Below, piece after piece: positions 1-64,000 of a stretch of 64,000 bases of DNA (within the stretch, counting starts at the first letter, position 1; every line of letters begins with the position of its first letter). The notes beneath the pieces are model-generated. The model saw nothing but the letters and a program-made list of their open reading frames with translations, was not told where the DNA came from and made no database searches. The translations under genes and the position numbers were made by a program. The stretch is from Hygrocybe punicea (lineage: Eukaryota; Basidiomycota; Agaricomycetes; Agaricales; Hygrophoraceae): the NCBI GenBank assembly GCA_963556145.1, contig OY744461.1:1178001-1242000 (forward strand), given 5' to 3'.

Positions 1-607
1 ATCAGTCGCACCACCCGGCTTGCCAAAAGAAAACGTACCACATGTAAACTCATTTCAGTCACCACATATGAATCTTGTTGTGATTCTGAATACCTCGGAG
101 CCCATTGTACTTCGTGAATGTGCAGATCCTCACCATCCACAAAAACGAAGCACATGGAAAAACGCCGTGAAATCAATCGGAATTGGCATCAATGTTTCCT
201 TGAATCCATGCAAGTGTTCTTGGTTAATAAACCGTTAAGTGAGACATGGCTCGATTACGACCTTATCCCCGTATCTAAATCTGATTCTGCCAATCTTCAC
301 GCTGAATAACCACCGATCCCGCTCCACCAACTCCAAAAAAAAAAAGTACACCTTGTCTGTATCTTACGTATACGTTGCTGGTCTTTCCATATCTTAGCTA
401 TCACACTGTAAAAAAAGGAGCAAGGTTGTGCCACCATAGGTGGCCCTTCCCTCTAGTACAAAATATGATTGTAAGCACGCATGCAATTTTACAGTACTCA
501 TAGAAGAAGGAACATCATGATAGTGATCTGAAGTAACACACCTCCTGGGGCGCTTGGAATGTTGTTGATAGAATACAATTCTCAAACTAACCTGGATCCA
601 ACAGTTG
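1..607. other. Unassigned window edge
   Basis: A reading frame is open from the left edge to a stop at 236-238 on the plus strand and could be the last exon of a gene lying to the left. Its residues match no family I recognise. From 310 to 607 I see no coding signal, only the region just downstream of the stop of the minus-strand PARP gene. Confidence 0.2.
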
Positions 608-3132
608 TCACCCAAATATAATAAGAAATACTGGCCTGATCGCATCATTGGTATACACTACAGTCTCGTTCAATTGGCCGTTGCACCTTTCGAAAACAAC
701 CTGCATATCAAACGAGGGCAGTGACTCAGCTACTACTTCTGAATCCAAGCGAGTAGACGAAACTCACCGAGTGAAAGCCAGGAGGACATGATATGACTTC
801 ATTAAATTGAGTCACATTGCGGGCCTTGCCCAAGACGACCTTGGTCAGAAACATCAATTTCGTCGAAGTATAGTTGGCAGCTCTGAGATGGATCATCAGC
901 GACGATATTACCCAATGATGACACATACTTGTTCGGTGCGGATGAGGTGTAAACACCTGGTCCAAACCTAATAATAACATTTCAGAAAACCATTCTTATC
1001 AAGCCGTATCGAAAAGAGAAAAAGAGAAAAACCCACCCCCCGGTGCTTAGCGCAATGCTTACTTTGAACGACGTCCTGAGGATGGAACAAGCCGCGCAGC
1101 CGCTGGACCTACATAGCTGCAATTGGCCTGGGTCGCCCAAACTGCACTGGCGGTTCGTTCCATGGTAGCGGAAGCATTCGTTCCCGTGTCTGTTCCTGTT
1201 TAAAAAGTGAATCTCACGTCTATTTGCTGACGGAACGAACGGACCGATATGCATCATAGGGGGCAAGAAAAGATGAACTTTCCACAATCTTGTATACGTT
1301 ATGGATTGTCGGACACGGCCCGCTCTGGGGATGATTCCAGGCCTTCTTGAACTTGTTCACTACTATGCATAGAAGGTCATTTCACACACACCATACCAGA
1401 CACACAAGATAACCAACCCATAGTGTGCGTGACATGGCCGGGTTGCACTTCCAAAAGCAATGGCGCACTGTTCATCGCCGAGTCCCTGCATGTTCTACCG
1501 CAAAAATGATATCTACCATTCTTAGGACGGCTGCGACACATGAGACAAGCCGTTCTGGCCTTGTCTCGGCAGGTTTTGCCGCAGTGGGGATGGTTATGAA
1601 TTTTAGGCTTTCGATGGCAATACTATTGAGGATGGGGATCAGATATATACGGTATAATTCGTGTAAACGAGAAGGCGAGGCTCACATCGCACAACAAGTT
1701 ATACTTGCCAGCACAAGTGAGGCCGCAGGTGGGGTACACCTTACGCCCATTCGAACAGCGTGGACGAACACGGCAAACCTAGTCAAAGAAAAGGGGGTAC
1801 TAAGAAATTTGCCAATATCAGGGGTAAATGTAACTCACAACACACATTGAATTAGAACCACCACTAGGCTTCAACCTACGGGCGCATGTCAGCCCGCATG
1901 TCGGATACTTTTTCCCTCCGCGCGAGTAGCTTGGTTGAACGCCACAAACCTGGTCAAAGACGAGATAAACTGTAAACACCAAGGATCTTGGCAAATACCG
2001 TGAAGAAAATGACACTCACGACACACATCGACTTTGAACGGCCGCTGAATTGTAACTGGCCAGCACAGGTAAGCCCACACGTCGGGTACTGTTTCCCTCC
2101 ATTAGAGTATCTTGGTTGAACACCACAAACCTAGTAAGAGGCGAGATGAGTCCAACATACTAAGGGCAAAGAAATCACACTTACCACACACATCGATGAG
2201 GAACCACCTCTGGATTTTAACTTGCCAGCGCAAGTCACTCCGCACGTTGGATACTGTTTCCCTCCTTTCGAGTAGCTGGGTTGAACACCACAGATCTGAA
2301 AAAATAGACCAATGAGTAGCCGTGTAAATTCGCAGCGCCAGCGGTACTTACGACACACATCGGTTTAGCAACACTGGTTTGTAATGCACCATCACCATCA
2401 GACAATGCACCGAAGTGTAAGGCACCACCGGATTGCAATGCACCTCCAGATTGAAACCCACCACTATCGGATAATCCTTGACCACCGGATTGTAAGACAC
2501 CAGCACAAGTCAGCCCGCACGTCGGATACTGTTTCCCGCCCTTCGAATAGCTTGGTCGGACGCCACAAACCTTGGTGAAATAAGTAGCTGCCATTAAGTA
2601 AATGTGCAAATATCGCAAATGAGATGCCACCTACGACACACATCGACTTTGAACGACCGTCAAACTTTAGCAAGGCAGCACAAGTTAGCCCACATGTGGT
2701 AAACTGTTTCCCTCTTTTCGAAAGGCGGGGATTTTTGTGGCAAACCTGAGACCAGTACTACGTCAACAGTTGTATTGAAATTGTAAAAACAAAGCGTACT
2801 ATGCAGAGTGGAATCCCTGGTTGTAGCGCAGGAACAGCGGGACTCTGTGGAACACGCCGACTTGATGAAGCACCCAGATTCGATGGATCATCCTCATCAT
2901 GCTGTGAAGGTTGGCGGGTGACATCGCCGCCATAGATACTGTTGAGCAGACTTTGCGAGCTGCTTTGACTGCTGTCATGGTCAGCGATCAATGCACCCAA
3001 CTCTTCCTCATCTTCCTCATCAAATCCGCCCTCGACGTCACTGCCATAAATACTATTGAAGTCATCATCTGAGTCGGTGTCGGGTGAAGCAACTAAAGTT
3101 TCAGCTGAAGCCCAAGAGGATTCTGCTGGCAT
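608..3132 (-). CDS. PARP catalytic-domain protein with tandem Cys-rich modules
   Basis: ADP-ribosyltransferase of the PARP fold, expected to move ADP-ribose from NAD+ to protein or nucleic acid. The gene has about 13 exons on the minus strand. The first exon (about 2795-3132) is acidic and Ser-rich and ends in LCI. It is followed by phase-0 exons that each join as C-x2-C...YPTCGLTC, then by the modules HPHCGKTC and CLMCRSRPK...FCGRTC. The catalytic part reads FKKAWNHP...VYKI, then FRYHGTNRQCSLGD (catalytic His), FGPGVYTSSAPNKAANY (Tyr), MFLTKVVLGK and LNETVVYTNDAIRP (Glu), ending at the TGA 608-610. The classical H-Y-E triad therefore appears intact. The start is the ATG at 3132, the first Met of the acidic exon. 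The neighbouring PARG is divergent. Exons were joined by eye, and those between 1400 and 1700 are the least certain. Confidence 0.85.
1839..2745 (-). repeat. Array of near-identical 111-bp Cys-module exons
   Basis: Five consecutive exons of the PARP gene (about 2635-2745, 2352-2570, 2185-2295, 2020-2130 and 1839-1949) encode the same module. Each begins at Val-Cys, carries GGKQYPTCGLTCA or a close variant and ends at Met-Cys-Val, so every splice junction rebuilds a C-x2-C pair. Four exons are exactly 111 bp and phase 0. The 2352-2570 exon is longer by 108 bp, a Gly/Ser-rich insert. The spacing of Cys pairs suggests zinc binding (inference). A more diverged copy ends near 1778. Confidence 0.85.
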
Positions 3133-3519
3133 TATCGCAGAGCTGGGTAGGTGAGATCCCTGGAAGACGAGAGGCTGTGGCTGTCAATCACTGGCTCTGT
3201 CCTGGTTTGTATTAAGGGGGAACATGTACCGGCTTGAGTACAAAGATCTAAACTGCAAGGCGATCGGGGCGTCTAGATAGGATAAGAAACCTCCCATGGC
3301 TTGTCGGTGACGCTCGCTAGTTGCGCTCGGCAAGAATGCAAAGAACGGAAGAGAGGGCGCACTCGCCTGGGTCTGCCGCCATGTAATCTGGATTATCTTA
3401 GTGAGAAACTTGGAGCCAAGAAAGAGAAAACGGGTAGAAATGACATACTTGGAGCTGGCTCCACCAGTATCTTAGTTAAGGAAGACTCTGCTGACAGTGT
3501 GGGTGTAGAACTCACTCCG
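3133..3519. promoter_or_regulatory. Shared intergenic region of divergent PARP and PARG genes
   Basis: This 387-bp stretch separates the minus-strand PARP start codon (3132) from the best PARG start codon (3520). It is the only place for both promoters unless the PARG has an upstream 5' exon. The PARG frame is open upstream back to about 3301 without an ATG. An ATG at 3296 runs into a stop after four codons in its own frame, but could begin a short first exon. No clear TATA box was seen. Confidence 0.45.
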
Positions 3520-4458
3520 ATGTCGTTCACAGGCGATAGCGGTCGCGATGCTCTCCGAGACATTGCAGAAACGACACTCTCTGCCATTAGAGCCGGTTCG
3601 TTTTGTCTTAACGACACCTTTTACCTCCTTCGCACGGAAGTTTCGGAGCAGCAAACTCGCTACTTTGCCCCCGACCTTCCGCTTCCCCGATGGACACCAA
3701 TACCCCAACCGCCCAATTCCCTGCAATCTGTTACTCCTACGACAGAAATAAGCATTCGTGAAATCTCCACACTTGAGGCTGCTCGTATGCTGGCTTTCAA
3801 CCCTCGGGGGGATCTCGCCAACCACGGTAGAGTTGGGATCCTTAACTTTGCCTCGGCGACGAAACCTGGTGGTGGATTTCGCAACGGCGCCCGAGCTCAA
3901 GAGGAATCCATCGCTCGTTCATCCACTCTCTACCCAACCCTTATGACTCGTGCCGCGCAGTCGTTTTACCATCTGCATAGGTTTAAATCCAACAATGGCT
4001 ACTACTCTCATGCTTTGATTTTCTCTCCTGGAATTGTGGTTTTCCGTGATGATTACGGGGTTTGGAGAGAGCCGTTTGCAGTTGACGTTCTCACCAGTGC
4101 AGCTGTCAACGCAGGGGAAGTGCGCAAGGCGTTGCGCGGTCACTTACCAAGGAACGTGATAGAGGCCGATATCGAGAGCCAGATGGAGGAGAGAATGTAC
4201 CGTATCCTGCACCTGTTCGAGAGGAGGGGGGTAAAGAATCTCGTATTGGGCAGCTTTGGGACTGGAGTTTTCCGCAACCACGTCAATGTTGTCGCCCGAA
4301 TATGGGCCGATTTATTGGCCGTTCCGGGGGCGCGATTCAGAAACTCTTTTAATCGGGTTGTGTTCGCAGTCATTGGGGAGAAGACATTCGTCGACTTCGC
4401 GGACGCCTTCAATGGTCGCATACGGGACGTACGCCGACCAGAGCCAAGCTATTCTTGA
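3520..4458 (+). CDS. Microbial-type poly(ADP-ribose) glycohydrolase (PARG)
   Basis: Removes ADP-ribose from targets, and so reverses PARP activity. The protein of about 312 aa opens with RDALRDIAETTLSAI and QTRYFAPD, typical of the N-terminal part of the microbial PARG family (PF10021). The macrodomain signature follows: VGILNFASATKPGGGF, then GARAQEES, i.e. the GGG loop followed by the catalytic Gln-Glu-Glu. Further on are SSTLYP, a YSHALIFSPGIVVFRDD strand and the C-terminal LVLGSFGTGVFRN. No break or frameshift is visible, and the core appears to lie in one exon. The start was set at 3520 because it is the first in-frame ATG and just precedes the conserved part; the frame is open further upstream, so a spliced 5' exon is possible. 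Its neighbours on both sides are PARPs. Confidence 0.88.
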   Translation: MSFTGDSGRDALRDIAETTLSAIRAGSFCLNDTFYLLRTEVSEQQTRYFAPDLPLPRWTPIPQPPNSLQSVTPTTEISIREISTLEAARMLAFNPRGDLANHGRVGILNFASATKPGGGFRNGARAQEESIARSSTLYPTLMTRAAQSFYHLHRFKSNNGYYSHALIFSPGIVVFRDDYGVWREPFAVDVLTSAAVNAGEVRKALRGHLPRNVIEADIESQMEERMYRILHLFERRGVKNLVLGSFGTGVFRNHVNVVARIWADLLAVPGARFRNSFNRVVFAVIGEKTFVDFADAFNGRIRDVRRPEPSYS

Positions 4459-5551
4459 GGCCAGAGTCTAGTTTGACCATTGCATTGCTGTACTGTACAC
4501 TCTAATTCTTGTACGATATTTGTAGACAGTGGACTGAGTTTGTTTATCAAAAAAGTTTCGGAAGGATGGTCACTACAAAGCCGAGAGCAAAACTCTCCGC
4601 ATAACATTCAATCAAGGTCCAACGTTCCAGTGGACGGACCGTCTGACCAGTTGACCTCTGGTCTGACTATGGCGCTTGGCTGTCGTTCCGTTTTCCAAGC
4701 ACGCATGGCCAGTCGTATGTTTCAACGGGTGGGGCGCAGGCGCACCTCCTGTAGCAGTCTCAACAAGCCACCCCTGCGCTGCAGTCGTGCTATACCCTAT
4801 TCAGCATCGGGTCCAACATCTCCCAAGCGTCAAGACCACTGCAGGCTCGTGTGCAAATGCCAAGATGGTGTCATTTGCTTCGGGGACCGAGTTTTGGTAA
4901 GTTTTTGATTTGTCCTGCTATAGCTTGACTGCATGGGAACAGTCTTATTCGCTCGACATCTCCAAAGATGTTTTAGTTGGCCTCATGGCCGGACTCCCGG
5001 TTCAGGATTCCAATCCTTTGCCGTTTGCCTTGTAAGTATAATGTTGACCAATCCATGGCTAGCGTTGATGGCCTACATTTCTCACAGTAGACGCCCTGCC
5101 CAGCAACCTACATTATCCACACCAATGAAATCGCTAGTTTGACAGTTTGACTTCATGTCAACTTCGTCCCAACATCCACTTTCACCTCGGTCATCGCGAG
5201 TGCTGATTCGCAAGCCGTCCTCCCAACCGGTCCGCCTACCTTCTCCTAAGCAAGTTCTGAGGAAACCATCCCAGGTGTCCACACTGCGCCCACCACCCAA
5301 ACGACTGCTCACACGTTCATCCCAACAAACACTATCGCGTAAGGTGGTACCAGCGCCGCCTCCCGCAGGAAAACAAGTCCTCAGACGGTCGTCCAAACAG
5401 ACGCAGTCGTCAATATCACCGTTGTTCTCGTTCCTTCTGACCTTGCGGTTCCTGCGCCCGTCGACGAACTATGTGAGTGCTGTTTTTTTCCTTCTCTCCA
5501 ATCTCAGTGTCCGCCTCTTATTGTAATTAACTTACGAATCTCAAATAATGC
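4459..5551 (+). other. Possible 5' exons of the second PARP gene, or a separate decayed gene
   Basis: Two plausible exons join well: about 4670-4899 (ends SFASGTEFW before a GTAAGT donor) and about 4945-5033 (SYSLDISKDVLVGLMAG...). A third stretch, 5155-5470, is open in one frame and encodes a basic Ser/Pro-rich repeat with RKPSSQ, RKPSQ, TRSSQQ and RRSSKQ. A second frame of the same stretch reads like a Thr/Pro-rich linker but holds two TAA stops. A GTGAGT donor near 5473 could splice to the acceptor before 5570. I recognise no family, and which frame is real is unresolved. Confidence 0.35.
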
Positions 5552-6533
5552 ATGTCCTACAAGGCCAGCGTGGTTTGTCTCATGTGTCGATGCCGTCCGA
5601 AGGATGGTGATTACGATTTTTGCGGGCTTGATTGCAGAGACTTGGCGACAGCGACATCGTGTCCGCTGAATATTCCTTCAAACCACATTACATACCAGAA
5701 GGGTAGGTGCTCGCCATTGTGTGTTTTTTTTTGTATGAATCACAGACCGTGATAAAACTGTTCCATTCGTAGTCGAGCGCAAGTTCATCAGTTCCTGGAA
5801 TTGTCCTCAGCGCCGGCGGTGTCCTCAGGTCACACAAGTGTACAAGATTACTGAACGTGCGCCTTTTCGTGCTCGCTATGAAGCATATCGGTATGTGTTG
5901 ACTCCACCAAATCAAATCAATCGAGGGGGTGGGTATTCACCATCGGCGGCAGGCGTCGATATGGTAACGAATCTTTCCGTTATCACGGAACCAAACGCGA
6001 ATGCCAACTTGGGGGCGCAGGCCGCACTAGTCCATGCAGTTCAGTTTCATGTTCAGCATGTTCCATCCTCACCACGTCATTCAAAGTAAGTTTCGCCAAA
6101 TCTGATAGAGCGTAAGTCGTCAGCACGACATGGATTGCAAAGGGGTACATGATTTGCTGACTCAATTCCTCCATCAGGTTTGGGATGGGTATCTATACAT
6201 CGTCTGCCTCAAACAAGTTTGTGTTGTCGTGTTACCTTGTTTGGTTCTTGACGCTGACGACGTGGTCTCAGGGCCGCCAACTATGCTGATAACGGTGTGA
6301 TGTTTCTGACAAAGGTGGTCTTGGGAAAGGTCCGTACTGTGACTCGATTCAACGAAGTCATGTCATGTCCTCCTGGCTACAATTCGGTAAGTCTTGTTGT
6401 GTGCTGATGTAAAGGAGCGATCATCATGGCGCATTTATAGGTGGTCTTTGAAAGATGCAACAATCAATTGAATGAGACAGTTGTGTATATAAATGACGCC
6501 ATCAGACCTGTGTTTCTTATCATGTTTAGGTAA
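5552..6533 (+). CDS. Second PARP catalytic-domain protein
   Basis: Paralogue of the minus-strand PARP gene at 608-3132 with the same exon plan in its catalytic half. Exons read CLMCRCRPKDG...FCGLDCRD (about 5570-5703), VERKFISSWNCPQ...VYKI...YEAYR (about 5773-5890), FRYHGTKRECQLGG (about 5975-6085), FGMGIYTSSASNK (about 6179-6220), KAANYADNGVMFLTKVVLGK (about 6271-6387) and VVFERCNNQLNETVVYIND (6441-6533), ending in TAA. The catalytic His, Tyr and Glu are all present. It keeps only the last Cys module and lacks the 111-bp array. The ATG at 5552 gives a readable frame but is probably inside an exon that is spliced to upstream exons, so the true N-terminus is unknown. Confidence 0.75.
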
Positions 6534-6620
6534 ACAATTTCAGCTCTATCTTTTCTGTATGACTTTTATACCTTGAGTGGACTAGAATTGATAGGTGGTT
6601 AGATGGTTTTTGAGATATTA
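6534..6620. other. 3' flank of second PARP gene
   Basis: Short AT-rich stretch between the PARP stop codon and the first arm of the long inverted repeat. No distinct signal was identified. Confidence 0.3.
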
Positions 6621-7433
6621 CAGCCATTTGTATAAATGATGGCACTTTTTGAAATTTTTTGAATCAATTGAATAATATGGACTTAGACAAATTTTCTGTG
6701 CTCAATCTTGTATCTCATGAAATACTGCATGGATTGACATGGTTACAGAGGGAAAGTTGTACCATTTTCTAAGGGCTATCAGCTCCTGTAATCACATTTG
6801 TACTATATTTAGTGTATGATGAGTGGTGGATGAAATAAAGAGGTAAAGTAGTATTTTTTATGCCCAATATGATATTGTAAAATTATGGTGTCAAAAGAGC
6901 TCCTATGAAGAAGATTGTAGGGAGAAAATTGTTCAGTTTTTCAAGGGCTAGAAGCTCATATACTGTATTTTTCTTCATTTTTGTCCTTTGAGTCAAATAT
7001 TACTCTGTATCATATTTGTTTGTATTGGGCTTGAAATATCATATGAATCATAATTATGGGATCAAAGGACAAAAATGAAGAAAAATATGGTATATGAGCT
7101 TCTAGCCCTTGAAAAACTGAACAATTTTCTCCCTACAATCTTCTTCATAGGAGCTCTTTTGACACCATAATTTTACAATATCATATTGGGCATAAAAAAT
7201 ACTACTTTACCTCTTTATTTCATCCACCACTCATCATACACTAAATATAGTACAAATGTGATTACAGGAGCTGATAGCCCTTAGAAAATGGTACAACTTT
7301 CCCTCTGTAACCATGTCAATCCATGCAGTATTTCATGAGATACAAGATTGAGCACAGAAAATTTGTCTAAGTCCATATTATTCAATTGATTCAAAAAATT
7401 TCAAAAAGTGCCATCATTTATACAAATGGCTGT
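6621..7433. repeat. Long near-perfect inverted repeat (foldback)
   Basis: Left arm about 6621-6991 and right arm about 7062-7433 are reverse complements over roughly 370 bp, with a spacer near 70 bp. The left arm starts acagccatttgta and the right arm ends tacaaatggctgt. Arm identity by eye is very high, with only scattered mismatches. A transcript would form a long double-stranded hairpin. No transposase or target-site duplication was recognised, so it may be a foldback MITE or a recent inverted duplication of a repeat. Confidence 0.85.
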
Positions 7434-7539
7434 AAATAACATACATTTTGAACTTCCAAATGGCTTGAACAACCACACTGGAATGGCCATCCAATTGCAG
7501 CTTGGGTATAGCAAGTTGGACAACATTTAGTGTGGATGA

Positions 7540-7690
7540 AATAATGGGTAAACTGATGCTTTTTGACACCCAAAATGATATTGTGAAATAATGCCACCAA
7601 ATGAGCTCCTATGAAGAAGATTGTAGGGAGAAATTGATTCATTTTCAAGGGCTGGAAGTACATATATGTACCATGTTTTTGTTTATTTTT
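7540..7690 (+). repeat. Third, diverged copy of the inverted-repeat arm
   Basis: This stretch matches the inner part of the left arm (about 6828-6995) in the same orientation. Shared blocks include gatgaaata, gatattgt, gagctcctatgaagaaga and ttgtagggagaaa. It is clearly more diverged than the two arms are from each other, so the arms duplicated or were homogenised more recently. Confidence 0.75.
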
Positions 7691-8440
7691 GTCTTTGAGC
7701 CAATAGTGGGATTATGCCCTGCAAGAGCCAGCAAGTGACAACAATCAGCAGCAAGAAAATTTCATGGCCATCTGGGGTGAATCACAGGTTCTCTTGAAAT
7801 TTTGCCTGTCAAGCAACAACAACAATAGATGTGAGAAAGAGTGGAGAGAGAAACAGGAAATATGATATATCTCTTCATCAGAATCTCAAGCAGCATGGTG
7901 GTAAAGGGCAGCTTCCCATAGATCATCACTGATCCTTTCCATAGTTTTCTGAAGTCTTGTCTTATAGTGGATTACTGCTTTTAAACCATATTCACATGTC
8001 ATCAGTTTACAAAGATTTGTTTGTGTAAATGTCATTGGTTTTGCAAATTGCAATAATTGATTGAACCAAGCTGAGTTACTGGCAACAATTTCAAAAATGG
8101 CTGTAAACCAATAACCCCTCTTTTCAAAACATGTTTGTGAACAAGTTAGAGTTGTGTGTTTGGATTTCCAAATTGATTGTAATAGTCATGGTTTTTCAGG
8201 CTTGTCAAGACAGATGATTTGCTTTGCTTTGATAGATGAATGAATGATCTTGGAAATGGGTAGTAGAAGCTCATGTCTCCAGGCCACAATATGCTCTTGA
8301 AGTTCTAGAGCATCAGGCTCTGGCGACTAGGCAGAAGAAGGGTGTTGATGTGCATGATAAAATTATGACCTAATTGTCTGGGGTGTTATACATTGAAAAA
8401 ATATCTATCTGCTCAGATGGTGCCCCTGATTTCTCTAGCA
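7691..8440. other. AT-rich repeat-like region
   Basis: No intact gene was found. On the minus strand around 7880-8030 a broken frame contains LWEAALYHHAA, which looks like a remnant of a transposon protein, but no family was recognised. Confidence 0.3.
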
Positions 8441-11400
8441 TTAGCAGTGGATAAACCTTTCACTTCCCTTTCCCTTTCCCTTTCCCTTTCCCCTTCCCCT
8501 TCCCCTTCCCCTTTCCTGTGAAGAACCTTCACTTGACTTATCCTCCCCCTCAATATGACCAAACCAAGTTGTGGCATCCGGATGCCCTGTCTGGACTGGC
8601 AGCATTTGCCGCAGCAACGGTAACCCATATTTCCGAGGATGGTGAATAAAGAGGAAATTTTTTGAGCCATCAATCATTCTTTGGATAGCAACTCTGATGG
8701 GTTCGGTGACACTTCGATATGCAGAAAGACCAACAAAATCAATCTGGTAACGAGGTGCTTCATTGTCCACCCCAGGCCTTCGGAGACCACGCTCATTCGG
8801 CTCGGTGGTCGTCCTGATCCCTTCATCCTCGGTCAGGGCGTAACAATGTACAGCAGCGATATAGGGCAGTCGGTTTCCCTTCGAAAAAATGCCGAGTTTT
8901 TCAGCATGCTGGATTCCAATGATACGAGGATCTGCCGATTGACCCGTCTTATCCTGATTGAGATCCACTGACATGGTTCGCGGGCTCAGTTTGCCGAGAT
9001 CGGAGAAGAAGATAAAATGCACGCGGTCAGTGAGTTCTTGGTTAAGCTGAAGGACTGCAGTCCCACGTAACCAGTTCGCCCACGCATAGCTATCGCGCAT
9101 CGGGGTGGCGTCGTTCGCCTTTGCGTAGTGTGAAAAATGAAAATACGCGGATGCAAACGCCTCTTCGAAAGGTTTTGTGGCAGACTCCTTACTGAGCTGT
9201 GCGCCGTTCGCGGGTACAGACAGACGGAGGATCTCCCATGCTTCGCCCGTAAGTAGTGCCTTGTAGTAGTCTGCGACCGTAACCGGTGTCTGGTATTTGA
9301 GTTCACAGATATGCTCCTGCGCGTTGATGGCCTCATCCATCGCTGTAATACTGAGAACACGACCAATCAGTTGCCCAACAGTGCCTTGAGCGGCCAAGCC
9401 ACCATCGACGAATTCTTCCAACAGACTCCATAAATCCATATATGGCTCCTCATTCCCAGGGTCTCCGATGTAATGGTGCATGATTTGTGCAGACGCCTCT
9501 GCAACGAGAGGCTCAGGGGGTGATCCAGTCACCATTACCGGCGGATTTTGATGAACGGAATATAGCATTCGCAGGTGAGAACGGACCAGTTCGGCTTCAT
9601 GTGCTTGCGCAGCAGCAGAAGCGGGAGAAAGGTCAAGAAGACGAGCAGAAAGTACAGCAATGGATGAAGTATCGAGCTCAGCTGTCCGCTGTGGGGGGCC
9701 AACGGCGGCCACTTAGCTTCTCCCGAACATCCCGCATCATTCTTTCCACGATAGTCTGTTGAGCCTTCCCGGCGGCTTGCAGGGACTGATAGCTAGCGTA
9801 GAACCTACATGATGTGCAAGCACGTAAGAACCAGGCACCATCGTGAATCCAGCCAAGCCAACCTACAATGGTCTTCCAAATCTTGCAGTAAATGCTAGCG
9901 TACCCACGGAGGTTAAACTTTCTTGGCCTGGTGCGAGAGGTTTGGAGATTATATGAACGTCGAATGAGAGCTCTGTGAATGGAACAGGAAGAATACGCTC
10001 GTCGTCCCTTTCTCGCATGGAAGGTGGCACATCTTGCGAGGGGGCAAGTGTGGAGAGGCTGGTTGTGGTGGAGAGGAATAGGGTGCATAAGTTTTTGGAA
10101 ACGGCCTCGTTTAACACAGACTTCAACCGCGAGTACAGCGTATAAGGTTGCTGAGCTTCCTGTCCACGCGGATTGAACAGAACGTGTATCTCATCCATCG
10201 AAATAAGGATGGGACAAATTGTGGCAGGCCACTCGATACAACGCTGCTTCAAAAGGTTTTGCAAATCGTCGAAAGGCTGCCACACCCGCCCTTTGGAAGG
10301 GCTAAGCTTGCTGTGCGCGATGACCTGCCGGTAAAATTCACCTCTCTGGGACGGGACATTGAAGAATTCATGGAATGCCGTAGCCATGGCCATGTAGGGC
10401 GTCTTTGTATCGACCGGGAAGAGATTCTCAACTTGACGATATGCGATCGTGAAGACAGCGTTTAAAAATGACCTGATATATTGTTTACATTCTCTTTCTT
10501 GTGACGCGCTGGGCGCGGCAAGAAGATGGTCGCGAACTAAAACGTCGGTGGGTGGATATGCTGAAGTAAACGTTCAGCAATGCATTGCAAGCGGATGTAT
10601 CACCCGTGCCACGTACCAAAATAATCCTCACCAAGATCTTCACGTAAACATACAGGGAAGAGAATTCGTTGTGTGGCGACCTTGTCGACCGTTTTGGATT
10701 TACCTGTTCCTGACGATTGCGATATAAGGAAAAAAGTTTGGCGTAATGACGCTCTACCTGTAGTCCGTGGATTTCATCTACGGCCATGAGTAGGACTTTG
10801 TCGGCATCGCCAAGGTACTCCGACATCCAAGCATCGATTACGGCTGGATGATCACAACGAATCTGATGAGAGTGAATTGGCTGAAGTGATTGACACAAAC
10901 GTACCATTCTCTGAGCAGTGGCAAATAACGGTAGTGATTGAGTAAAAAACACTCAACAAGATGCATCAGCCTACTTACTTTGTTCAATCGGAACACCTAC
11001 GGCCGCTGCCACTGTTCGGCTGGGATTCCGAAGAATTTCTGTATTGGCATTAGAGGACGGCTACCGTTCAAAAGGATACAAATATCGAACCCAAATTCCG
11101 TATCTCCTTGAATGTTCTAGCTCTCCACGCTTCACATAACTTCTCCACCAGCTGTGGATGATCTCGCACCAGAGCGCGAGCGCTTAGGATATCCTTATAC
11201 TTAGGATTGAGATATCCCTCTGACGCCGATACAATTATGCTAAGAAGGGCGGCAACGGAATAGGGGTTAGTACCAGATGGTTCAAAAGGTATGTATTTGA
11301 ACGCCAAGTTGTCCCCAGCAGCATGAGCGGCATCGTCGAGCTCGTCCGGTAGTGTTTGTAGCGTAGTCTCCAGAATACGTTTAGTGACGGAAGGGTCATC

Positions 11401-11451
11401 GGTCTGGGAGCTAGATCTCTTGAGACTGCGGCTAGAAGCAGGGTGATTCAT
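8441..11451 (-). CDS. Large P-loop ATPase-like protein of an uncharacterised Agaricomycete family
   Basis: Multi-exon minus-strand gene. The first exon begins at the ATG 11451 with MNHPASSRSLKRSSSQ and runs to about 11070. Later exons include YLGDADKVLLMAVDEIH (about 10690-10915), SFLNAVFTIAYRQVENLF (from about 10467) and CPILISMDEIHVLF, a Walker-B-like hhhhDE motif, near 10190. The C-terminal block 8441-9712 has LVRSHLRMLYS, PLVAEASAQIM, FIFFSDLGKLSPR, YQIDFVGLSAYR and LLPVQTGH. I know this block from large, uncharacterised Agaricomycete proteins, some of which have been compared with Crinkler or retrotransposon-hotspot ATPases (from memory; not certain). A Walker A motif was not located. 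Between about 9700 and 9715 the frame shifts by one without a clear intron, so the gene may be broken. The protein ends in a Gly-Arg/Gly-Lys tail encoded by a hexamer repeat. Confidence 0.6.
8459..8518. repeat. (CTTTCC/CTTCCC) hexamer microsatellite inside the coding end
   Basis: About nine hexamer units, CTTTCC then CTTCCC, encode the alternating Gly-Lys / Gly-Arg tail of the ATPase-like protein on the minus strand. The tail replaces the C-terminus and its length is likely to vary between strains. Confidence 0.85.
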
Positions 11452-12626
11452 GAGCAACAGTGGTTGACAAGTCACAAAAGTGCATTACAGTCACTTTATT
11501 AGCTATGTCAGGTCGGACCAGTAAGCTCCATTCCATGGCCATGGTGGACATCCTGGTCGCAACTACAACGATCTGGGTGGGAGTTGGAAAGGACGGGCGA
11601 AGTTGGTGGGAATCTTGTAAGGTCTCAAGGTAAGGACAAGTTTTCATATATATACATGTTCATAGCAACAATACATTGCAGTCACCAATATTATTATCTA
11701 GGAAACGACACAGCGAGCACGAACATTGCATCAGTGCATACCCTTCATCAGGCTCTCAGTTGTCCCCCCTCAACAGGCAACGGTTCCAAACACATTCTGA
11801 ATGCTGTGCACACGTCAATGGACGTGGTCCATGCATGTTCACGCTTTATTAATAACAAGCGAAAGGATCCGGTTTGTTCATCGCGAAAAGTCCGGTTGCG
11901 TCGGCAGAACCTCGAGAATCATAAACCAAGAACCATGCCCTCCGGACAATCTAGACGAACCTGTGAACATCAGAATGAGAAGTGACCCCTCAGAGAGGGA
12001 TACACAAGAAGAAACTGTGCAGCAGCGCCTCCGAGTCCCGCGTTGAGATTGGTGGATCCCTGGCAGCCGATGGATCCAGATGGGCACAACATCAAACCGT
12101 ATGTGTAAATGTCCCAGCACCCTGATGCGGGGTCATGACATCTTCTTCTACTTCCGGATAAAAATAAGACCGTATCCGTCTTGCAGCCGACCCATCAACG
12201 TATAAGGACCATCGGAATATCGAAGACGCTTATCGTCTCCATGTCAGACCTGATAAAGTTGGGCGGTAAAGCTGTGAGTTTCGAGAGACGCATGTTACAT
12301 ACAATGGGCAAATCAAGGTACCTCCTGTGGGTTTGTTTTGTGACACACGGATTCGCGAGCGTGGATTAATGTACCATATGCATGTCGTGATGGTGGATGA
12401 TGCCGAGGCAATGAAAATATTTGTACCCCGAGTAGTCCGTTGACGGAAATATTTATCCAAACGACAACAGAACCCTCCATTTTCAAGTTTCCACGTCGTA
12501 GAACTCGTTGCAGGAGTTTGCGGTACAAAGCACAACGTGAAGCAGGCCATGATAGTTGGCTGAACGAGAACTAGTGGCACGTGACTCAGACAGTATGGTC
12601 AGCGCTGAGACTACCTCAGAATCACA
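11452..12626. other. Unresolved region with candidate minus-strand exons
   Basis: Minus-strand fragments at about 12190-12230 (RYSDGPYTLMGRLQDGYGL) and 11968-12110 (CWDIYTYGLMLCPSGSIGC, then a stop) read like exons of one small Cys-containing protein. I could not join them to a start codon; the upstream frame 12313-12528 is unrecognised. It may be a real small gene or a relic. Confidence 0.3.
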
Positions 12627-14266
12627 ATGGCGAACAAGTTGAACATCGACGGCATCATGCTCTTTGAGCAGCCTTTTGCAAGAGTAGGTGTACTTTATTT
12701 CCTCTCATTTCAATAGGTCCATGTAATGACAACAATAATTTGGCACCTCCAAGGTTCCGTACGAGAATTATCGCAAAATCTTCCGTATCTCACAAAAGAA
12801 TATTGAGCGCGAGCTTGGCGCCATCCAATCTGCATCTAACGAAATTTCTAAACGAACTAAGGCTGGTAGCGGTCATATCGATTCACAAGAGGCAATCAAA
12901 GCTATCGAGGGCATGGTTGGGAGGATAGAGAATTTGAAGCGGAAGGTTCGTCAGAAGGAACGCCCTGTCTGCCGATAGAACACCCAAGCTACTAATCGTA
13001 TCAACTCTAGCTCTCAGATATACAAGACACATCCACTGTACCTACTCACAATGTCATGAAGGAACGACTACACCACCTCGCTGCGGTTGAGACCATGCAA
13101 GTCGTAAACGAGCCAGATTTCTGTCGATGGGCAGACACAAGGCTGGATCGTTGGCTGGTTGATTGGGCACTGAGAAAAGGGAAGGAGAAGACTGCGAAGA
13201 AAATCGCAAGTGAGAAGGCGATCGAGGTACGTTCCGTTTTCGTTTTGGGCTGGGCTCACCTCAGGTTTAGAATAGCAGCTTTTGTTGATTGTATTTTTTT
13301 TGACGGACAGAGTCTCGTGGATATCGACTTATTCATGGACATACGGCGGATCGAGGAGGCACTTGCACGACACAGTTGTGCTGAGGCATTAGCATGGTGT
13401 AACGAAAATAAGACTGCGCTGCGCAAAATTAAGGCGAGCAGCATTACTTGTACGTTACGGTTGACCGCCAGTTTGCCCATATCTCCACCACAGTGCACAC
13501 TCGAATTTGATCTTCGTCTTCAAGAATACATTGAATTAGCCCGAGCAAGAAAGACGTTGGAAGCCATTGCGTACTCCAAAAAGCATCTCATTTCTTGGCA
13601 GGACACGCATCTCTCACAGATCCAACAAGCCAGTACATTATTGGCCTTCCCACCAACCACATCTTGCGGTCCTTATAAGGTAGGTTGAGTATCTCCATTC
13701 CGCACTCGTCATCTCAACCCACTGATTGATCGTTCAAATCATTTTCACCCGTCAGCGTCTATATGATCCTTCACGATGGGCCACTCTCATTCGATCCTTC
13801 CGCCTCGCTATTTACAATCTGAACACGCTCCCCACGGAACCCCTCCTCCACCTCGCTCTATATGCAGGTCTTGCTTCACTAAAGCTTCCATCTTGTTACG
13901 ATCCTACTACAAAAAACGTGGACTGTCCTGTATGTGAAGGCGACCCAGGCTCGTCGTCAGGATTGGGACAGCTGGCAGAAGAGGTTCCGTTTAGCCACCA
14001 CGTGAATTCAACGATCGTCTGCAGGCTCAGCGGGAAAATTATGGATGAAGACAATATGCCCATGGTTTTCCCGGATGGGCACGTATATTCTAGAGAGGTT
14101 GGTAGTTTCTCCATTTCACTGCTAGCCTTCTTTTATAGAGATGGCTTACCCCGTTCCCTCGCAGGCTCTAGAAGAGATGGCTGCGAAGAATGATGGGAAG
14201 GTGACTTGTCCACGTACGAATACGACTTGGGACTTTGCTGCGTTGCGGAAAGTGTTCATCTCGTGA
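12627..14266 (+). CDS. fyv10: GID/CTLH E3 ligase subunit Fyv10/GID9 (MAEA homologue)
   Basis: Subunit of the GID/CTLH ubiquitin ligase that in yeast degrades gluconeogenic enzymes; it pairs with the RING-like subunit GID2. Seven exons: 12627-12683, 12754-12945, 13011-13226, 13311-13433, 13494-13679, 13756-14097 and 14165-14266. The start MANKLNIDGIMLFEQPF is followed by a coiled stretch, a LisH/CTLH part (DIRRIEEALARHSCAEALAW, LRLQEYIELARARK), a CRA part and the C-terminal degenerate RING (HVNSTIVCRLSGKIMDED, VYSREALEEMAAK, KVTCPRTNTTWD). The order and length fit the family. The intron after 13433 begins GCGAGC, so it looks like a GC-AG intron: it alone restores the conserved K-[SC]-TLEFDLRLQEY junction. 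Confidence 0.92.
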
Positions 14267-14596
14267 CAGCTACTCTAACTCGAATTTTCTGTCTCTTCTT
14301 CTACCTGTCATAATCGAGTACCGCTTCTGCCAGATTTTCCAATAGGAAACAAGACAAGAAATAATGAAGGGGTGGTAGGCCTAGCTTCAGACTAGTCACG
14401 TGGGTGGTATTTACCCTTAAGTAGGTTTCTTCCACCCAAAAGGCTATTCGTCCACATCGCGCAACTCCACGCGCTCCGGCATTGTGCTGCCCACGGCTCG
14501 ACAAACAGGTGTGGTGAACAACTTTTCACATGTTGAGGTGCGCGAAGTTTGTGAGGCTTGAGTTTGATTCCCAAATCTGCAGAGTACCTGCAGTCA
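14267..14596. other. Intergenic, no feature seen
   Basis: A 330-bp gap between the tandem Fyv10 and PAQR genes, holding the 3' end of one and presumably the promoter of the other. No RNA gene or repeat was seen. Confidence 0.4.
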
Positions 14597-15967
14597 ATGT
14601 CCAATTTGCTTCGTCAACGAGTCGCCCTCTCACATGTCGACATCTCAAACCTTCAGACAGGCGTCAAGAGTTCGTCACTCCCGGTGTCAAATGGCTCCCG
14701 CACGTTGACGTACTTCCAGATACCCGAATGGCAGAGAGATAATGAATACATTCTCATGGGCTACAGAAGGTGAGATCCACGGACCCAATCCTTTGTTCTG
14801 CTTCTTCAACTGTATCCAAACAGAGCAGAGAACAACTGGCGGTCATGCGCTGCTTCGGTGTTTGGCTGTGAGTAATATTTAAAATTTTCTCCGCGATGGT
14901 TGAGCCTATGTATCTAAATAGATTTGCATAACGAGACAAGTCAGTCAGACATCTTTTTTGTCATCGTGCCCTGGACAGCGGTCATTGACGCTATTCAGTC
15001 AACATTCACAGTCACCTTTGGGGAGCAGCCATTTTCCTATATTTTCTCGCCACATTTCATTCCACGTATATTTCCCGCTATGAAGACGTGACCTGGATGG
15101 ACACCGCTGTTTTCGCCATCTTCTTATCCTCCGCTGTGTTCTGCCTCATGTGTAGTGCCTTGTTTCATACTGCAAACTGTCATTCGGAAACTGTAAGGGA
15201 ATGACTTTCACCCTGTTTTTGACCCTCGAGTGACGGGTTTGATAGACATCGGCACGTTGTCATGCCTTTGACTATTCTGGGATTGTATGTACGTTACTCG
15301 ATCATTCAATTTTTACCCTTGTCAAATACCTTTTCTAATAATCGCTCGCAATAGTCCTCACAGTTGGATCATTTTACCCGTGCATTTACTACGGTTTTTT
15401 CTGCGAGCGATATTTGCAGATGCTGTACATTCTCGCCATTACGGTCGCTGGTTTTGGTCAGTTTTCGTTGCCAGAAATCGCGTTATATTTTGTTTCCTGA
15501 CTTGGGCGAACGCTGGTCAGGGTCCGCCTATGTTGTATTAAACCCAGAATACGCCAAACCCACGCATCGTGGGGCACGAACAACAGTTTTCATATTACTG
15601 GGCCTCTTTGCACTCGTCCCTGTTACACACCTCTCCATCACTTACGGACTCCGAAAAATGCTTGTGGGGATGGGTTTTAGGTGGCTCCTGGTGTCCGGAG
15701 CGCTCTACATCGTGGGTGCATTGATCTAGTATGTATAAATTTGATCGTTATGGATGTTCGACATATCTCTCCACTGCACTATATTCTGAAACTGATATAT
15801 TTCCCAGTGCAAACCGCATCCCAGAGCGATGGGCTCCTGGCGCTTTCGATTATTTTCTTGCTTCTCACCAAATATTTCATCTGCACGTTCTCCTGGCAGC
15901 GTTGGCCCACTATGTTTCGGTATTGGTAGCATTTGAATATCGGCATGGCGTTTCGCAAACCTGTTAG
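14597..15967 (+). CDS. PAQR family membrane protein (adiponectin receptor / haemolysin III, Izh-like)
   Basis: Seven-helix membrane protein of the PAQR family; yeast Izh relatives affect zinc and sterol homeostasis. Eight exons: 14597-14769, 14824-14867, 14932-14949, 14999-15192, 15246-15288, 15355-15456, 15521-15728 and 15808-15967. Family motifs in order: WQRDNEYILMGYR, YLHNETINIHSHLWGA, FHTANCHSE, CHAFDYSGI, GSFYPCIYYGF, YVVLNPEYAKPTHRGARTT, ALYIVGALIYANRIPERW and FDYFLASHQIFH. The conserved Asp (FDYSG) and the late HxxxH of the metal site are present. Hydrophobic segments fit seven helices. The 18-bp exon 3 is very short but is required to rebuild LHNET. The start codon was chosen as the first ATG of the open exon 1. 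Confidence 0.93.
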
Positions 15968-16464
15968 ACCATGGGGCTGTGATCCTCTCATATCTGATTA
16001 CTTGATGTATTTTTTGCGGATGATGACAATGTTCCTGACAGGAGTCGTGATCAGGGGGTTCCTCACTCACCGTGGATCAAGTTTTACCTGCTATCTGTTT
16101 ATCTTGGCCCGACTCAACGCCTTCCGTATGACAGGGATTCGCACATGTACATGTATGATATGAGCGCTCCGCGGTCATCACCATTCGTCTCCGCAATTAT
16201 GTCACCTTACCCCACTGGAAGATCATGTTCCCATCTCACGATTGGCGATAATTGTTGCCGTCAACTCTTTATGCCTACATAGCTATGTTGATTTCAGTAC
16301 GAGCTCAATACGAAAACTGATGGCTCACATCATATTAATGTTGTTTCCATGCAACAAGTCTAGGAGTAAGTGTAAAAAAAGCTTGCCCAATCTGATACAC
16401 CGCGGCACAATAGTAAAAAATAACGAAGTCCACGGCGGTACTGGGTTAAGGAAAAAGTCGACGT
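15968..16464. other. 3' flank of PAQR gene
   Basis: No gene recognised. The AT content rises towards the foldback element. Confidence 0.35.
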
Positions 16465-17053
16465 AGAGGCCTACACAGATGAGGATTTTTTGTGATCAAA
16501 TAATACGCAGATATTTCGAAATTGTGTTGTTATCTCACTTGTGAAAATATTGCAGAAAATAATATTATCTAAAAGTGGTATTCATACAGAAAATAAGTGC
16601 ATACAGAAATTACAATTATTTAGGCCTTTATTATTGTGAACATGTATTCAGAAAAGAGAAAACGATTCAAATATTTAGGATTTCTAGACCGATATCTATG
16701 GTGAGGGCAGAATTTTAGACTATTTGGTCTCCAGATAATCGGGACCTGGCTTGTGCCTGAATTATCTCGAGACCAATATCCTGAAGATCTGCCTGACAGT
16801 AAGATCCACAGATATCCAGCCAGACATCCTAAATATTTGGGTTATTTCTTTTTCCTGAATACATGTACACAATAATGAAAACAATGAAGGCCTAAATAAT
16901 TGTATTTTCTGTATGCACTATTTTTCGTATGAATACCGCATTTAGATAACATTATTTTCTACAATATTTTCACAAGCGAGATAACAATGCAAATAGTTTC
17001 CTGGATATTTGCGTATTATTTGATCAAGAAAAATCCTCCTGTGCTGGCCTAGC
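16465..17053. mobile_element. Foldback/MITE-like palindromic element
   Basis: The two halves are imperfect reverse complements over nearly the whole 590 bp. The left end reads aggcctacacagatgagga and the right end, reversed, aggccagcacaggaggat. Shared blocks include tgatcaaataatacgca, tgtgaaaatattg, gaaaataat, caattatttaggcctt, caaatatttagga and ttggtctc. The centre lies near 16760. No coding sequence is present. The ends abut TAG/CTA, so a TA duplication is possible but not certain. Confidence 0.8.
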
Positions 17054-17760
17054 TATAGTAACAGAACCTGAATTGATCAATCATCATCATGATTGCGATA
17101 CGAAACTTGAAGGAAAATCAAGGTCCAGATCATTTAGGAGAGTGGAAACAAACATTTCCGAGTCGGTAATGGCCAGTCGAACACCGAGAACATCAGGCCA
17201 CTGAGGCCAGTCGAACACAGAACATCAAACTATGAAATGGGCAAAATGAGATAATATTATATATAAATTAGCCGGCTGCATCGAGACTCGGAGGGTGCAG
17301 GCAGTTGCACACATAATGGTCTAGTATTGACACCCCAAAACCACACTGGCATGCTCCGACCAAACGTCTTCCTAATGAATGGAGGAAACAGCCTGCAAAC
17401 GCGTGTTGTTCTGCATCCAGACAACCCGCTGCCTGGAAGAGCATCATGCACCGCCGTCGCGGTTCGGAAATTGAAGACACAATTTTGTGATGTCGGTGCC
17501 GGGATGTTCAGTTATTGAAATTTCAACTTTTATCAAGATCTAATGATATTTGTAGATCATGATAGATGCATGATCCCGAGTTATTGTAACGTTGGAGGTA
17601 AGTACGCCACGGCGGCTGTCCGTCTTCAGGTTCAGATTTCCTCATTTGCCGCTCCTAGACTCTGCGCCGCCACGGTATAAAGTGGAATGCGGAATCTCTT
17701 CATTACTGTCGTAATTTTCCCTCCTCCAAACCCACTTTCCTCGTACCCTAGAGAACGGAC
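17054..17760. other. Intergenic with a short tandem duplication
   Basis: Two near-identical copies of ccagtcgaacac(c)gagaacatca lie at about 17171-17196 and 17205-17226. A minus-strand frame at 17268-17480 is Cys-rich, but it has no family match and no splice partner. The last 150 bp should hold the P450 promoter. Confidence 0.4.
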
Positions 17761-19673
17761 ATGCCATACGCAACTGGTTTGCAGGCTGCCGCGAAAGCTT
17801 TCCTCTCTGCTGGTGTTGGTACCCAAATCGCTATTGCTATACTCGCTCTTGTTATCATCCTCCTTGCTTTACCATCTGGCCAAGAGGACAAGGATGACGC
17901 TCCTGTTACCCTCCCCGGATGTCCCATGTTTGCCATTTACCCTTTCTTTCGCCATCGCTTTGACTTTCTGAACCGAGGATTCCTTGAAACCGGACAATCC
18001 GTGTTCCAATTCAGTCTCCTCAGGGTTTGTCTAGACTTTGTTCGCAAAATACGCTGGTTGCTCAAATCACCCACTTTTAGAAGACAGTTGTAGTTGTCTC
18101 CGGAGAGTCCGCAAGAAGGATCTTTTTTACGACCAGAGGATTTGACCTGACGGAAGCTTTCAAAATGCTGTCGGGTGTTGTACGTCTTACCGACTAAACC
18201 TCCCACCCCGCGAAATCTAGAATCTAATCGCCTTCCTCTTCGCAGATTCCTATGATTCCAGGTTTCACTTCGGACCTGCAGAGCCGGAGGATCACTCTTA
18301 TTCATAAACGTTTAGCCTCTCTCCAAAGGAATGCCCCGTTGAGCGAGTGTAGGTTCCTCTGGCTTCTCAGGGACTTTAGGCGGCTCATAACCATAACCAG
18401 TAATCCCACAAATCCTGGAGGATTGTCAGAAAATCATGGAGGGCTGGGGAACGTCCGGAACGTTCGACCCGTTTGACAATGTTTATGAGGTTTCTTATTA
18501 TCATTATTTCCCCTGTACTGCGTTATTGACAGACCGTCTTCACAGCTCATGTTCCAATTGACTGTACGAAGTTTGTCCTGCTCAGAAATAGCAGATGATG
18601 TTGCCCTCGTTGTACGCCTCAAGAGATTATATGACAGACTCGAATGCGGCACAACGCCGGCTACGATCTTACTACCCTGGCTTCCAACACCAGCAATGGT
18701 CAGAAAGCTACTTGCCACGAAAGAAATTTACGATATTATTAGTCGGGCCATTGAGGCTCGAGAACAGAGTGGAGTCGCCCAAAACGATCCTCTTCAGATG
18801 CTGCTTGACATGGGAGACGAGAAGATGGACATAATTGGTGTACGCCTTTCACCGTCCCATCTTGATCGTCTGAAACAACTTCTTTTGACAGTTTATCATG
18901 GGCCTTATAGTTGCCGGCGCTAGATCGACGGGCACTTCTGGTTAGTATTAGCCGAGTCCAGACTCTTACTCGTGACTCAAACTTAGTGACATCAGCTTCG
19001 TGGTTGATGACTTTCCTTGGTGGGCACCCCGAGTGGTGTGCCAAAGTTACTGCCGAAGTCTCCGCTCTTCTCTCTGCCTACTCTTCATCAACAACATCCA
19101 AAGATTCTATTTCGACTTCTGCCAATCTTGCTTTAATCCCACTGGAAGCTTGGGAGGCAGAAACACCCATTCTTGATTCTGTTATTCGCGAAACGCTTCG
19201 CATTGCACAAGCTCATGCAGCCCTGCGGTTGAATATGGGCCCCGAAGTATACATAGATGGGAAAGTGATTCCTACTGGCGCATACGTCGTCTACCCATTT
19301 AGCGACGTCCATCTGGATCCCGATTTGTATCCCGATCCGTGGAAATTCGATCCTGAAAGAGTCGAACCGAAGACTACATTTGGATATGTTGGCTGGGGCG
19401 GCGGTACGTCGTGTGACGACGACTCACCTTTGCTGGTTTGTTGAATGCTTGACTGCAGGCAAGACTGTTTGCTTAGGCCAACGCCTCGCCAAAGTGGAAT
19501 TGAAGCTAGTCGCCGCCATGTTTCTCCTGAAATTCCGGTTTCGGATAGTTGACAAGTCGGGTGAGGTAGCTGACCCACTACCGCGACCCAATTGGAACGA
19601 TCTTTCCCTCTGCCGTCCCCTCAAGGGGTCTTGCTATCTCAATCACGAACGATTCGGATCTTTCTCTATATGA
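17761..19673 (+). CDS. Cytochrome P450
   Basis: Haem monooxygenase, membrane-anchored in the ER. Eight exons: 17761-18024, 18081-18179, 18246-18348, 18401-18480, 18546-18839, 18892-18940, 18987-19403 and 19459-19673. The N-terminal helix is IAIAILALVIILLAL (about residues 22-37). Then come a substrate-region block (TVVVVSGESARR), the I-helix (FIMGLIVAGARSTGTS), the ExxR motif (RETLR) and the haem-binding loop GWGGGKTVCLGQRLAK with its Cys ligand. The I-helix reads AGARST where many families have AG(A/G)xT, so the acid residue before Thr is replaced. Substrate and CYP family are unknown. It is not adjacent to other biosynthetic genes; the decarboxylase at 25.8 kb is separated from it by four conserved genes. 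Confidence 0.92.
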
Positions 19674-20029
19674 ACTACAGTGATAAACTGATTTCTTGGC
19701 TCGCCGGACAACCTTGTACAGTAGATTCTTGACTTGGCTTTTTACTGCCACTACGCTCATACTAATAATCTATTGTAACGGTTTGTGCCATCTGAATGTT
19801 GGTATACATACATTATCACGATGATATATTAGATGCTTGAATTCCATGCCATCCACCACCGTTCGAACACGATGAAGCGTCTGGACCAAGCGACAGCAAA
19901 TCAGCAACCACATTGCCGGTGAGATACGGGGTAATCCAGTATGGTTTGACACACGAACCTCGAGCTTGCGAACCGCAATAATCTTTTCCCTCGTGCAGTG
20001 TTCGGAGAGAACCACAAGTTGCGCAGCGA

Positions 20030-20710
20030 TTACTGGAATGTGAGTTTGTCCTTGGAATGGATCCCCCTGACACGCCCACCTTCACGGTCATGTCTACTTC
20101 TGTCATCGTCGTGTTTCACGTCCCGATCAAGTTCCACAGCTCGCATCCTTTCTTCCAACCTGCTATTCTGAATAAAAGCCTCCCTCCTTTGTCTCTCTCT
20201 TTGGGCGTATCTCGCCCGTTGCTCCCTCGTCGGTTCCCATTTGCTCTTCAATATCCGTCGGACAGCCTCGGGGCTGATCCGGAACTTTTCTGCCAGCACG
20301 GGAGTGCTGAACGTAATTTCGTCGAATTGGTGGAGCTGACGGAGGCCATCCATGGCCTCACGGGATAATTTACGAGGAGGAGACCAGCCGTGGGGGAAAG
20401 CTATTTTCATTTGTCTTCTGTGTGACGCAAATTCATGCGGTGTGGGTTGTGTTGGTGGGGCTCGACGGTGAAGTGGTGGGGTATTTGGCCGAGTACCGTT
20501 GACGGCTTCATTGTCCTCGCTCAGATCTGGTGGGTTGTCGTCGTCATCATCGAGAATGGATGGAGGCGCTGGGTGACCGGCTGTGCGCCAATCTCTTGAT
20601 TGCAATGCTGGTATACTGGAGTAAAGGCGCTTGGATGGATATCTGGAACGAGCACAAGCTGAGCTTTCAGCCAGAACAGTGCGAGAGAGTGTATGGAGTA
20701 GCCATATCAT
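20030..20710 (-). CDS. rrg9: Rrg9/neugrin family mitochondrial protein
   Basis: Required for respiratory growth in yeast and implicated in mitochondrial genome maintenance or RNA function. This 226-aa single-exon frame starts with a presequence-like stretch rich in Arg and Ser (MIWLLHTLSRTV...YPSKRLYSS). After an acidic linker comes the family core: GWSPPRKLSREAMDGLRQLH, FSTPVLAEKFRISPEAVRRI and LKSKWEPTREQ. The C-terminus is charged. It lies head-to-head with the coactosin gene, 175 bp between start codons. Confidence 0.88.
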   Translation of the reverse strand: MIWLLHTLSRTVLAESSACARSRYPSKRLYSSIPALQSRDWRTAGHPAPPSILDDDDDNPPDLSEDNEAVNGTRPNTPPLHRRAPPTQPTPHEFASHRRQMKIAFPHGWSPPRKLSREAMDGLRQLHQFDEITFSTPVLAEKFRISPEAVRRILKSKWEPTREQRARYAQRERQRREAFIQNSRLEERMRAVELDRDVKHDDDRSRHDREGGRVRGIHSKDKLTFQ

Positions 20711-20885
20711 TGCTGATAATATTGTTGGCGTGCAACTTCAAAGAAAGGTTTGAGCTCCGCGAATTTGGCTGATCGGCAAAAGCCGATCTCCTGCCAGCAG
20801 TGAGCTAGAAATTTCTGCTCTATCTCGAAATTTCAGTGTTCGCCTTTTGTTTTATATTTTCGACCATTCTCTCGGCTGGTATACA

Positions 20886-21674
20886 ATGGCGGACCTTTCT
20901 GATTCCCAGATTAACGAAGGTCAGCCATTAGCTGCGACCCAAGTCTACCATCATCATTGACAGGACAACCATCATTCAGCTTACTTGGACGTTCGTTCCG
21001 ACAAATCTGAGACGAATTGGTTATTATTGGATTATCAGGTCTGGATCATTGTTTTATCAGCATGCGTAACTTGTCACGACATACCCAGATCATTCTTTTG
21101 TTGCATGTCTATAGTCTGAGAGTTCCGACAAGCTCCAATTAACCCAGACAGGGACAGGAGGGCTCGCCGAGCTTCGCGAAGCCCTCAGTGACTCCAAGGG
21201 TTCTTACGCATACGCCCGCGTAAGCTATTCAAACGACAAGCAATCCACACGCGAAAAGTTCATCCTTGTGGTTTGGATCGGACCTGGCTGCAAGATTATG
21301 CGGAAAGCCAAGGTCAGTTCTCCGTTTTCAGTGACGGCATCTTCATTCCAATTTTTTTTTATCCGAGAGGAATGACGTACCAGCGGCCCTTCATAAAAAC
21401 GCAACATTGTCCTTGCAAAACAACTTCCTATTCTGATCCACTGTCTCGTCCTCTAGATTTCAGTGCATGCAGCAGACGTAAAAACGGTTCTGCGGGTCTA
21501 CTCCATCGAGGTGGCGGCGCGGGAGAGGGATGATTTAAACGAGGGACCCATTGTGGTGCGGTTGCGGAAGGTTCGGTTCCTAGAATTGCTCACAGCCCAA
21601 TTCATTGACTCGCATTATCACGGATCACGTTCATGTTTCATCAGGCAGGTGGAGCAAGTTACGATGGTGTTTGA
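20886..21674 (+). CDS. Coactosin-like ADF-H domain protein
   Basis: Small actin-binding protein of the ADF/cofilin-homology fold. Five exons: 20886-20919, 20980-21038, 21115-21312, 21457-21570 and 21645-21674. The product of about 144 aa reads MADLSDSQINE, AYLDVRSDKSETNWLLLDY, LAELREALSDSKGSYAYARV, EKFILVVWIGPGC, ISVHAADVKTVLRVYSIEV and ends AGGASYDGV. This fits full-length coactosin and differs from cofilin. All splice junctions keep frame. The divergent upstream gene is Rrg9. Confidence 0.92.
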
Positions 21675-21877
21675 ATGTACCCAAAAAGACTTCTTTCTCT
21701 GGGCCTTTGTAAGCTTGTATCATATGAACACCCTCTTCTTCCTTGGAATATACCGTAAGACTATTTGTTTAGGATTTCGGACCCGTGAAAAACCATCAGG
21801 GAACATAGCAAAAATAGAAGACTTCCAGTACGCCACACGTAGTGAGGTGCCGCTGTCTAGGCCTTCCTTTCTGATGG

Positions 21878-22791
21878 CTAGTGGTTCCCAGCAGGCGGTA
21901 TGATAAGCCGTTCGAGACCGCCGATCCCGTCCTCATCCAGCCTCATGCCAACCCACTCCGACATCATATTTGCTCCCAAACTCTTCTGGTAGAAGTCGAT
22001 CGATGGTTGATTCCACTGACAGAGAATCAAGAAGCATCATGTGAAGTTCCTCGTGTGTGTCCAACAATTTATTTTACCTTGAGAACCGACCAGTCCATCC
22101 GTGCACAATTCTTGACAGAAAATATCACAAGACGAAGAGCTCAGCGAATGTCTCAAGCACATTATGTGAAAGGAAACTGTCTACCTTTTCACGTGCGATC
22201 TTGCCCAATTCAATGAAGAAGGCTTTTCCGACGCCTTTGGCCCGGTGTTCAGGTATCACATAAAGATCCTCCACCTTCAAGTGATTTACGTCAGGGGGTG
22301 AAGAAGGCGGTGTATCCCAGCCACGGAGGATAGCCTACACAAAATGATACGCACATATAAGCCTGGGCGCCCAGTCCAGGTGGAGAAATTGAAAAAATAC
22401 AAAGCGAGCCCTATAGCCTCCCCGGGAGTCTCGAGGGATCCACCGAAAGCAAGGAGAGCGTGTGCATACGGTGTTTCGAAGAGATATTGCCGTAACTTTT
22501 GTGATTGATCTTACGAAAAGTGACGAGATAATTCAAGCTAAAGGCTCACCAGTTCTGGAGTAGCCTTCACTGACTCTAGCTCTTCCTCGTATGTGGCCTG
22601 GAGTAAATCCTGGTGAGAATTTTGTTTGTGCGGTCAATGAGTCGGTCGCACAAGGCCAACGATCAAGTGCAAAATCGATTCCTTGAGAAATAATATTAAA
22701 AAATCTCAGGCCAACGGTCAATAAACCCCTGGCTAAATCATACCACATCCTCCCTCTGAGCCGGGCGCAGGAAAAAGGCAGAGCTCGACAT
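21878..22791 (-). CDS. GNAT acetyltransferase, diamine (spermidine/spermine) acetyltransferase type
   Basis: Acetyl-CoA-dependent N-acetyltransferase. Exons read MSSSAFFLRPAQREDV (from ATG 22791), DLLQATYEEELESVKATPEL, LFETPYAHALLAFGG...GLALYFFNFSTWTGRPGLY, VEDLYVIPEHRAKGVGKAFF (motif A, acetyl-CoA loop R-x2-G-x-G), CARMDWSVLK and WNQPSIDFYQKSLGA. The NFSTWTGRPGLYVEDLYV block is the hallmark of the SSAT group, so a polyamine or similar amine substrate is likely (inference). Five short introns interrupt the gene. It is head-to-head with NAC-beta, 140 bp between start codons. Confidence 0.9.
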
Positions 22792-22931
22792 CGTAATACT
22801 GACGAGATTAACGACCGAAGTGGCTCGACGGTGTGTACGCTTGTTTTGACAGTTTGAACCTTAAATCCAAGTTTTTGCCCCAAGCCTACCGCAACCTATA
22901 TCCCGTAGGTTACCCCGATCCACAACACATC

Positions 22932-23605
22932 ATGGACCCCGCAAAACTGGCAAAGCTCCAGGCGCAAGCTGCTGCCAACAGGATCGGTGAGTTTGTTCAA
23001 CCGTGTTTTCTCCTTGTTGACGCGACGGGGATTTGGTTATTGATAACCATTTTATTTTATTTTATTTTATTGCTCTGGATCCACAAGGTGGAAAGGGAAC
23101 CGTGCGCCGAAAAATTGTCCGGAAAGCCAAACCCTCAGCTGCTCAAGACGACAAGAAGCTTCAAGGTGCACTGAAAAAGTTGAACGTGCAACCCATTCCC
23201 GGAGTCGAGGAGGTGAATATGTTCCAAGACGATGGGAACGTACTCCATTTTACTGCACCAAAAGGCAAGTTTTATTCATCTTACATTACCGTGGTCGACA
23301 ATTATTAATACCTTGTTGTTGCCGCAGTGCACGCCTCATTGTCCGCCAACACTTTCGCCGTCTATGGCACGGGCCACGTAAAAGAACTTACAGAACTCGT
23401 ACCTGGTATCCTGAACCAGCTCGGGCCCGATTCTCTAGCTTCATTGCGCAAACTTGCCGAGTCGTACCAGGCGATTCAGCAAGGCCAACGACCTCCGAAC
23501 GCCGGCGGAGCCGCAGATGACGATGACGACGACGACGTCCCTGACCTAGTAGAAAGTTTTGACATCGAGGGCGACGCGGCGGCGGCCACTGCCAATCTCG
23601 ATTGA
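22932..23605 (+). CDS. egd1: Nascent polypeptide-associated complex subunit beta
   Basis: Ribosome-bound chaperone subunit that forms NAC with the alpha subunit at the exit tunnel. Three exons: 22932-22986, 23088-23264 and 23328-23605. The start [19 protein letters not shown] is followed by the ribosome-binding RRKIVRKAK motif and the NAC domain ([22 protein letters not shown]-type strand, [21 protein letters not shown]). The C-terminus has a seven-Asp run. Intron 2 starts AAAG|GCAAGT, so it appears to be a GC-AG intron; only this junction joins the two halves of the domain in frame. Confidence 0.95.
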
Positions 23606-25827
23606 GATTGAAAGAAACAACCATTGTAGAAGGCATCGTGTTTGGAATTAGCAGTATGACGCGCTAGGGTTGGGGAGATCGAAAAGAGGTAAAGGGGAGA
23701 AGCAGGAATTCGGTTGCTTGTATCCGTGCCATTCCTTTGGTTCTTCAATTCTTGCATTGCAAGGGTTTCGTGTAAGCAAAATGCTCGTTCTGTTTAGTGA
23801 TTCTCGCACTCCTGGCTCTCATCTACCTCTATGACCCCATATATAATGTTCCCTTACCCTCAGCCCATCAACTTGACATCCTCATCGGCTAGGCTGTTTT
23901 CCTCGTTGGATGATTTTGGCCTCCATCGATTGTGTCTGGAGACGACGAAACCCTGCATAGGAGAAATGATAAAGTCGACAAAGTCGACACGAAGAGAATC
24001 AAAGCTACACGCAAGTCAAGAAGGATGTCGGCTGACAGCTGGTGATATGACTTTCTGAGTGTCACCACATCCCATTCTCATGTTTCTAGCGAAACCCTAA
24101 GTCCCAACCACTTTGCGCTGCAGCAAGTGAGGACCAACTTCGATGGGATGGACGCAGGCGACGATAGAAGCGGCGCGTAACCGCTGAAATGATCCTGGAA
24201 GTTTCTGTAGTGAAGATGTCCTGTCCTCGTAGGTTGTCGAGATGGAAGCCCAACCGGTTCACTCTGGGCGGCCCAACTGAGCAGTTCGTCTTGTATCAAT
24301 CAGTCGGATTCTGAAATCCAAAATTTTCCGCCCCAGCGAACATGTTCGCAAACAGTTGATAAACGCCGTGTTGGATTCTGCGGGAAGCCTGCGGCGAAAT
24401 TTCGAAAAACATTGGGAGTGAGAAGGATTTGTCGTCTCGCAGATGCATGAATATGCCGAGCGCACGATTATTAATAATACGAAAATAAGCTGCAGGGTCC
24501 GGGGGCGTTGAGTAACGTAAAAAAGGGAGACGAATGATTAGACTAGATGTAAACAAAGTGTTAGGGACGTCACTTACGCTAGTTGCACAGAACTGCGTTC
24601 AGTAAAGATGGGGTTGCAGGTGTACAAGTGCAATGTTCACCACATACATACATGTATTTGGAGGAGACACCGGTGATAACCCGTGTCGTGAAGCCTTGTA
24701 ACTCGGTGTTTGAGAAACAGTAAGCAGATATCGAATACATCGGTCGCCGTGGTTTTGGTTTCTCCGAGTCTGTATTTCTGCAAGTTCTCGCCAGATGACA
24801 ATCGCCGACGCGTCCTTCGACCTTGTACACCGAGCCTGAGTGGGTGACCTTTCGGAGCTGTGATTTTCTGTCTGGCCGAAGAAAAATAAGCCCTTAGTAA
24901 CGCTTCACTCTTGGCCTAACTGTTGAAGAATCGGCGACCTTGCCCTCCGAGTCCAAATGAGGTTTCGCCGAGAACAAACCTTTCCCCTTACGGGCTTGGT
25001 TTTCGTATGATTGCGACACCACTATCAGATTCCAGAGAGAAGAAGGCCGGAGGCCGGGAACCCTTGGCGGTCACTCTGTGGCTCAGGTCGCGGAAGCAAT
25101 TTGCAAAAGTGCTTCCAGCCAATACCTGGTTGGGTTCAAGGCTTGACGGTGGCAGCCAAGGTCCGAACGAGTCAAGAACACGTCAAACGTCGTGCACCTT
25201 GCCCTCCCAGATGGATTTTCGCCCTGGAATAAACTTGAACCCTTCCGCGGCTGGATCCAGACGGACATCTTGGCTTTTGTATGATTGCGCAATGCTGTCG
25301 TCTACACCACCATCAGATGCTCCAGAGAGAAAGAGACCGAAAACCCTGGGCGACACTCACTGGCTCGGGTTGCTACCAGCTAGGCCCACGGCGTTGAGAT
25401 CACGGCAAGCTCTTGCACCGTGATCTTGCCAAACTCCTTCGGTGAACCACTTGAGCTCTTTACCAACATTGGTGGGTTAGCAGACGGCGGGCAAACTGAG
25501 ACTGTTGGAACATGAAGACTCGTAGAAAGAGCCAAGAGCTCACCTCGGTCCCACTACCCGCACTGGATATCCCTCCGGTTCACACACACAATCAAGTTCC
25601 AGACGCCACTTTCTTCTGCAGATACTAGTTTGGTCAAGCGAAGTCGAGTCTCATGATGATGCTCCACACGATCCCCAATGGCTGGGAACATATCTCTACG
25701 TCCAAACAGCTTCCAATCCATGCTTAGTATCTACGAACCGAACATCCAGATATAGTGTTATCTGTGTGGAAAATGCATATAAAGAACCTCGAGTCGTTAT
25801 CGCTCTCCCTTCAGAGTCGACGGCGCA
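23606..25827. other. Region without a recognised gene
   Basis: A minus-strand frame around 24296-24556 (AYFRIINNRALGIFMHLRDD...) looks protein-like but has no family match and no clear start. From 24960 to 25380 a diverged direct repeat is present: blocks near 24960-25090 (tttcgccgagaac, gtatgattgcg, ccagagagaagaag) recur near 25215-25375 (tttcgccctggaa, gtatgattgcg, ccagagagaaagag). The rest, including 25430-25800, shows nothing clear. Confidence 0.35.
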
Positions 25828-27265
25828 ATGGTTCACGTAAGTCCCATCTCGCCTTACTAGCGATTTGGTACCAACGATGCACTTCACCAGGATAAACCCG
25901 TCGTACCCACTAAAATCATCAAACACCGGGTTGGCGGATGGTTGCCCAGGGATCACCGAGTCCTCCGTTCTTGGATTGCCAAAGTTATGGCAAAGGCTAA
26001 GAGCGACCCGTTACAATGGGCTCCCGTCATCCAGGAGTTCCAAGCTCTGATCGAGGGGGATCCAGAAATTTATATGGGTTTCAATCTAATGTTCGACGAA
26101 GTGCCACACAAACCGCCGTATGACACCGATCCGACGGGAACGAAACAGGTACGCGATTCCCGTTTGGTTTGCTCAGCGTGGCCATTCAAAGAACTTATCG
26201 ATCTCCCAGATCCTGAACTACATGGATATGTTGGCCGCGTTCGACGTGATCCTCACCACGGCCCCCGAATACGAACAGAATGACTTGGTTGGATTTCCCA
26301 TCAATGCTATCCTCGATTGGCCTATGGGTACGACCGCAGGCCTCGCCGCCTTCATGAATTTCAAGGTCAACCAGCAGTTCTTGAAGATGTTCGATGTTTG
26401 GGTATCCTTCCTCACGTCGCTGAATTCAAGATACGTGCTCACTCAAGCAGACAACGGTTGGTTCGGTCCCGCTGCCAGTATAGCCATTCCAAATTTCACC
26501 ACGACTTACGTCTGTGACCCAAGCCAAGAATACTACGGATACACCTCTTGGGACGACTTCTTCGTTAGACTCTTCATATCCGACCAGCGCCCAGTTGATT
26601 TTCCAGATGATGACACAGTCATCAACAGCGCCTGCGAGTCTGCCGTCTACAAGTTAGCGTATGACGTAAAGCCACTCGACACTTTTTGGATCAAAGGAGA
26701 GCCGTACTCTCTCAACCATATGCTCAATAACGATGAACTCGCACCCAAGTTCGTCGGCGGGATTATCTATCAAGCGTTTCTCAGCGCTACCAAATACCAC
26801 CGTTGGCACAGTCCCGTCAACGGCACGGTCCTGAAAGTCGTTAACATTCCGGGCACTTATTACGCCGAGTCTCCCGCCATGGGATTTATAAACCCGGATT
26901 CGAGTTCGGACACGGGTCAATCTGCGAACCCAACTGGGCCAGACCCAGCTGCGCCTAACCTCTCGCAAGCCTTCATCACCACGATGGCTGCTCGCGCGCT
27001 GATCTTCATCGACCCTACGAACACTGACATCGGCACGATGTGCTTCATAGCCGTTGGGATGGCAGAAGTGTCGACGTGTGAGGTGACCGTCGAGGCAGGC
27101 GACCCGCTCAAGAAGGGTGACCAGCTCGGGATGTTCCATTTCGGCGGTTCTACACACTGCCTCCTCTTCCAACCTTCAACTACAAGAAATATTGTATTCC
27201 CAGATGCGGTGTACGAGAAGGATGTTCTGCTTAACTCCGCGATCGGGAATGTTGTGAAAGTTTGA
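25828..27265 (+). CDS. PsiD-like pyruvoyl-dependent amino acid decarboxylase (phosphatidylserine decarboxylase superfamily)
   Basis: Member of the soluble fungal branch of the PSD superfamily that includes tryptophan decarboxylase PsiD. Three exons: 25828-25836, 25891-26148 and 26210-27265, about 440 aa. Characteristic blocks: WVSFLTSLNSRYVL, EYYGYTSWDDFFVR, ACESAVYKLAYDVKPLDTF, GEPYSLNHMLNND, KYHRWHSPVNGTVLKVV and GTYYAESPAMG. The C-terminal FHFGGST is the self-cleavage site; its Ser would become the pyruvoyl group after Gly-Ser cleavage. No transmembrane or mitochondrial presequence is seen, unlike true phosphatidylserine decarboxylases. The substrate is probably an aromatic amino acid, or a phospholipid head-group relic (inference). 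No psilocybin-type kinase or methyltransferase lies beside it. Confidence 0.9.
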
Positions 27266-28268
27266 GATGTTGGCGTAGCGACAAGAAACTGGCTGGGCGT
27301 GTGGTGGGTGTACGATAACGAAAAGCCGCGATAAGTCTATGATGTTCTTGTATTTTTTTTTGTACTATCTAGTTGCCCTCGGGTTCTGCTCGAAATAACG
27401 ATGTGTGGTTCTTGTATCGATGCTTTGGTTGCCGTGAAAACGATACGAAAAAGTTGGAGAGACGTTGGGATTGACGTCAGCATCGCAGTCAAACGTGGGC
27501 ATGAGGCCAGCTCATCAAAAGCTTGCACGGGAGAACCTGTAAGTATAGGAGAACGAAGGCCTAAAATGTCGTCTTGATGATGAAGGTGACGACCAGGATG
27601 GGCATGTGTCTCGATAGCGAGTTGCAGTGCGGAATCTGGCAAGGGGGGACCCGGAGCAGACTCCAACGGGGGAATCCGGTAGTGGAGCAAGCCAGACTGG
27701 AGCAAGTCGCGTTTCAGTGGTGGAGCAGGAGAGAAACCGTCGTGAACAATGTGTATGGGATGAGAAAGTATTACTCTTCCTTGTGATGGCTTCGTCCAAT
27801 CCCCCCCACACACAGGAGAGTTGATGGCGTGTTCCTGGTTGGACAACAACTACTCGGTGGTGCCGTGCCCTCCATTGTGATTGTGGTACGAATTCAATGT
27901 GTAAGGATACGTGCGACCTATTCCGTACCAAGATTCACCACACTTCCATCAATGTCGTAAGGGAATATCATCGAAAAAAGCCCGGTGAGAAATCGACTCC
28001 TCACCTTCGGCACCCGCAAGTTCAGGGTTTGCCTGGTGGGAAGTCATCACTCCGAGTCACCGTTACTCCGACGATCCTCTCCATATGCCTGACAAATCTT
28101 CACCTTTGTAACCGAACGGCCGAGGAGGGAGGGATGTTTGTTATGCGCGATAGGACGCCGTTTGGCTGAGCTTCGCAAAGGCTTCTGTGGCTTCAAAACG
28201 ATTTTCCAAAGAATATGACCACCTGTGACCCCTACACTCCACGGCCAAAGAATTATAATCTGACATCA
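27266..28268. other. Intergenic region
   Basis: Open frames occur on the minus strand (about 27340-27930), but overlapping frames look equally random and no motif or splice pattern supports a gene. The left border of the large inverted-repeat element follows. Confidence 0.3.
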
Positions 28269-28443
28269 CTGCAGTATGGAAACCGGGACTGACCTGCTCA
28301 AAAACCGTGACACAATGTGTGATAGCCAAAGGTGATAGTGTAAGGACCCCATGTACTTTTTCTTTATCAATGTACATAATGTCTATTACTATATTCACAA
28401 GTCTCTTTTTGTAGTTGCAAGGTCATGATTCTAGTATACATGG

Positions 28444-28672
28444 TAGTGTTGCCACGGTCCGGTCTTTTTTGGGACCGTTGCAAGACCATGGCTGGACCAT
28501 TGCAGATTAAAATTCAAATAAATTATCAGAAATCTCAGAAATATTCTGGTATATAGTCAACATAGCAGAGCAGTTGCTTGAATATTTCCAGAATTTTATC
28601 TATTTTATTTTGCCAACGGTCCAGCCATGGTCTTGCAACGGTCCAAAAAAAGACCGGACCGTGGCAACACTA
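28444..28672. mobile_element. hAT-type MITE nested in the left arm
   Basis: The 229-bp element has terminal inverted repeats of about 57 bp starting TAGTGTTGCCACGGTCCGGT. It is flanked by an 8-bp direct duplication ATACATGG at 28436-28443 and 28673-28680. The matching place in the right arm has the octamer once with no insert, so it serves as an internal empty site. An 8-bp duplication with ends TAGNGTTG fits the hAT superfamily. Confidence 0.92.
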
Positions 28673-31223
28673 ATACATGGTGAAATTCTCAAGAGCATTG
28701 TGAATAGTTTAACTGCATTGGCACATAAGTTTATGGATGTGCTACTTTTCAGTAATTGGGATATGATGAAAGAATGGGGAAAGGGCCAGAAGGCACAGGA
28801 ATGGCTAAGAAAGGGTTGTAAGGGGCAGGAAGGTGTAAGAGGGAGTTAAGAAGGACTTGGTTAGGGTGTGAAAGGTGCAGGAGAGTGTGAGAGAACTTGG
28901 GGAGGTTTAGAGGGCTCAGGGGAGGACAGGGAGGACCTGGAGGAGGCCAGAGTGTAGGGAAGAGCAGGAGGTGGGCTCAGGTGAGTTGGGATGGGTGACT
29001 GGAGTGGTGCAGGATGTTTGTCAGCAAATACTATTATGCACACATTACTCACTGTTACATATCCCTCCACTGTTTGCCTTACACATCCGCATCACACAAT
29101 GTGATGATAATGAGGAGAGTATTTTCAAGAGTGAGGAGAACCACTTGAAGAGGACAACAAGTCACATCACAGTGTGTTCCACATTTGACAATTTGACAGT
29201 CTGGGATTTCATTGTCCTATGCCACTTTCTCACCAATTTCAACCTCCACTACTTGTACATTATGCTTTCCAACACCTCCTGCACTTCTTTCCTGGAATGT
29301 ATGCCTTGCTCATACACTTTACAGCTATACTTCCCCCACCCCTCAAGTCAGCTGTTGTTCATGATGGACAGGACCATTCATTATTTATGAGAAGTATTAT
29401 GAAAGTGCAAGCTGCAAGTTTACCTTTCACACCTGTTTTTGCAGCCTCAGTAACTAATGAGCTCCCCACAGATTGTTTGCAACTCCACTACTCTGCCCTT
29501 CCCTTCTCTATGCCTTGTGTCCTCACACACACCCTTCCCATGCACTCCCATACCCCTTGCACCCTCCCCCACAAGGACTATCATGGGTATGCTGACACCT
29601 GAATGACCTGCAGGTGGAAACCTGCAGGTCAGTGAGGGGTTGGGTGCAATGGGTGTACATAGGTATGGGGTGGTGTGTGGGTCACCTGCAGGTTGCCAAC
29701 ACATTGGTGTCTCCCCACCCTTTCATGATGTAGAGGCTCTGGACTGTCTGGACTCATATCCTCTTCATGTCCCACATCGTTCCCATCCACTTCCACTCCA
29801 ATATCATTGATTCCACTCCTTTCCACCGATTCCACTCTGGATTCCACCTCTGAAATTGTTCCTACCCATGATGTGATGTTCCTAATGACTTAGAATCAGT
29901 ACATATATACTTGTACATCACATATCTTCATTTCCCATCTCTCAGTACATAGGTCTCTTCTCCTATCTACCTCCCCCACTTCACCGCTATCAGTTACTTC
30001 CTTTGCTTATAGTATACAGCACAGGATTCTCTCCAGTAGTATAAAAGTTGTACTTTTACACTACAAAATATAGCTTATTACCACACTTCAGATCTACCCT
30101 CGTTGTATCTCCCATATTCCTCTTCATCTTCCCCCTACACTTCCCCTCTGTTCCAGAGCCCCCAGATCTTGGTTGGATTAATTACGACAACCTATACAAG
30201 ACCTAAGACTCCTCAGATCACTTTCTAGCTGGTCACCCTTACTGTAGATTCCTATCCAGGTCTACACTGACACTCGCCATCACATAATTACATAACGGGT
30301 TCCACAGGTGCAAGTCAGGGTCACCAACTGGCCACCCACTGCCACACCACACCCTTATGATGATGGTAACAGGTCACAACCACCAACAAGAAAGCAGTGC
30401 AAACCAAACCAAACAGGCATTGAGGGTGATGATTGCAACTGCCATGACCACAACCAAACCCACAACCACAACCACAATGACTGCAATGGTGACCACACCA
30501 ACAACAGTTACAGTACAATGGCAAAAAGGGTTGGAGGTGTGGTGTGCCTGCACTCCAACCCAGGTACATTTTATTTTTCTTCAACATAGATCTCTCACCT
30601 CCCCCCAGATACCGCTCAAGATTACCTCATGAATACAGAACACATCAAATGTGCTTTCAAGGTGATGGCAATGAGGGTAACAAAGAGGCACCAGAACTGC
30701 AGCACCAGTGCTTCCCTGTGCCATCCAACCCCCTGAACCTCTCACAACCCCTCTGTCCTTAGTGTATTGCATGGGTAACAACCCCCAGGTATTTTTAGCT
30801 GTACCCATACCTGCACCTGTTGGTACAATACCTGCAGGTTCACCTGTCATTTTAAGCCCTGGATATGCTTAAAATACAAGAATAAAGTATTTTAAGCGTA
30901 TCTAGCTCAATACTTGACATTTGTGGATGATCCAGGGCTTCAAAAAGAGCTGGTGGGTCCAAGAATCTGTGCCTGTGCCTGTACCTGAGGCTATACCTGT
31001 GGCAAAACCTGCAGGTTTACCCATACCCATGTAATACACTACCTGGTCTCTCACACCCTTGCATGGCCTCCCCCTGAGCCCACCTGAGCCTGCCCCTGCC
31101 CTTCCCTGCACTTTGGCCCTCCCTGGCCCCTCTAAACCTCCCTGACTCCCTCTTGCACCCTCCATAGCCTTTCCTGCCCCTTCTGGCCCTTTCCTCATTC
31201 TTTTATCATATCCTAATTACTTA

Positions 31224-31453
31224 CACTGCAAACACCAAGGGATTTGTAAACTTGACTTATGCTAAAATAATCCATAAACATATTAATAATTTATAAGATG
31301 GTTTGTTGACTGAACAAATTCATAAACTATTGAACCCTTTATTTCTATAAATGGCAATCATTGCTTTATTTGGAATGAATTTTTGGAGTTTGCCAACTTT
31401 CTTGAAAATTATTGGATTATGTCAAATTTACAAATCCCTTCATATTTGCAGTG
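31224..31453. mobile_element. PIF/Harbinger-type MITE nested in the right arm
   Basis: The 230-bp element begins CACTGCAAACACCAAGGGAT and ends with its imperfect reverse complement, giving inverted repeats of about 33 bp. A TTA triplet flanks it on both sides (31221-31223 and 31454-31456). The left arm of the host element is uninterrupted here (cttttcagtaattggg). A TTA duplication fits the TWA target of PIF/Harbinger elements. Confidence 0.85.
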
Positions 31454-31686
31454 TTAAAAGTAGCATATGTGCCAATGTAGTTAAACTATTCACAATGCTT
31501 TTGAGAATTTCACCATGTATATTAGAATCATGACCTTGCAACTACAAAAAGAGACTTGTGAATATAGTAATAGACATTATGTACATTGATAAAGAAAAAG
31601 TACACGGGGTCCATACACTATCGCCTTCGGCTATCACACATTGTGTCACGGTTTTTGAGCAGGTCAGTCTCGGTTGCCATACTGCA

Positions 31687-32797
31687 GGGGGCCATCGAAC
31701 AAGGCGCGCAATACGCTTGCCGTCAATGAGATCGTGGTCATAACGGCAGTTTTTAGCTCTTCGACAGCTCGAATGTGCATAGTGGACTTTCCCGTATTTC
31801 ACCTGAGTCGACCGAATGATCAGACGTATAACCAACAGAGTTGGTATCGGGGGGGTTTGCGCACATCTGGATCGCCTTTGACTTATCATTCCCCAATGAT
31901 GTTCCGCCGGAAGTAAAGACTCTTCGGATATGTTACGTCTTTTGGTGGCTGCCGGATGAACTCCCATTGACCGTTACATTCCAACCCATTGACCATCCTT
32001 CATAGATATCGTTCGAAGCCGTGCTCATGGGCAAGTTCAACAACGACTCTCGCCGCCCTGTCGATAGATGAAGCAAAATAACCAGCCAATGCAGGGTTAC
32101 AGACCAGCTTCAAGACCCTTTTTCGTGTTGAAGATCGTGTGGCAAGAATTTGCTTTGCACTCGTACGCACGATTACCATTGCAGTCGCTGTAGAAATAAT
32201 TCCTAAGTTCCTTGGTGCAGATTCTTGCATGATCCCTGCATGCCATGCGCGTTGCATATTCGTCCCTGACAGGCATGATTAGCCCCCGAGGACCATTCGA
32301 TGGAACAATATATCGATGGCGTAGGGGTACGAGACCGGTCACCAATATCACACCGGGACCCAATACAGGCACAGAAATCGTTCCACAGCAAAGGTTCGCA
32401 CAGGTGATTCGGCGCAGACAAACTTTGAACGTGCAACCGAGGGACATATGAAAACCCGCAAAAAAACATTAAGATGGGGCTCCATCCTAGTCATGTCGCA
32501 TGAGCAGCAAGGATGAGATCCCGTGGATCAAACCCAAGAACCACACACAAAGAACTGTTGGATTATCCAGAGCAAAGCCAACGGCGCAGTATTCAGCCTG
32601 TAAAGTACAATATACCACATTCGTTTTCACCCCGTCGTCGAGGCTCCTCCAATCCCATGACCCCCCACCAAGAACTGTTCAAAGACTCAACGAAGCGCAC
32701 TGTGGTACCTGGTTATTCGCCTGTATGCTTCACGCAGACGCGCGGAGAACTCATCGTTATCCAGTTCAAGCGAGTCTTTGATAACCCCACTTCCCTG
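31687..32797 (-). other. Possible Cys-rich minus-strand protein relic and unassigned sequence
   Basis: A minus-strand frame at about 32097-32447 is protein-like and Cys-rich (RRITCANLCCGT, ICTKELRNYFYSDCNG, YECKANSCHTIFN). It may splice to a last exon ending HEHGFERYL near 32000. No signal peptide or family was recognised. The 32500-32797 stretch shows only unrelated frames. Confidence 0.35.
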
Positions 32798-34025
32798 TCA
32801 GAAAGGGGCTGAGGTGATGCAGTTGAAGGACGCACCCACTGAATAGCAGCTTTTAGCATCCAGCTCGTCCTCTTCATAAGATGACATCCTGTCGTCAGAA
32901 AGTGTCAGAGGAGAAGCAGACAAATTCAATGATACATCCTCCGAGTATTCCTCTTCGCGCCGTGATGACGCCAATGCTAAAAATGGAATAAGCGAGATAG
33001 GTCGAATGGGCTGCGGTTGGTGCAACGGGATACGGCATTCTCTCCCGTGATCATCATCTTTCATTGATGAAGAGGAACACTGTGATCGTGAAGGCAAGGA
33101 CGTGCCTGGTGCAGGTTTCGAGATGAACGCGACATCCGCAGTGGAGGGGTCAGTGGCGGGGTTGTAGACAGGGTCCGATGATGTGTCAAGAGGCGTGTAC
33201 TTCATTTTCCTTTCAGTGTATGCGCACCACTCTGGCTCACCAAAGCTGCCCAAACTTTCATGACGGAAGTTGACCCAATCATCGCTTCCTATTCCTACCG
33301 CATCACATTTCCCGATCTGCACAGATTGCGTAGGCGTGGGCACCATGTAGGTGCCGAATGCATCATAATGGTCCGTTCCCGTGGCCATCGCCTTGCATTG
33401 ACGTCCATTGCCATGCGCCCAGGGACGAGAGCTAACCGTTTGATTCACGATCCCGGATCCTAGTGTTGTTGAAAAGGGGTTCCGGCCTGGGAACAACAGC
33501 GTTAATACAGCATACAGCATACATGGCAGGGGAGGCCGGCGCACGGTGAGCGCGGGTCAGTAATACCGACTCCCTGGTCGGTAAGGTACAATTGTCCGAT
33601 TGGAAGTCTGGAGAAAAGTCTGCCGCACAAATATTAACAGGGCTGGGGGTATAGGGTGGAGTAGCGCGTGAAGGAGGTATGAATGCACAAAACAGGTTTG
33701 GTACAGAGAAAGAACGGGAGAGCAGACAATATTTGGTAGGGATGGCCCCGTAACCCCAGTTCTGGTTGAAGTTGGCGTTGTTTGGGGACCACAGAGGTTT
33801 ACTGGACGCGAGGATAGATTCCCACCAGCCTTTCGTGTGGAACTTCGCCAGTGGTTCAGCAGGTGAATTGAGGATGGTTCCCCAAAAGCCTCGACGCTTG
33901 TCTACACACGCAGCAGTACATTTCTCGAGGTCGGGAAGTTGGCCGGTGGCGGGGATCATGACGAGGAGTGGCACTGGTGGGTGGAAGACGGAGGGGCACA
34001 GGAAACCGAAGACTACTATGGTCAT
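32798..34025 (-). CDS. Hypothetical protein
   Basis: A two-exon model fits. Exon 1 starts at ATG 34025 with a hydrophobic stretch (MTIVVFGFLCPSVFHPP) and continues through GWWESILASSKPLW and FNQNWGYGAIP to about 33575. An intron ending in a TTCCCAG acceptor near 33485 then leads to a long exon 2 with DDWVNFRHESLGSFGEPEW, Ser-rich blocks and the end SVGASFNCITSAPF. The N-terminus could be a signal peptide or membrane anchor. No domain was recognised. Confidence 0.45.
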
Positions 34026-35357
34026 TCTGGCCTTGGATTTAATAGACGTTCCTTGTGGGCGAGAACATGTTGTGGCGAGTGGCTCTTTGGGAAAGCTTAC
34101 ATCTATGGACAATGGACGGCAGTGACACGGCACCCTCCCACCAATTTTGTGGGTCCAATTCTGCGTTGTGGCAGGCCAAAAAAGAGTGGATAAGAGTCCG
34201 CAGAGAGGCCAGATAAAGTAGCGTCAAAGCCGTTTGTCTCTTTTGCAGCTTAAAAAGGTGATGTCTCTGTGCGATCGCAGGCGCTGGGCGTCGAAAGCAG
34301 ATCTAGGCTCTGGGGAAACATGGATGTGGCCACGGCTCGCGTGTTGAGGCAAATCTGAGGTGCCTGAGGCCTTGAGCGTTAGCAACGATGAGAAAAGGAC
34401 GTCCACACCTTCTCTGTCTTTATTCGTGGTCTCTGCCCTTTTTCCCACCTGGAATGTTCTGTACCGCCATCTACGCGTCTTGAACGCGCAGCATTCCTCA
34501 CGGCTCCAACATTTATTTTGTGGACCAAAGTAAAATTGTGACTCCAGGCCACGGTGGAGGTTTGTGAGATTGTATGGAATTCAGCAACACTCAGCCCTTT
34601 TTCGTAACCTTCAGGCCCCAGATCAGGCACCGTCATGACGCTCTCGTCCAAGCGCTTCCAGCATGCCCACCTCGACCCAGTCCTCGCCTAGGAGGGTACC
34701 TGAAATTCATTTACCACATAATTTCCAAAAATTTCTTTCCAGGGACGTCAGCGAGGTGGAGAGAGGTGCATCCGTCTCGCCTCCTTTTCTGCTTGTCTTG
34801 CTCTTCTACTAGAATTGATTACTGGATTATTTATTGATTTACTGTGGGTACTGGAGCTTAGCGAAGTGAGGAATGACGCACCAGCACCTTCCACACTACC
34901 TCCTGGAGTTGTCACAGGTATCTGATTCTGGAGCTATCGGGATCGGGTGCTGCTCTCCGCATGTCGGCTGTTGCAGGCAGCGAGGGAGATGGGTTGGCCA
35001 TGATTAATGCTTATCATGCAATAGGACTGTTCGAAGAGCGTCTGGCCATCACGCAGTGCCAACAGGTTCAAACTGTATAGCGGCTGTATATCAGAACGCT
35101 GGTTCGCTGGTACGCTGGTGCTAAATGTTGAAACAATTCGGGTTTCCTTCATCATCTTTAACACGATACTGGCAAGTAGTCACACAGCAGTCCTATCGAA
35201 GGTAGACATGCAGAGGGCCAGAAAGCTGATGGCACACAATCTGCGATATTCACATTCCCGTAACCCATCAATTCAGTCGATCGTGACAATGAACACAACA
35301 AAACATGCTCGTGCAAAACGAAAGATATAAAACACACCTAAAGAAAGCCTATGTTGG
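34026..35357. other. Intergenic region with weak minus-strand frames
   Basis: Minus-strand fragments near 34650 (LDESVMTVPDLGPEGYEKG) and 34670-34700 (EDWVEVGMLEALGRER) look coding but lie in different frames. They may be exons of an unrecognised gene or a relic. Nothing clear was seen in 34840-35350. Confidence 0.3.
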
Positions 35358-38125
35358 CTACCAGAACTTCCCAAAGACGCTAGCTCGCCCCACAGGGTTG
35401 GTTCCACCCAGCAACATACCCACCCCTTCTTGTATCGCAGCGCTTACAGGTCTCATCGGCGCAGAATCAAACACGTGCGGGCAAGGTTGGAGGAGGGGCG
35501 TCCCGGTAAGCCGGGGGTTCTCCAGCTCCCGCTCATATATCGAAGGCTGACGGGGGGCTTTGCCAAGTTGCTCGTACTGTTGCAGTTCAAAGGCCCGTCG
35601 CGCAGTTTTCAGTCTACTTAGAACCTGTTTACTGTTGAGCGGTTTCGGAGCGTGAAGATCAAGGTGACAAAGCGTGCTTTTACCTGTTCGTAGAAGGCGA
35701 TCTCGCCATCAAGATGTTCCTTGGCGAACGCGCTGAAGTCTTCGTTTTTCTGCGTGTGATATGTGTCCATTTCTGCCATGGTCGTATTCAGCACAGTCTC
35801 GCAACGTGCAGCCATTTCTTCATCTGCCTGTGGAAACTATCCATCATTTCGAGAGTGTTTTGGGAGTGTGATATTGACTTACACGGCCTTCCAATGTCGC
35901 TTCGTTGTACCGAGAAAGCGTTGACCGATGCGTATCCATTACTGGCTAATATGGATCATGTGGGGGAGGCATACGACATCTCGAAAACTGGGATCTCTTA
36001 CTTGATATAACGAAAAAGGATGGGCTACACCCTTGAGTGACTCATGCGTGGCAAGTTGCGTACGTCTGGCCTACAGAGTGAGAAAGATGACGGCAGTCAA
36101 TAACCAATTGGTAAAACTTGTCGGAGGTACGGAAAGTTACGTGGTCGTCATAAAGGTCTGCCACGATCTGCAGCGTCTCAGATGTCTTTTGCATGGCCTT
36201 GGTCAATTTGAGACAATCTCGTAACATGAATACTCATTATAGGACAACATTTGGGTGGTACTATTCACTCACCTTCGCATCCTTCACGCCAGCACCAAGC
36301 ACCTTCACCATTGAGCAGACCTTTCCCTTTAACATTGTACGTGCCGTTTTCTTCACTGATGCCAGTCGTGGGGGCAGAAGCCAAGGGTTTCGACGTAATC
36401 AAAGATAGCAAGGAGTACGATAAAAGGCGTTCAGCCTTCGACATTTCTTTATTATATCGGAGGGTAAAAGTGTGTGATGAGAGAATTATTGATGGGCAAG
36501 AAAGGACTAACCAATTCTTGCTTCGCGAACTTTGCCAAAGATGTTTCTCAACCCTTGTACGCCTTTTCCAACCGCCCTTGTGTGAGTGTCAAACCGACCC
36601 AACGCCTCGGCGGCATCTTCGGTGTCTAGATTGAATGCGGGGTGAAAGACATGTGCATAGAAAAGTGGGCCAGCAGGTGGCAGAGACAGATGTTGCGGTA
36701 CCATCCGTTTCCATTCCTGAAAAAGGCGATTAGTATACAATTCACGACATCAGATGCAAATTATGGGTTGAAATGTACGGTATCGTCATCACATCCAAGA
36801 AAGAAAGTGACTATTTCGGCATATCTTGCAATGGGATGTCGCACGACGCGACCAATGTACCGCTCGAGGTCGCTCCGCCTTGCTTCCACGAATTCGCTAC
36901 TGAATCTACCAGCATATTGCTTTTCCGGCAGTGGTGGGAGCGCAATGCCGGGTAGACGTCGTGTAAGTGCCGTATGCAGAACCACAAAATGGGAGAACCG
37001 GCGATGGACGGTAACGCGCGTCGGGGACGGCGGAGGGTTTGAATCACGATCGTCATTGTCAAGGGCCTCGGGCGGATGAAAGAGGGATGTTATGCTATAG
37101 ATGGTGAACGATCCTGAAAGCGTAGATGCACATTTTGTGGGGGAATGAACGAGGACTCGGAAGGGAGGTAGTTTAGTTTTCCACGTTGGACCAGCATCGA
37201 CAAAATGTTTGTCCGCTTCGCCCATTCCAAGCGTGCTCGACCGATTCTGGACCTCCTCGTACACCTCTGAATCTTCGCTGTTCTCCATGACGTGTGTGGC
37301 TGTCGTGACCGCAGCATCCACGACCCTGCCCTTCAGCACCCACTCCTCCGCGCCGCTAGTGACGAAGTTCGAGAAGCGATTAAGGCTCTTGCCTCCAAGG
37401 AGACTCTGACGGAAGCTAGGAAATGCACTCCGCCGTTCACTGGTCGTCTGGGGTATGGTGGGCAGAGTCTCGGATCTCTGTTTAGGCGACCCACGAGGGG
37501 TCAGGGAGCCTGTGGACGCTGCTCTCTTCTGAGATTCGAAAAGACCCAGTTCAAGATCAGGAGCCGGCGTGAAGTCCGATGTGAACTGGATTAAAATGGA
37601 TTACAATGAGAGTTAGGTTGGACGGGAGGTGGAGAAGCCAACAAGATCATATACCGTATAATACGTGCGAGGCAGCAAACCCACCTCTCCCGTGTCGTTC
37701 TTCACCAAACTCCAGCCATCCGCCAAATCCTCCTTTACGACTTCGATCTGCTCTCCAGCTTCTACGCTGAGCTCCCTAAACTCGGGCTTGCCTTCAAAGT
37801 CGTACAGCGCTCTAGCCGGCCTGTTCTGATCGTCGTCATCGTCAGCGTCAGGTTCTTCATCCGAGAGCGAACCGCGTTCGAGGTGCTCCGTCCATGCGTT
37901 CGAGGTGTTGATGCCAGCGTCGAATTCTGACTGTCGACGGGCGAAGAAGGCACTGGATGCGGAAGACGAGGGTTTATTAGTGCGCGGTAAGGTGGCCATA
38001 TTAGTGAGAAGAGGCTTGGGTAGTACTGGTTGGTCTTTAGTTATGGCTTCATGGGCGTTCGAGTTCAGGGGCTTCACTGCGTCCAGAACTGGAGAGCTTC
38101 CCCAATCAACCGTAACACCAGTCAA
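35358..38125 (-). CDS. SH3-PX-BAR sorting nexin (SNX9-like architecture)
   Basis: Membrane-remodelling protein of endocytosis or endosomal sorting. Domain order from the ATG at 38125: a Ser-rich start, an SH3 domain (RALYDFEGKPEFRELSVEAG...LADGWSLVKNDTGEVGLLPRTYY), a linker (LELGLFESQKRAAS), then a PX domain (PPFRVLVHSPTK, VHRRFSHFVVLHTAL, PPLPEKQYAGRFS, RRSDLERYIGRVVRHP) that keeps the RRF/Y phosphoinositide pocket. A BAR region follows (EWKRMVPQ, LGRFDTHTRAV, LKLTKAMQKTSETLQIVADLYDDH, CRDILARY-type helices, EEMAARCETVLNTTMAEMD, DGEIAFYEQV). The last exon ends SVFGKFW. At least six introns. The head-to-head neighbour is the PLP protein. Confidence 0.9.
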
Positions 38126-38204
38126 GATATTGTATTTTGCACGTCCTCTTCAAGTGTATATGAAGTCTGGTGCAGATTTTTAGCGCCACCATTTTGAGCC
38201 TTGA

Positions 38205-39192
<988 letters not shown>

Positions 39193-39269
39193 TGTGCAAG
39201 ACCTTGGCGCTGATATATAGCGCTCATCAGTTATAACGGAGAAACAATTCTTCATCAGCCACCACGAAC

Positions 39270-39692
39270 ATGTCCGAGCCCACTCAACGCACCTGGTCTG
39301 CCCCATCTGTCGGGACGCCCTGCTGGATCTCCATCCCAGCCAACGACGTCGCCCGTGCGAAAACCTTTTACCAAAGCGTCTTTAGCTGGCAGTTCCGCGA
39401 GTCTCCCGACCCTGTGTCATATCCAGCATCTGACTTCATGATGTTCACAACCCCCACCCCAATCATCATGGGTGGCATAATCAAGGTCGCCCAGAGATCT
39501 GCTCCGCAGACCGCCAATGGCATCGGCATCTACCTGCTTGTCGATGACATCGATGCTACGTTTGAAAAGGCGAAAAATGCTGGCGGTAGCGTGGTGGAAG
39601 GAAAGGTTGCAGACGGTAATCATACGTTGCGCGGGAAGGTGGCCGATACCGAGGGCAATGTGGTGGGGATTATGAAGTGGTTGGAGTGTTGA
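39270..39692 (+). CDS. VOC (glyoxalase/bleomycin-resistance) family protein
   Basis: Small 140-aa intronless protein with the paired beta-alpha-beta-beta-beta VOC fold. Blocks: TPCWISIPANDVARAKTFYQ, FSWQF, FMMFTTPTPIIMGGI, IYLLVDDIDATFEKAKNAGG and the closing DTEGNVVGIMKWLEC. The ligand is unknown; a metal-binding Glu near GNVVGI is missing. It lies just 77 bp after the PLP protein on the same strand. Confidence 0.85.
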   Translation: MSEPTQRTWSAPSVGTPCWISIPANDVARAKTFYQSVFSWQFRESPDPVSYPASDFMMFTTPTPIIMGGIIKVAQRSAPQTANGIGIYLLVDDIDATFEKAKNAGGSVVEGKVADGNHTLRGKVADTEGNVVGIMKWLEC

Positions 39693-39975
39693 AGGAGATT
39701 ATGAAGTAAGGGACCGAACAAATTTACATACTGTATTTGTATTCAATCTGTGTACTACCTAGTATGCGTAAAGTCAACGGATAGTTTCCTGCGGAGCACA
39801 CAGGTTGGACAACCAGCTCGCTTTAATGACAGGTACGTATTCAGTAAAGGTTAACGACGATTTGATGTAGGAATTGATTCTTGCAGGTATAAACCATCAA
39901 GGAGATCTGGACAACTGCAATGGTAGTAAGAATATCGAATAAGACGAAATAGAATGAGAACAAACGAGTCATAAG

Positions 39976-41447
39976 TCAATCAGTCACCGATGCCTTCTTC
40001 CGCGCGTACACGTCAACCATTCGACCCCAATGCGGAACTTTGGCTTCCTTCAATTCGAGGGTTGCATTATCCTCTAATTCAGTGACAAGGGCTTCAGGTA
40101 ATCCACATCCCAGGAGTAAGGGACGGCCAGACTTGAGCAACGCCTGCACAACCAGACAACATCAACAACACACGAGAAAAAGAAATGGAGATGTATGTAC
40201 CAAGAGGTCTTCACGAGCTTGTTCTCCAATCCACCTCTGTCTGACGGATTCAGGATCATCTCCTTCCATCCATGGGGATGGCGGGATCCAGTGTTCTGTG
40301 CATACTATGTCCTCGAATGCTCCATGCTCGCTGATCCATCGATGTAAATTCGATGCGACTTCCGTGCCTCCTCCACGCGATTCGATGGCAGTCTTGAGGA
40401 ATGCCGTCCAACGAGGATACCATGGAGATTCAACTTTGCTGGTATCGACATCCCAACGCTGCTTGTTACCATCACACATATAGAAATCAAATTCAGCGAG
40501 GTGGATCAGTCCCCCAGGCCGAAGCACTCGACTGAGCTGGTCAATAAATGCTTGAAAGTCCTTGATCTGACGTTTGACGACGTTCGGCTGAATGACAACA
40601 TCCAAGAGCGTATCATGAGAGACTTACCCCAGTGGATATGAGGCGTGCGTGCACAACATTGAAACTACCGTAATAATGTTCCAGCCCGAGATTAACGTCA
40701 TCCACTTCGCTCCTGTAAATGCAAGGCTTGTTGACCCGATGGGGCACACGGCTGGTTTGTTGCGATTATAACTGACCTGCAATTGGCAGGCATGGCACTT
40801 GGGGCGCAAAGAAATAATAAATAAAGAAGATGATGACAATTTGGAGGACTGACATGGATTGCAATGGAACGAGATCGACGGCTACAGCACTGCAGTTTGG
40901 GAAATCAACCGCCACCTCCATAATCCTGTCGCAATTGCGGTTATTGTAAGCACCAAACTAGATGACCCTGCGACTCACCAACCACCACTTCCACAACCTA
41001 GATCTAAACAAGCTTTCGTCTCGCCTGGTATATCGTCTGCCATAACCTCTGCCAGGACAGGAGGATATTTCCCAAGAACCTCCCTAAGCATCAGATGTTG
41101 TTTCTCTGCCTTGACGGAAATATGAAGTACTGAATCTCGAATAAAAGGGCTCACGCACGGAGACGTTCGATCTCCTGGTCATCTGCTGGAAGCCGATAGA
41201 CTTCCGAATGGTTATTGACGCCCCTTCCATACTCGAGGATGAAGGCCTGAGCCCGCATCGAACTAGTCATGGACAAGACGGAAGGACTGGGCGAGGAGGA
41301 ACGCATGGAATAGGTTGTCTGAGAGCTGACAGTCCCATCACTGAAAGGTGGGAAAGCCGGAGAGGAATGTTCGCTCTCCGAGTCTGTATCGCTGTCACAT
41401 TTACGTTCACGTTCATGCTCGCCGTGACAGGCGAGCTCAGAGGCCAT
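39976..41447 (-). CDS. SAM-dependent methyltransferase (LaeA-like / class I)
   Basis: Class I Rossmann methyltransferase of the kind common in basidiomycetes. From the ATG at 41447: a Ser-rich N-terminus (SDTDSESEHSSPAF), then YRLPADDQEIERL. After short introns come REVLGKYPP, motif I CLDLGCGSGGW (about 41000), the acidic strand CSAVAVDLVPLQS (motif II, Asp), DVNLGLEHYYGSFNVVHARL, the post-I block LSRVLRPGGLIHLAEFD and the last exon LKSGRPLLLGCGLPEALV...VDVYARKKASVTD. The substrate is unknown. No biosynthetic neighbours. Confidence 0.9.
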
Positions 41448-43212
41448 GATTGCAGCAACAGGGCGATTCTATGATTGACATTGGACATTGGCGTCTTTAT
41501 GACTCGGACTGGCTCTGCGGTGAGAACAGTCTGTGTTCTGGTGGGAATTTTGGTCAGGCCCCCTTCTTGAACCTTCACTGACATGATGGCGGCGACACCC
41601 TGGGCCACGAGAACAATTCAATTTGTGGGCAACTTGCCGGTCGATCCGTCATGATCATAACAACTTGAAACCAGTGGTTGCCATCATAATGTACGGCGAC
41701 GGTGAGTGCACTGTGCAGGGTCATCCCTGTGGACGAATATTCCGTTGAAGAAGGTTATTAGATTTATTCCGTGAGAGATCAATCTCACGAATCTCATCTG
41801 CTATTCTATGGTTTCCGGGATGGTCCGACCTGAGACGAAAAAAAAATTGCAACGGTATGTCTGCCTTGCTCCATTGCTGGAGAATCGACGGGAAAAAGTT
41901 TCTGTTTCAAAGCCTTACAGAATTTTTCTTCGGGTTTCGCATCACCGCCGTCATGATATACGTTGCATTCGATCCACCTAATCATGATATTCGCAACTAC
42001 ACGACGCGTTCCGCTGGATTGACCCAAAGTGAGTCGTCATTGCCAGACTCTCTTGGTCAACACGGTTGGTCTGGTCGATGTAGAGTGTCTGCAACGAAGG
42101 TGTTGCTTACATGCAGAGCACCATGGATCCAAAAGCGTTTAACGCGCAGATTCGGGCTCACAGGCCCTCTGAGGATAACTTTTTCTCATCTTGGTAATCT
42201 TAGCCTTATCTACATCGGGCGCGATTCCGGTTTCTTGAGGTTCCGCTGCGGTCGGAGATGATGTGTGGATATCCGATCTTAACAAGGACCCCTCGGCGGT
42301 CCTTCCTTGCAGCCCGACTTCAGCCCGACTTCCTTTTGTTCATGCGTACTCTGAGCTGTTTCGGCAATCGCCGGTTCTAGTGCCCAACTACTCTCTGATG
42401 CCAAGGGACACGCAATCCAGCCTTCCTGGTATATCGAGATGCAGGAAGGCATGCGCTAAGGCTCAGCGAAGTGCGCAAGCACGCCGACGACTCGTAACCT
42501 TCCCTGTATTCGGCATTGTCGGCTTCTGTTTCGGTGGGCGATATTTTTCGTTGGATATTTGTCCCAGAATATTGAAAGGTTGTTTGCGACAGGTCAAAGA
42601 GGAATCATCACACATATCTCGGAATGCAATACAGCGCGGGCAACGAACTTGCTACTCCATCGGACAAATCGCAACGACAGTCCCCTCTGCTCGATCGATG
42701 CACCACATACTGGATGAAACATTTCTCAACGTCTACTATTTCAAGAGACTGGGTGAAAGAATGGTTTGAATCGAGTTGTGCATGGAGGCCTGAAGCTTCA
42801 AGGATGATGACATTGAGAAGGTGTGGCAATATTTTGTGGACACGTAAAAAACCAACTTTTTGCATTATAACCTACTGCCACCAGCTGCCAGTGCCTGCTC
42901 ATGTGAGCCGTCGAGAGAAATTTCCTGGATGACTTATCTGTGGAAAATTTCCACCACATCCTACCACTGTAACCTCAGGTCAGGTGAAACATTTGTTATC
43001 ATGTGATCCGTGTGTTTGTGATCGTCTGCAGTTGACCATCACGAATGTGGATGCGCTTTGCTTTGGCAGAGAAATTCAACCCCGAACTTGAAAAGCCTAA
43101 TGGGTGGCCTGCGTGGTCCTTTACGGGGCTTTGCTACTTCGTGGTCGCTTTCCCCGAGATTGTGGCTTTGGTGATCTGTATTTAAACCCTCGCCTCTGTC
43201 TTGTCCTTAGAA
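41448..43212. other. Region with relics only
   Basis: No intact gene. A minus-strand frame at 41806-42027 (IRWIECNVYHDGGDAKPEEKF) looks coding but is isolated. The dienelactone-hydrolase-like remnant is listed separately. 42600-43200 shows nothing recognised. Confidence 0.3.
42260..42600 (+). pseudogene. Possible dienelactone hydrolase family remnant
   Basis: Plus-strand sequence contains FGIVGFCFGGRYFSLD near 42510-42560, resembling the nucleophile elbow G-x-C-x-G-G of dienelactone hydrolases, where Cys is the nucleophile. The upstream stretch (IEMQEGMR in another frame) could be from the same gene. Frames are interrupted and no start was found. This rests on a single motif. Confidence 0.3.
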
Positions 43213-43987
43213 ATGTCTCCGCATAAAACACGCAACCCGAACCCGCCTTTCTGGCATCCTTTCGCAGATCTAGGCGTTCCTCTGCCGAAGCCTGAAGTTA
43301 GAATAACCGATTGCTCTCAAACATTCGATGGGTAAGTAAATTCTCGTCAGTCTTGCACACAGTTGGATCTTGCTCAACGGCGTATACAGGGTTAAAGACT
43401 ATCTCATCTCTGGAGTCGTCGAGATACCCAGCCAAGGCGTTCGCGGGAGAATCAAATTGCAGCGGCCGGGCGGCGAGATTCCAACTGAACTTATCTTCGA
43501 ACGATTCGAACTCGAAATAAAAGTTTTCTTCATGCCCCCGGGCGGTGCCGAGTACAGGTTCCACTACCTCAAACGCAATCCTGCCGCCCCGTTCGAATAC
43601 CAGGATTTCGGAGGCACCGCCCCTGGGCCGTACTCCCACAACAGTCGCATCGATTTCGCAATTCCAGAACTCTTTGACAACAGTCCTAAGCCCGGCTTTT
43701 GGAGTCCATTCGTCGCCCGGATACCAGCCAAGGTTATCAATGATGGAATAAAATGCTATCGATTCTTTGAATTTGACGTGCGAACCTGGTTCAGTTCGGA
43801 CCAATACCCGTCTCTCCCATGGCCGTTCGACGAATCAGAAACCATGGCTATGAGCCAGGGAAAGACTTGTCGCGCTTTCATGGCTCCGGGCACGCACCAA
43901 TTCGTTCATGATCCACTCGGGTGTGTTCCGCCGATTTCTCGTTTACCCTTCATCGGTCTTCCGATGATAAGCTCAATTCCACCTTAG
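43213..43987 (+). CDS. Hypothetical protein
   Basis: Two exons, 43213-43331 and 43390-43987, joined by GT-AG with frame kept (CSQTFDG then VKDYLIS). The product of about 238 aa has no signal peptide. Blocks: NPPFWHPFADLGVPLPKPEV, EIPSQGVRGRIKLQRPGG, FERFELEIKVFFMPPGGAEY, RFFEFDVRTWFSSDQYPSLPW. It looks like a beta-rich single-domain protein, but no family was recognised. Confidence 0.6.
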
Positions 43988-45507
43988 TTAACCTTTCCTT
44001 TATTCTTGACCAATGTTCGTGTAAGTAGGCTATCTAATACTCTGGTGTACTCCTAGAGACAGTATGGGAATTCTTGTTCATTGGATGTATGACAGTGTCC
44101 TCGACAACTTGAATCCTTTTCTTTGCAAATTTCTGTTCGTGGATCCATAGACATCTTTCTTCGACTGGTGCACAGACTCAGAATCTGCAATATTCATGTT
44201 CAACAGTCAAGTGGAGTGTCCAATGTGCTGCGAACGACCTCCTCGTCTACCTCCGTCCGAGGTATGCATGTGACTCCCAAACGACAAGCATTCCGCTGAG
44301 GAAGCTTACATGATATTCAGAATAGAATGCACGGTGAGAGATCTATATCCCGCACTGAATATTTTCACTGCAGTTCAGATTCCCCGTGAAGTAGCATTAC
44401 ACTACGAAATTGAACATTTGAGGGAGGAGACGGTGAAAAACAAAAGGTTTAGCCACACACCACGGTTGAACGACAGGCATGGATAGGAACCCTCCAAGAC
44501 TCGGACGGACCCCCGAGGCAGTGGTCCCTCACACCCTTTTCTCTGACACCCTTCGCAGAAAGTGTTCTTGGGGACTTCCATATTGAAAGCAGGGTCACCT
44601 ACACCTTAAATAACTCGAAGGGTGTAGGACTTGAGCTTATTTCAACAAATAAAAGGAAACGGAAAAGAAAAAGGAAAAGGAAAAGGAAAGGAGACATACT
44701 TGATAATGTTAACCGTGGATCAAGAATTCAAGTTCTGGCGAAATCACGGCCAGAGGTACAGGCGGAGGGGGATTTTGCAATGGACATCGTACCCATCCAG
44801 GGTAGGGTGGTGCCAATCGGGGACCTTCAGAAATACTGAGTATCCATGTGACGAAGTTCCGAAGCGCTGGACATCTAACACATGGCCACCTTTATGCTTG
44901 GGTAAATTTCGAAACTTGATTTAATAATGCATCTCTTTAAAACGCACCACTCACACAGCAGCGTTGAGTACGCCAGCATTGCTGGGGGCACATTTTTGTA
45001 CGAATGCTTCACCTACTGGTAACCTCACGATAATGGCCGTCTGGGTAGGCAAGGAGAAGGGCCGGCTAGAGTGTGGGGGACTCACCGCATTTCTAGCCCA
45101 TGCTGTCTCGCCGTCCCTGTTGTCAAAACTAACGACTGCGTTGTCGTCGTCCTGGAGCTCGGGGGCCTATGATCTCCCAGCAAGCATCAGGCCGTGAAGC
45201 ACCGCCGCCCCTTTGTCGCCCCCAACTCGGCGCGGGGCCATGTCTGGGTGGTCGATGATAGCCATCTTTTTGTCCCGAGTGCCTGTGGAGGAGACGCACT
45301 TACCGCTCGTGAACGCGCGAAGACAGAGGTCAACGGAAACCGCCAGAATTCGGTAACTTTCAGGGCACACCAAGGAGCAGGAAGATCTAACTTAGACGCT
45401 CAACCGTGGTCAACAGCAGTCTCTAACGTCGATGGTAACTACGTACATGGTTCTGGTCACACAAATAAATAAGCTGTGATTCTTGGCATATGCATACGCT
45501 CGTTCTC
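43988..45507. other. Intergenic, no gene recognised
   Basis: A purine-rich (GGAAAA)n stretch at about 44650-44690 resembles the hexamer repeat at 8.46 kb in reverse complement. Open frames around 44960-45370 exist on both strands without motifs. Confidence 0.3.
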
Positions 45508-46347
45508 TCAGGCTTTCGTTCCAGATCCTGCAAGGTTTGGAGATGGAGAGGGTGAGGGTAATGATTCGGATGTCTGTTTCTTTTTCGGCTTGCGTTTTAT
45601 CGGTGAGGGTTTCGGTTCGGGCTTGGGTGGTAATGGTTCTTTGGATGTCGAAGGCCCTTTGGAGGATGACGAATGTTCCACATGTGATGCCCGAGCGTTT
45701 CCTTCTGCCACCTCTTTCAACAATCTCTCCGTTTCCAGACACTCCTGCTTCAACCACTCTGCAATCGACGTAAGCATATTCCGGGAGGGCTCCAAGCTGT
45801 CGGTAGATTTTCCCTTTCCCTTGTAAGGGTTCTCCAACACCATCTGCGCCTCTGCAATCGTAATCTGATCCGCCCGAATCTCGTCGAGAACTGCTTGTGG
45901 AAGATAAGCTCAAACAGTTGGTCAGATGTGGTTCTAACGAGGGCTCGGACCTACCGTTGTCTGGCGTCTGATTACCGCGACTTGCGATGTGTTCCCCAAC
46001 AGTAAGCGCCATGGCCTTCACCAGACAATCTGTGAAGAAGAGCAGCACATGGTATTTAACAGTTCTTTTGTGTACGCGCGGTGTCGAAGCGTACCTTTCT
46101 CGCCCGAAGTTAAATGCGAAGATGGAACCGGGATGGGAATTTGACTCGTACGTAGCCGTCGAGGTTTCTTTGTACGCCCCTTGTGCTTTGAAGGTTTTGA
46201 CGAGGACCCTGGAAGTGTTTGCGTCGCCGGCAGTGATGTGGGGTTCGAATTCGACGACGGTGGATCGGGCGACGTAGGGGGAAGCGGGTTCGAGGACTTG
46301 AGAGAATTAGACGACGTGGGATTCGGCGACTTGGAATTCGAAGGCAT
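45508..46347 (-). CDS. Hypothetical basic, Ser/Pro-rich protein
   Basis: Three exons fit. From ATG 46347, a low-complexity Ser/Pro-rich N-terminus (about 70 residues) leads to a basic stretch KHKGRTKKPRRLRTSQIP. After an intron come DCLVKAMALTVGEHIASRG and VLDEIRADQITIAEAQMVLE. A predicted helix EWLKQECLETERLLKEVAEG and a Lys/Pro-rich tail (IKRKPKKKQTSE) end in GSGTKA. Composition suggests a nuclear or nucleic-acid-associated protein (inference). No domain family was recognised. Confidence 0.55.
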
Positions 46348-47196
46348 AGAGGATTAGAAGGAGTTATCAGTGCAGGGAACTTGAAATTGCGGTGCCCGTG
46401 AGAATATACCTGGCGCTTTCTGCCAGTACTCCAACTTGTTTGAAGATTTCCCTGGCAGTCTCGTCGTAACGACGGTGATGGTCAAGTTCGTTGTGTCTGT
46501 ACGTAGGAAATTGGTGTGTACTGTCTTTGCCACTGGGCAGTTCTCCTTCACGCCGTTCACACAATTGTTTTTCTGTCCTTGCAAAGTTGCAAGTAATACA
46601 TGGACGTTCGGTGCCCTTTAACTTTCACGGTGATTCATCCTGTATTTACTTTTTTCATTCACAGGGTATCGATGACCATTCCCTATTCTGAAGTGGCATT
46701 TCCAAAGGGAGCTAGCTACACAGGTCGATATATTTCGATCCGTCCCCTTGACAGGATCTCGGTACCTTGCGACTCCAGGGCATTTTTACGAAAATCGTTG
46801 GCCCTGGCTCACAGGTTTACCAAACGGGGGTGGGGGCCAAACAATCCTAGCAGCGGGATTGCTCACAAGATCGAGCTGGTAAAGTTGACTACACGGTTCT
46901 TTTCCGTCGGACACGAACTTTCAACTGCTCGTGAATTGAATCTTGAAAGAACTGTCCTCCCCCACTAAAAGAAATCTGGCTTAATCCATGGGATGATCAT
47001 GGCATCGCACGGCGACGTCGTCGACCGGCACATCTTGTGAAGGGACTGTAGCTGCCCTCATTGACCGGGAAATGATGGGTTGGATGTCTGGGCGTATGCT
47101 AAGCTTACGAAGGGGCGATGGAGGATCGTGATCAATTCATCATTATGAAGGGTGGCGCTCATTTCAAGCCGTTATTCCGATAATCAGTGGGCAACG
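46348..47196. other. Intergenic region
   Basis: A plus-strand frame at 46600-46968 (SYTGRYISIRPLDRISV, RFTKRGWGPNNPSSG) is moderately protein-like but lacks a convincing start, splice partner or family. Otherwise nothing was seen. Confidence 0.25.
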
Positions 47197-49091
47197 TCAT
47201 CGCCTGTTGAATGGACATGTTTTTTTGTGTGCACCAGGGTAAATAATGCTTAAAATAATCAACAACCCCGCCAAAAGGCCTCCTACTAGAACCGAACAAA
47301 CCCAGACTGCCTTCGACTCATCCATGAACACCCACATTCTGAAAACAGCACCAATTCCACTCATGCTGTAATCCAACTCAATCATCTCACGATCGCCGCC
47401 CATGCATCTAAACGTTCGCCCACCTCCGCCGGCGCTTCCTTTCCGCGAACACGCGAGAACAATTTCCTCTTCCGCCCAGCGCCTCATGGCTACGGTATAC
47501 CACGCTATATCAACGCCAACTCCAACGAGCGGGATCTTGGGAACTCGAACTCGAACCCAGGACCAAACCCAACTCCAATCCCGCATCCCGAGCCAGTGGA
47601 AGGGGCTCACGAATTCTAAATTCGGTTCAGGAGCAAAAGGTCGGATGTCCGTCCACACCTCAGAACTCGCTCCCAACCTTGCCAGGATCTCGGGCAAGTT
47701 GGGACGCAGAATCGCACCCCTTCCGATACCCAGAAGGTCTGCGTGCTGAGAGGAGAGCACAGTATGAAGGTGGGCGGGGCTGCGGAGACCGCCTGTTAGA
47801 AGGATGAGAGGCGGAGAAGAATTTTGCGAGGATGCCAGCCTTCTCAAAACCTGACGGGAAAATTGTGCGAAAAAAACTTGTCGAGGCGATTCGGAAGATG
47901 ATCGTTGCATGAACTCTGCATAGACGTAAAAAAAAAACAAAAACGGATACAATATGAGGAACAAGAAGAATTGTGTAAACTGTCGATATGTACTTACCGG
48001 GATTCTCGTAATCTCCCCCGCTGATCTCTATGAAATCCACACAGCCCCAGCTTGCGGCGATGCAGACGTGGTCAAGAGCGCGGCTTTCTTGTTCGGCTGC
48101 CCTTCTACCTTCTGCAACGTCCACTGTCGGGTCTACATAGTCGCTTGCGTTTAGTTTCATTCCCAGTATGAATTCCTCCGGGACTACGGCACGAATAGCA
48201 AAAACGACGCGACGGAGGAGGCGAACGGCATTGTCGGATGCAGCAGAGTAGGCATCCGTACGTTTGTTCGTCTATTGGAGAAGAAGTATTAAGAACGGTA
48301 TCGAAGAGGGCGGTGACGATAACCTTTGGTGACATAAACTGAGCCAGAAGATCTAGGTAACGCGTTAGCACCTTCCTAGAAACTGTGCACGAAAGACTCA
48401 CACCCATGAGCAACGTGTAGCTGTACGCCGTCAAAACCAGATTCAACTGCAACTTGAGCGCCTCTGACAAAGGCAAGGACGACTTGGTCTATGTCAGTGA
48501 CAGACATTGACCGAGGAGTCTGGAAGAGGAGACCATGAACGAGACTGGAGAAGATGCCTCCATCTCTGGATTTTGCATGAGAACCAACAGCAATGGCGCT
48601 GGGAGCCAGGGGGGGAGCAAACGGAGGCCGACCGCCAATTAAATTAGGGGATTGTCTGCCTGAATGAGAAAGCTGCATAATCGCAAGGGGACAGGCGTGC
48701 AGTTGAGAATAGACTTGAGGAGGTTGCGTAATTCCTCCGGGCTCGGATCCATCATGGATGCACGCAGCCAAAATTTTAAATGGCCGAATTGTTTCTTCGC
48801 AGATGGTTTCTGGGATGACCATGTCTCTACCCAGAGACAGATGGGTAGGAGAGACCTGAATGTTGCCAGTGACGATCATTCCCCAAGCATAACTTGCCCA
48901 TCGGGAATAGAGCGCGAAGTGGTACGAGTTGGGGGGGCCACCGAAGAAGGACGCTAGGTGCTCATATAGCGCGACCTAGGAACGTCAGGAAGCAAAAAAC
49001 TTGTAAAATGCAGCTAGATGAGTACCTTGACGAGTCTGTTCTGAACCGTGCGGCCGCACGGCAGACGAACGGGTGAAAATACGCTGACCAT
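47197..49091 (-). CDS. NADH:flavin oxidoreductase / Old Yellow Enzyme family protein with C-terminal membrane anchor
   Basis: FMN-dependent ene-reductase-type TIM barrel. From the ATG at 49091: VRLPCGRTVQNRLVK, a short intron, VALYEHLASFFGGPPNSYHF, WGMIVTGNIQVSP, then PLAIMQLSHSGRQSP (His near the flavin), SGFDGVQLHVAHGY rebuilt over an intron, LLAQFMSPKTNKRTDAY, EFILGMKLNASDY and CVDFIEISGGDYENP. After PPLILLTGGLRSP and ADLLGIGRGAI comes an unusual extension with VSPFHWLGMRDWSW and a hydrophobic helix VWVCSVLVGGLLAGLLIILS followed by a basic tail. This suggests a tail-anchored membrane protein. Substrate unknown. Confidence 0.88.
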
Positions 49092-49599
49092 TCGTCAGCG
49101 TTCAATCGTGCCGGTACAGTCATTACCCGTCACGTGAGACACCACAGTTATGGACAAGGTCCTGAGGCATCAAACTTACTGATTACTATTCTTGGAGTAG
49201 AAGTACAAATGTTTTCTTTTGAATTATGTTGCACCTGATCTACTGGCTACTTCCTTCCAATATTGTGGATAGACACGTAATTACATATAAACCAGACCCT
49301 TATGTTTTTTTCAAATTTTTAGAGTGAGGGATTTCATTGTTGGGCATTGACCGAGAAGTTGACTCTGATTTCAAGTGATTGGATGTGTATGGCAAATCTT
49401 TGTCATGTTAATGTCATGCAAACTTCAATCCCCGCCATTCAGCTTGGCTGGCACACCATGCCTGCACTGCCTGGCAGAGATCAGAGGTTCATGAGGTTCA
49501 TATGGTGTTCGTATGGCAGAAGATACACTGATTTATTACACTAGGAATGCACAATTTAATCTAGTAGCTACTGGGAATGGTTGAAAATCAAGTGCTGGT
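49092..49599. other. Intergenic, no gene recognised
   Basis: AT-rich from 49190 on. It contains the promoter side of the OYE gene and the 3' border of the pogo-type element. Nothing else was seen. Confidence 0.35.
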
Positions 49600-49607
49600 G
49601 GATATAG

Positions 49608-52230
49608 CTACATGGCCAAGGTATGCTCCTCCTGTGCATCCTTGAGGCATCTGCATTGACATGGTGGCAGTACATCAGTATTGTTTGGTGTTGGTAACAC
49701 ATTAGGGTCTTCAGGAGGTTCGTCAGATGGGAGAGAACACTTTTGGCCTTGTGCCCGACTGGCAAATAGTCCAGCAAAATGTTTGTCATTTTTGAGTGCT
49801 GGATGTGAGTTGAGGTGTTCCAAAATGCATTGCATTAGGTTGGCTTTCATGCCTTCTAAGGATATATGAAGCACATATGCAATGTCCTGCAGGCCTTTGT
49901 TATTTCGTGATCTGAGGGAACCTTTGAATTCCACAGAATCTCCTTGTGTCATCCTCCGAACCTGTGTCTCTGCTGTCACCACCACCTTTCTGGTGTGTAC
50001 TTCTTCAGCCTTCTGTTCCTTTGCTAGTTGCTCTGCCTGAGTGGCCGCAGCCTCTGCCCTCCCAGTTTCTGATGTCACTATTCGTGACTTTGTGTGGATT
50101 TGCTGAGAGGTTTTGTCTTTATCCTTTTTTACATTGAGTTGGTGCTGAGCAACAGCAAACTGGCGCTGAGCAAAGATTACATGCATCTCTGCGGCATTGC
50201 ATTGTATGGTAAGCTCTAGAACTTGGTTCTTCAGCCTCTTATTCTTGACCAGAATGTTGTCATAACCAGGAGGGCTGGTGCTTGGCTGGTCCAGTACAGA
50301 TGGCATTTTAGTAATTGAATGAGTACGGCAATGAACTGTGACAGATGATGCTCCAGCAGGATTGACAATGGTGGAAGTAGACTTGGTCAAATCTGAGTCT
50401 GAATCACCAGCAGAATCACTGCTCACTTCCTGATTGTACAGTGCTGTAGGGTCGAAAAATATCATCATCAGATGCATCAGGTGCAGGTGGCATCCTCGAT
50501 GGGAATGAGGGTGGGATGTGTGTGACAATTGATGTTGAGTGACTGGGTGTGAAGTCTGTTAGAGAAAATCCCAGGGTTGATTGGTCAGATTCCACTTCGA
50601 CGCCATGCCTGCAAAATTGTATCCAGTTTGAATGCCTGTGATCTTGCCATCATATACTCTTTGACAACATCTCTAATATGCATCACTACCTGTTTCTTTG
50701 AGGATTGAATTGCATTGATAAAACCACACTTTTTGCAGGGGTCAAAAAACGCCAACATCCAGCAGCTGCAATTGATGTGTGGTATGTGGGGGGAGGCAAA
50801 ATAGGTGAATGTTGTTGGCCATTGCTAAATCTATGAGGTTTAGCTGAATATGTGACCCATGCCCATTGTAGATCAAGAGGATTGGCTTTTTAGATGTATT
50901 GTGTGCTGTTGCAAATGGGATGAAGGTTTTTTCGAACCACTCTGCACAGATAAAGTCATCGGTCCACCCATTCTCTGATGTAGCAACCCTATCCGAAATC
51001 TCTGTGAACATTCACAGAGTGCTGATTTAGAGATCTACTTACAAAATCCTGTCTTCACAGAACCATTCCTCACACATTATGACTCCCGATGTAGATGCGG
51101 GTTCTTGGTGGCTTCGGAACTATATAAAGAAATAATCCTAGCCAAGGGTGTCAGCGTAGAAGTGACTGTGGATAATCAGTGTCGGGGATAATAGTAAAGG
51201 AAGGGAATGTAAGTAAAAATAAAGCCGCCGCATAAAACTGGACTAATAATAATAAACCCGGCGATGAACGGTCTGAAAACGGATAAATAACGACGAACCC
51301 GACGATGCCGACGATGTCGGGTACGGCGGGTCGGGTCGGGTCGGGTCGGAAACGATGAACAAATAATAGAAACAATCAATAAAGACGATAAAGTGAACTA
51401 CAAAAAGCTAAGGATCTATGTGGACAAGCATTTGAAGGGATTAAAGAAGATTCTGACTATATGAAAACGGGGACTAAGGGTATGTTTTTTTTGTACAGTC
51501 GTCGGGGACCGTTTTTATAGTACATGAGTGTGTAGCTACTTTCGGACATGTCTACTTCAGCCGATAGAAACTACAAAGAAACACTGGAATGGGGAAGTGG
51601 AAAGGGGGGTTGCAAAGCAACGAAGACAGGAAAGTGGAGGGGAAAACGAATATCCATGAAAAAGATGGAAAAGTCCTACATATCTCCGAAAGGACGAGGG
51701 GATGCATAAATAAGGTAAATCCGAAGTCGGGGATTGAGTCTGAAGAGATCCATCTCTTGGAATTGGAACTCCGAGGCGTTTGAGGCTGCCAGATTTAGCC
51801 CAAAAGCGGCCGTCACAAAGCGGCATGTGTCAGGTTATGTCGGTCACGTCGGGTCACGTCACGTCACGTCACATCGGGTTACGTCGGGTTCAAATGCAAG
51901 TCGAATGGTGGCTTCGGGTTGGTCCGGATTCGTGATATATCGATGATACGGACTCAGAGGGACGTCGACCCTCTACACCGAGAAAACAAACCCTGGCTTG
52001 ATATCACTTGTCCCATCAGCACAAACAACTTCAATAATTGTCACAAGCTCAAGTTCTCTGCTTTGGACCTTGTATCGGGCTTTGTCTGAATGCGAGAAAA
52101 AGAATTGTTGCTGAGTCCCTTTTCATCCTCCTCCAAGTTGTATCCCTTTCTCATCCATATTATAGATGTTCTCCCAAGGTATTTCATGCTTGTCTGTGTA
52201 TTATTTTAACAGCTTGAAATGGTGATCCAT
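49608..52230 (-). mobile_element. Decayed pogo/Fot1-type DDE transposon
   Basis: Transposase pieces lie in order on the minus strand. The first (about 52220-51965) reads FTIMDHHFKLLK, a stop, IPWENIYNMDEKGIQLGG, a stop, then LELVTIIEVVCADGTSDIKPGF, carrying the first catalytic Asp. After an inserted block the second piece (about 51115-50742) has MCEEWFCEDR, SENGWTDDFICAEWFEKTF, ILLIYNGHGSHIQLN and FCLPPHTTHQLQLLDVGVF, the second Asp being replaced by Asn (YNGHGSH). A frameshift follows, then the C-terminal exon 50528-49608, which has a coiled stretch. In-frame stops, the frameshift and the Asn show it is inactive. Confidence 0.85.
51125..51962. mobile_element. Insertion of unknown type within the pogo transposase
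   Basis: About 0.83 kb separates transposase segments that would otherwise be contiguous. GGTGGCTTCGG occurs near both ends. A TATATAAAG motif lies near the left end. The body has (CGGGT)n at 51330-51350 and CACGT repeats at 51840-51880. No coding region and no clear target-site duplication; it could be a solo LTR. Confidence 0.45.
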
Positions 52231-53359
52231 GATCGTGAAATTAAAGGCATAGGCTCGTTTGGGATCCAAACCAGATGGCTGGCCAAGAACAACATCTGGA
52301 TGGTGTGCAAGTAAACAATGGATCCAGAAACTCGATGGCCTTTTGCCACAGAGTGCATAGACCTTTGGGGCAATGGTCTGCTTTGAGATGGGGTGTCCTG
52401 TTGCATTTCATCCACTTGCAGCAGAGAATTGTTTCTTGTGTGGCACTGATTAACTGTTGCTTCTCATGTGCTTGTCTCCTCAGAGTTGTTATTCCAGTAA
52501 ATTGATGTCAAAGAGTGTGGTAGTGAACACCATAGGCCTTGGCTGCCTGAGAAATAGACTTGTGAGTTCCTTCATGAAATGCTCCACGTGCTTGCTCAAT
52601 TTTTTCCCTCCAGGGCCTCTGCACTAAGAGCATTTTTTCTGTATGTCGATGACCATGTCATGGCTCAGGAGGTGGCTTGACTGCAGAACTTGAAATTGGA
52701 CACTGAGCCTTGTCACGGTTAGTTGACTATTCCTCATGTTCCCCTGTTATGAAGCTTATACATTCAATATCTGTCCTTTTAGATTGTCTTTTAGAATGGT
52801 CAAATAGTTGGTTGTATATGGTGACCTTGAAACTCAAGATATTTGCCCCAGATCTATGGGATCTGGGCCATGTAACTTTGTACAGAGGGTCATTTTACTG
52901 ACTTTTTTGACTCTCATATATTACTCAGTAGGTTTCTTTTACATGAGAGTTAACAAGGGATCTTTTGTATCATATATATATGCCCCTAAATTTTTGTAAC
53001 CGGTTTAGAGCAGTAGAATATGTTGTTTTGACAGGCACTTCAGTTTGTCAGATTATCTTACTGCTTAAAATGAGGTACACTAAGATTATCCCTACCTCAT
53101 ACTGTACTACTACCCTATGTATCTTATCCTACTAGTATCCTATCCTATCCTATCCAAAATCACCAGACTCACCCACCTCCAGTATTTAAATCCTATTGTA
53201 TCCCATCCTATTGTATCCCATCCCATCCCATCCCATCCCATCCCATCTTATCTCATCACATTTCAACCTAACACAAACTCAATCTATTCCATAACCCATC
53301 TCACCCTATCTGAGGTCATGCCAGAAATATGATGAAACAAGTAGCATTATTCTAGATAC
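52231..53359. other. Repeat-derived region with TATCC/ATCCC microsatellites
   Basis: No gene recognised. Pentamer runs of TATCC (about 53130-53155) and CATCC/ATCCC (about 53210-53250) are prominent. The 52240-52680 stretch is probably the rest of the pogo element's upstream sequence. Confidence 0.45.
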
Positions 53360-54778
53360 CTAATGATGATGCTCTCTGGGCTTCTCCCCATCTCGTGCAT
53401 ATGCTCGTCGTGTTTTCACCCCAACAGGAGACACTAAAACTTCAACCTTTGAGCGTTTCCTTGGCTTCACTGTGTTAGTGAGATTTTCAGCCTCGTTGAG
53501 CTTGCGTTTGGGTGCCTTGCAAGCTGCTTTAGAAGATTTCCTAGAAAAGACAATGTTCGATACAGAATCAATATTACTGGGAGCCACATACCTGGTCGGA
53601 GCTTGTGCCACCAGCTCAATTTCCACTGCTGGCCTGTTGGTATCATCATCACACTCTGGGTCCTCCATCTCATTTGAGTCCAATCTGGTCTGAATCTCAT
53701 CAGCCTTAGGTCCACTGTGATGGATCGGAGGCGTAGAGGGAATGGCAGTAGTGGGGGTGGCAGGAAGAGTTATGTCATCTTTGACTTGTTGGGGATCTCG
53801 AAGTGCATCTCTTGCCCACTGTTTGAATTCTGTTCGGAGTTCCGGCCAGTCCTTCACAGTGTGCTCGAACTTCTTGTCCAGACCATTGGTGTACTGTACA
53901 CTATATTGCCATGTCATACAATAACAAACTTGCATTGCAAATAAGAATGCGTACTGGAATGTCTTAACAGCACCATCACCATTCCTGTAAGCACCTTGAA
54001 GGAAGAGGGCGACATCTCCATATTGGCCCCAGTCGAATCCATTGAATGACGCTAGGGTGATACCAATGCCGTTGATAATCGAAGCCTGATTTCTGGGCAA
54101 GACGTCACTTGAGCTTGCGAGGCAACTGAGGAATAATACGGTGCACTCATAAATATGTTCAATAGGTGGGAGTTTCTTGATCTTCTTGTTATAGTCCACA
54201 GCGAGGCGCTCGAAATTCTCTTTCTCAGCGGATGGCAATCGCTCGAACAATTCATTTTTGATGGCCCGATGATGCTTGACATTGCCCCCTTGAGGTCCGA
54301 CACCTTCTGACGTGAGCCGTGCTTTAAGTTCAGCGCGAACCTCATCCTTGTGAGTGCTGGCAAAGAGGTCCATTGCATTGGTGGCGCGAGGTTTCTTGGG
54401 GGGTATGGGGGCTTGGATGGTGTGTGCGGCGGATGCAGCCTTGGCATTGTTGCAAAACCAACGATAAATTTTCTATAAAAATGTGAGCCACCTCAAACCT
54501 CACAATCAATTCGAACAAACACTCACTTTCTTGAGGTCCTCTAAATTTGGCCCATCATCTCGGTCACATTTGAAGTGCTTCACAAACGCAACAAAGGGTA
54601 CTTCGTCAGACCATTCGGACCTGGATCCCTTCTTGGATGGGAGAGCAAGGCAGTCAGGGAGAAATTCGGACAAGAACCTAATCTCCTCCTTATTGAACGT
54701 ATGATGTGGGGGGCGGGTCCCAGAATTTGCAGGCGGTACTGAAGAGGTTGACAGAGTGCTGATAGTGTTGCTGGACAT
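53360..54778 (-). CDS. Uncharacterised basidiomycete family protein (TE-rich context)
   Basis: Two-exon gene. Exon 1 starts at ATG 54778 (MSSNTISTLSTSS) and includes FNKEEIRFLSEFLPDCLALPS and FVKHFKCDRDDGPNLEDLKK. An intron at about 54475-54524 leads to KIYRWFCNNAKAASAAHTIQ, STHKDEVRAELKARL, FERLPSAEKENFERLAVDYN, NGIGITLASFNGFDWGQYGD and a Lys/Arg-rich C-terminus (KPRKRSKVEVL) ending REHHH at the TAG 53360-53362. I know this layout as a multicopy Agaricomycete family of unknown function, often near transposons (recollection). The frame is intact. The YQYAFLFAMQVCYCMTWQ part of exon 2 may hide an unspliced intron. Confidence 0.65.
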
Positions 54779-55239
54779 GACAGTATGGTGGGGGGTTAGC
54801 AAGTGCAAATGCCACAGATTGCGCCATGATAACGACCAGCAGAAACAAAGGCATACCTGGGTGCTGTGGCCTGTGGACAACGACAGCGAGCATGGTCACA
54901 TCCCAAGAGTCAGTGGCTTTAACATGTGAAATAGTATGCGGATAAGCGTCATCAATCCGTATGTGTCGCTTTGCCCCCAGTGAAAACTCGCAGTTTTAAA
55001 AAAGATTTACATAGTGTAGAATAATTCTGTATATACCCAGAACATATTAAACTAAACTGGCCCGATTTTTTTCGTGCAAGATCATTTCAAAACAAATACC
55101 ATTTCATCTATGAAACATTTGTATCATTTCAAAAGGATTGTATCGGTCCATTGCATTTACCTGTTCCGTTCTGTTTGCCTGCTCCCCTGCTCCCCTCCCA
55201 TTCTGTTTGCCCACTCACCCCCTCCCCTCGCCCACTCTC
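54779..55239. other. Intergenic, AT-rich
   Basis: No gene seen. The sequence near 55160-55240 is C/T-rich and lies where the truncated acyl-CoA ligase loses its family similarity. Confidence 0.3.
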
Positions 55240-56586
55240 TGTGCTGAATTATGATCCCATGGCTCTTGTTCCTTGACATAGACGTGCCTGTCAATGTCAA
55301 CAACGAGCCGTGCTTCCATGTTGGGCAACAACAATCCAATGCTTCCGACTTTGCATTGCGCGTGTTCGATGGTCAGGAGGTCTGTCGTGAGTGATGTCTC
55401 TGTGAGGCCGTATCTGGTTTTTTGTTTTTGTTTTTGTTTGACATTAGAAAGATGCAAATAAGAGTATAGAGGGAACGTCACATTACCTTGTGTGATGATC
55501 AGCTCCATCTTGTTCTTTCGCAACCCGAGGAGACGTTTTGAAACCTGTTATTTTTTTTTCTGGGTCACCAAAAGAATAAAATATAAAAAAGTCCGGAGCC
55601 AACTTTACCTGCTCAACCAGGGCACTCCCAAGAGGCGCCGCGCCGCGAAAATATAACCCCAATGTGCTCATATCATACTTACTCACGGCTGCAGACAAGA
55701 AATATATATATTAGTAAAATACAAAAAGACACTGGCACACTGACCGGGGTGCCTAGTGAGGACGACGAGGACCGGAGGCACGACCAGAGATGCGGTGACC
55801 TTGTACCGCTGTATGGCTGCGCGATATGTGTCTGGTTCGATACAGGTCATGATGACGACTGGGAAGCCGTAATAGCAGGAGTTGGACTGCACCTGATTGG
55901 GTTTGGGATAAGTATGTATATTATATATATACTAGCAATGTTGGATGACGGCTATTTACCGTATATGTAAGATGCCAAGAAAGACGTCTTGGAGAGGAGG
56001 AAAGACGTCGACGACCATGTCGAGCACGGAAGTGATGTTTTTTGTGGGTGGTCTACGCGGTTGGTGCAATGAGGATGAATAAAAGGACAAAAAGACAAAA
56101 AAAAGAAATACCTCGACTCCTTTTGGTTTCCCCGTCGTACCGCTAGAGTAACACTGGAAAGCAGTCTCATTGACGTCGGCACCTTTGAATTTCTCTTCTT
56201 CGACGAGAGCTCCGAGGGACAACAGATCTTCCAACTGTGTCAACCATGCGTACCGCATACCCTGTCTGCTACGGCCGAGAGTACAATGCGAGGTCCTTCC
56301 AAAGGACTACTGTGTGAGAATCTGCTTCGTCTGTCGATATTCCGACCTCGCGGAACATATCATGTATGACGGGAACGAGGTCCTCGCTGACGCACACGAC
56401 ACGAGTACGGCTGTCGATCCACTGGTGTGCGAGTCCATGTGGGGGTGTCTGCGCTGTCGTGTGGAGACCAGCTGCAATGGCGCTGAGGAGGACGACGGGA
56501 CAAGCGAGGGAGTTGGGAGAGAATATCATGATGGCATCATGACGAATGAGATCTTAATGAGAGGGCGAGTTGTTTGAGGTGAGCGT

Positions 56587-56744
56587 TGGAGTGGTACTGA
56601 GGTACCACTCCGGGGGCTCACGCAGGACTCGAGGGAAAGGTCGACTGGATAGGAAGGATGGACTGACTACTACATCTGGAAGGCTACTGACTAGGTCAAA
56701 CCGTGGGAACCTGATCACGTGACTGACCAGGCACAACTACTACA
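56587..56744 (-). repeat. LTR (3' side in element orientation)
   Basis: 158-bp long terminal repeat beside the GCGT duplication at 56583-56586 and the polypurine tract. It differs from the other LTR only at one position (T for C, near 56597). Confidence 0.9.
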
Positions 56745-57329
56745 AGTGCCCCTCCTCCTCATGGTGACGTCCTCGTCACCATACCGCTACTAAAAGAAAA
56801 CAAAAAGCAAAACAAAACTGACCAAGAAAAAAACTCTCCAGTCACGACTCCCAGTCCCTCACGATGCCCCGGGCCTTACACGTGAGGCGGGACCGTATCG
56901 TCCTCCAAGATCGTTGGGGGTGGTAGATGACCAAACTGTAACTCTGCTCTGCTCCTCCATCCTCGAATGCCTCTGGGACTCACATCGCAGGGTAGGATAA
57001 AAACGTTCAAAACCATAAGTTCTTGTAGCCCAGGGTGTGAGTTCTTGTGATCCGAAAATAGACTGGGTGGTTCGTGCGAAAGTAAATAGGTACGGTGCTG
57101 TCAAGCAGTGATGGTTCGTAGATAGGTCGAATATCCAATAAATGTCGAGGGTGGGGAAAGGGGATAGGACGGGACAAGGTACGGTGTAAACGGGGGAAAG
57201 GGAAAGCATACGGGTGCATTGGGCCATGTGGTGGCATCGGGGATTCTCGATATGAGGGGACTAGCGCTGGGGTGCTAAGTGGTCGCGGCGGTGACTCGTT
57301 TGGGTCCCTACGGGTCAGGGAAGTCGCCA

Positions 57330-58270
57330 GGGTCGAGAACGAGGTTGCAGGGAGCTGAACGAGGGCTCAAGGAGCCGGGTATGGTGCAAGAATCCGGCCG
57401 AGAGATGGTGACGTGGCGGAACGCGGTGGGGGTCTGGGAACGGTGGGCACGGTGGTATTGGATCGAGGTGGGGTGCTCCAGGATGGTGAACGGGTGGGCC
57501 GCGAGCTTCGTGAGTCGATCCGGGGCTGGGTATGTTGGCAGAATGGGGCCGCGCGATGGTGACGTGGCGCGTGGCCCGGGTGTCTGGAATTGACGGCGGG
57601 GGCTCGTTTGGCGCAATGGAGGGGGACGGGAGGTCCTGGCCGGTGGAACGAGGGCACGGGAGGTCGAATGGGTCCGTGTGATGCTGGGGTACACGAAAGA
57701 ATGGGGGTCCAACGGGGGGGCGCGACGGATCCGTGGTGTGGCCAAAAAGGTCTGCGACCGTGAATTCGAGGTGGCGTAGGCGAGCGCGGAGCTCCAGTAC
57801 GTCGAACGAGGGTCCGTGGGGTTGGATGAGTGTGGGTTGGGGTGGGCATCCACGGGAGACAGTGTCGCGGAATGCTGACGTGGGAGTTCGCTGGGGTGTC
57901 CATAGAGCGGTGGGGCTCGTTTGGAGCGACGAATGGGAATGGGGGGTTCTGGCTAGCGGAACGAGTGTGCGGGGAGTCGAATGGGTCCGTGTAAGGGTGG
58001 GGGTGACGAGAAACAGGGGGTCTAACAATGGTGACGTGGCAGATCCATGGGGCGACCAAAAGGTGCGGGGCGGTTCGTTTGAGACGACGAGGCGCGACGG
58101 GGGGTTCTGGCAGATGAGCCAAGGGTGCGGGGAGTCGAACGCGTGCATTTTGGGTCCGGGGTGCATGAAAAAAATGGGGTCCGCGCGGCGGCGATGCGAT
58201 TTTCGTTGGGTTGTCCAAAACTCGCAGTAGCGGGCCATGTGGGATCCTGATGGGGAACGCGGGGCTCCGG
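57330..58270. repeat. Imperfect tandem repeat of about 155 bp inside the LTR element
   Basis: Landmarks such as the gtcgaa(t/c)g-gggtccg block recur near 57505, 57659, 57814, 57969 and 58125, a period of about 155 bp; the phrase ggtgacgtggc recurs too. At least six imperfect units. On the minus strand this keeps long open frames rich in Pro, His, Thr and Arg, which I consider a by-product of the GC-rich repeat and not a gene. Confidence 0.75.
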
Positions 58271-58441
58271 AACGTCGAACGAAGTTGCGGGGGGTCGTGT
58301 GGACATAGCTGGGTCTAGGGAAAGTGAAAATTTGGGGGGTGGTGAGGCCGGAAAAAGTTGTCTCGCGAGAAAAAATGTAAGAAGTGGGAAAACCATGAGA
58401 AAAAGAGAAGTGTGGGTCGAAGAACACTCTCATCACCACGT

Positions 58442-58599
58442 TGGAGTGGTACCGAGGTACCACTCCGGGGGCTCACGCAGGACTCGAGGGAAAGGTCGAC
58501 TGGATAGGAAGGATGGACTGACTACTACATCTGGAAGGCTACTGACTAGGTCAAACCGTGGGAACCTGATCACGTGACTGACCAGGCACAACTACTACA
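58442..58599 (-). repeat. LTR (5' side in element orientation)
   Basis: 158-bp long terminal repeat next to the GCGT duplication at 58600-58603. It is nearly identical to the copy at 56587-56744. Confidence 0.9.
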
Positions 58600-59009
58600 G
58601 CGTGAGATAATGTTGCACTTGAAGCAGCATCGATGAAGGCAGGTGAATTTGTTGGAAAACCGCCGATGTTATTTTGAGAAGAAGCGAAAGGAGATGAGGA
58701 TACTGTTGAGAAGAGATGAGTGAAAATCAATTCAGGGATAATTTTAACAGAGGGGAATATTAATGGGGAACATCGGTCTGGAATTCGGGACTGGATAAGA
58801 CCAAGGATGGGCAGCCGACTGCAGAAACCCAAATATCAAAGCTTTGCCTTTGATCCATTTTTATCTTTGAGTTGCCCTCTTTGGCTGCGATGTGGTTAAC
58901 ATTCTGTGGGTCAAAGCTTTCAGGTCGTTCTCAGCTGGCTATCTTTTGTTCCAGGTTTTCCGCTTTGGCATCAAGAGATAAATATATAACATAGGTGTGG
59001 GCTCATTCT

Positions 59010-59993
59010 ATGTCTCATAAAATGCCAAAACAACCTTCTTCATCCCCGGCTTCTTGCCATGTTCACAATAGAGTGTCTGTTACCCCCACTCGCTCTTCTC
59101 CTCACAAACTCAACCCCATTTGGCATCCACTTGCCATCGCGGATCCTGACCTTTCAGGTGGAATTGTTGAGATGCGGAAGCAGAACGAGAAACGACTTCG
59201 AGAGGCATTGGAGGCTATTGCCGCTCCATCTCCTTCAAGGGCTGGTCAGCGCCCTCATCACAATGGCCATTCAGTTGGGATCCCCAAATTGTCGTGGGGT
59301 ACAGAGACGCCTGCCAGGGCTGGTTCCTGGTATCAGCAGGTAAGCATCACACTTTCTTTATTCTGTCTTCCTCCTTCATTCATATTCTGCAGTGCGCACC
59401 CTTTGAAGCAGGTTGTTATTCTCACTATATCAGTCCCCCGCTCGACCCCAATCTCTTGTTTGGTGATTCCGAAATTGGACATTATATGAGGATTTGCTGG
59501 GAGCTTGCTAAGCCATCGCTTCGACGCAATATCCCTTTCTCCACCGCCACAACAGCTTCTACATCCCAAGCAACCTCATCTTCCAAAGCAGCCTCGTCTT
59601 CAAGCTCCACAATTAGACCCTCCATCTCCACGTTGACTCAATGCACCCACTCCATCAATCTAGAATGTCCCGTTCTATTGATGGCATGGCTTCAGGTGAG
59701 ACTGTGTCTTCAACCTTGTAGCTCAACAAAACTAACCAAATTTTGAGGATGGCCGTTGCCCCCACCTTACTGGTCACCTCGTGCTTGGCGATTTCAAGCT
59801 ACTTCTTGGGGAGCAAGGCTTGGAGTGTGGACATCTTCTCGAGGCGTACACGAAGCGTAAAGGTTGGGCTCAGATTCGCTGGGACACCCCATATTCTATC
59901 AAAAAGGCTGGAGATGTTATTTTGCTGAGGATTCATGGTGTCACCGACTTGGAGCATTGGAAAGTACACTCTCACTATGTTTTAAATAACTAG
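59010..59993 (+). CDS. Transposon-associated basidiomycete ORF of unknown function
   Basis: Three exons: 59010-59340, 59394-59695 and 59748-59993. The product starts MSHKMPKQPSSSPASCHV and has NPIWHPLAIADPDLSGGIVEM, a Ser-rich linker, then LECPVLLMAWLQ joined across an intron to DGRCPHLTGHLVLGDFKLLL, GLECGHLLEAY and TPYSIKKAGDVILLRIHGV. The last two exons match a recurrent Agaricomycete protein of unknown function that I associate with KDZ and other transposons (recollection). It sits just upstream of a KDZ transposase in the same orientation. No stops within the exons. Confidence 0.6.
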
Positions 59994-60247
59994 GTTACTA
60001 CATCGTGCGACCTCCATAAAATATTTTAGAATCGTTAATATTTGCTCCTACATTTTCTACAAAACGCAAAAGCAAATGTTCAGGGAGTCCTGCCATTATC
60101 TCATGATGGGTGTTATGGTCAAAGCACCAGCCCAGACAACAGTACGTTGGTGATGCACCACTAGGTGGATTGGCAGTTGGCCACATTGCTCTGACCACTC
60201 TTCAACAATAGGTTTCATGCACTCCTCCAACGCTTGTCTGCAATACA

Positions 60248-63200
60248 ATGTCCTCCAAAGTTTCCATACCCTCCCATCTCTCTCTCTACACTTTTAACCA
60301 CCGACGCAGGCAAGGCAACGTCACAGGTGCCACCGGCAAGGTCGACAGCGACTCTGATGAGGGCATTGACCTGTTGCCCACCAGTGATTCCTCTCACTCT
60401 ACTCCCTCGAAAGTGGACATACATCCTGGAATCCAAGCAAATAAACGTATGCGAGGTGTCCATGGGACTGCAGATCCTGACTCGGACGATGAGCTTGAAA
60501 CAGGATTTTGTGTTGATGGATTGTCTGGGCGTGCCACCACGTCGTATGAGGCATTTTCAAGTTATACTAAGCGACACAAAGCTGTTCCACCGGTGGATGC
60601 TGCTCCGCATGTCGCTCCACCAACCCCTCAACCATTCGTGTCACAATCTCCTCTGGATGAGAAGAAGCGTAAACAGGTACGTTTCTCTTATCACTTAGAA
60701 ATAAAAAACTCAGTAAATTTTTCTTAGGGTGCCTCCGTTATGATGAAGATATTCTCTGGCTGACTCGAGGAGCTGCAGGACGCTATTTTGGAACACAGTT
60801 CTGACCCGCATACTGGCAAACGTTGTGCATGCGGCTTGGACGTCTCTCGTTTCCGCTGTCATGAATGTTTTGATCTGGAACCATGCTGCCAATCGTGTCT
60901 CCTTGCTGAGCATCAACAACAGCTGTTTCACCGTGTCCAGGAGTGGGTGGGTGGGCATTTCATTAAGCATGATCTGGGTGAGCTTGGACACACACTTTTT
61001 CTTGGCCATTGCACTCGCCGTTGCCCAAACACTCTTTCATCAACTGAAGGCCATCAAACGACAATTATCCACACAAATGGAATCCATGTTCAACATATTG
61101 TGTATTGCTCCTGCAATTTAGTGAGTGAACCACTGCAATTGGCACACAGCAGACTTTTCCCAGCCATGATCGATCAGCCAGAAACTGTCTTCACATTTTC
61201 TGTGCTCAACGACTTCCACCTCCACACCCTTGCCTCCAAAAAGTCAGCATACAATCATTTTCAGGCCCTTCGGAAACATACCAACAATCCTTTTGCTCAC
61301 AACTGCCCAGTACGTATGAGACCAATCATGTGGAATCATAAGCTAACTGTTGACCAGGATCGCTACTGTCAATTTCTCTATGTCAGCCGTATTTGGTGCC
61401 ATCTTGCAGCCATCCGTCGTTCAGGGCAGGCTCATGGTATTGACTCCATTCTCACCCTTTGGCGCCCTGGCTCCCTGACTGTTCGTTGTCCGGCATGCCC
61501 CAAAGTTGGTGTCAACATCAACGAGCAAACTTTGGCATTGGCATCGCCTAAGGACAAGTAAGTTATCTGTTGTATAATCTTTTGGTGAGCAACTGATCTT
61601 GTGTAAACACCAGACATAAATACATGATGACTATCAGTCTTGATGGGAACTTCAAAGCAATATGCCTAAAGACAACCAAGGAAGACCCAGATGATGTAGC
61701 TCTGGCTGATGGCAAAGGCATTTTTGTTGAAAACACCAAGTATCTTACCTATCTTTCAAATGTGGGCAATTCCCCTGATGTGAGTGTTCTGGTCATGATC
61801 AAAGTTATAGATCTGATGTGATTACTCCCTAGAAATCAACCTGCACACGCCTCAAAGCCATTGAAATGCAGAATGTGACTAGGTACAAAGGTGCTGTGAT
61901 TACAGGGGTGGTGGCAGCTCAGTGCGCTCGTCATGGTGTGTTCATTCAGATGGTGGACCTTCAAAAAGGCGAACGGTAAGATCTTAGTGGTAAGCCGTTG
62001 AGTCAGGGTGCTTATAGATTTTCAGATATGCCAACTCCGACTACGTTCTCGTCTTAGCCCTGCGGGAAATGAAGCTATTGCCCTGGCTTACTTATGACAT
62101 CGAGTGCCAACACAGTATCAATTGCACAGCCCGGTTCTTAAAATGGTTCCCAGATCTCATTCCAGTACTTGAACGAATGCAGGGATGTATTCCAAAAGCC
62201 CACCTTCGGAACCATAAGGACGACTGTCAGTATCGATTCTCTTTCAATTATACTGAAGGTGTTGGGCGGACTTGTGGGGAAGTTATCGAGACATTTTGGG
62301 TCGAGGAGAATCAGATATCGGGAAGTACGAAGCACCAGAATGATGGACACCGCCATGATAATCTTGACGACTACAATAATTTCTGGAATTGGGAAAAATC
62401 CATAAAGATGCGTAAGTATTCCTAGTGATTCTATCATGACTATTCGAAGGCTAATTGAGCCATTCACTTAGCACATTCCCTCTATTGTCAGTACACTAAC
62501 AATCTTCCAATATTGAAGAAGGCAATGCAACAGTTTGATGCACTTTGTGCGCGCTATGGTCTAGAACTAGTGTCTCGGTGGGAGGCCATGGATACGAAAC
62601 CTCGGTTGGAAAATGGTCATTGGGTTAGCGTATTTTGCTCAAAGTATGTCAGCAAAGGTAAGAGACCTTTGATCTTTCAGAAATGATGCACTCACAACCA
62701 TGCCAGCACCTCCCACACAGGGCCATGTTTTCCAAGACCTTTGCCAGCAAGAGTACATTGCTGAGCTTTCTGGCTGAAGCAAAGGAACTGGAGTTGCACA
62801 ATTTATCAATACAGGACTGCGGATCGAAGCCAAGCAGTGAGTATTTCAAAACAATCTAATTTATTGCGAAATTCATATGCATATCCAGGTTGTGAATCAG
62901 GAAGCTATCCCAGGTTACAGATAAATCTGATACCAAAGAGCGAACGCTAACAGCTGGATGTGCCAAACTACAACGTGATATAAAAAAAGTGGCGGGAATT
63001 CCAACACAAGCAGTATCCCCAATTACGTGACCTAATCCCGCTGGTCGAGATGTTGGCTCCGGAGGACAATAGTCTTTTGTTGCCATCAGCACTGCCACGA
63101 GAATCGAGAACACGCCTCCAGCTATCCGAACTTGCTGTAATCGAATATGCTCTTCGTGAAGGGCAAGCACACGATGCACTCAATCACATACGCGATGCTG

Positions 63201-63680
63201 TGAAGCGCTATAATTGCAATGTGGCTTACAAGCAGGCATTTGTGCATGGTCAAGGGCCTGCCATGCATGCTAAAGACTTTCTCCAGAGTCTGGCCCGTGA
63301 CAAGGTGTCAGCAGCTGATAAGTATCGTAACACTCGGCAGGCGCTTCTCGCCCTCGGACTTTCTCTGGATGATGCTACATTCCAACCCCTTCATAACAGT
63401 GAACTGTGGATGAAAGATATCAATGAACCACATGCATTCGGGACTGGTCACATACAGAACCCATGGTTCTGGTTTGTTGGACGGCCAAATGGGATGTTGG
63501 AAGCGGAGGATGCTGATTGGAGCTTAGAAGGTGTGTTTTATTATTATTTTTGTCTGCCCGTGGTTTCTAATTAGTGTTGTATTAGTGGAGCGGGTGCAGT
63601 GGTTCCGTGACCGTGCAGCTCGTGACAGATTGTTGGAGGAGAAAGAGATTTTGGAGGAGGAGTTCAAGCGGACTTGAGAA
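60248..63680 (+). pseudogene. KDZ (Kyakuja-Dileera-Zisupton) transposase with CxC2 cluster, decayed
   Basis: Multi-exon transposase. The first exon starts at ATG 60248 (MSSKVSIPSHLSLYTFN) and is Ser/Asp-rich. The next exon opens with MMKIFSG followed by an in-frame TGA (60761-60763), then LEELQDAILEH. The CxC2 cysteine cluster is RCACGLDVSRFRCHECFDLE plus CCQSCLLAEHQQQL. Core exons: SLDGNFKAICLKTTKEDPDD, VDLQKGER, YDIECQHSINCTARFLKWFP, GCIPKAHLRNHKDDCQ, FSFNYTEGVGRTCGEVIETF and RHDNLDDYNNFWNWEKS. More stops occur near 62777 and 62950. The C-terminal exon (63050-63535) has ALREGQAHDALNHIRDAVKRY and DKYRNTRQALLAL. Stops make it inactive. Confidence 0.9.
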
Positions 63681-63839
63681 AGAAATTTCCGAATGGCCGA
63701 CATTTGGCTGAAGCTCTCAAGGAGCATGGTCATAGAACGCCCAGGGGCTGTGTCATATGCATTAAAGACTTCGGGCATGTATTTGGCACTGGCTCAGGAC
63801 TGTGTCGAGTTCCACAAATGAGCTCAGGCTAAGGTAAAG

Positions 63840-64000
63840 ACCCACAGATTTTAATCCAAATCTCAGGCATTGTTGGATTGGATTGGATTGCGCTGCCACA
63901 TGGACAGATAGGATAGGATAAGATGATACCAAACTCAGATTGATGGTGTGTATGATTGGATAAGGTAGGATAGGTTAGATTCTGTAGGATAATCCTAAAA
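63840..64000. repeat. GGATA/GGATT microsatellite-like tract
   Basis: Runs of ggattggatt and ggataggata occur up to the right edge, comparable to the TATCC tract near 53.1 kb in opposite orientation. It may be the 3' end of the KDZ element or unrelated simple repeat. Confidence 0.5.

What the first reader, a model, noticed from the sequence alone, without database searches (positions are those of the whole stretch)
608..6533. PARP-PARG-PARP island: writer, eraser and second writer in one locus
A PARP gene (minus), a microbial-type PARG (plus) and a second PARP (plus) lie in 6 kb. Both PARPs keep the H-Y-E triad (YHGT, G[VM][GY]VY/GIY context, LNETVVY) and the PARG keeps GGG and QEE. PARG and PARP families are known; their tight physical linkage, with the PARG between two PARPs and a shared promoter region with the first, suggests an inducible self-contained ADP-ribosylation module, possibly for defence, stress or conflict with selfish DNA. 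I am not aware of a description of such a locus.
Basis: partly seen in the sequence, partly recalled or inferred. Interest (0 to 1): 0.9.

Follow-up and report, generated by a model that had tools for sequence, protein, structure and literature searches.

The report
Linked ADP-ribose writer-eraser genes in mushrooms
In this mushroom-type fungus, two enzymes that attach ADP-ribose tags sit on either side of the enzyme that removes them, and a similar pairing recurs in distantly related mushrooms, which suggests an inherited on/off switch whose purpose is not yet known.

Summary
The locus is real: PARP1 (minus, 608-3132), a single-exon bacterial-type PARG (plus, 3520-4458) and PARP2 (plus, 5155-6534) all have open spliced frames. 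Both PARPs keep H-Y-E; the PARG keeps GGG-X7-QEE. Of 16 named Agaricomycete species with both gene types in the listed hits, 14 have a PARG and a Cys-module PARP or PARP-like gene on contigs of equal length (10 with an H-Y-E or nearly complete one, 4 only with a catalytically altered one). Tight cases: Gymnopilus dilepis (16.9-kb contig; tags PARP 8116, PARG 8120, PARP-like 8122) and Piloderma (43.8 kb; tags 2 apart). The linked PARGs lie outside a supported 29-row clade of unlinked PARGs that includes this genome's second PARG. In 9 of the 14 the PARG contig carries a PARP relative without the catalytic His and Tyr. Linkage is not obligatory: two other PARP clusters and two other PARGs in this genome stand apart. 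Best reading: a conserved writer-eraser cluster with a built-in off switch; a defence or poison-antidote role is possible but untested. Ten open-access literature searches listed no description. New variant of a known kind.

The parts
608..3132 (-). PARP1 gene, 13 exons (3132-2800, 2745-2635, 2570-2352, 2295-2185, 2130-2020, 1949-1839, 1778-1686, 1622-1418, 1359-1245, 1195-1037, 967-929, 882-768, 700-608), 604 aa: acidic N-terminus, 8 Cys modules, ART domain with H-Y-E
   Evidence: gene model; triad; modules; PF00644 24.2 bits, below cut-off
1418..2745 (-). Exons 2-8 of PARP1 with the Cys modules (six C-x2-C-x15-C-x3-C and two C-x2-C-x11-C-x3-C). Exons 2-7 have phase-0 introns on both sides and about one repeat unit each, the intron falling inside the first Cys pair of a module
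   Evidence: exon phases and translation; module list; zinc binding inferred
3133..3519 (.). 387-base region between the divergent start codons of PARP1 and PARG (possible shared promoter)
3520..4458 (+). Bacterial-type (microbial) PARG, single exon, 312 aa, GGG-X7-QEE
   Evidence: PF10021; TIGR02452; solved PARG 3sig, E 4.9e-31
5155..6534 (+). PARP2 gene, 7 exons (5155-5472, 5564-5702, 5773-5890, 5953-6111, 6178-6216, 6272-6386, 6441-6534), 326 aa: basic Pro-rich N-terminus (net +20, no acidic residue over 110 aa), one Cys module, ART domain with H-Y-E
   Evidence: PF00644 31.9 bits; charge

Best explanation
A conserved ADP-ribose writer-eraser gene cluster of mushroom-forming fungi. The PARPs carry Cys modules, probably zinc-binding recognition units, that bring an H-Y-E ADP-ribosyltransferase to a trigger or target; NAD+ is then used to attach ADP-ribose. 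The neighbouring bacterial-type PARG removes chains or 2'-OH-linked ADP-ribose and so limits the signal or its toxicity. Sitting side by side keeps writer and eraser inherited together and perhaps expressed together. In many relatives a PARP-like gene on the same contig has lost the catalytic His and Tyr but kept the Cys modules and the fold, probably a reader, scaffold or decoy; in this genome the second place is held by another apparently active PARP with an oppositely charged tail. Shown: gene structures, intact signatures, recurrent same-contig linkage, a separate clade of unlinked PARGs, altered catalytic residues in the paralogues. Inferred: zinc binding, substrate, co-regulation, biological role.
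For: Gene models and signatures. Same-contig linkage in 14 of 16 species, 0.77 expected under random placement in an assumed 40-Mb genome. The 16 linked PARG rows in the tree (15 from 14 species, and the window) fall outside a 29-row clade of unlinked PARGs (98 bootstrap / 93 SH-aLRT); 4 label changes against a shuffled mean of 13.5, minimum 7 in 2000. AlphaFold models of an active and of a His/Tyr-less relative match PARP ART structures in Foldseek with probability 1.00. PARG aligns to solved PARGs through the catalytic loop. The 4-Cys site inside the ART domain is complete in 50 of 52 H-Y-E rows and 23 of 23 His/Tyr-less rows.
Against: Linkage is not obligatory: the C34 and C40 PARP clusters of the same genome have no PARG match nearby, and its C36 and C35 PARGs no PARP match in the fetched 20 kb. 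In 4 of the 14 linked species the only PARP relative listed on the PARG contig is a catalytically altered one. Fibroporia has PARG and PARPs on different contigs; Phlegmacium, Piloderma, G. dilepis and Pholiota conissans also have PARPs on other contigs. For Hebeloma, Flammula, coprinoid species and others no PARG was in the listed hits (120 best of each search), so linkage there is unknown. No activity, expression or phenotype data.
Confidence: 0.7

Rival explanations
1. Stress or DNA-damage regulon: the cluster is ordinary poly(ADP-ribose) metabolism whose two halves were brought together for coordinated dosage, with no role in conflict.
For: Basidiomycota representatives have bacterial-type PARG without the canonical type (Perina 2014, PMC4245714, passages). 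Closest solved relatives of the active PARPs are PARP3, tankyrases and PARP1. The Deinococcus PARG is in a putative three-gene operon induced after DNA damage (PMC11833690, passages).
Against: Pfam finds no DNA-repair PARP domain such as WGR in the two window PARPs at E <= 1. Copy-variable Cys modules, His/Tyr-less paralogues and a separate unlinked PARG clade are not what a plain housekeeping pair needs (inference).
Confidence: 0.35
2. Conflict module: PARPs modify nucleic acid or protein of an invader (virus, transposon, incompatible nucleus) or shut down the cell; PARG protects self; His/Tyr-less PARPs sense or decoy. A functional analogue of DarTG.
For: [quoted passage not shown] coli from an ART toxin (PMC11833690, passages). 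His/Tyr-less paralogues keep Cys modules. The same modules occur on two RBR-type E3 ligase-like proteins of Hypholoma and Pholiota. The number of listed PARPs varies between species.
Against: No PADLOC match for PARG, P0129 or P0192. No expression, toxicity or selection data. A term search in a survey of fungal NLR effector domains gave no PARP, ADP-ribos-, macro domain or NAD (PMC9815663).
Confidence: 0.33
3. Chance or hitch-hiking: neighbours without functional link, kept together by slow local rearrangement.
For: Six of the 14 linked species have the shared contig over 1 Mb, where sharing alone is weak evidence. Linkage within related Agaricales may be one inherited event.
Against: Short contigs (16.9, 43.8, 89.6, 129.8, 215.7, 252.7, 263.2, 302.2 and 381.4 kb) and neighbouring tags in several species; linkage also in Piloderma, Phlebopus, Botryobasidium and the window lineage.
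Confidence: 0.06

Closest known systems
Bacterial-type (microbial) PARG, PF10021 / TIGR02452 / DUF2263
   Same: Near whole-length match and GGG-X7-QEE signature
   Different: In the papers read it is a single gene or in a bacterial repair operon; here it sits between two PARPs
PARP/ARTD H-Y-E enzymes (tankyrase, PARP3, PARP1)
   Same: H-Y-E triad in the window PARPs; ART fold in the model of a relative
   Different: No ankyrin, WGR or PARP zinc-finger domain found at E <= 1; instead Cys modules and a 4-Cys site inside the ART domain
PARP6/8 clade with putative zinc motif CX2CX9-19CX4C (Perina 2014, PMC4245714, passages)
   Same: A Cys-rich motif of similar spacing before the PARP domain
   Different: Here CX2CX11-15CX3C, 8 copies in window PARP1 and 1 in PARP2; no UBCc domain, which Perina reports for Basidiomycota PARP6/8
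SirTM-macrodomain pairs of bacteria and fungi (review PMC7050489, passages)
   Same: Linked writer and ADP-ribose-hydrolase genes, also in fungi
   Different: Writer is a sirtuin and eraser a zinc-containing MacroD-type domain; the window genes matched neither in Pfam
DarTG toxin-antitoxin; RhsP2 opposed by PARG
   Same: ART opposed by a macrodomain-fold hydrolase; PARG can act as immunity protein (PMC11833690, passages; DarTG from its passages and the listing)
   Different: Different ART families and bacterial hosts; no toxicity shown here
'Additional' Fusarium PARPs without H-Y-E (PMC11569842, passages)
   Same: Catalytically altered PARP paralogues in a fungus
   Different: Different lineage; the passages read give no linkage to PARG

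Membership tests
Bacterial-type PARG | PF10021 / TIGR02452 match over the curated cut-off | tested here: met
   124.5 bits against 23.5; 194.2 against 50
Bacterial-type PARG | GGG-X6-8-QEE catalytic signature | tested here: met
   GGGFRNGARAQEE in the window PARG; alignment to 3sig; signature as stated in PMC4245714
Bacterial-type PARG | Hydrolysis of poly(ADP-ribose) | not testable with these tools
   needs biochemistry
PARP (H-Y-E ART) | PF00644 over cut-off | tested here: inconclusive
   PARP2 31.9 bits (met), PARP1 24.2 (below 26.7)
PARP (H-Y-E ART) | H-Y-E triad at aligned positions | tested here: met
   both window PARPs; 52 of 92 aligned rows in all
PARP (H-Y-E ART) | ART fold | tested here: met
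   tested on the relative P0129, not on the window proteins: model mean pLDDT 75.7, matches tankyrase, E 1.5e-11, prob 1.00
Clade 1 DNA-repair PARP | WGR domain with PARP regulatory domain | tested here: not met
   at E <= 1 only PF00644 and, in PARP1, one sub-threshold zinc-finger match
Clade 6 PARP6/8 | CX2CX9-19CX4C motif, UBCc domain in Basidiomycota | tested here: not met
   modules end in CX3C; no UBCc at E <= 1
DarTG-like toxin-antitoxin | ART and reversing-hydrolase genes adjacent | tested here: met
   window models; same-contig linkage in relatives
DarTG-like toxin-antitoxin | DarT/DarG families | tested here: not met
   no PADLOC match for PARG, P0129 or P0192, window PARPs not scanned there; Pfam gives PARG and PARP families
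DarTG-like toxin-antitoxin | Toxicity of the ART relieved by the hydrolase | not testable with these tools
   needs expression tests

The most novel reading that the evidence does not exclude
A nuclear-encoded eukaryotic ADP-ribosylation immune or poison-antidote system: active PARPs act as effector, bacterial-type PARG as antidote, and Cys-module pseudo-PARPs as sensors or decoys, spread through mushroom-forming fungi and used against viruses, transposons or foreign nuclei.
Probability: 0.2. Interest if true: 0.87.

Novelty: new variant of a known kind. Interest (0 to 1): 0.62.

Why it matters
In the papers read here, writer and eraser of poly(ADP-ribose) are treated as separate genes. A linkage that recurs across several orders of mushroom-forming fungi, with a separate clade of unlinked PARGs and His/Tyr-less PARP paralogues beside the linked ones, makes it testable whether a eukaryote has a dedicated, co-inherited ADP-ribosylation switch, and whether bacterial-type PARG, shown to protect bacteria from an ART toxin, plays a similar part in fungi.

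Tried and rejected
PF00644 against the whole genome found only C34 and C40, because introns cut the domain; an exon-level protein query was needed. The C7 candidate (29% identity, E 0.08) and the weak C3 PF10021 match (E 0.72) were dropped: tblastn with the PARP hits found nothing on the fetched C7 stretch, and with the PARG hits nothing on the fetched C3 stretch. A His/Tyr-less PARP in this genome was sought once, with P0192: the matches were Cys modules and the known PARP loci, plus one Cys-module-like exon on C35. Pfam on single Cys modules gave only sub-threshold matches to several families, so the module is left unnamed. PADLOC gave nothing. Equal contig length (2560) of metagenome hits P0103 and P0135 was set aside as possibly chance. 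The 3' palindrome was considered as part of the locus and rejected: it is a dispersed repeat.

Limits of the counts. The PARP search scored only the 7993 candidates sharing most words; each PARG search listed 120 of its hits. The seed of the third search (P0076) was chosen because it was already linked, which favours linked relatives; alone give 4 linked of 5 species. The 23 His/Tyr-less rows were picked by me from the motif listing, so their lack of His is by construction; their separate branching is shown for the 19 of 23 put in that tree. The PARG tree used 50 of 208 PARG hits, chosen by me (mostly named species, one or two a genus), plus the window and C36 PARGs; the distant C35 PARG was left out. 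Hits without a species name were not used for linkage. The 92 aligned PARP rows include two RBR-ligase hits and some fragments. Relatives of G000 are not held, so gene maps could not be compared.
Full report
What is there. The window lies in a 92.2-Mb genome in 42 contigs (C1:1178001-1242000); the intron-rich genes and the species of the nearest named relatives point to a mushroom-forming fungus (inference). Reading the first 8 kb and splicing by GT-AG rules gave two complete PARP genes and one PARG. PARP1 runs on the minus strand from ATG 3132 to a stop ending at 608 in 13 exons and 604 aa. It has an acidic N-terminus (net charge -20 over 109 aa), eight Cys modules, and a catalytic domain with YHGT, GVYTSS and LNETVVY. 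Six modules are C-x2-C-x15-C-x3-C and two are C-x2-C-x11-C-x3-C. Exons 2-7 have phase-0 introns on both sides and about one repeat unit each, an arrangement suited to exon duplication (inference). PARG is a single exon at 3520-4458 with GGG-X7-QEE; PF10021 E 5.7e-36, TIGR02452 E 2.8e-57, best solved relative the PARG 3sig at E 4.9e-31. PARP2 runs on the plus strand in 7 exons, 5155-6534, 326 aa, with a Pro-rich basic tail (net +20, no acidic residue over 110 aa) and one module. The two PARPs are 62% identical over 221 aa, with 67-77% DNA identity in the six exons compared. Further upstream starts of PARG and PARP2 were not excluded.

Are the PARPs PARPs? Pfam PF00644 passes for PARP2 and just fails for PARP1. 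A profile of 38 H-Y-E relatives finds PARP3, tankyrases and PARP1 in the PDB sequence set (best E 1.7e-8). The AlphaFold model of the Piloderma relative P0129 (mean pLDDT 75.7, pTM 0.64) matches tankyrase catalytic domains (Foldseek E 1.5e-11, prob 1.00; TM-score normalised to the target about 0.7). The window proteins themselves were not modelled. Inside the ART domain a 4-Cys site (C-x10-C-x4-C-x2-C) is complete in 50 of 52 H-Y-E rows and 23 of 23 His/Tyr-less rows. I infer zinc binding.

Is the linkage conserved? Protein searches with the window PARG (2328 hits, 120 listed), with PARP1 (90 hits; only the 7993 best-matching candidates scored) and with the Crassisporium PARG (1861 hits, 120 listed) show, for many hits, species, locus tag and contig length. 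Sixteen named species appear in both gene lists. In 14 a PARG and a Cys-module PARP or PARP-like protein share a contig length: Phlebopus FC_14, Piloderma croceum, Crassisporium funariophilum, Gymnopilus junonius, G. dilepis, Galerina marginata, Phlegmacium glaucopus, Psilocybe cyanescens, P. cf. subviscida, P. cubensis, Pholiota conissans, Crepidotus variabilis, Cyclocybe aegerita and Botryobasidium botryosum (on two contigs). The two misses are Fibroporia radiculosa (different contigs; the PARG listed for it is of the unlinked clade) and Agrocybe chaxingu (contigs of 13.9 and 8.8 kb, too short to tell). Tightest cases: G. dilepis, 16.9-kb contig, tags PARP 008116, PARG 008120, His/Tyr-less PARP 008122; Piloderma, 43.8-kb contig, tags 829822 (PARP) and 829824 (PARG); P. 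subviscida 011837 (PARG), 011840 (His/Tyr-less), 011841 (PARP); Galerina 245584 (PARG) and 245586 (PARP); and, with a His/Tyr-less partner, P. cubensis 0010933/0010934 and Crepidotus 858605/858606. Tag numbers suggest but do not prove gene order. Under random placement in an assumed 40-Mb genome the expected number is 0.77 of 16. The tail probability there (7e-23) treats species as independent, which they are not, so I rest on the spread over lineages: Agaricales, Boletales, Atheliales and Cantharellales (orders recalled, not from a call), plus the window lineage. The third search was seeded with a PARG already known to be linked; alone give 4 linked of 5.

A separate PARG clade. In a tree of 52 PARGs (50 of 208 hits, chosen by me, plus the window and C36 PARGs), 29 rows form a clade (bootstrap 98, SH-aLRT 93) that holds none of the 16 linked rows but does hold the C36 PARG of this genome, that of Fibroporia, and those of Trametes, Suillus, Lyophyllum and others for which no Cys-module PARP was listed. 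Outside it, three named rows are not known to be linked (Pholiota molesta, Agrocybe chaxingu, A. pediades). Linked status changes 4 times on the tree against a shuffled mean of 13.5 (minimum 7 in 2000). 'Not linked' includes species in which no such PARP was listed. The tree is unrooted, so which state is older is open.

Altered partners. Among 92 aligned PARP rows (90 hits and the two window proteins) 52 are H-Y-E. A set of 23 rows has Leu, Ile, Val, Met or Phe for His and no Tyr at the second position, yet mostly keeps Glu (14) or Asp (7) at the third. I picked this set from the motif listing; the 19 of 23 placed in a tree group together (SH-aLRT 93). The model of P0192 (mean pLDDT 71.8, pTM 0.54) still matches PARP ART domains (prob 1.00). 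Of the 14 linked species, 9 have such a paralogue on the PARG contig and 2 (Botryobasidium, Phlebopus) a variant with His-His at the first two triad positions. Seven have an active and an altered copy there, three only an active one (Piloderma, G. junonius, and Phlegmacium, whose protein model ends before the third triad residue), four only an altered one (P. cubensis, Crepidotus, Cyclocybe, Botryobasidium). One search of the window's genome found no His/Tyr-less PARP.

What speaks against a fixed unit. The same genome has clusters of three PARP-like genes at C34:6067682-6072085 and C40:747019-751825, the middle one on the opposite strand, with no PARG match in the 28 and 27 kb fetched there; its PARGs at C36 and C35 have no PARP match in the 20 kb fetched around each. 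Phlegmacium, Piloderma, G. dilepis and Pholiota conissans have PARPs on contigs other than the PARG's as well. For Hebeloma, Flammula, Coprinopsis, Coprinellus, Ephemerocybe, Candolleomyces, Panaeolus and Hypholoma no PARG was among the listed hits, so their linkage is unknown.

Mechanism. From established enzymology, PARPs with H-Y-E can use NAD+ to attach ADP-ribose, and PARGs cleave the 2'-OH to C1'' link, in chains or on RNA (PMC11833690, passages). The most economical reading is a co-inherited switch: Cys modules choose where the PARP acts, PARG ends the signal or protects self, and altered paralogues bind the same trigger or product without catalysis. Modules of the same kind sit on two RBR-type E3-like proteins (P0205, P0209), which fits a targeting role. 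Whether the trigger is damage, virus, transposon or a foreign nucleus cannot be told from sequence.

Literature. Ten full-text searches of the open-access library listed no title, and I read no passage, that describes a fungal PARP-PARG cluster; some searches had thousands of hits of which 12-20 were listed, and most subscription papers are not in the library. Perina 2014 (PMC4245714; passages, abstract and outline) reports bacterial-type PARG without canonical PARG in Basidiomycota representatives and a Cys motif in PARP6/8. Citarelli 2010 (PMC2964712; passages) finds clade 1 and 6 PARPs in some Agaricomycotina. A gene-order survey (PMC2871058; passages) names PARP only in a reference. Also seen as passages: PMC11833690, PMC7050489, PMC3482391, PMC11569842; a term search in PMC9815663 gave no match.

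Noticed in passing
window 6618-7002 and 7051-7435: Near-perfect palindrome (385-nt arms, 98% complementary, 48-nt spacer) 83 bases after the PARP2 stop; 83 matches listed across the own genome, many as paired arms, so a dispersed fold-back repeat.
   Followed up: partly
window 60764-61558 +: CxC2 cysteine cluster of the kind associated with KDZ transposases (PF18803, E 1.3e-25).
   Followed up: no
own genome C34:6067682-6072085 and C40:747019-751825 (L021, L024): Two clusters of three PARP-like genes each, the middle one on the opposite strand and with an altered His motif (TYHSSQ / TFHSAQ).
   Followed up: partly
P0205, P0209 (Hypholoma sublateritium, Pholiota conissans): Cys modules like those of the PARPs also occur, three in a row, at the N-terminus of proteins with RING-like and IBR domains (RBR-type E3 ligases).
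   Followed up: partly
P0163 (metagenome protein): One-module PARP preceded by a stretch that looks by eye like several transmembrane segments; may be a membrane-bound form or a gene-prediction fusion.
   Followed up: no
window 8441-10573 -: Two long open frames without a Pfam match over its cut-off.
   Followed up: no
own genome C35:443494-443598 and C3:383393-383482: Further single Cys-module-like exons outside the PARP loci (E 0.0009 and 0.012; C35 also).
   Followed up: no
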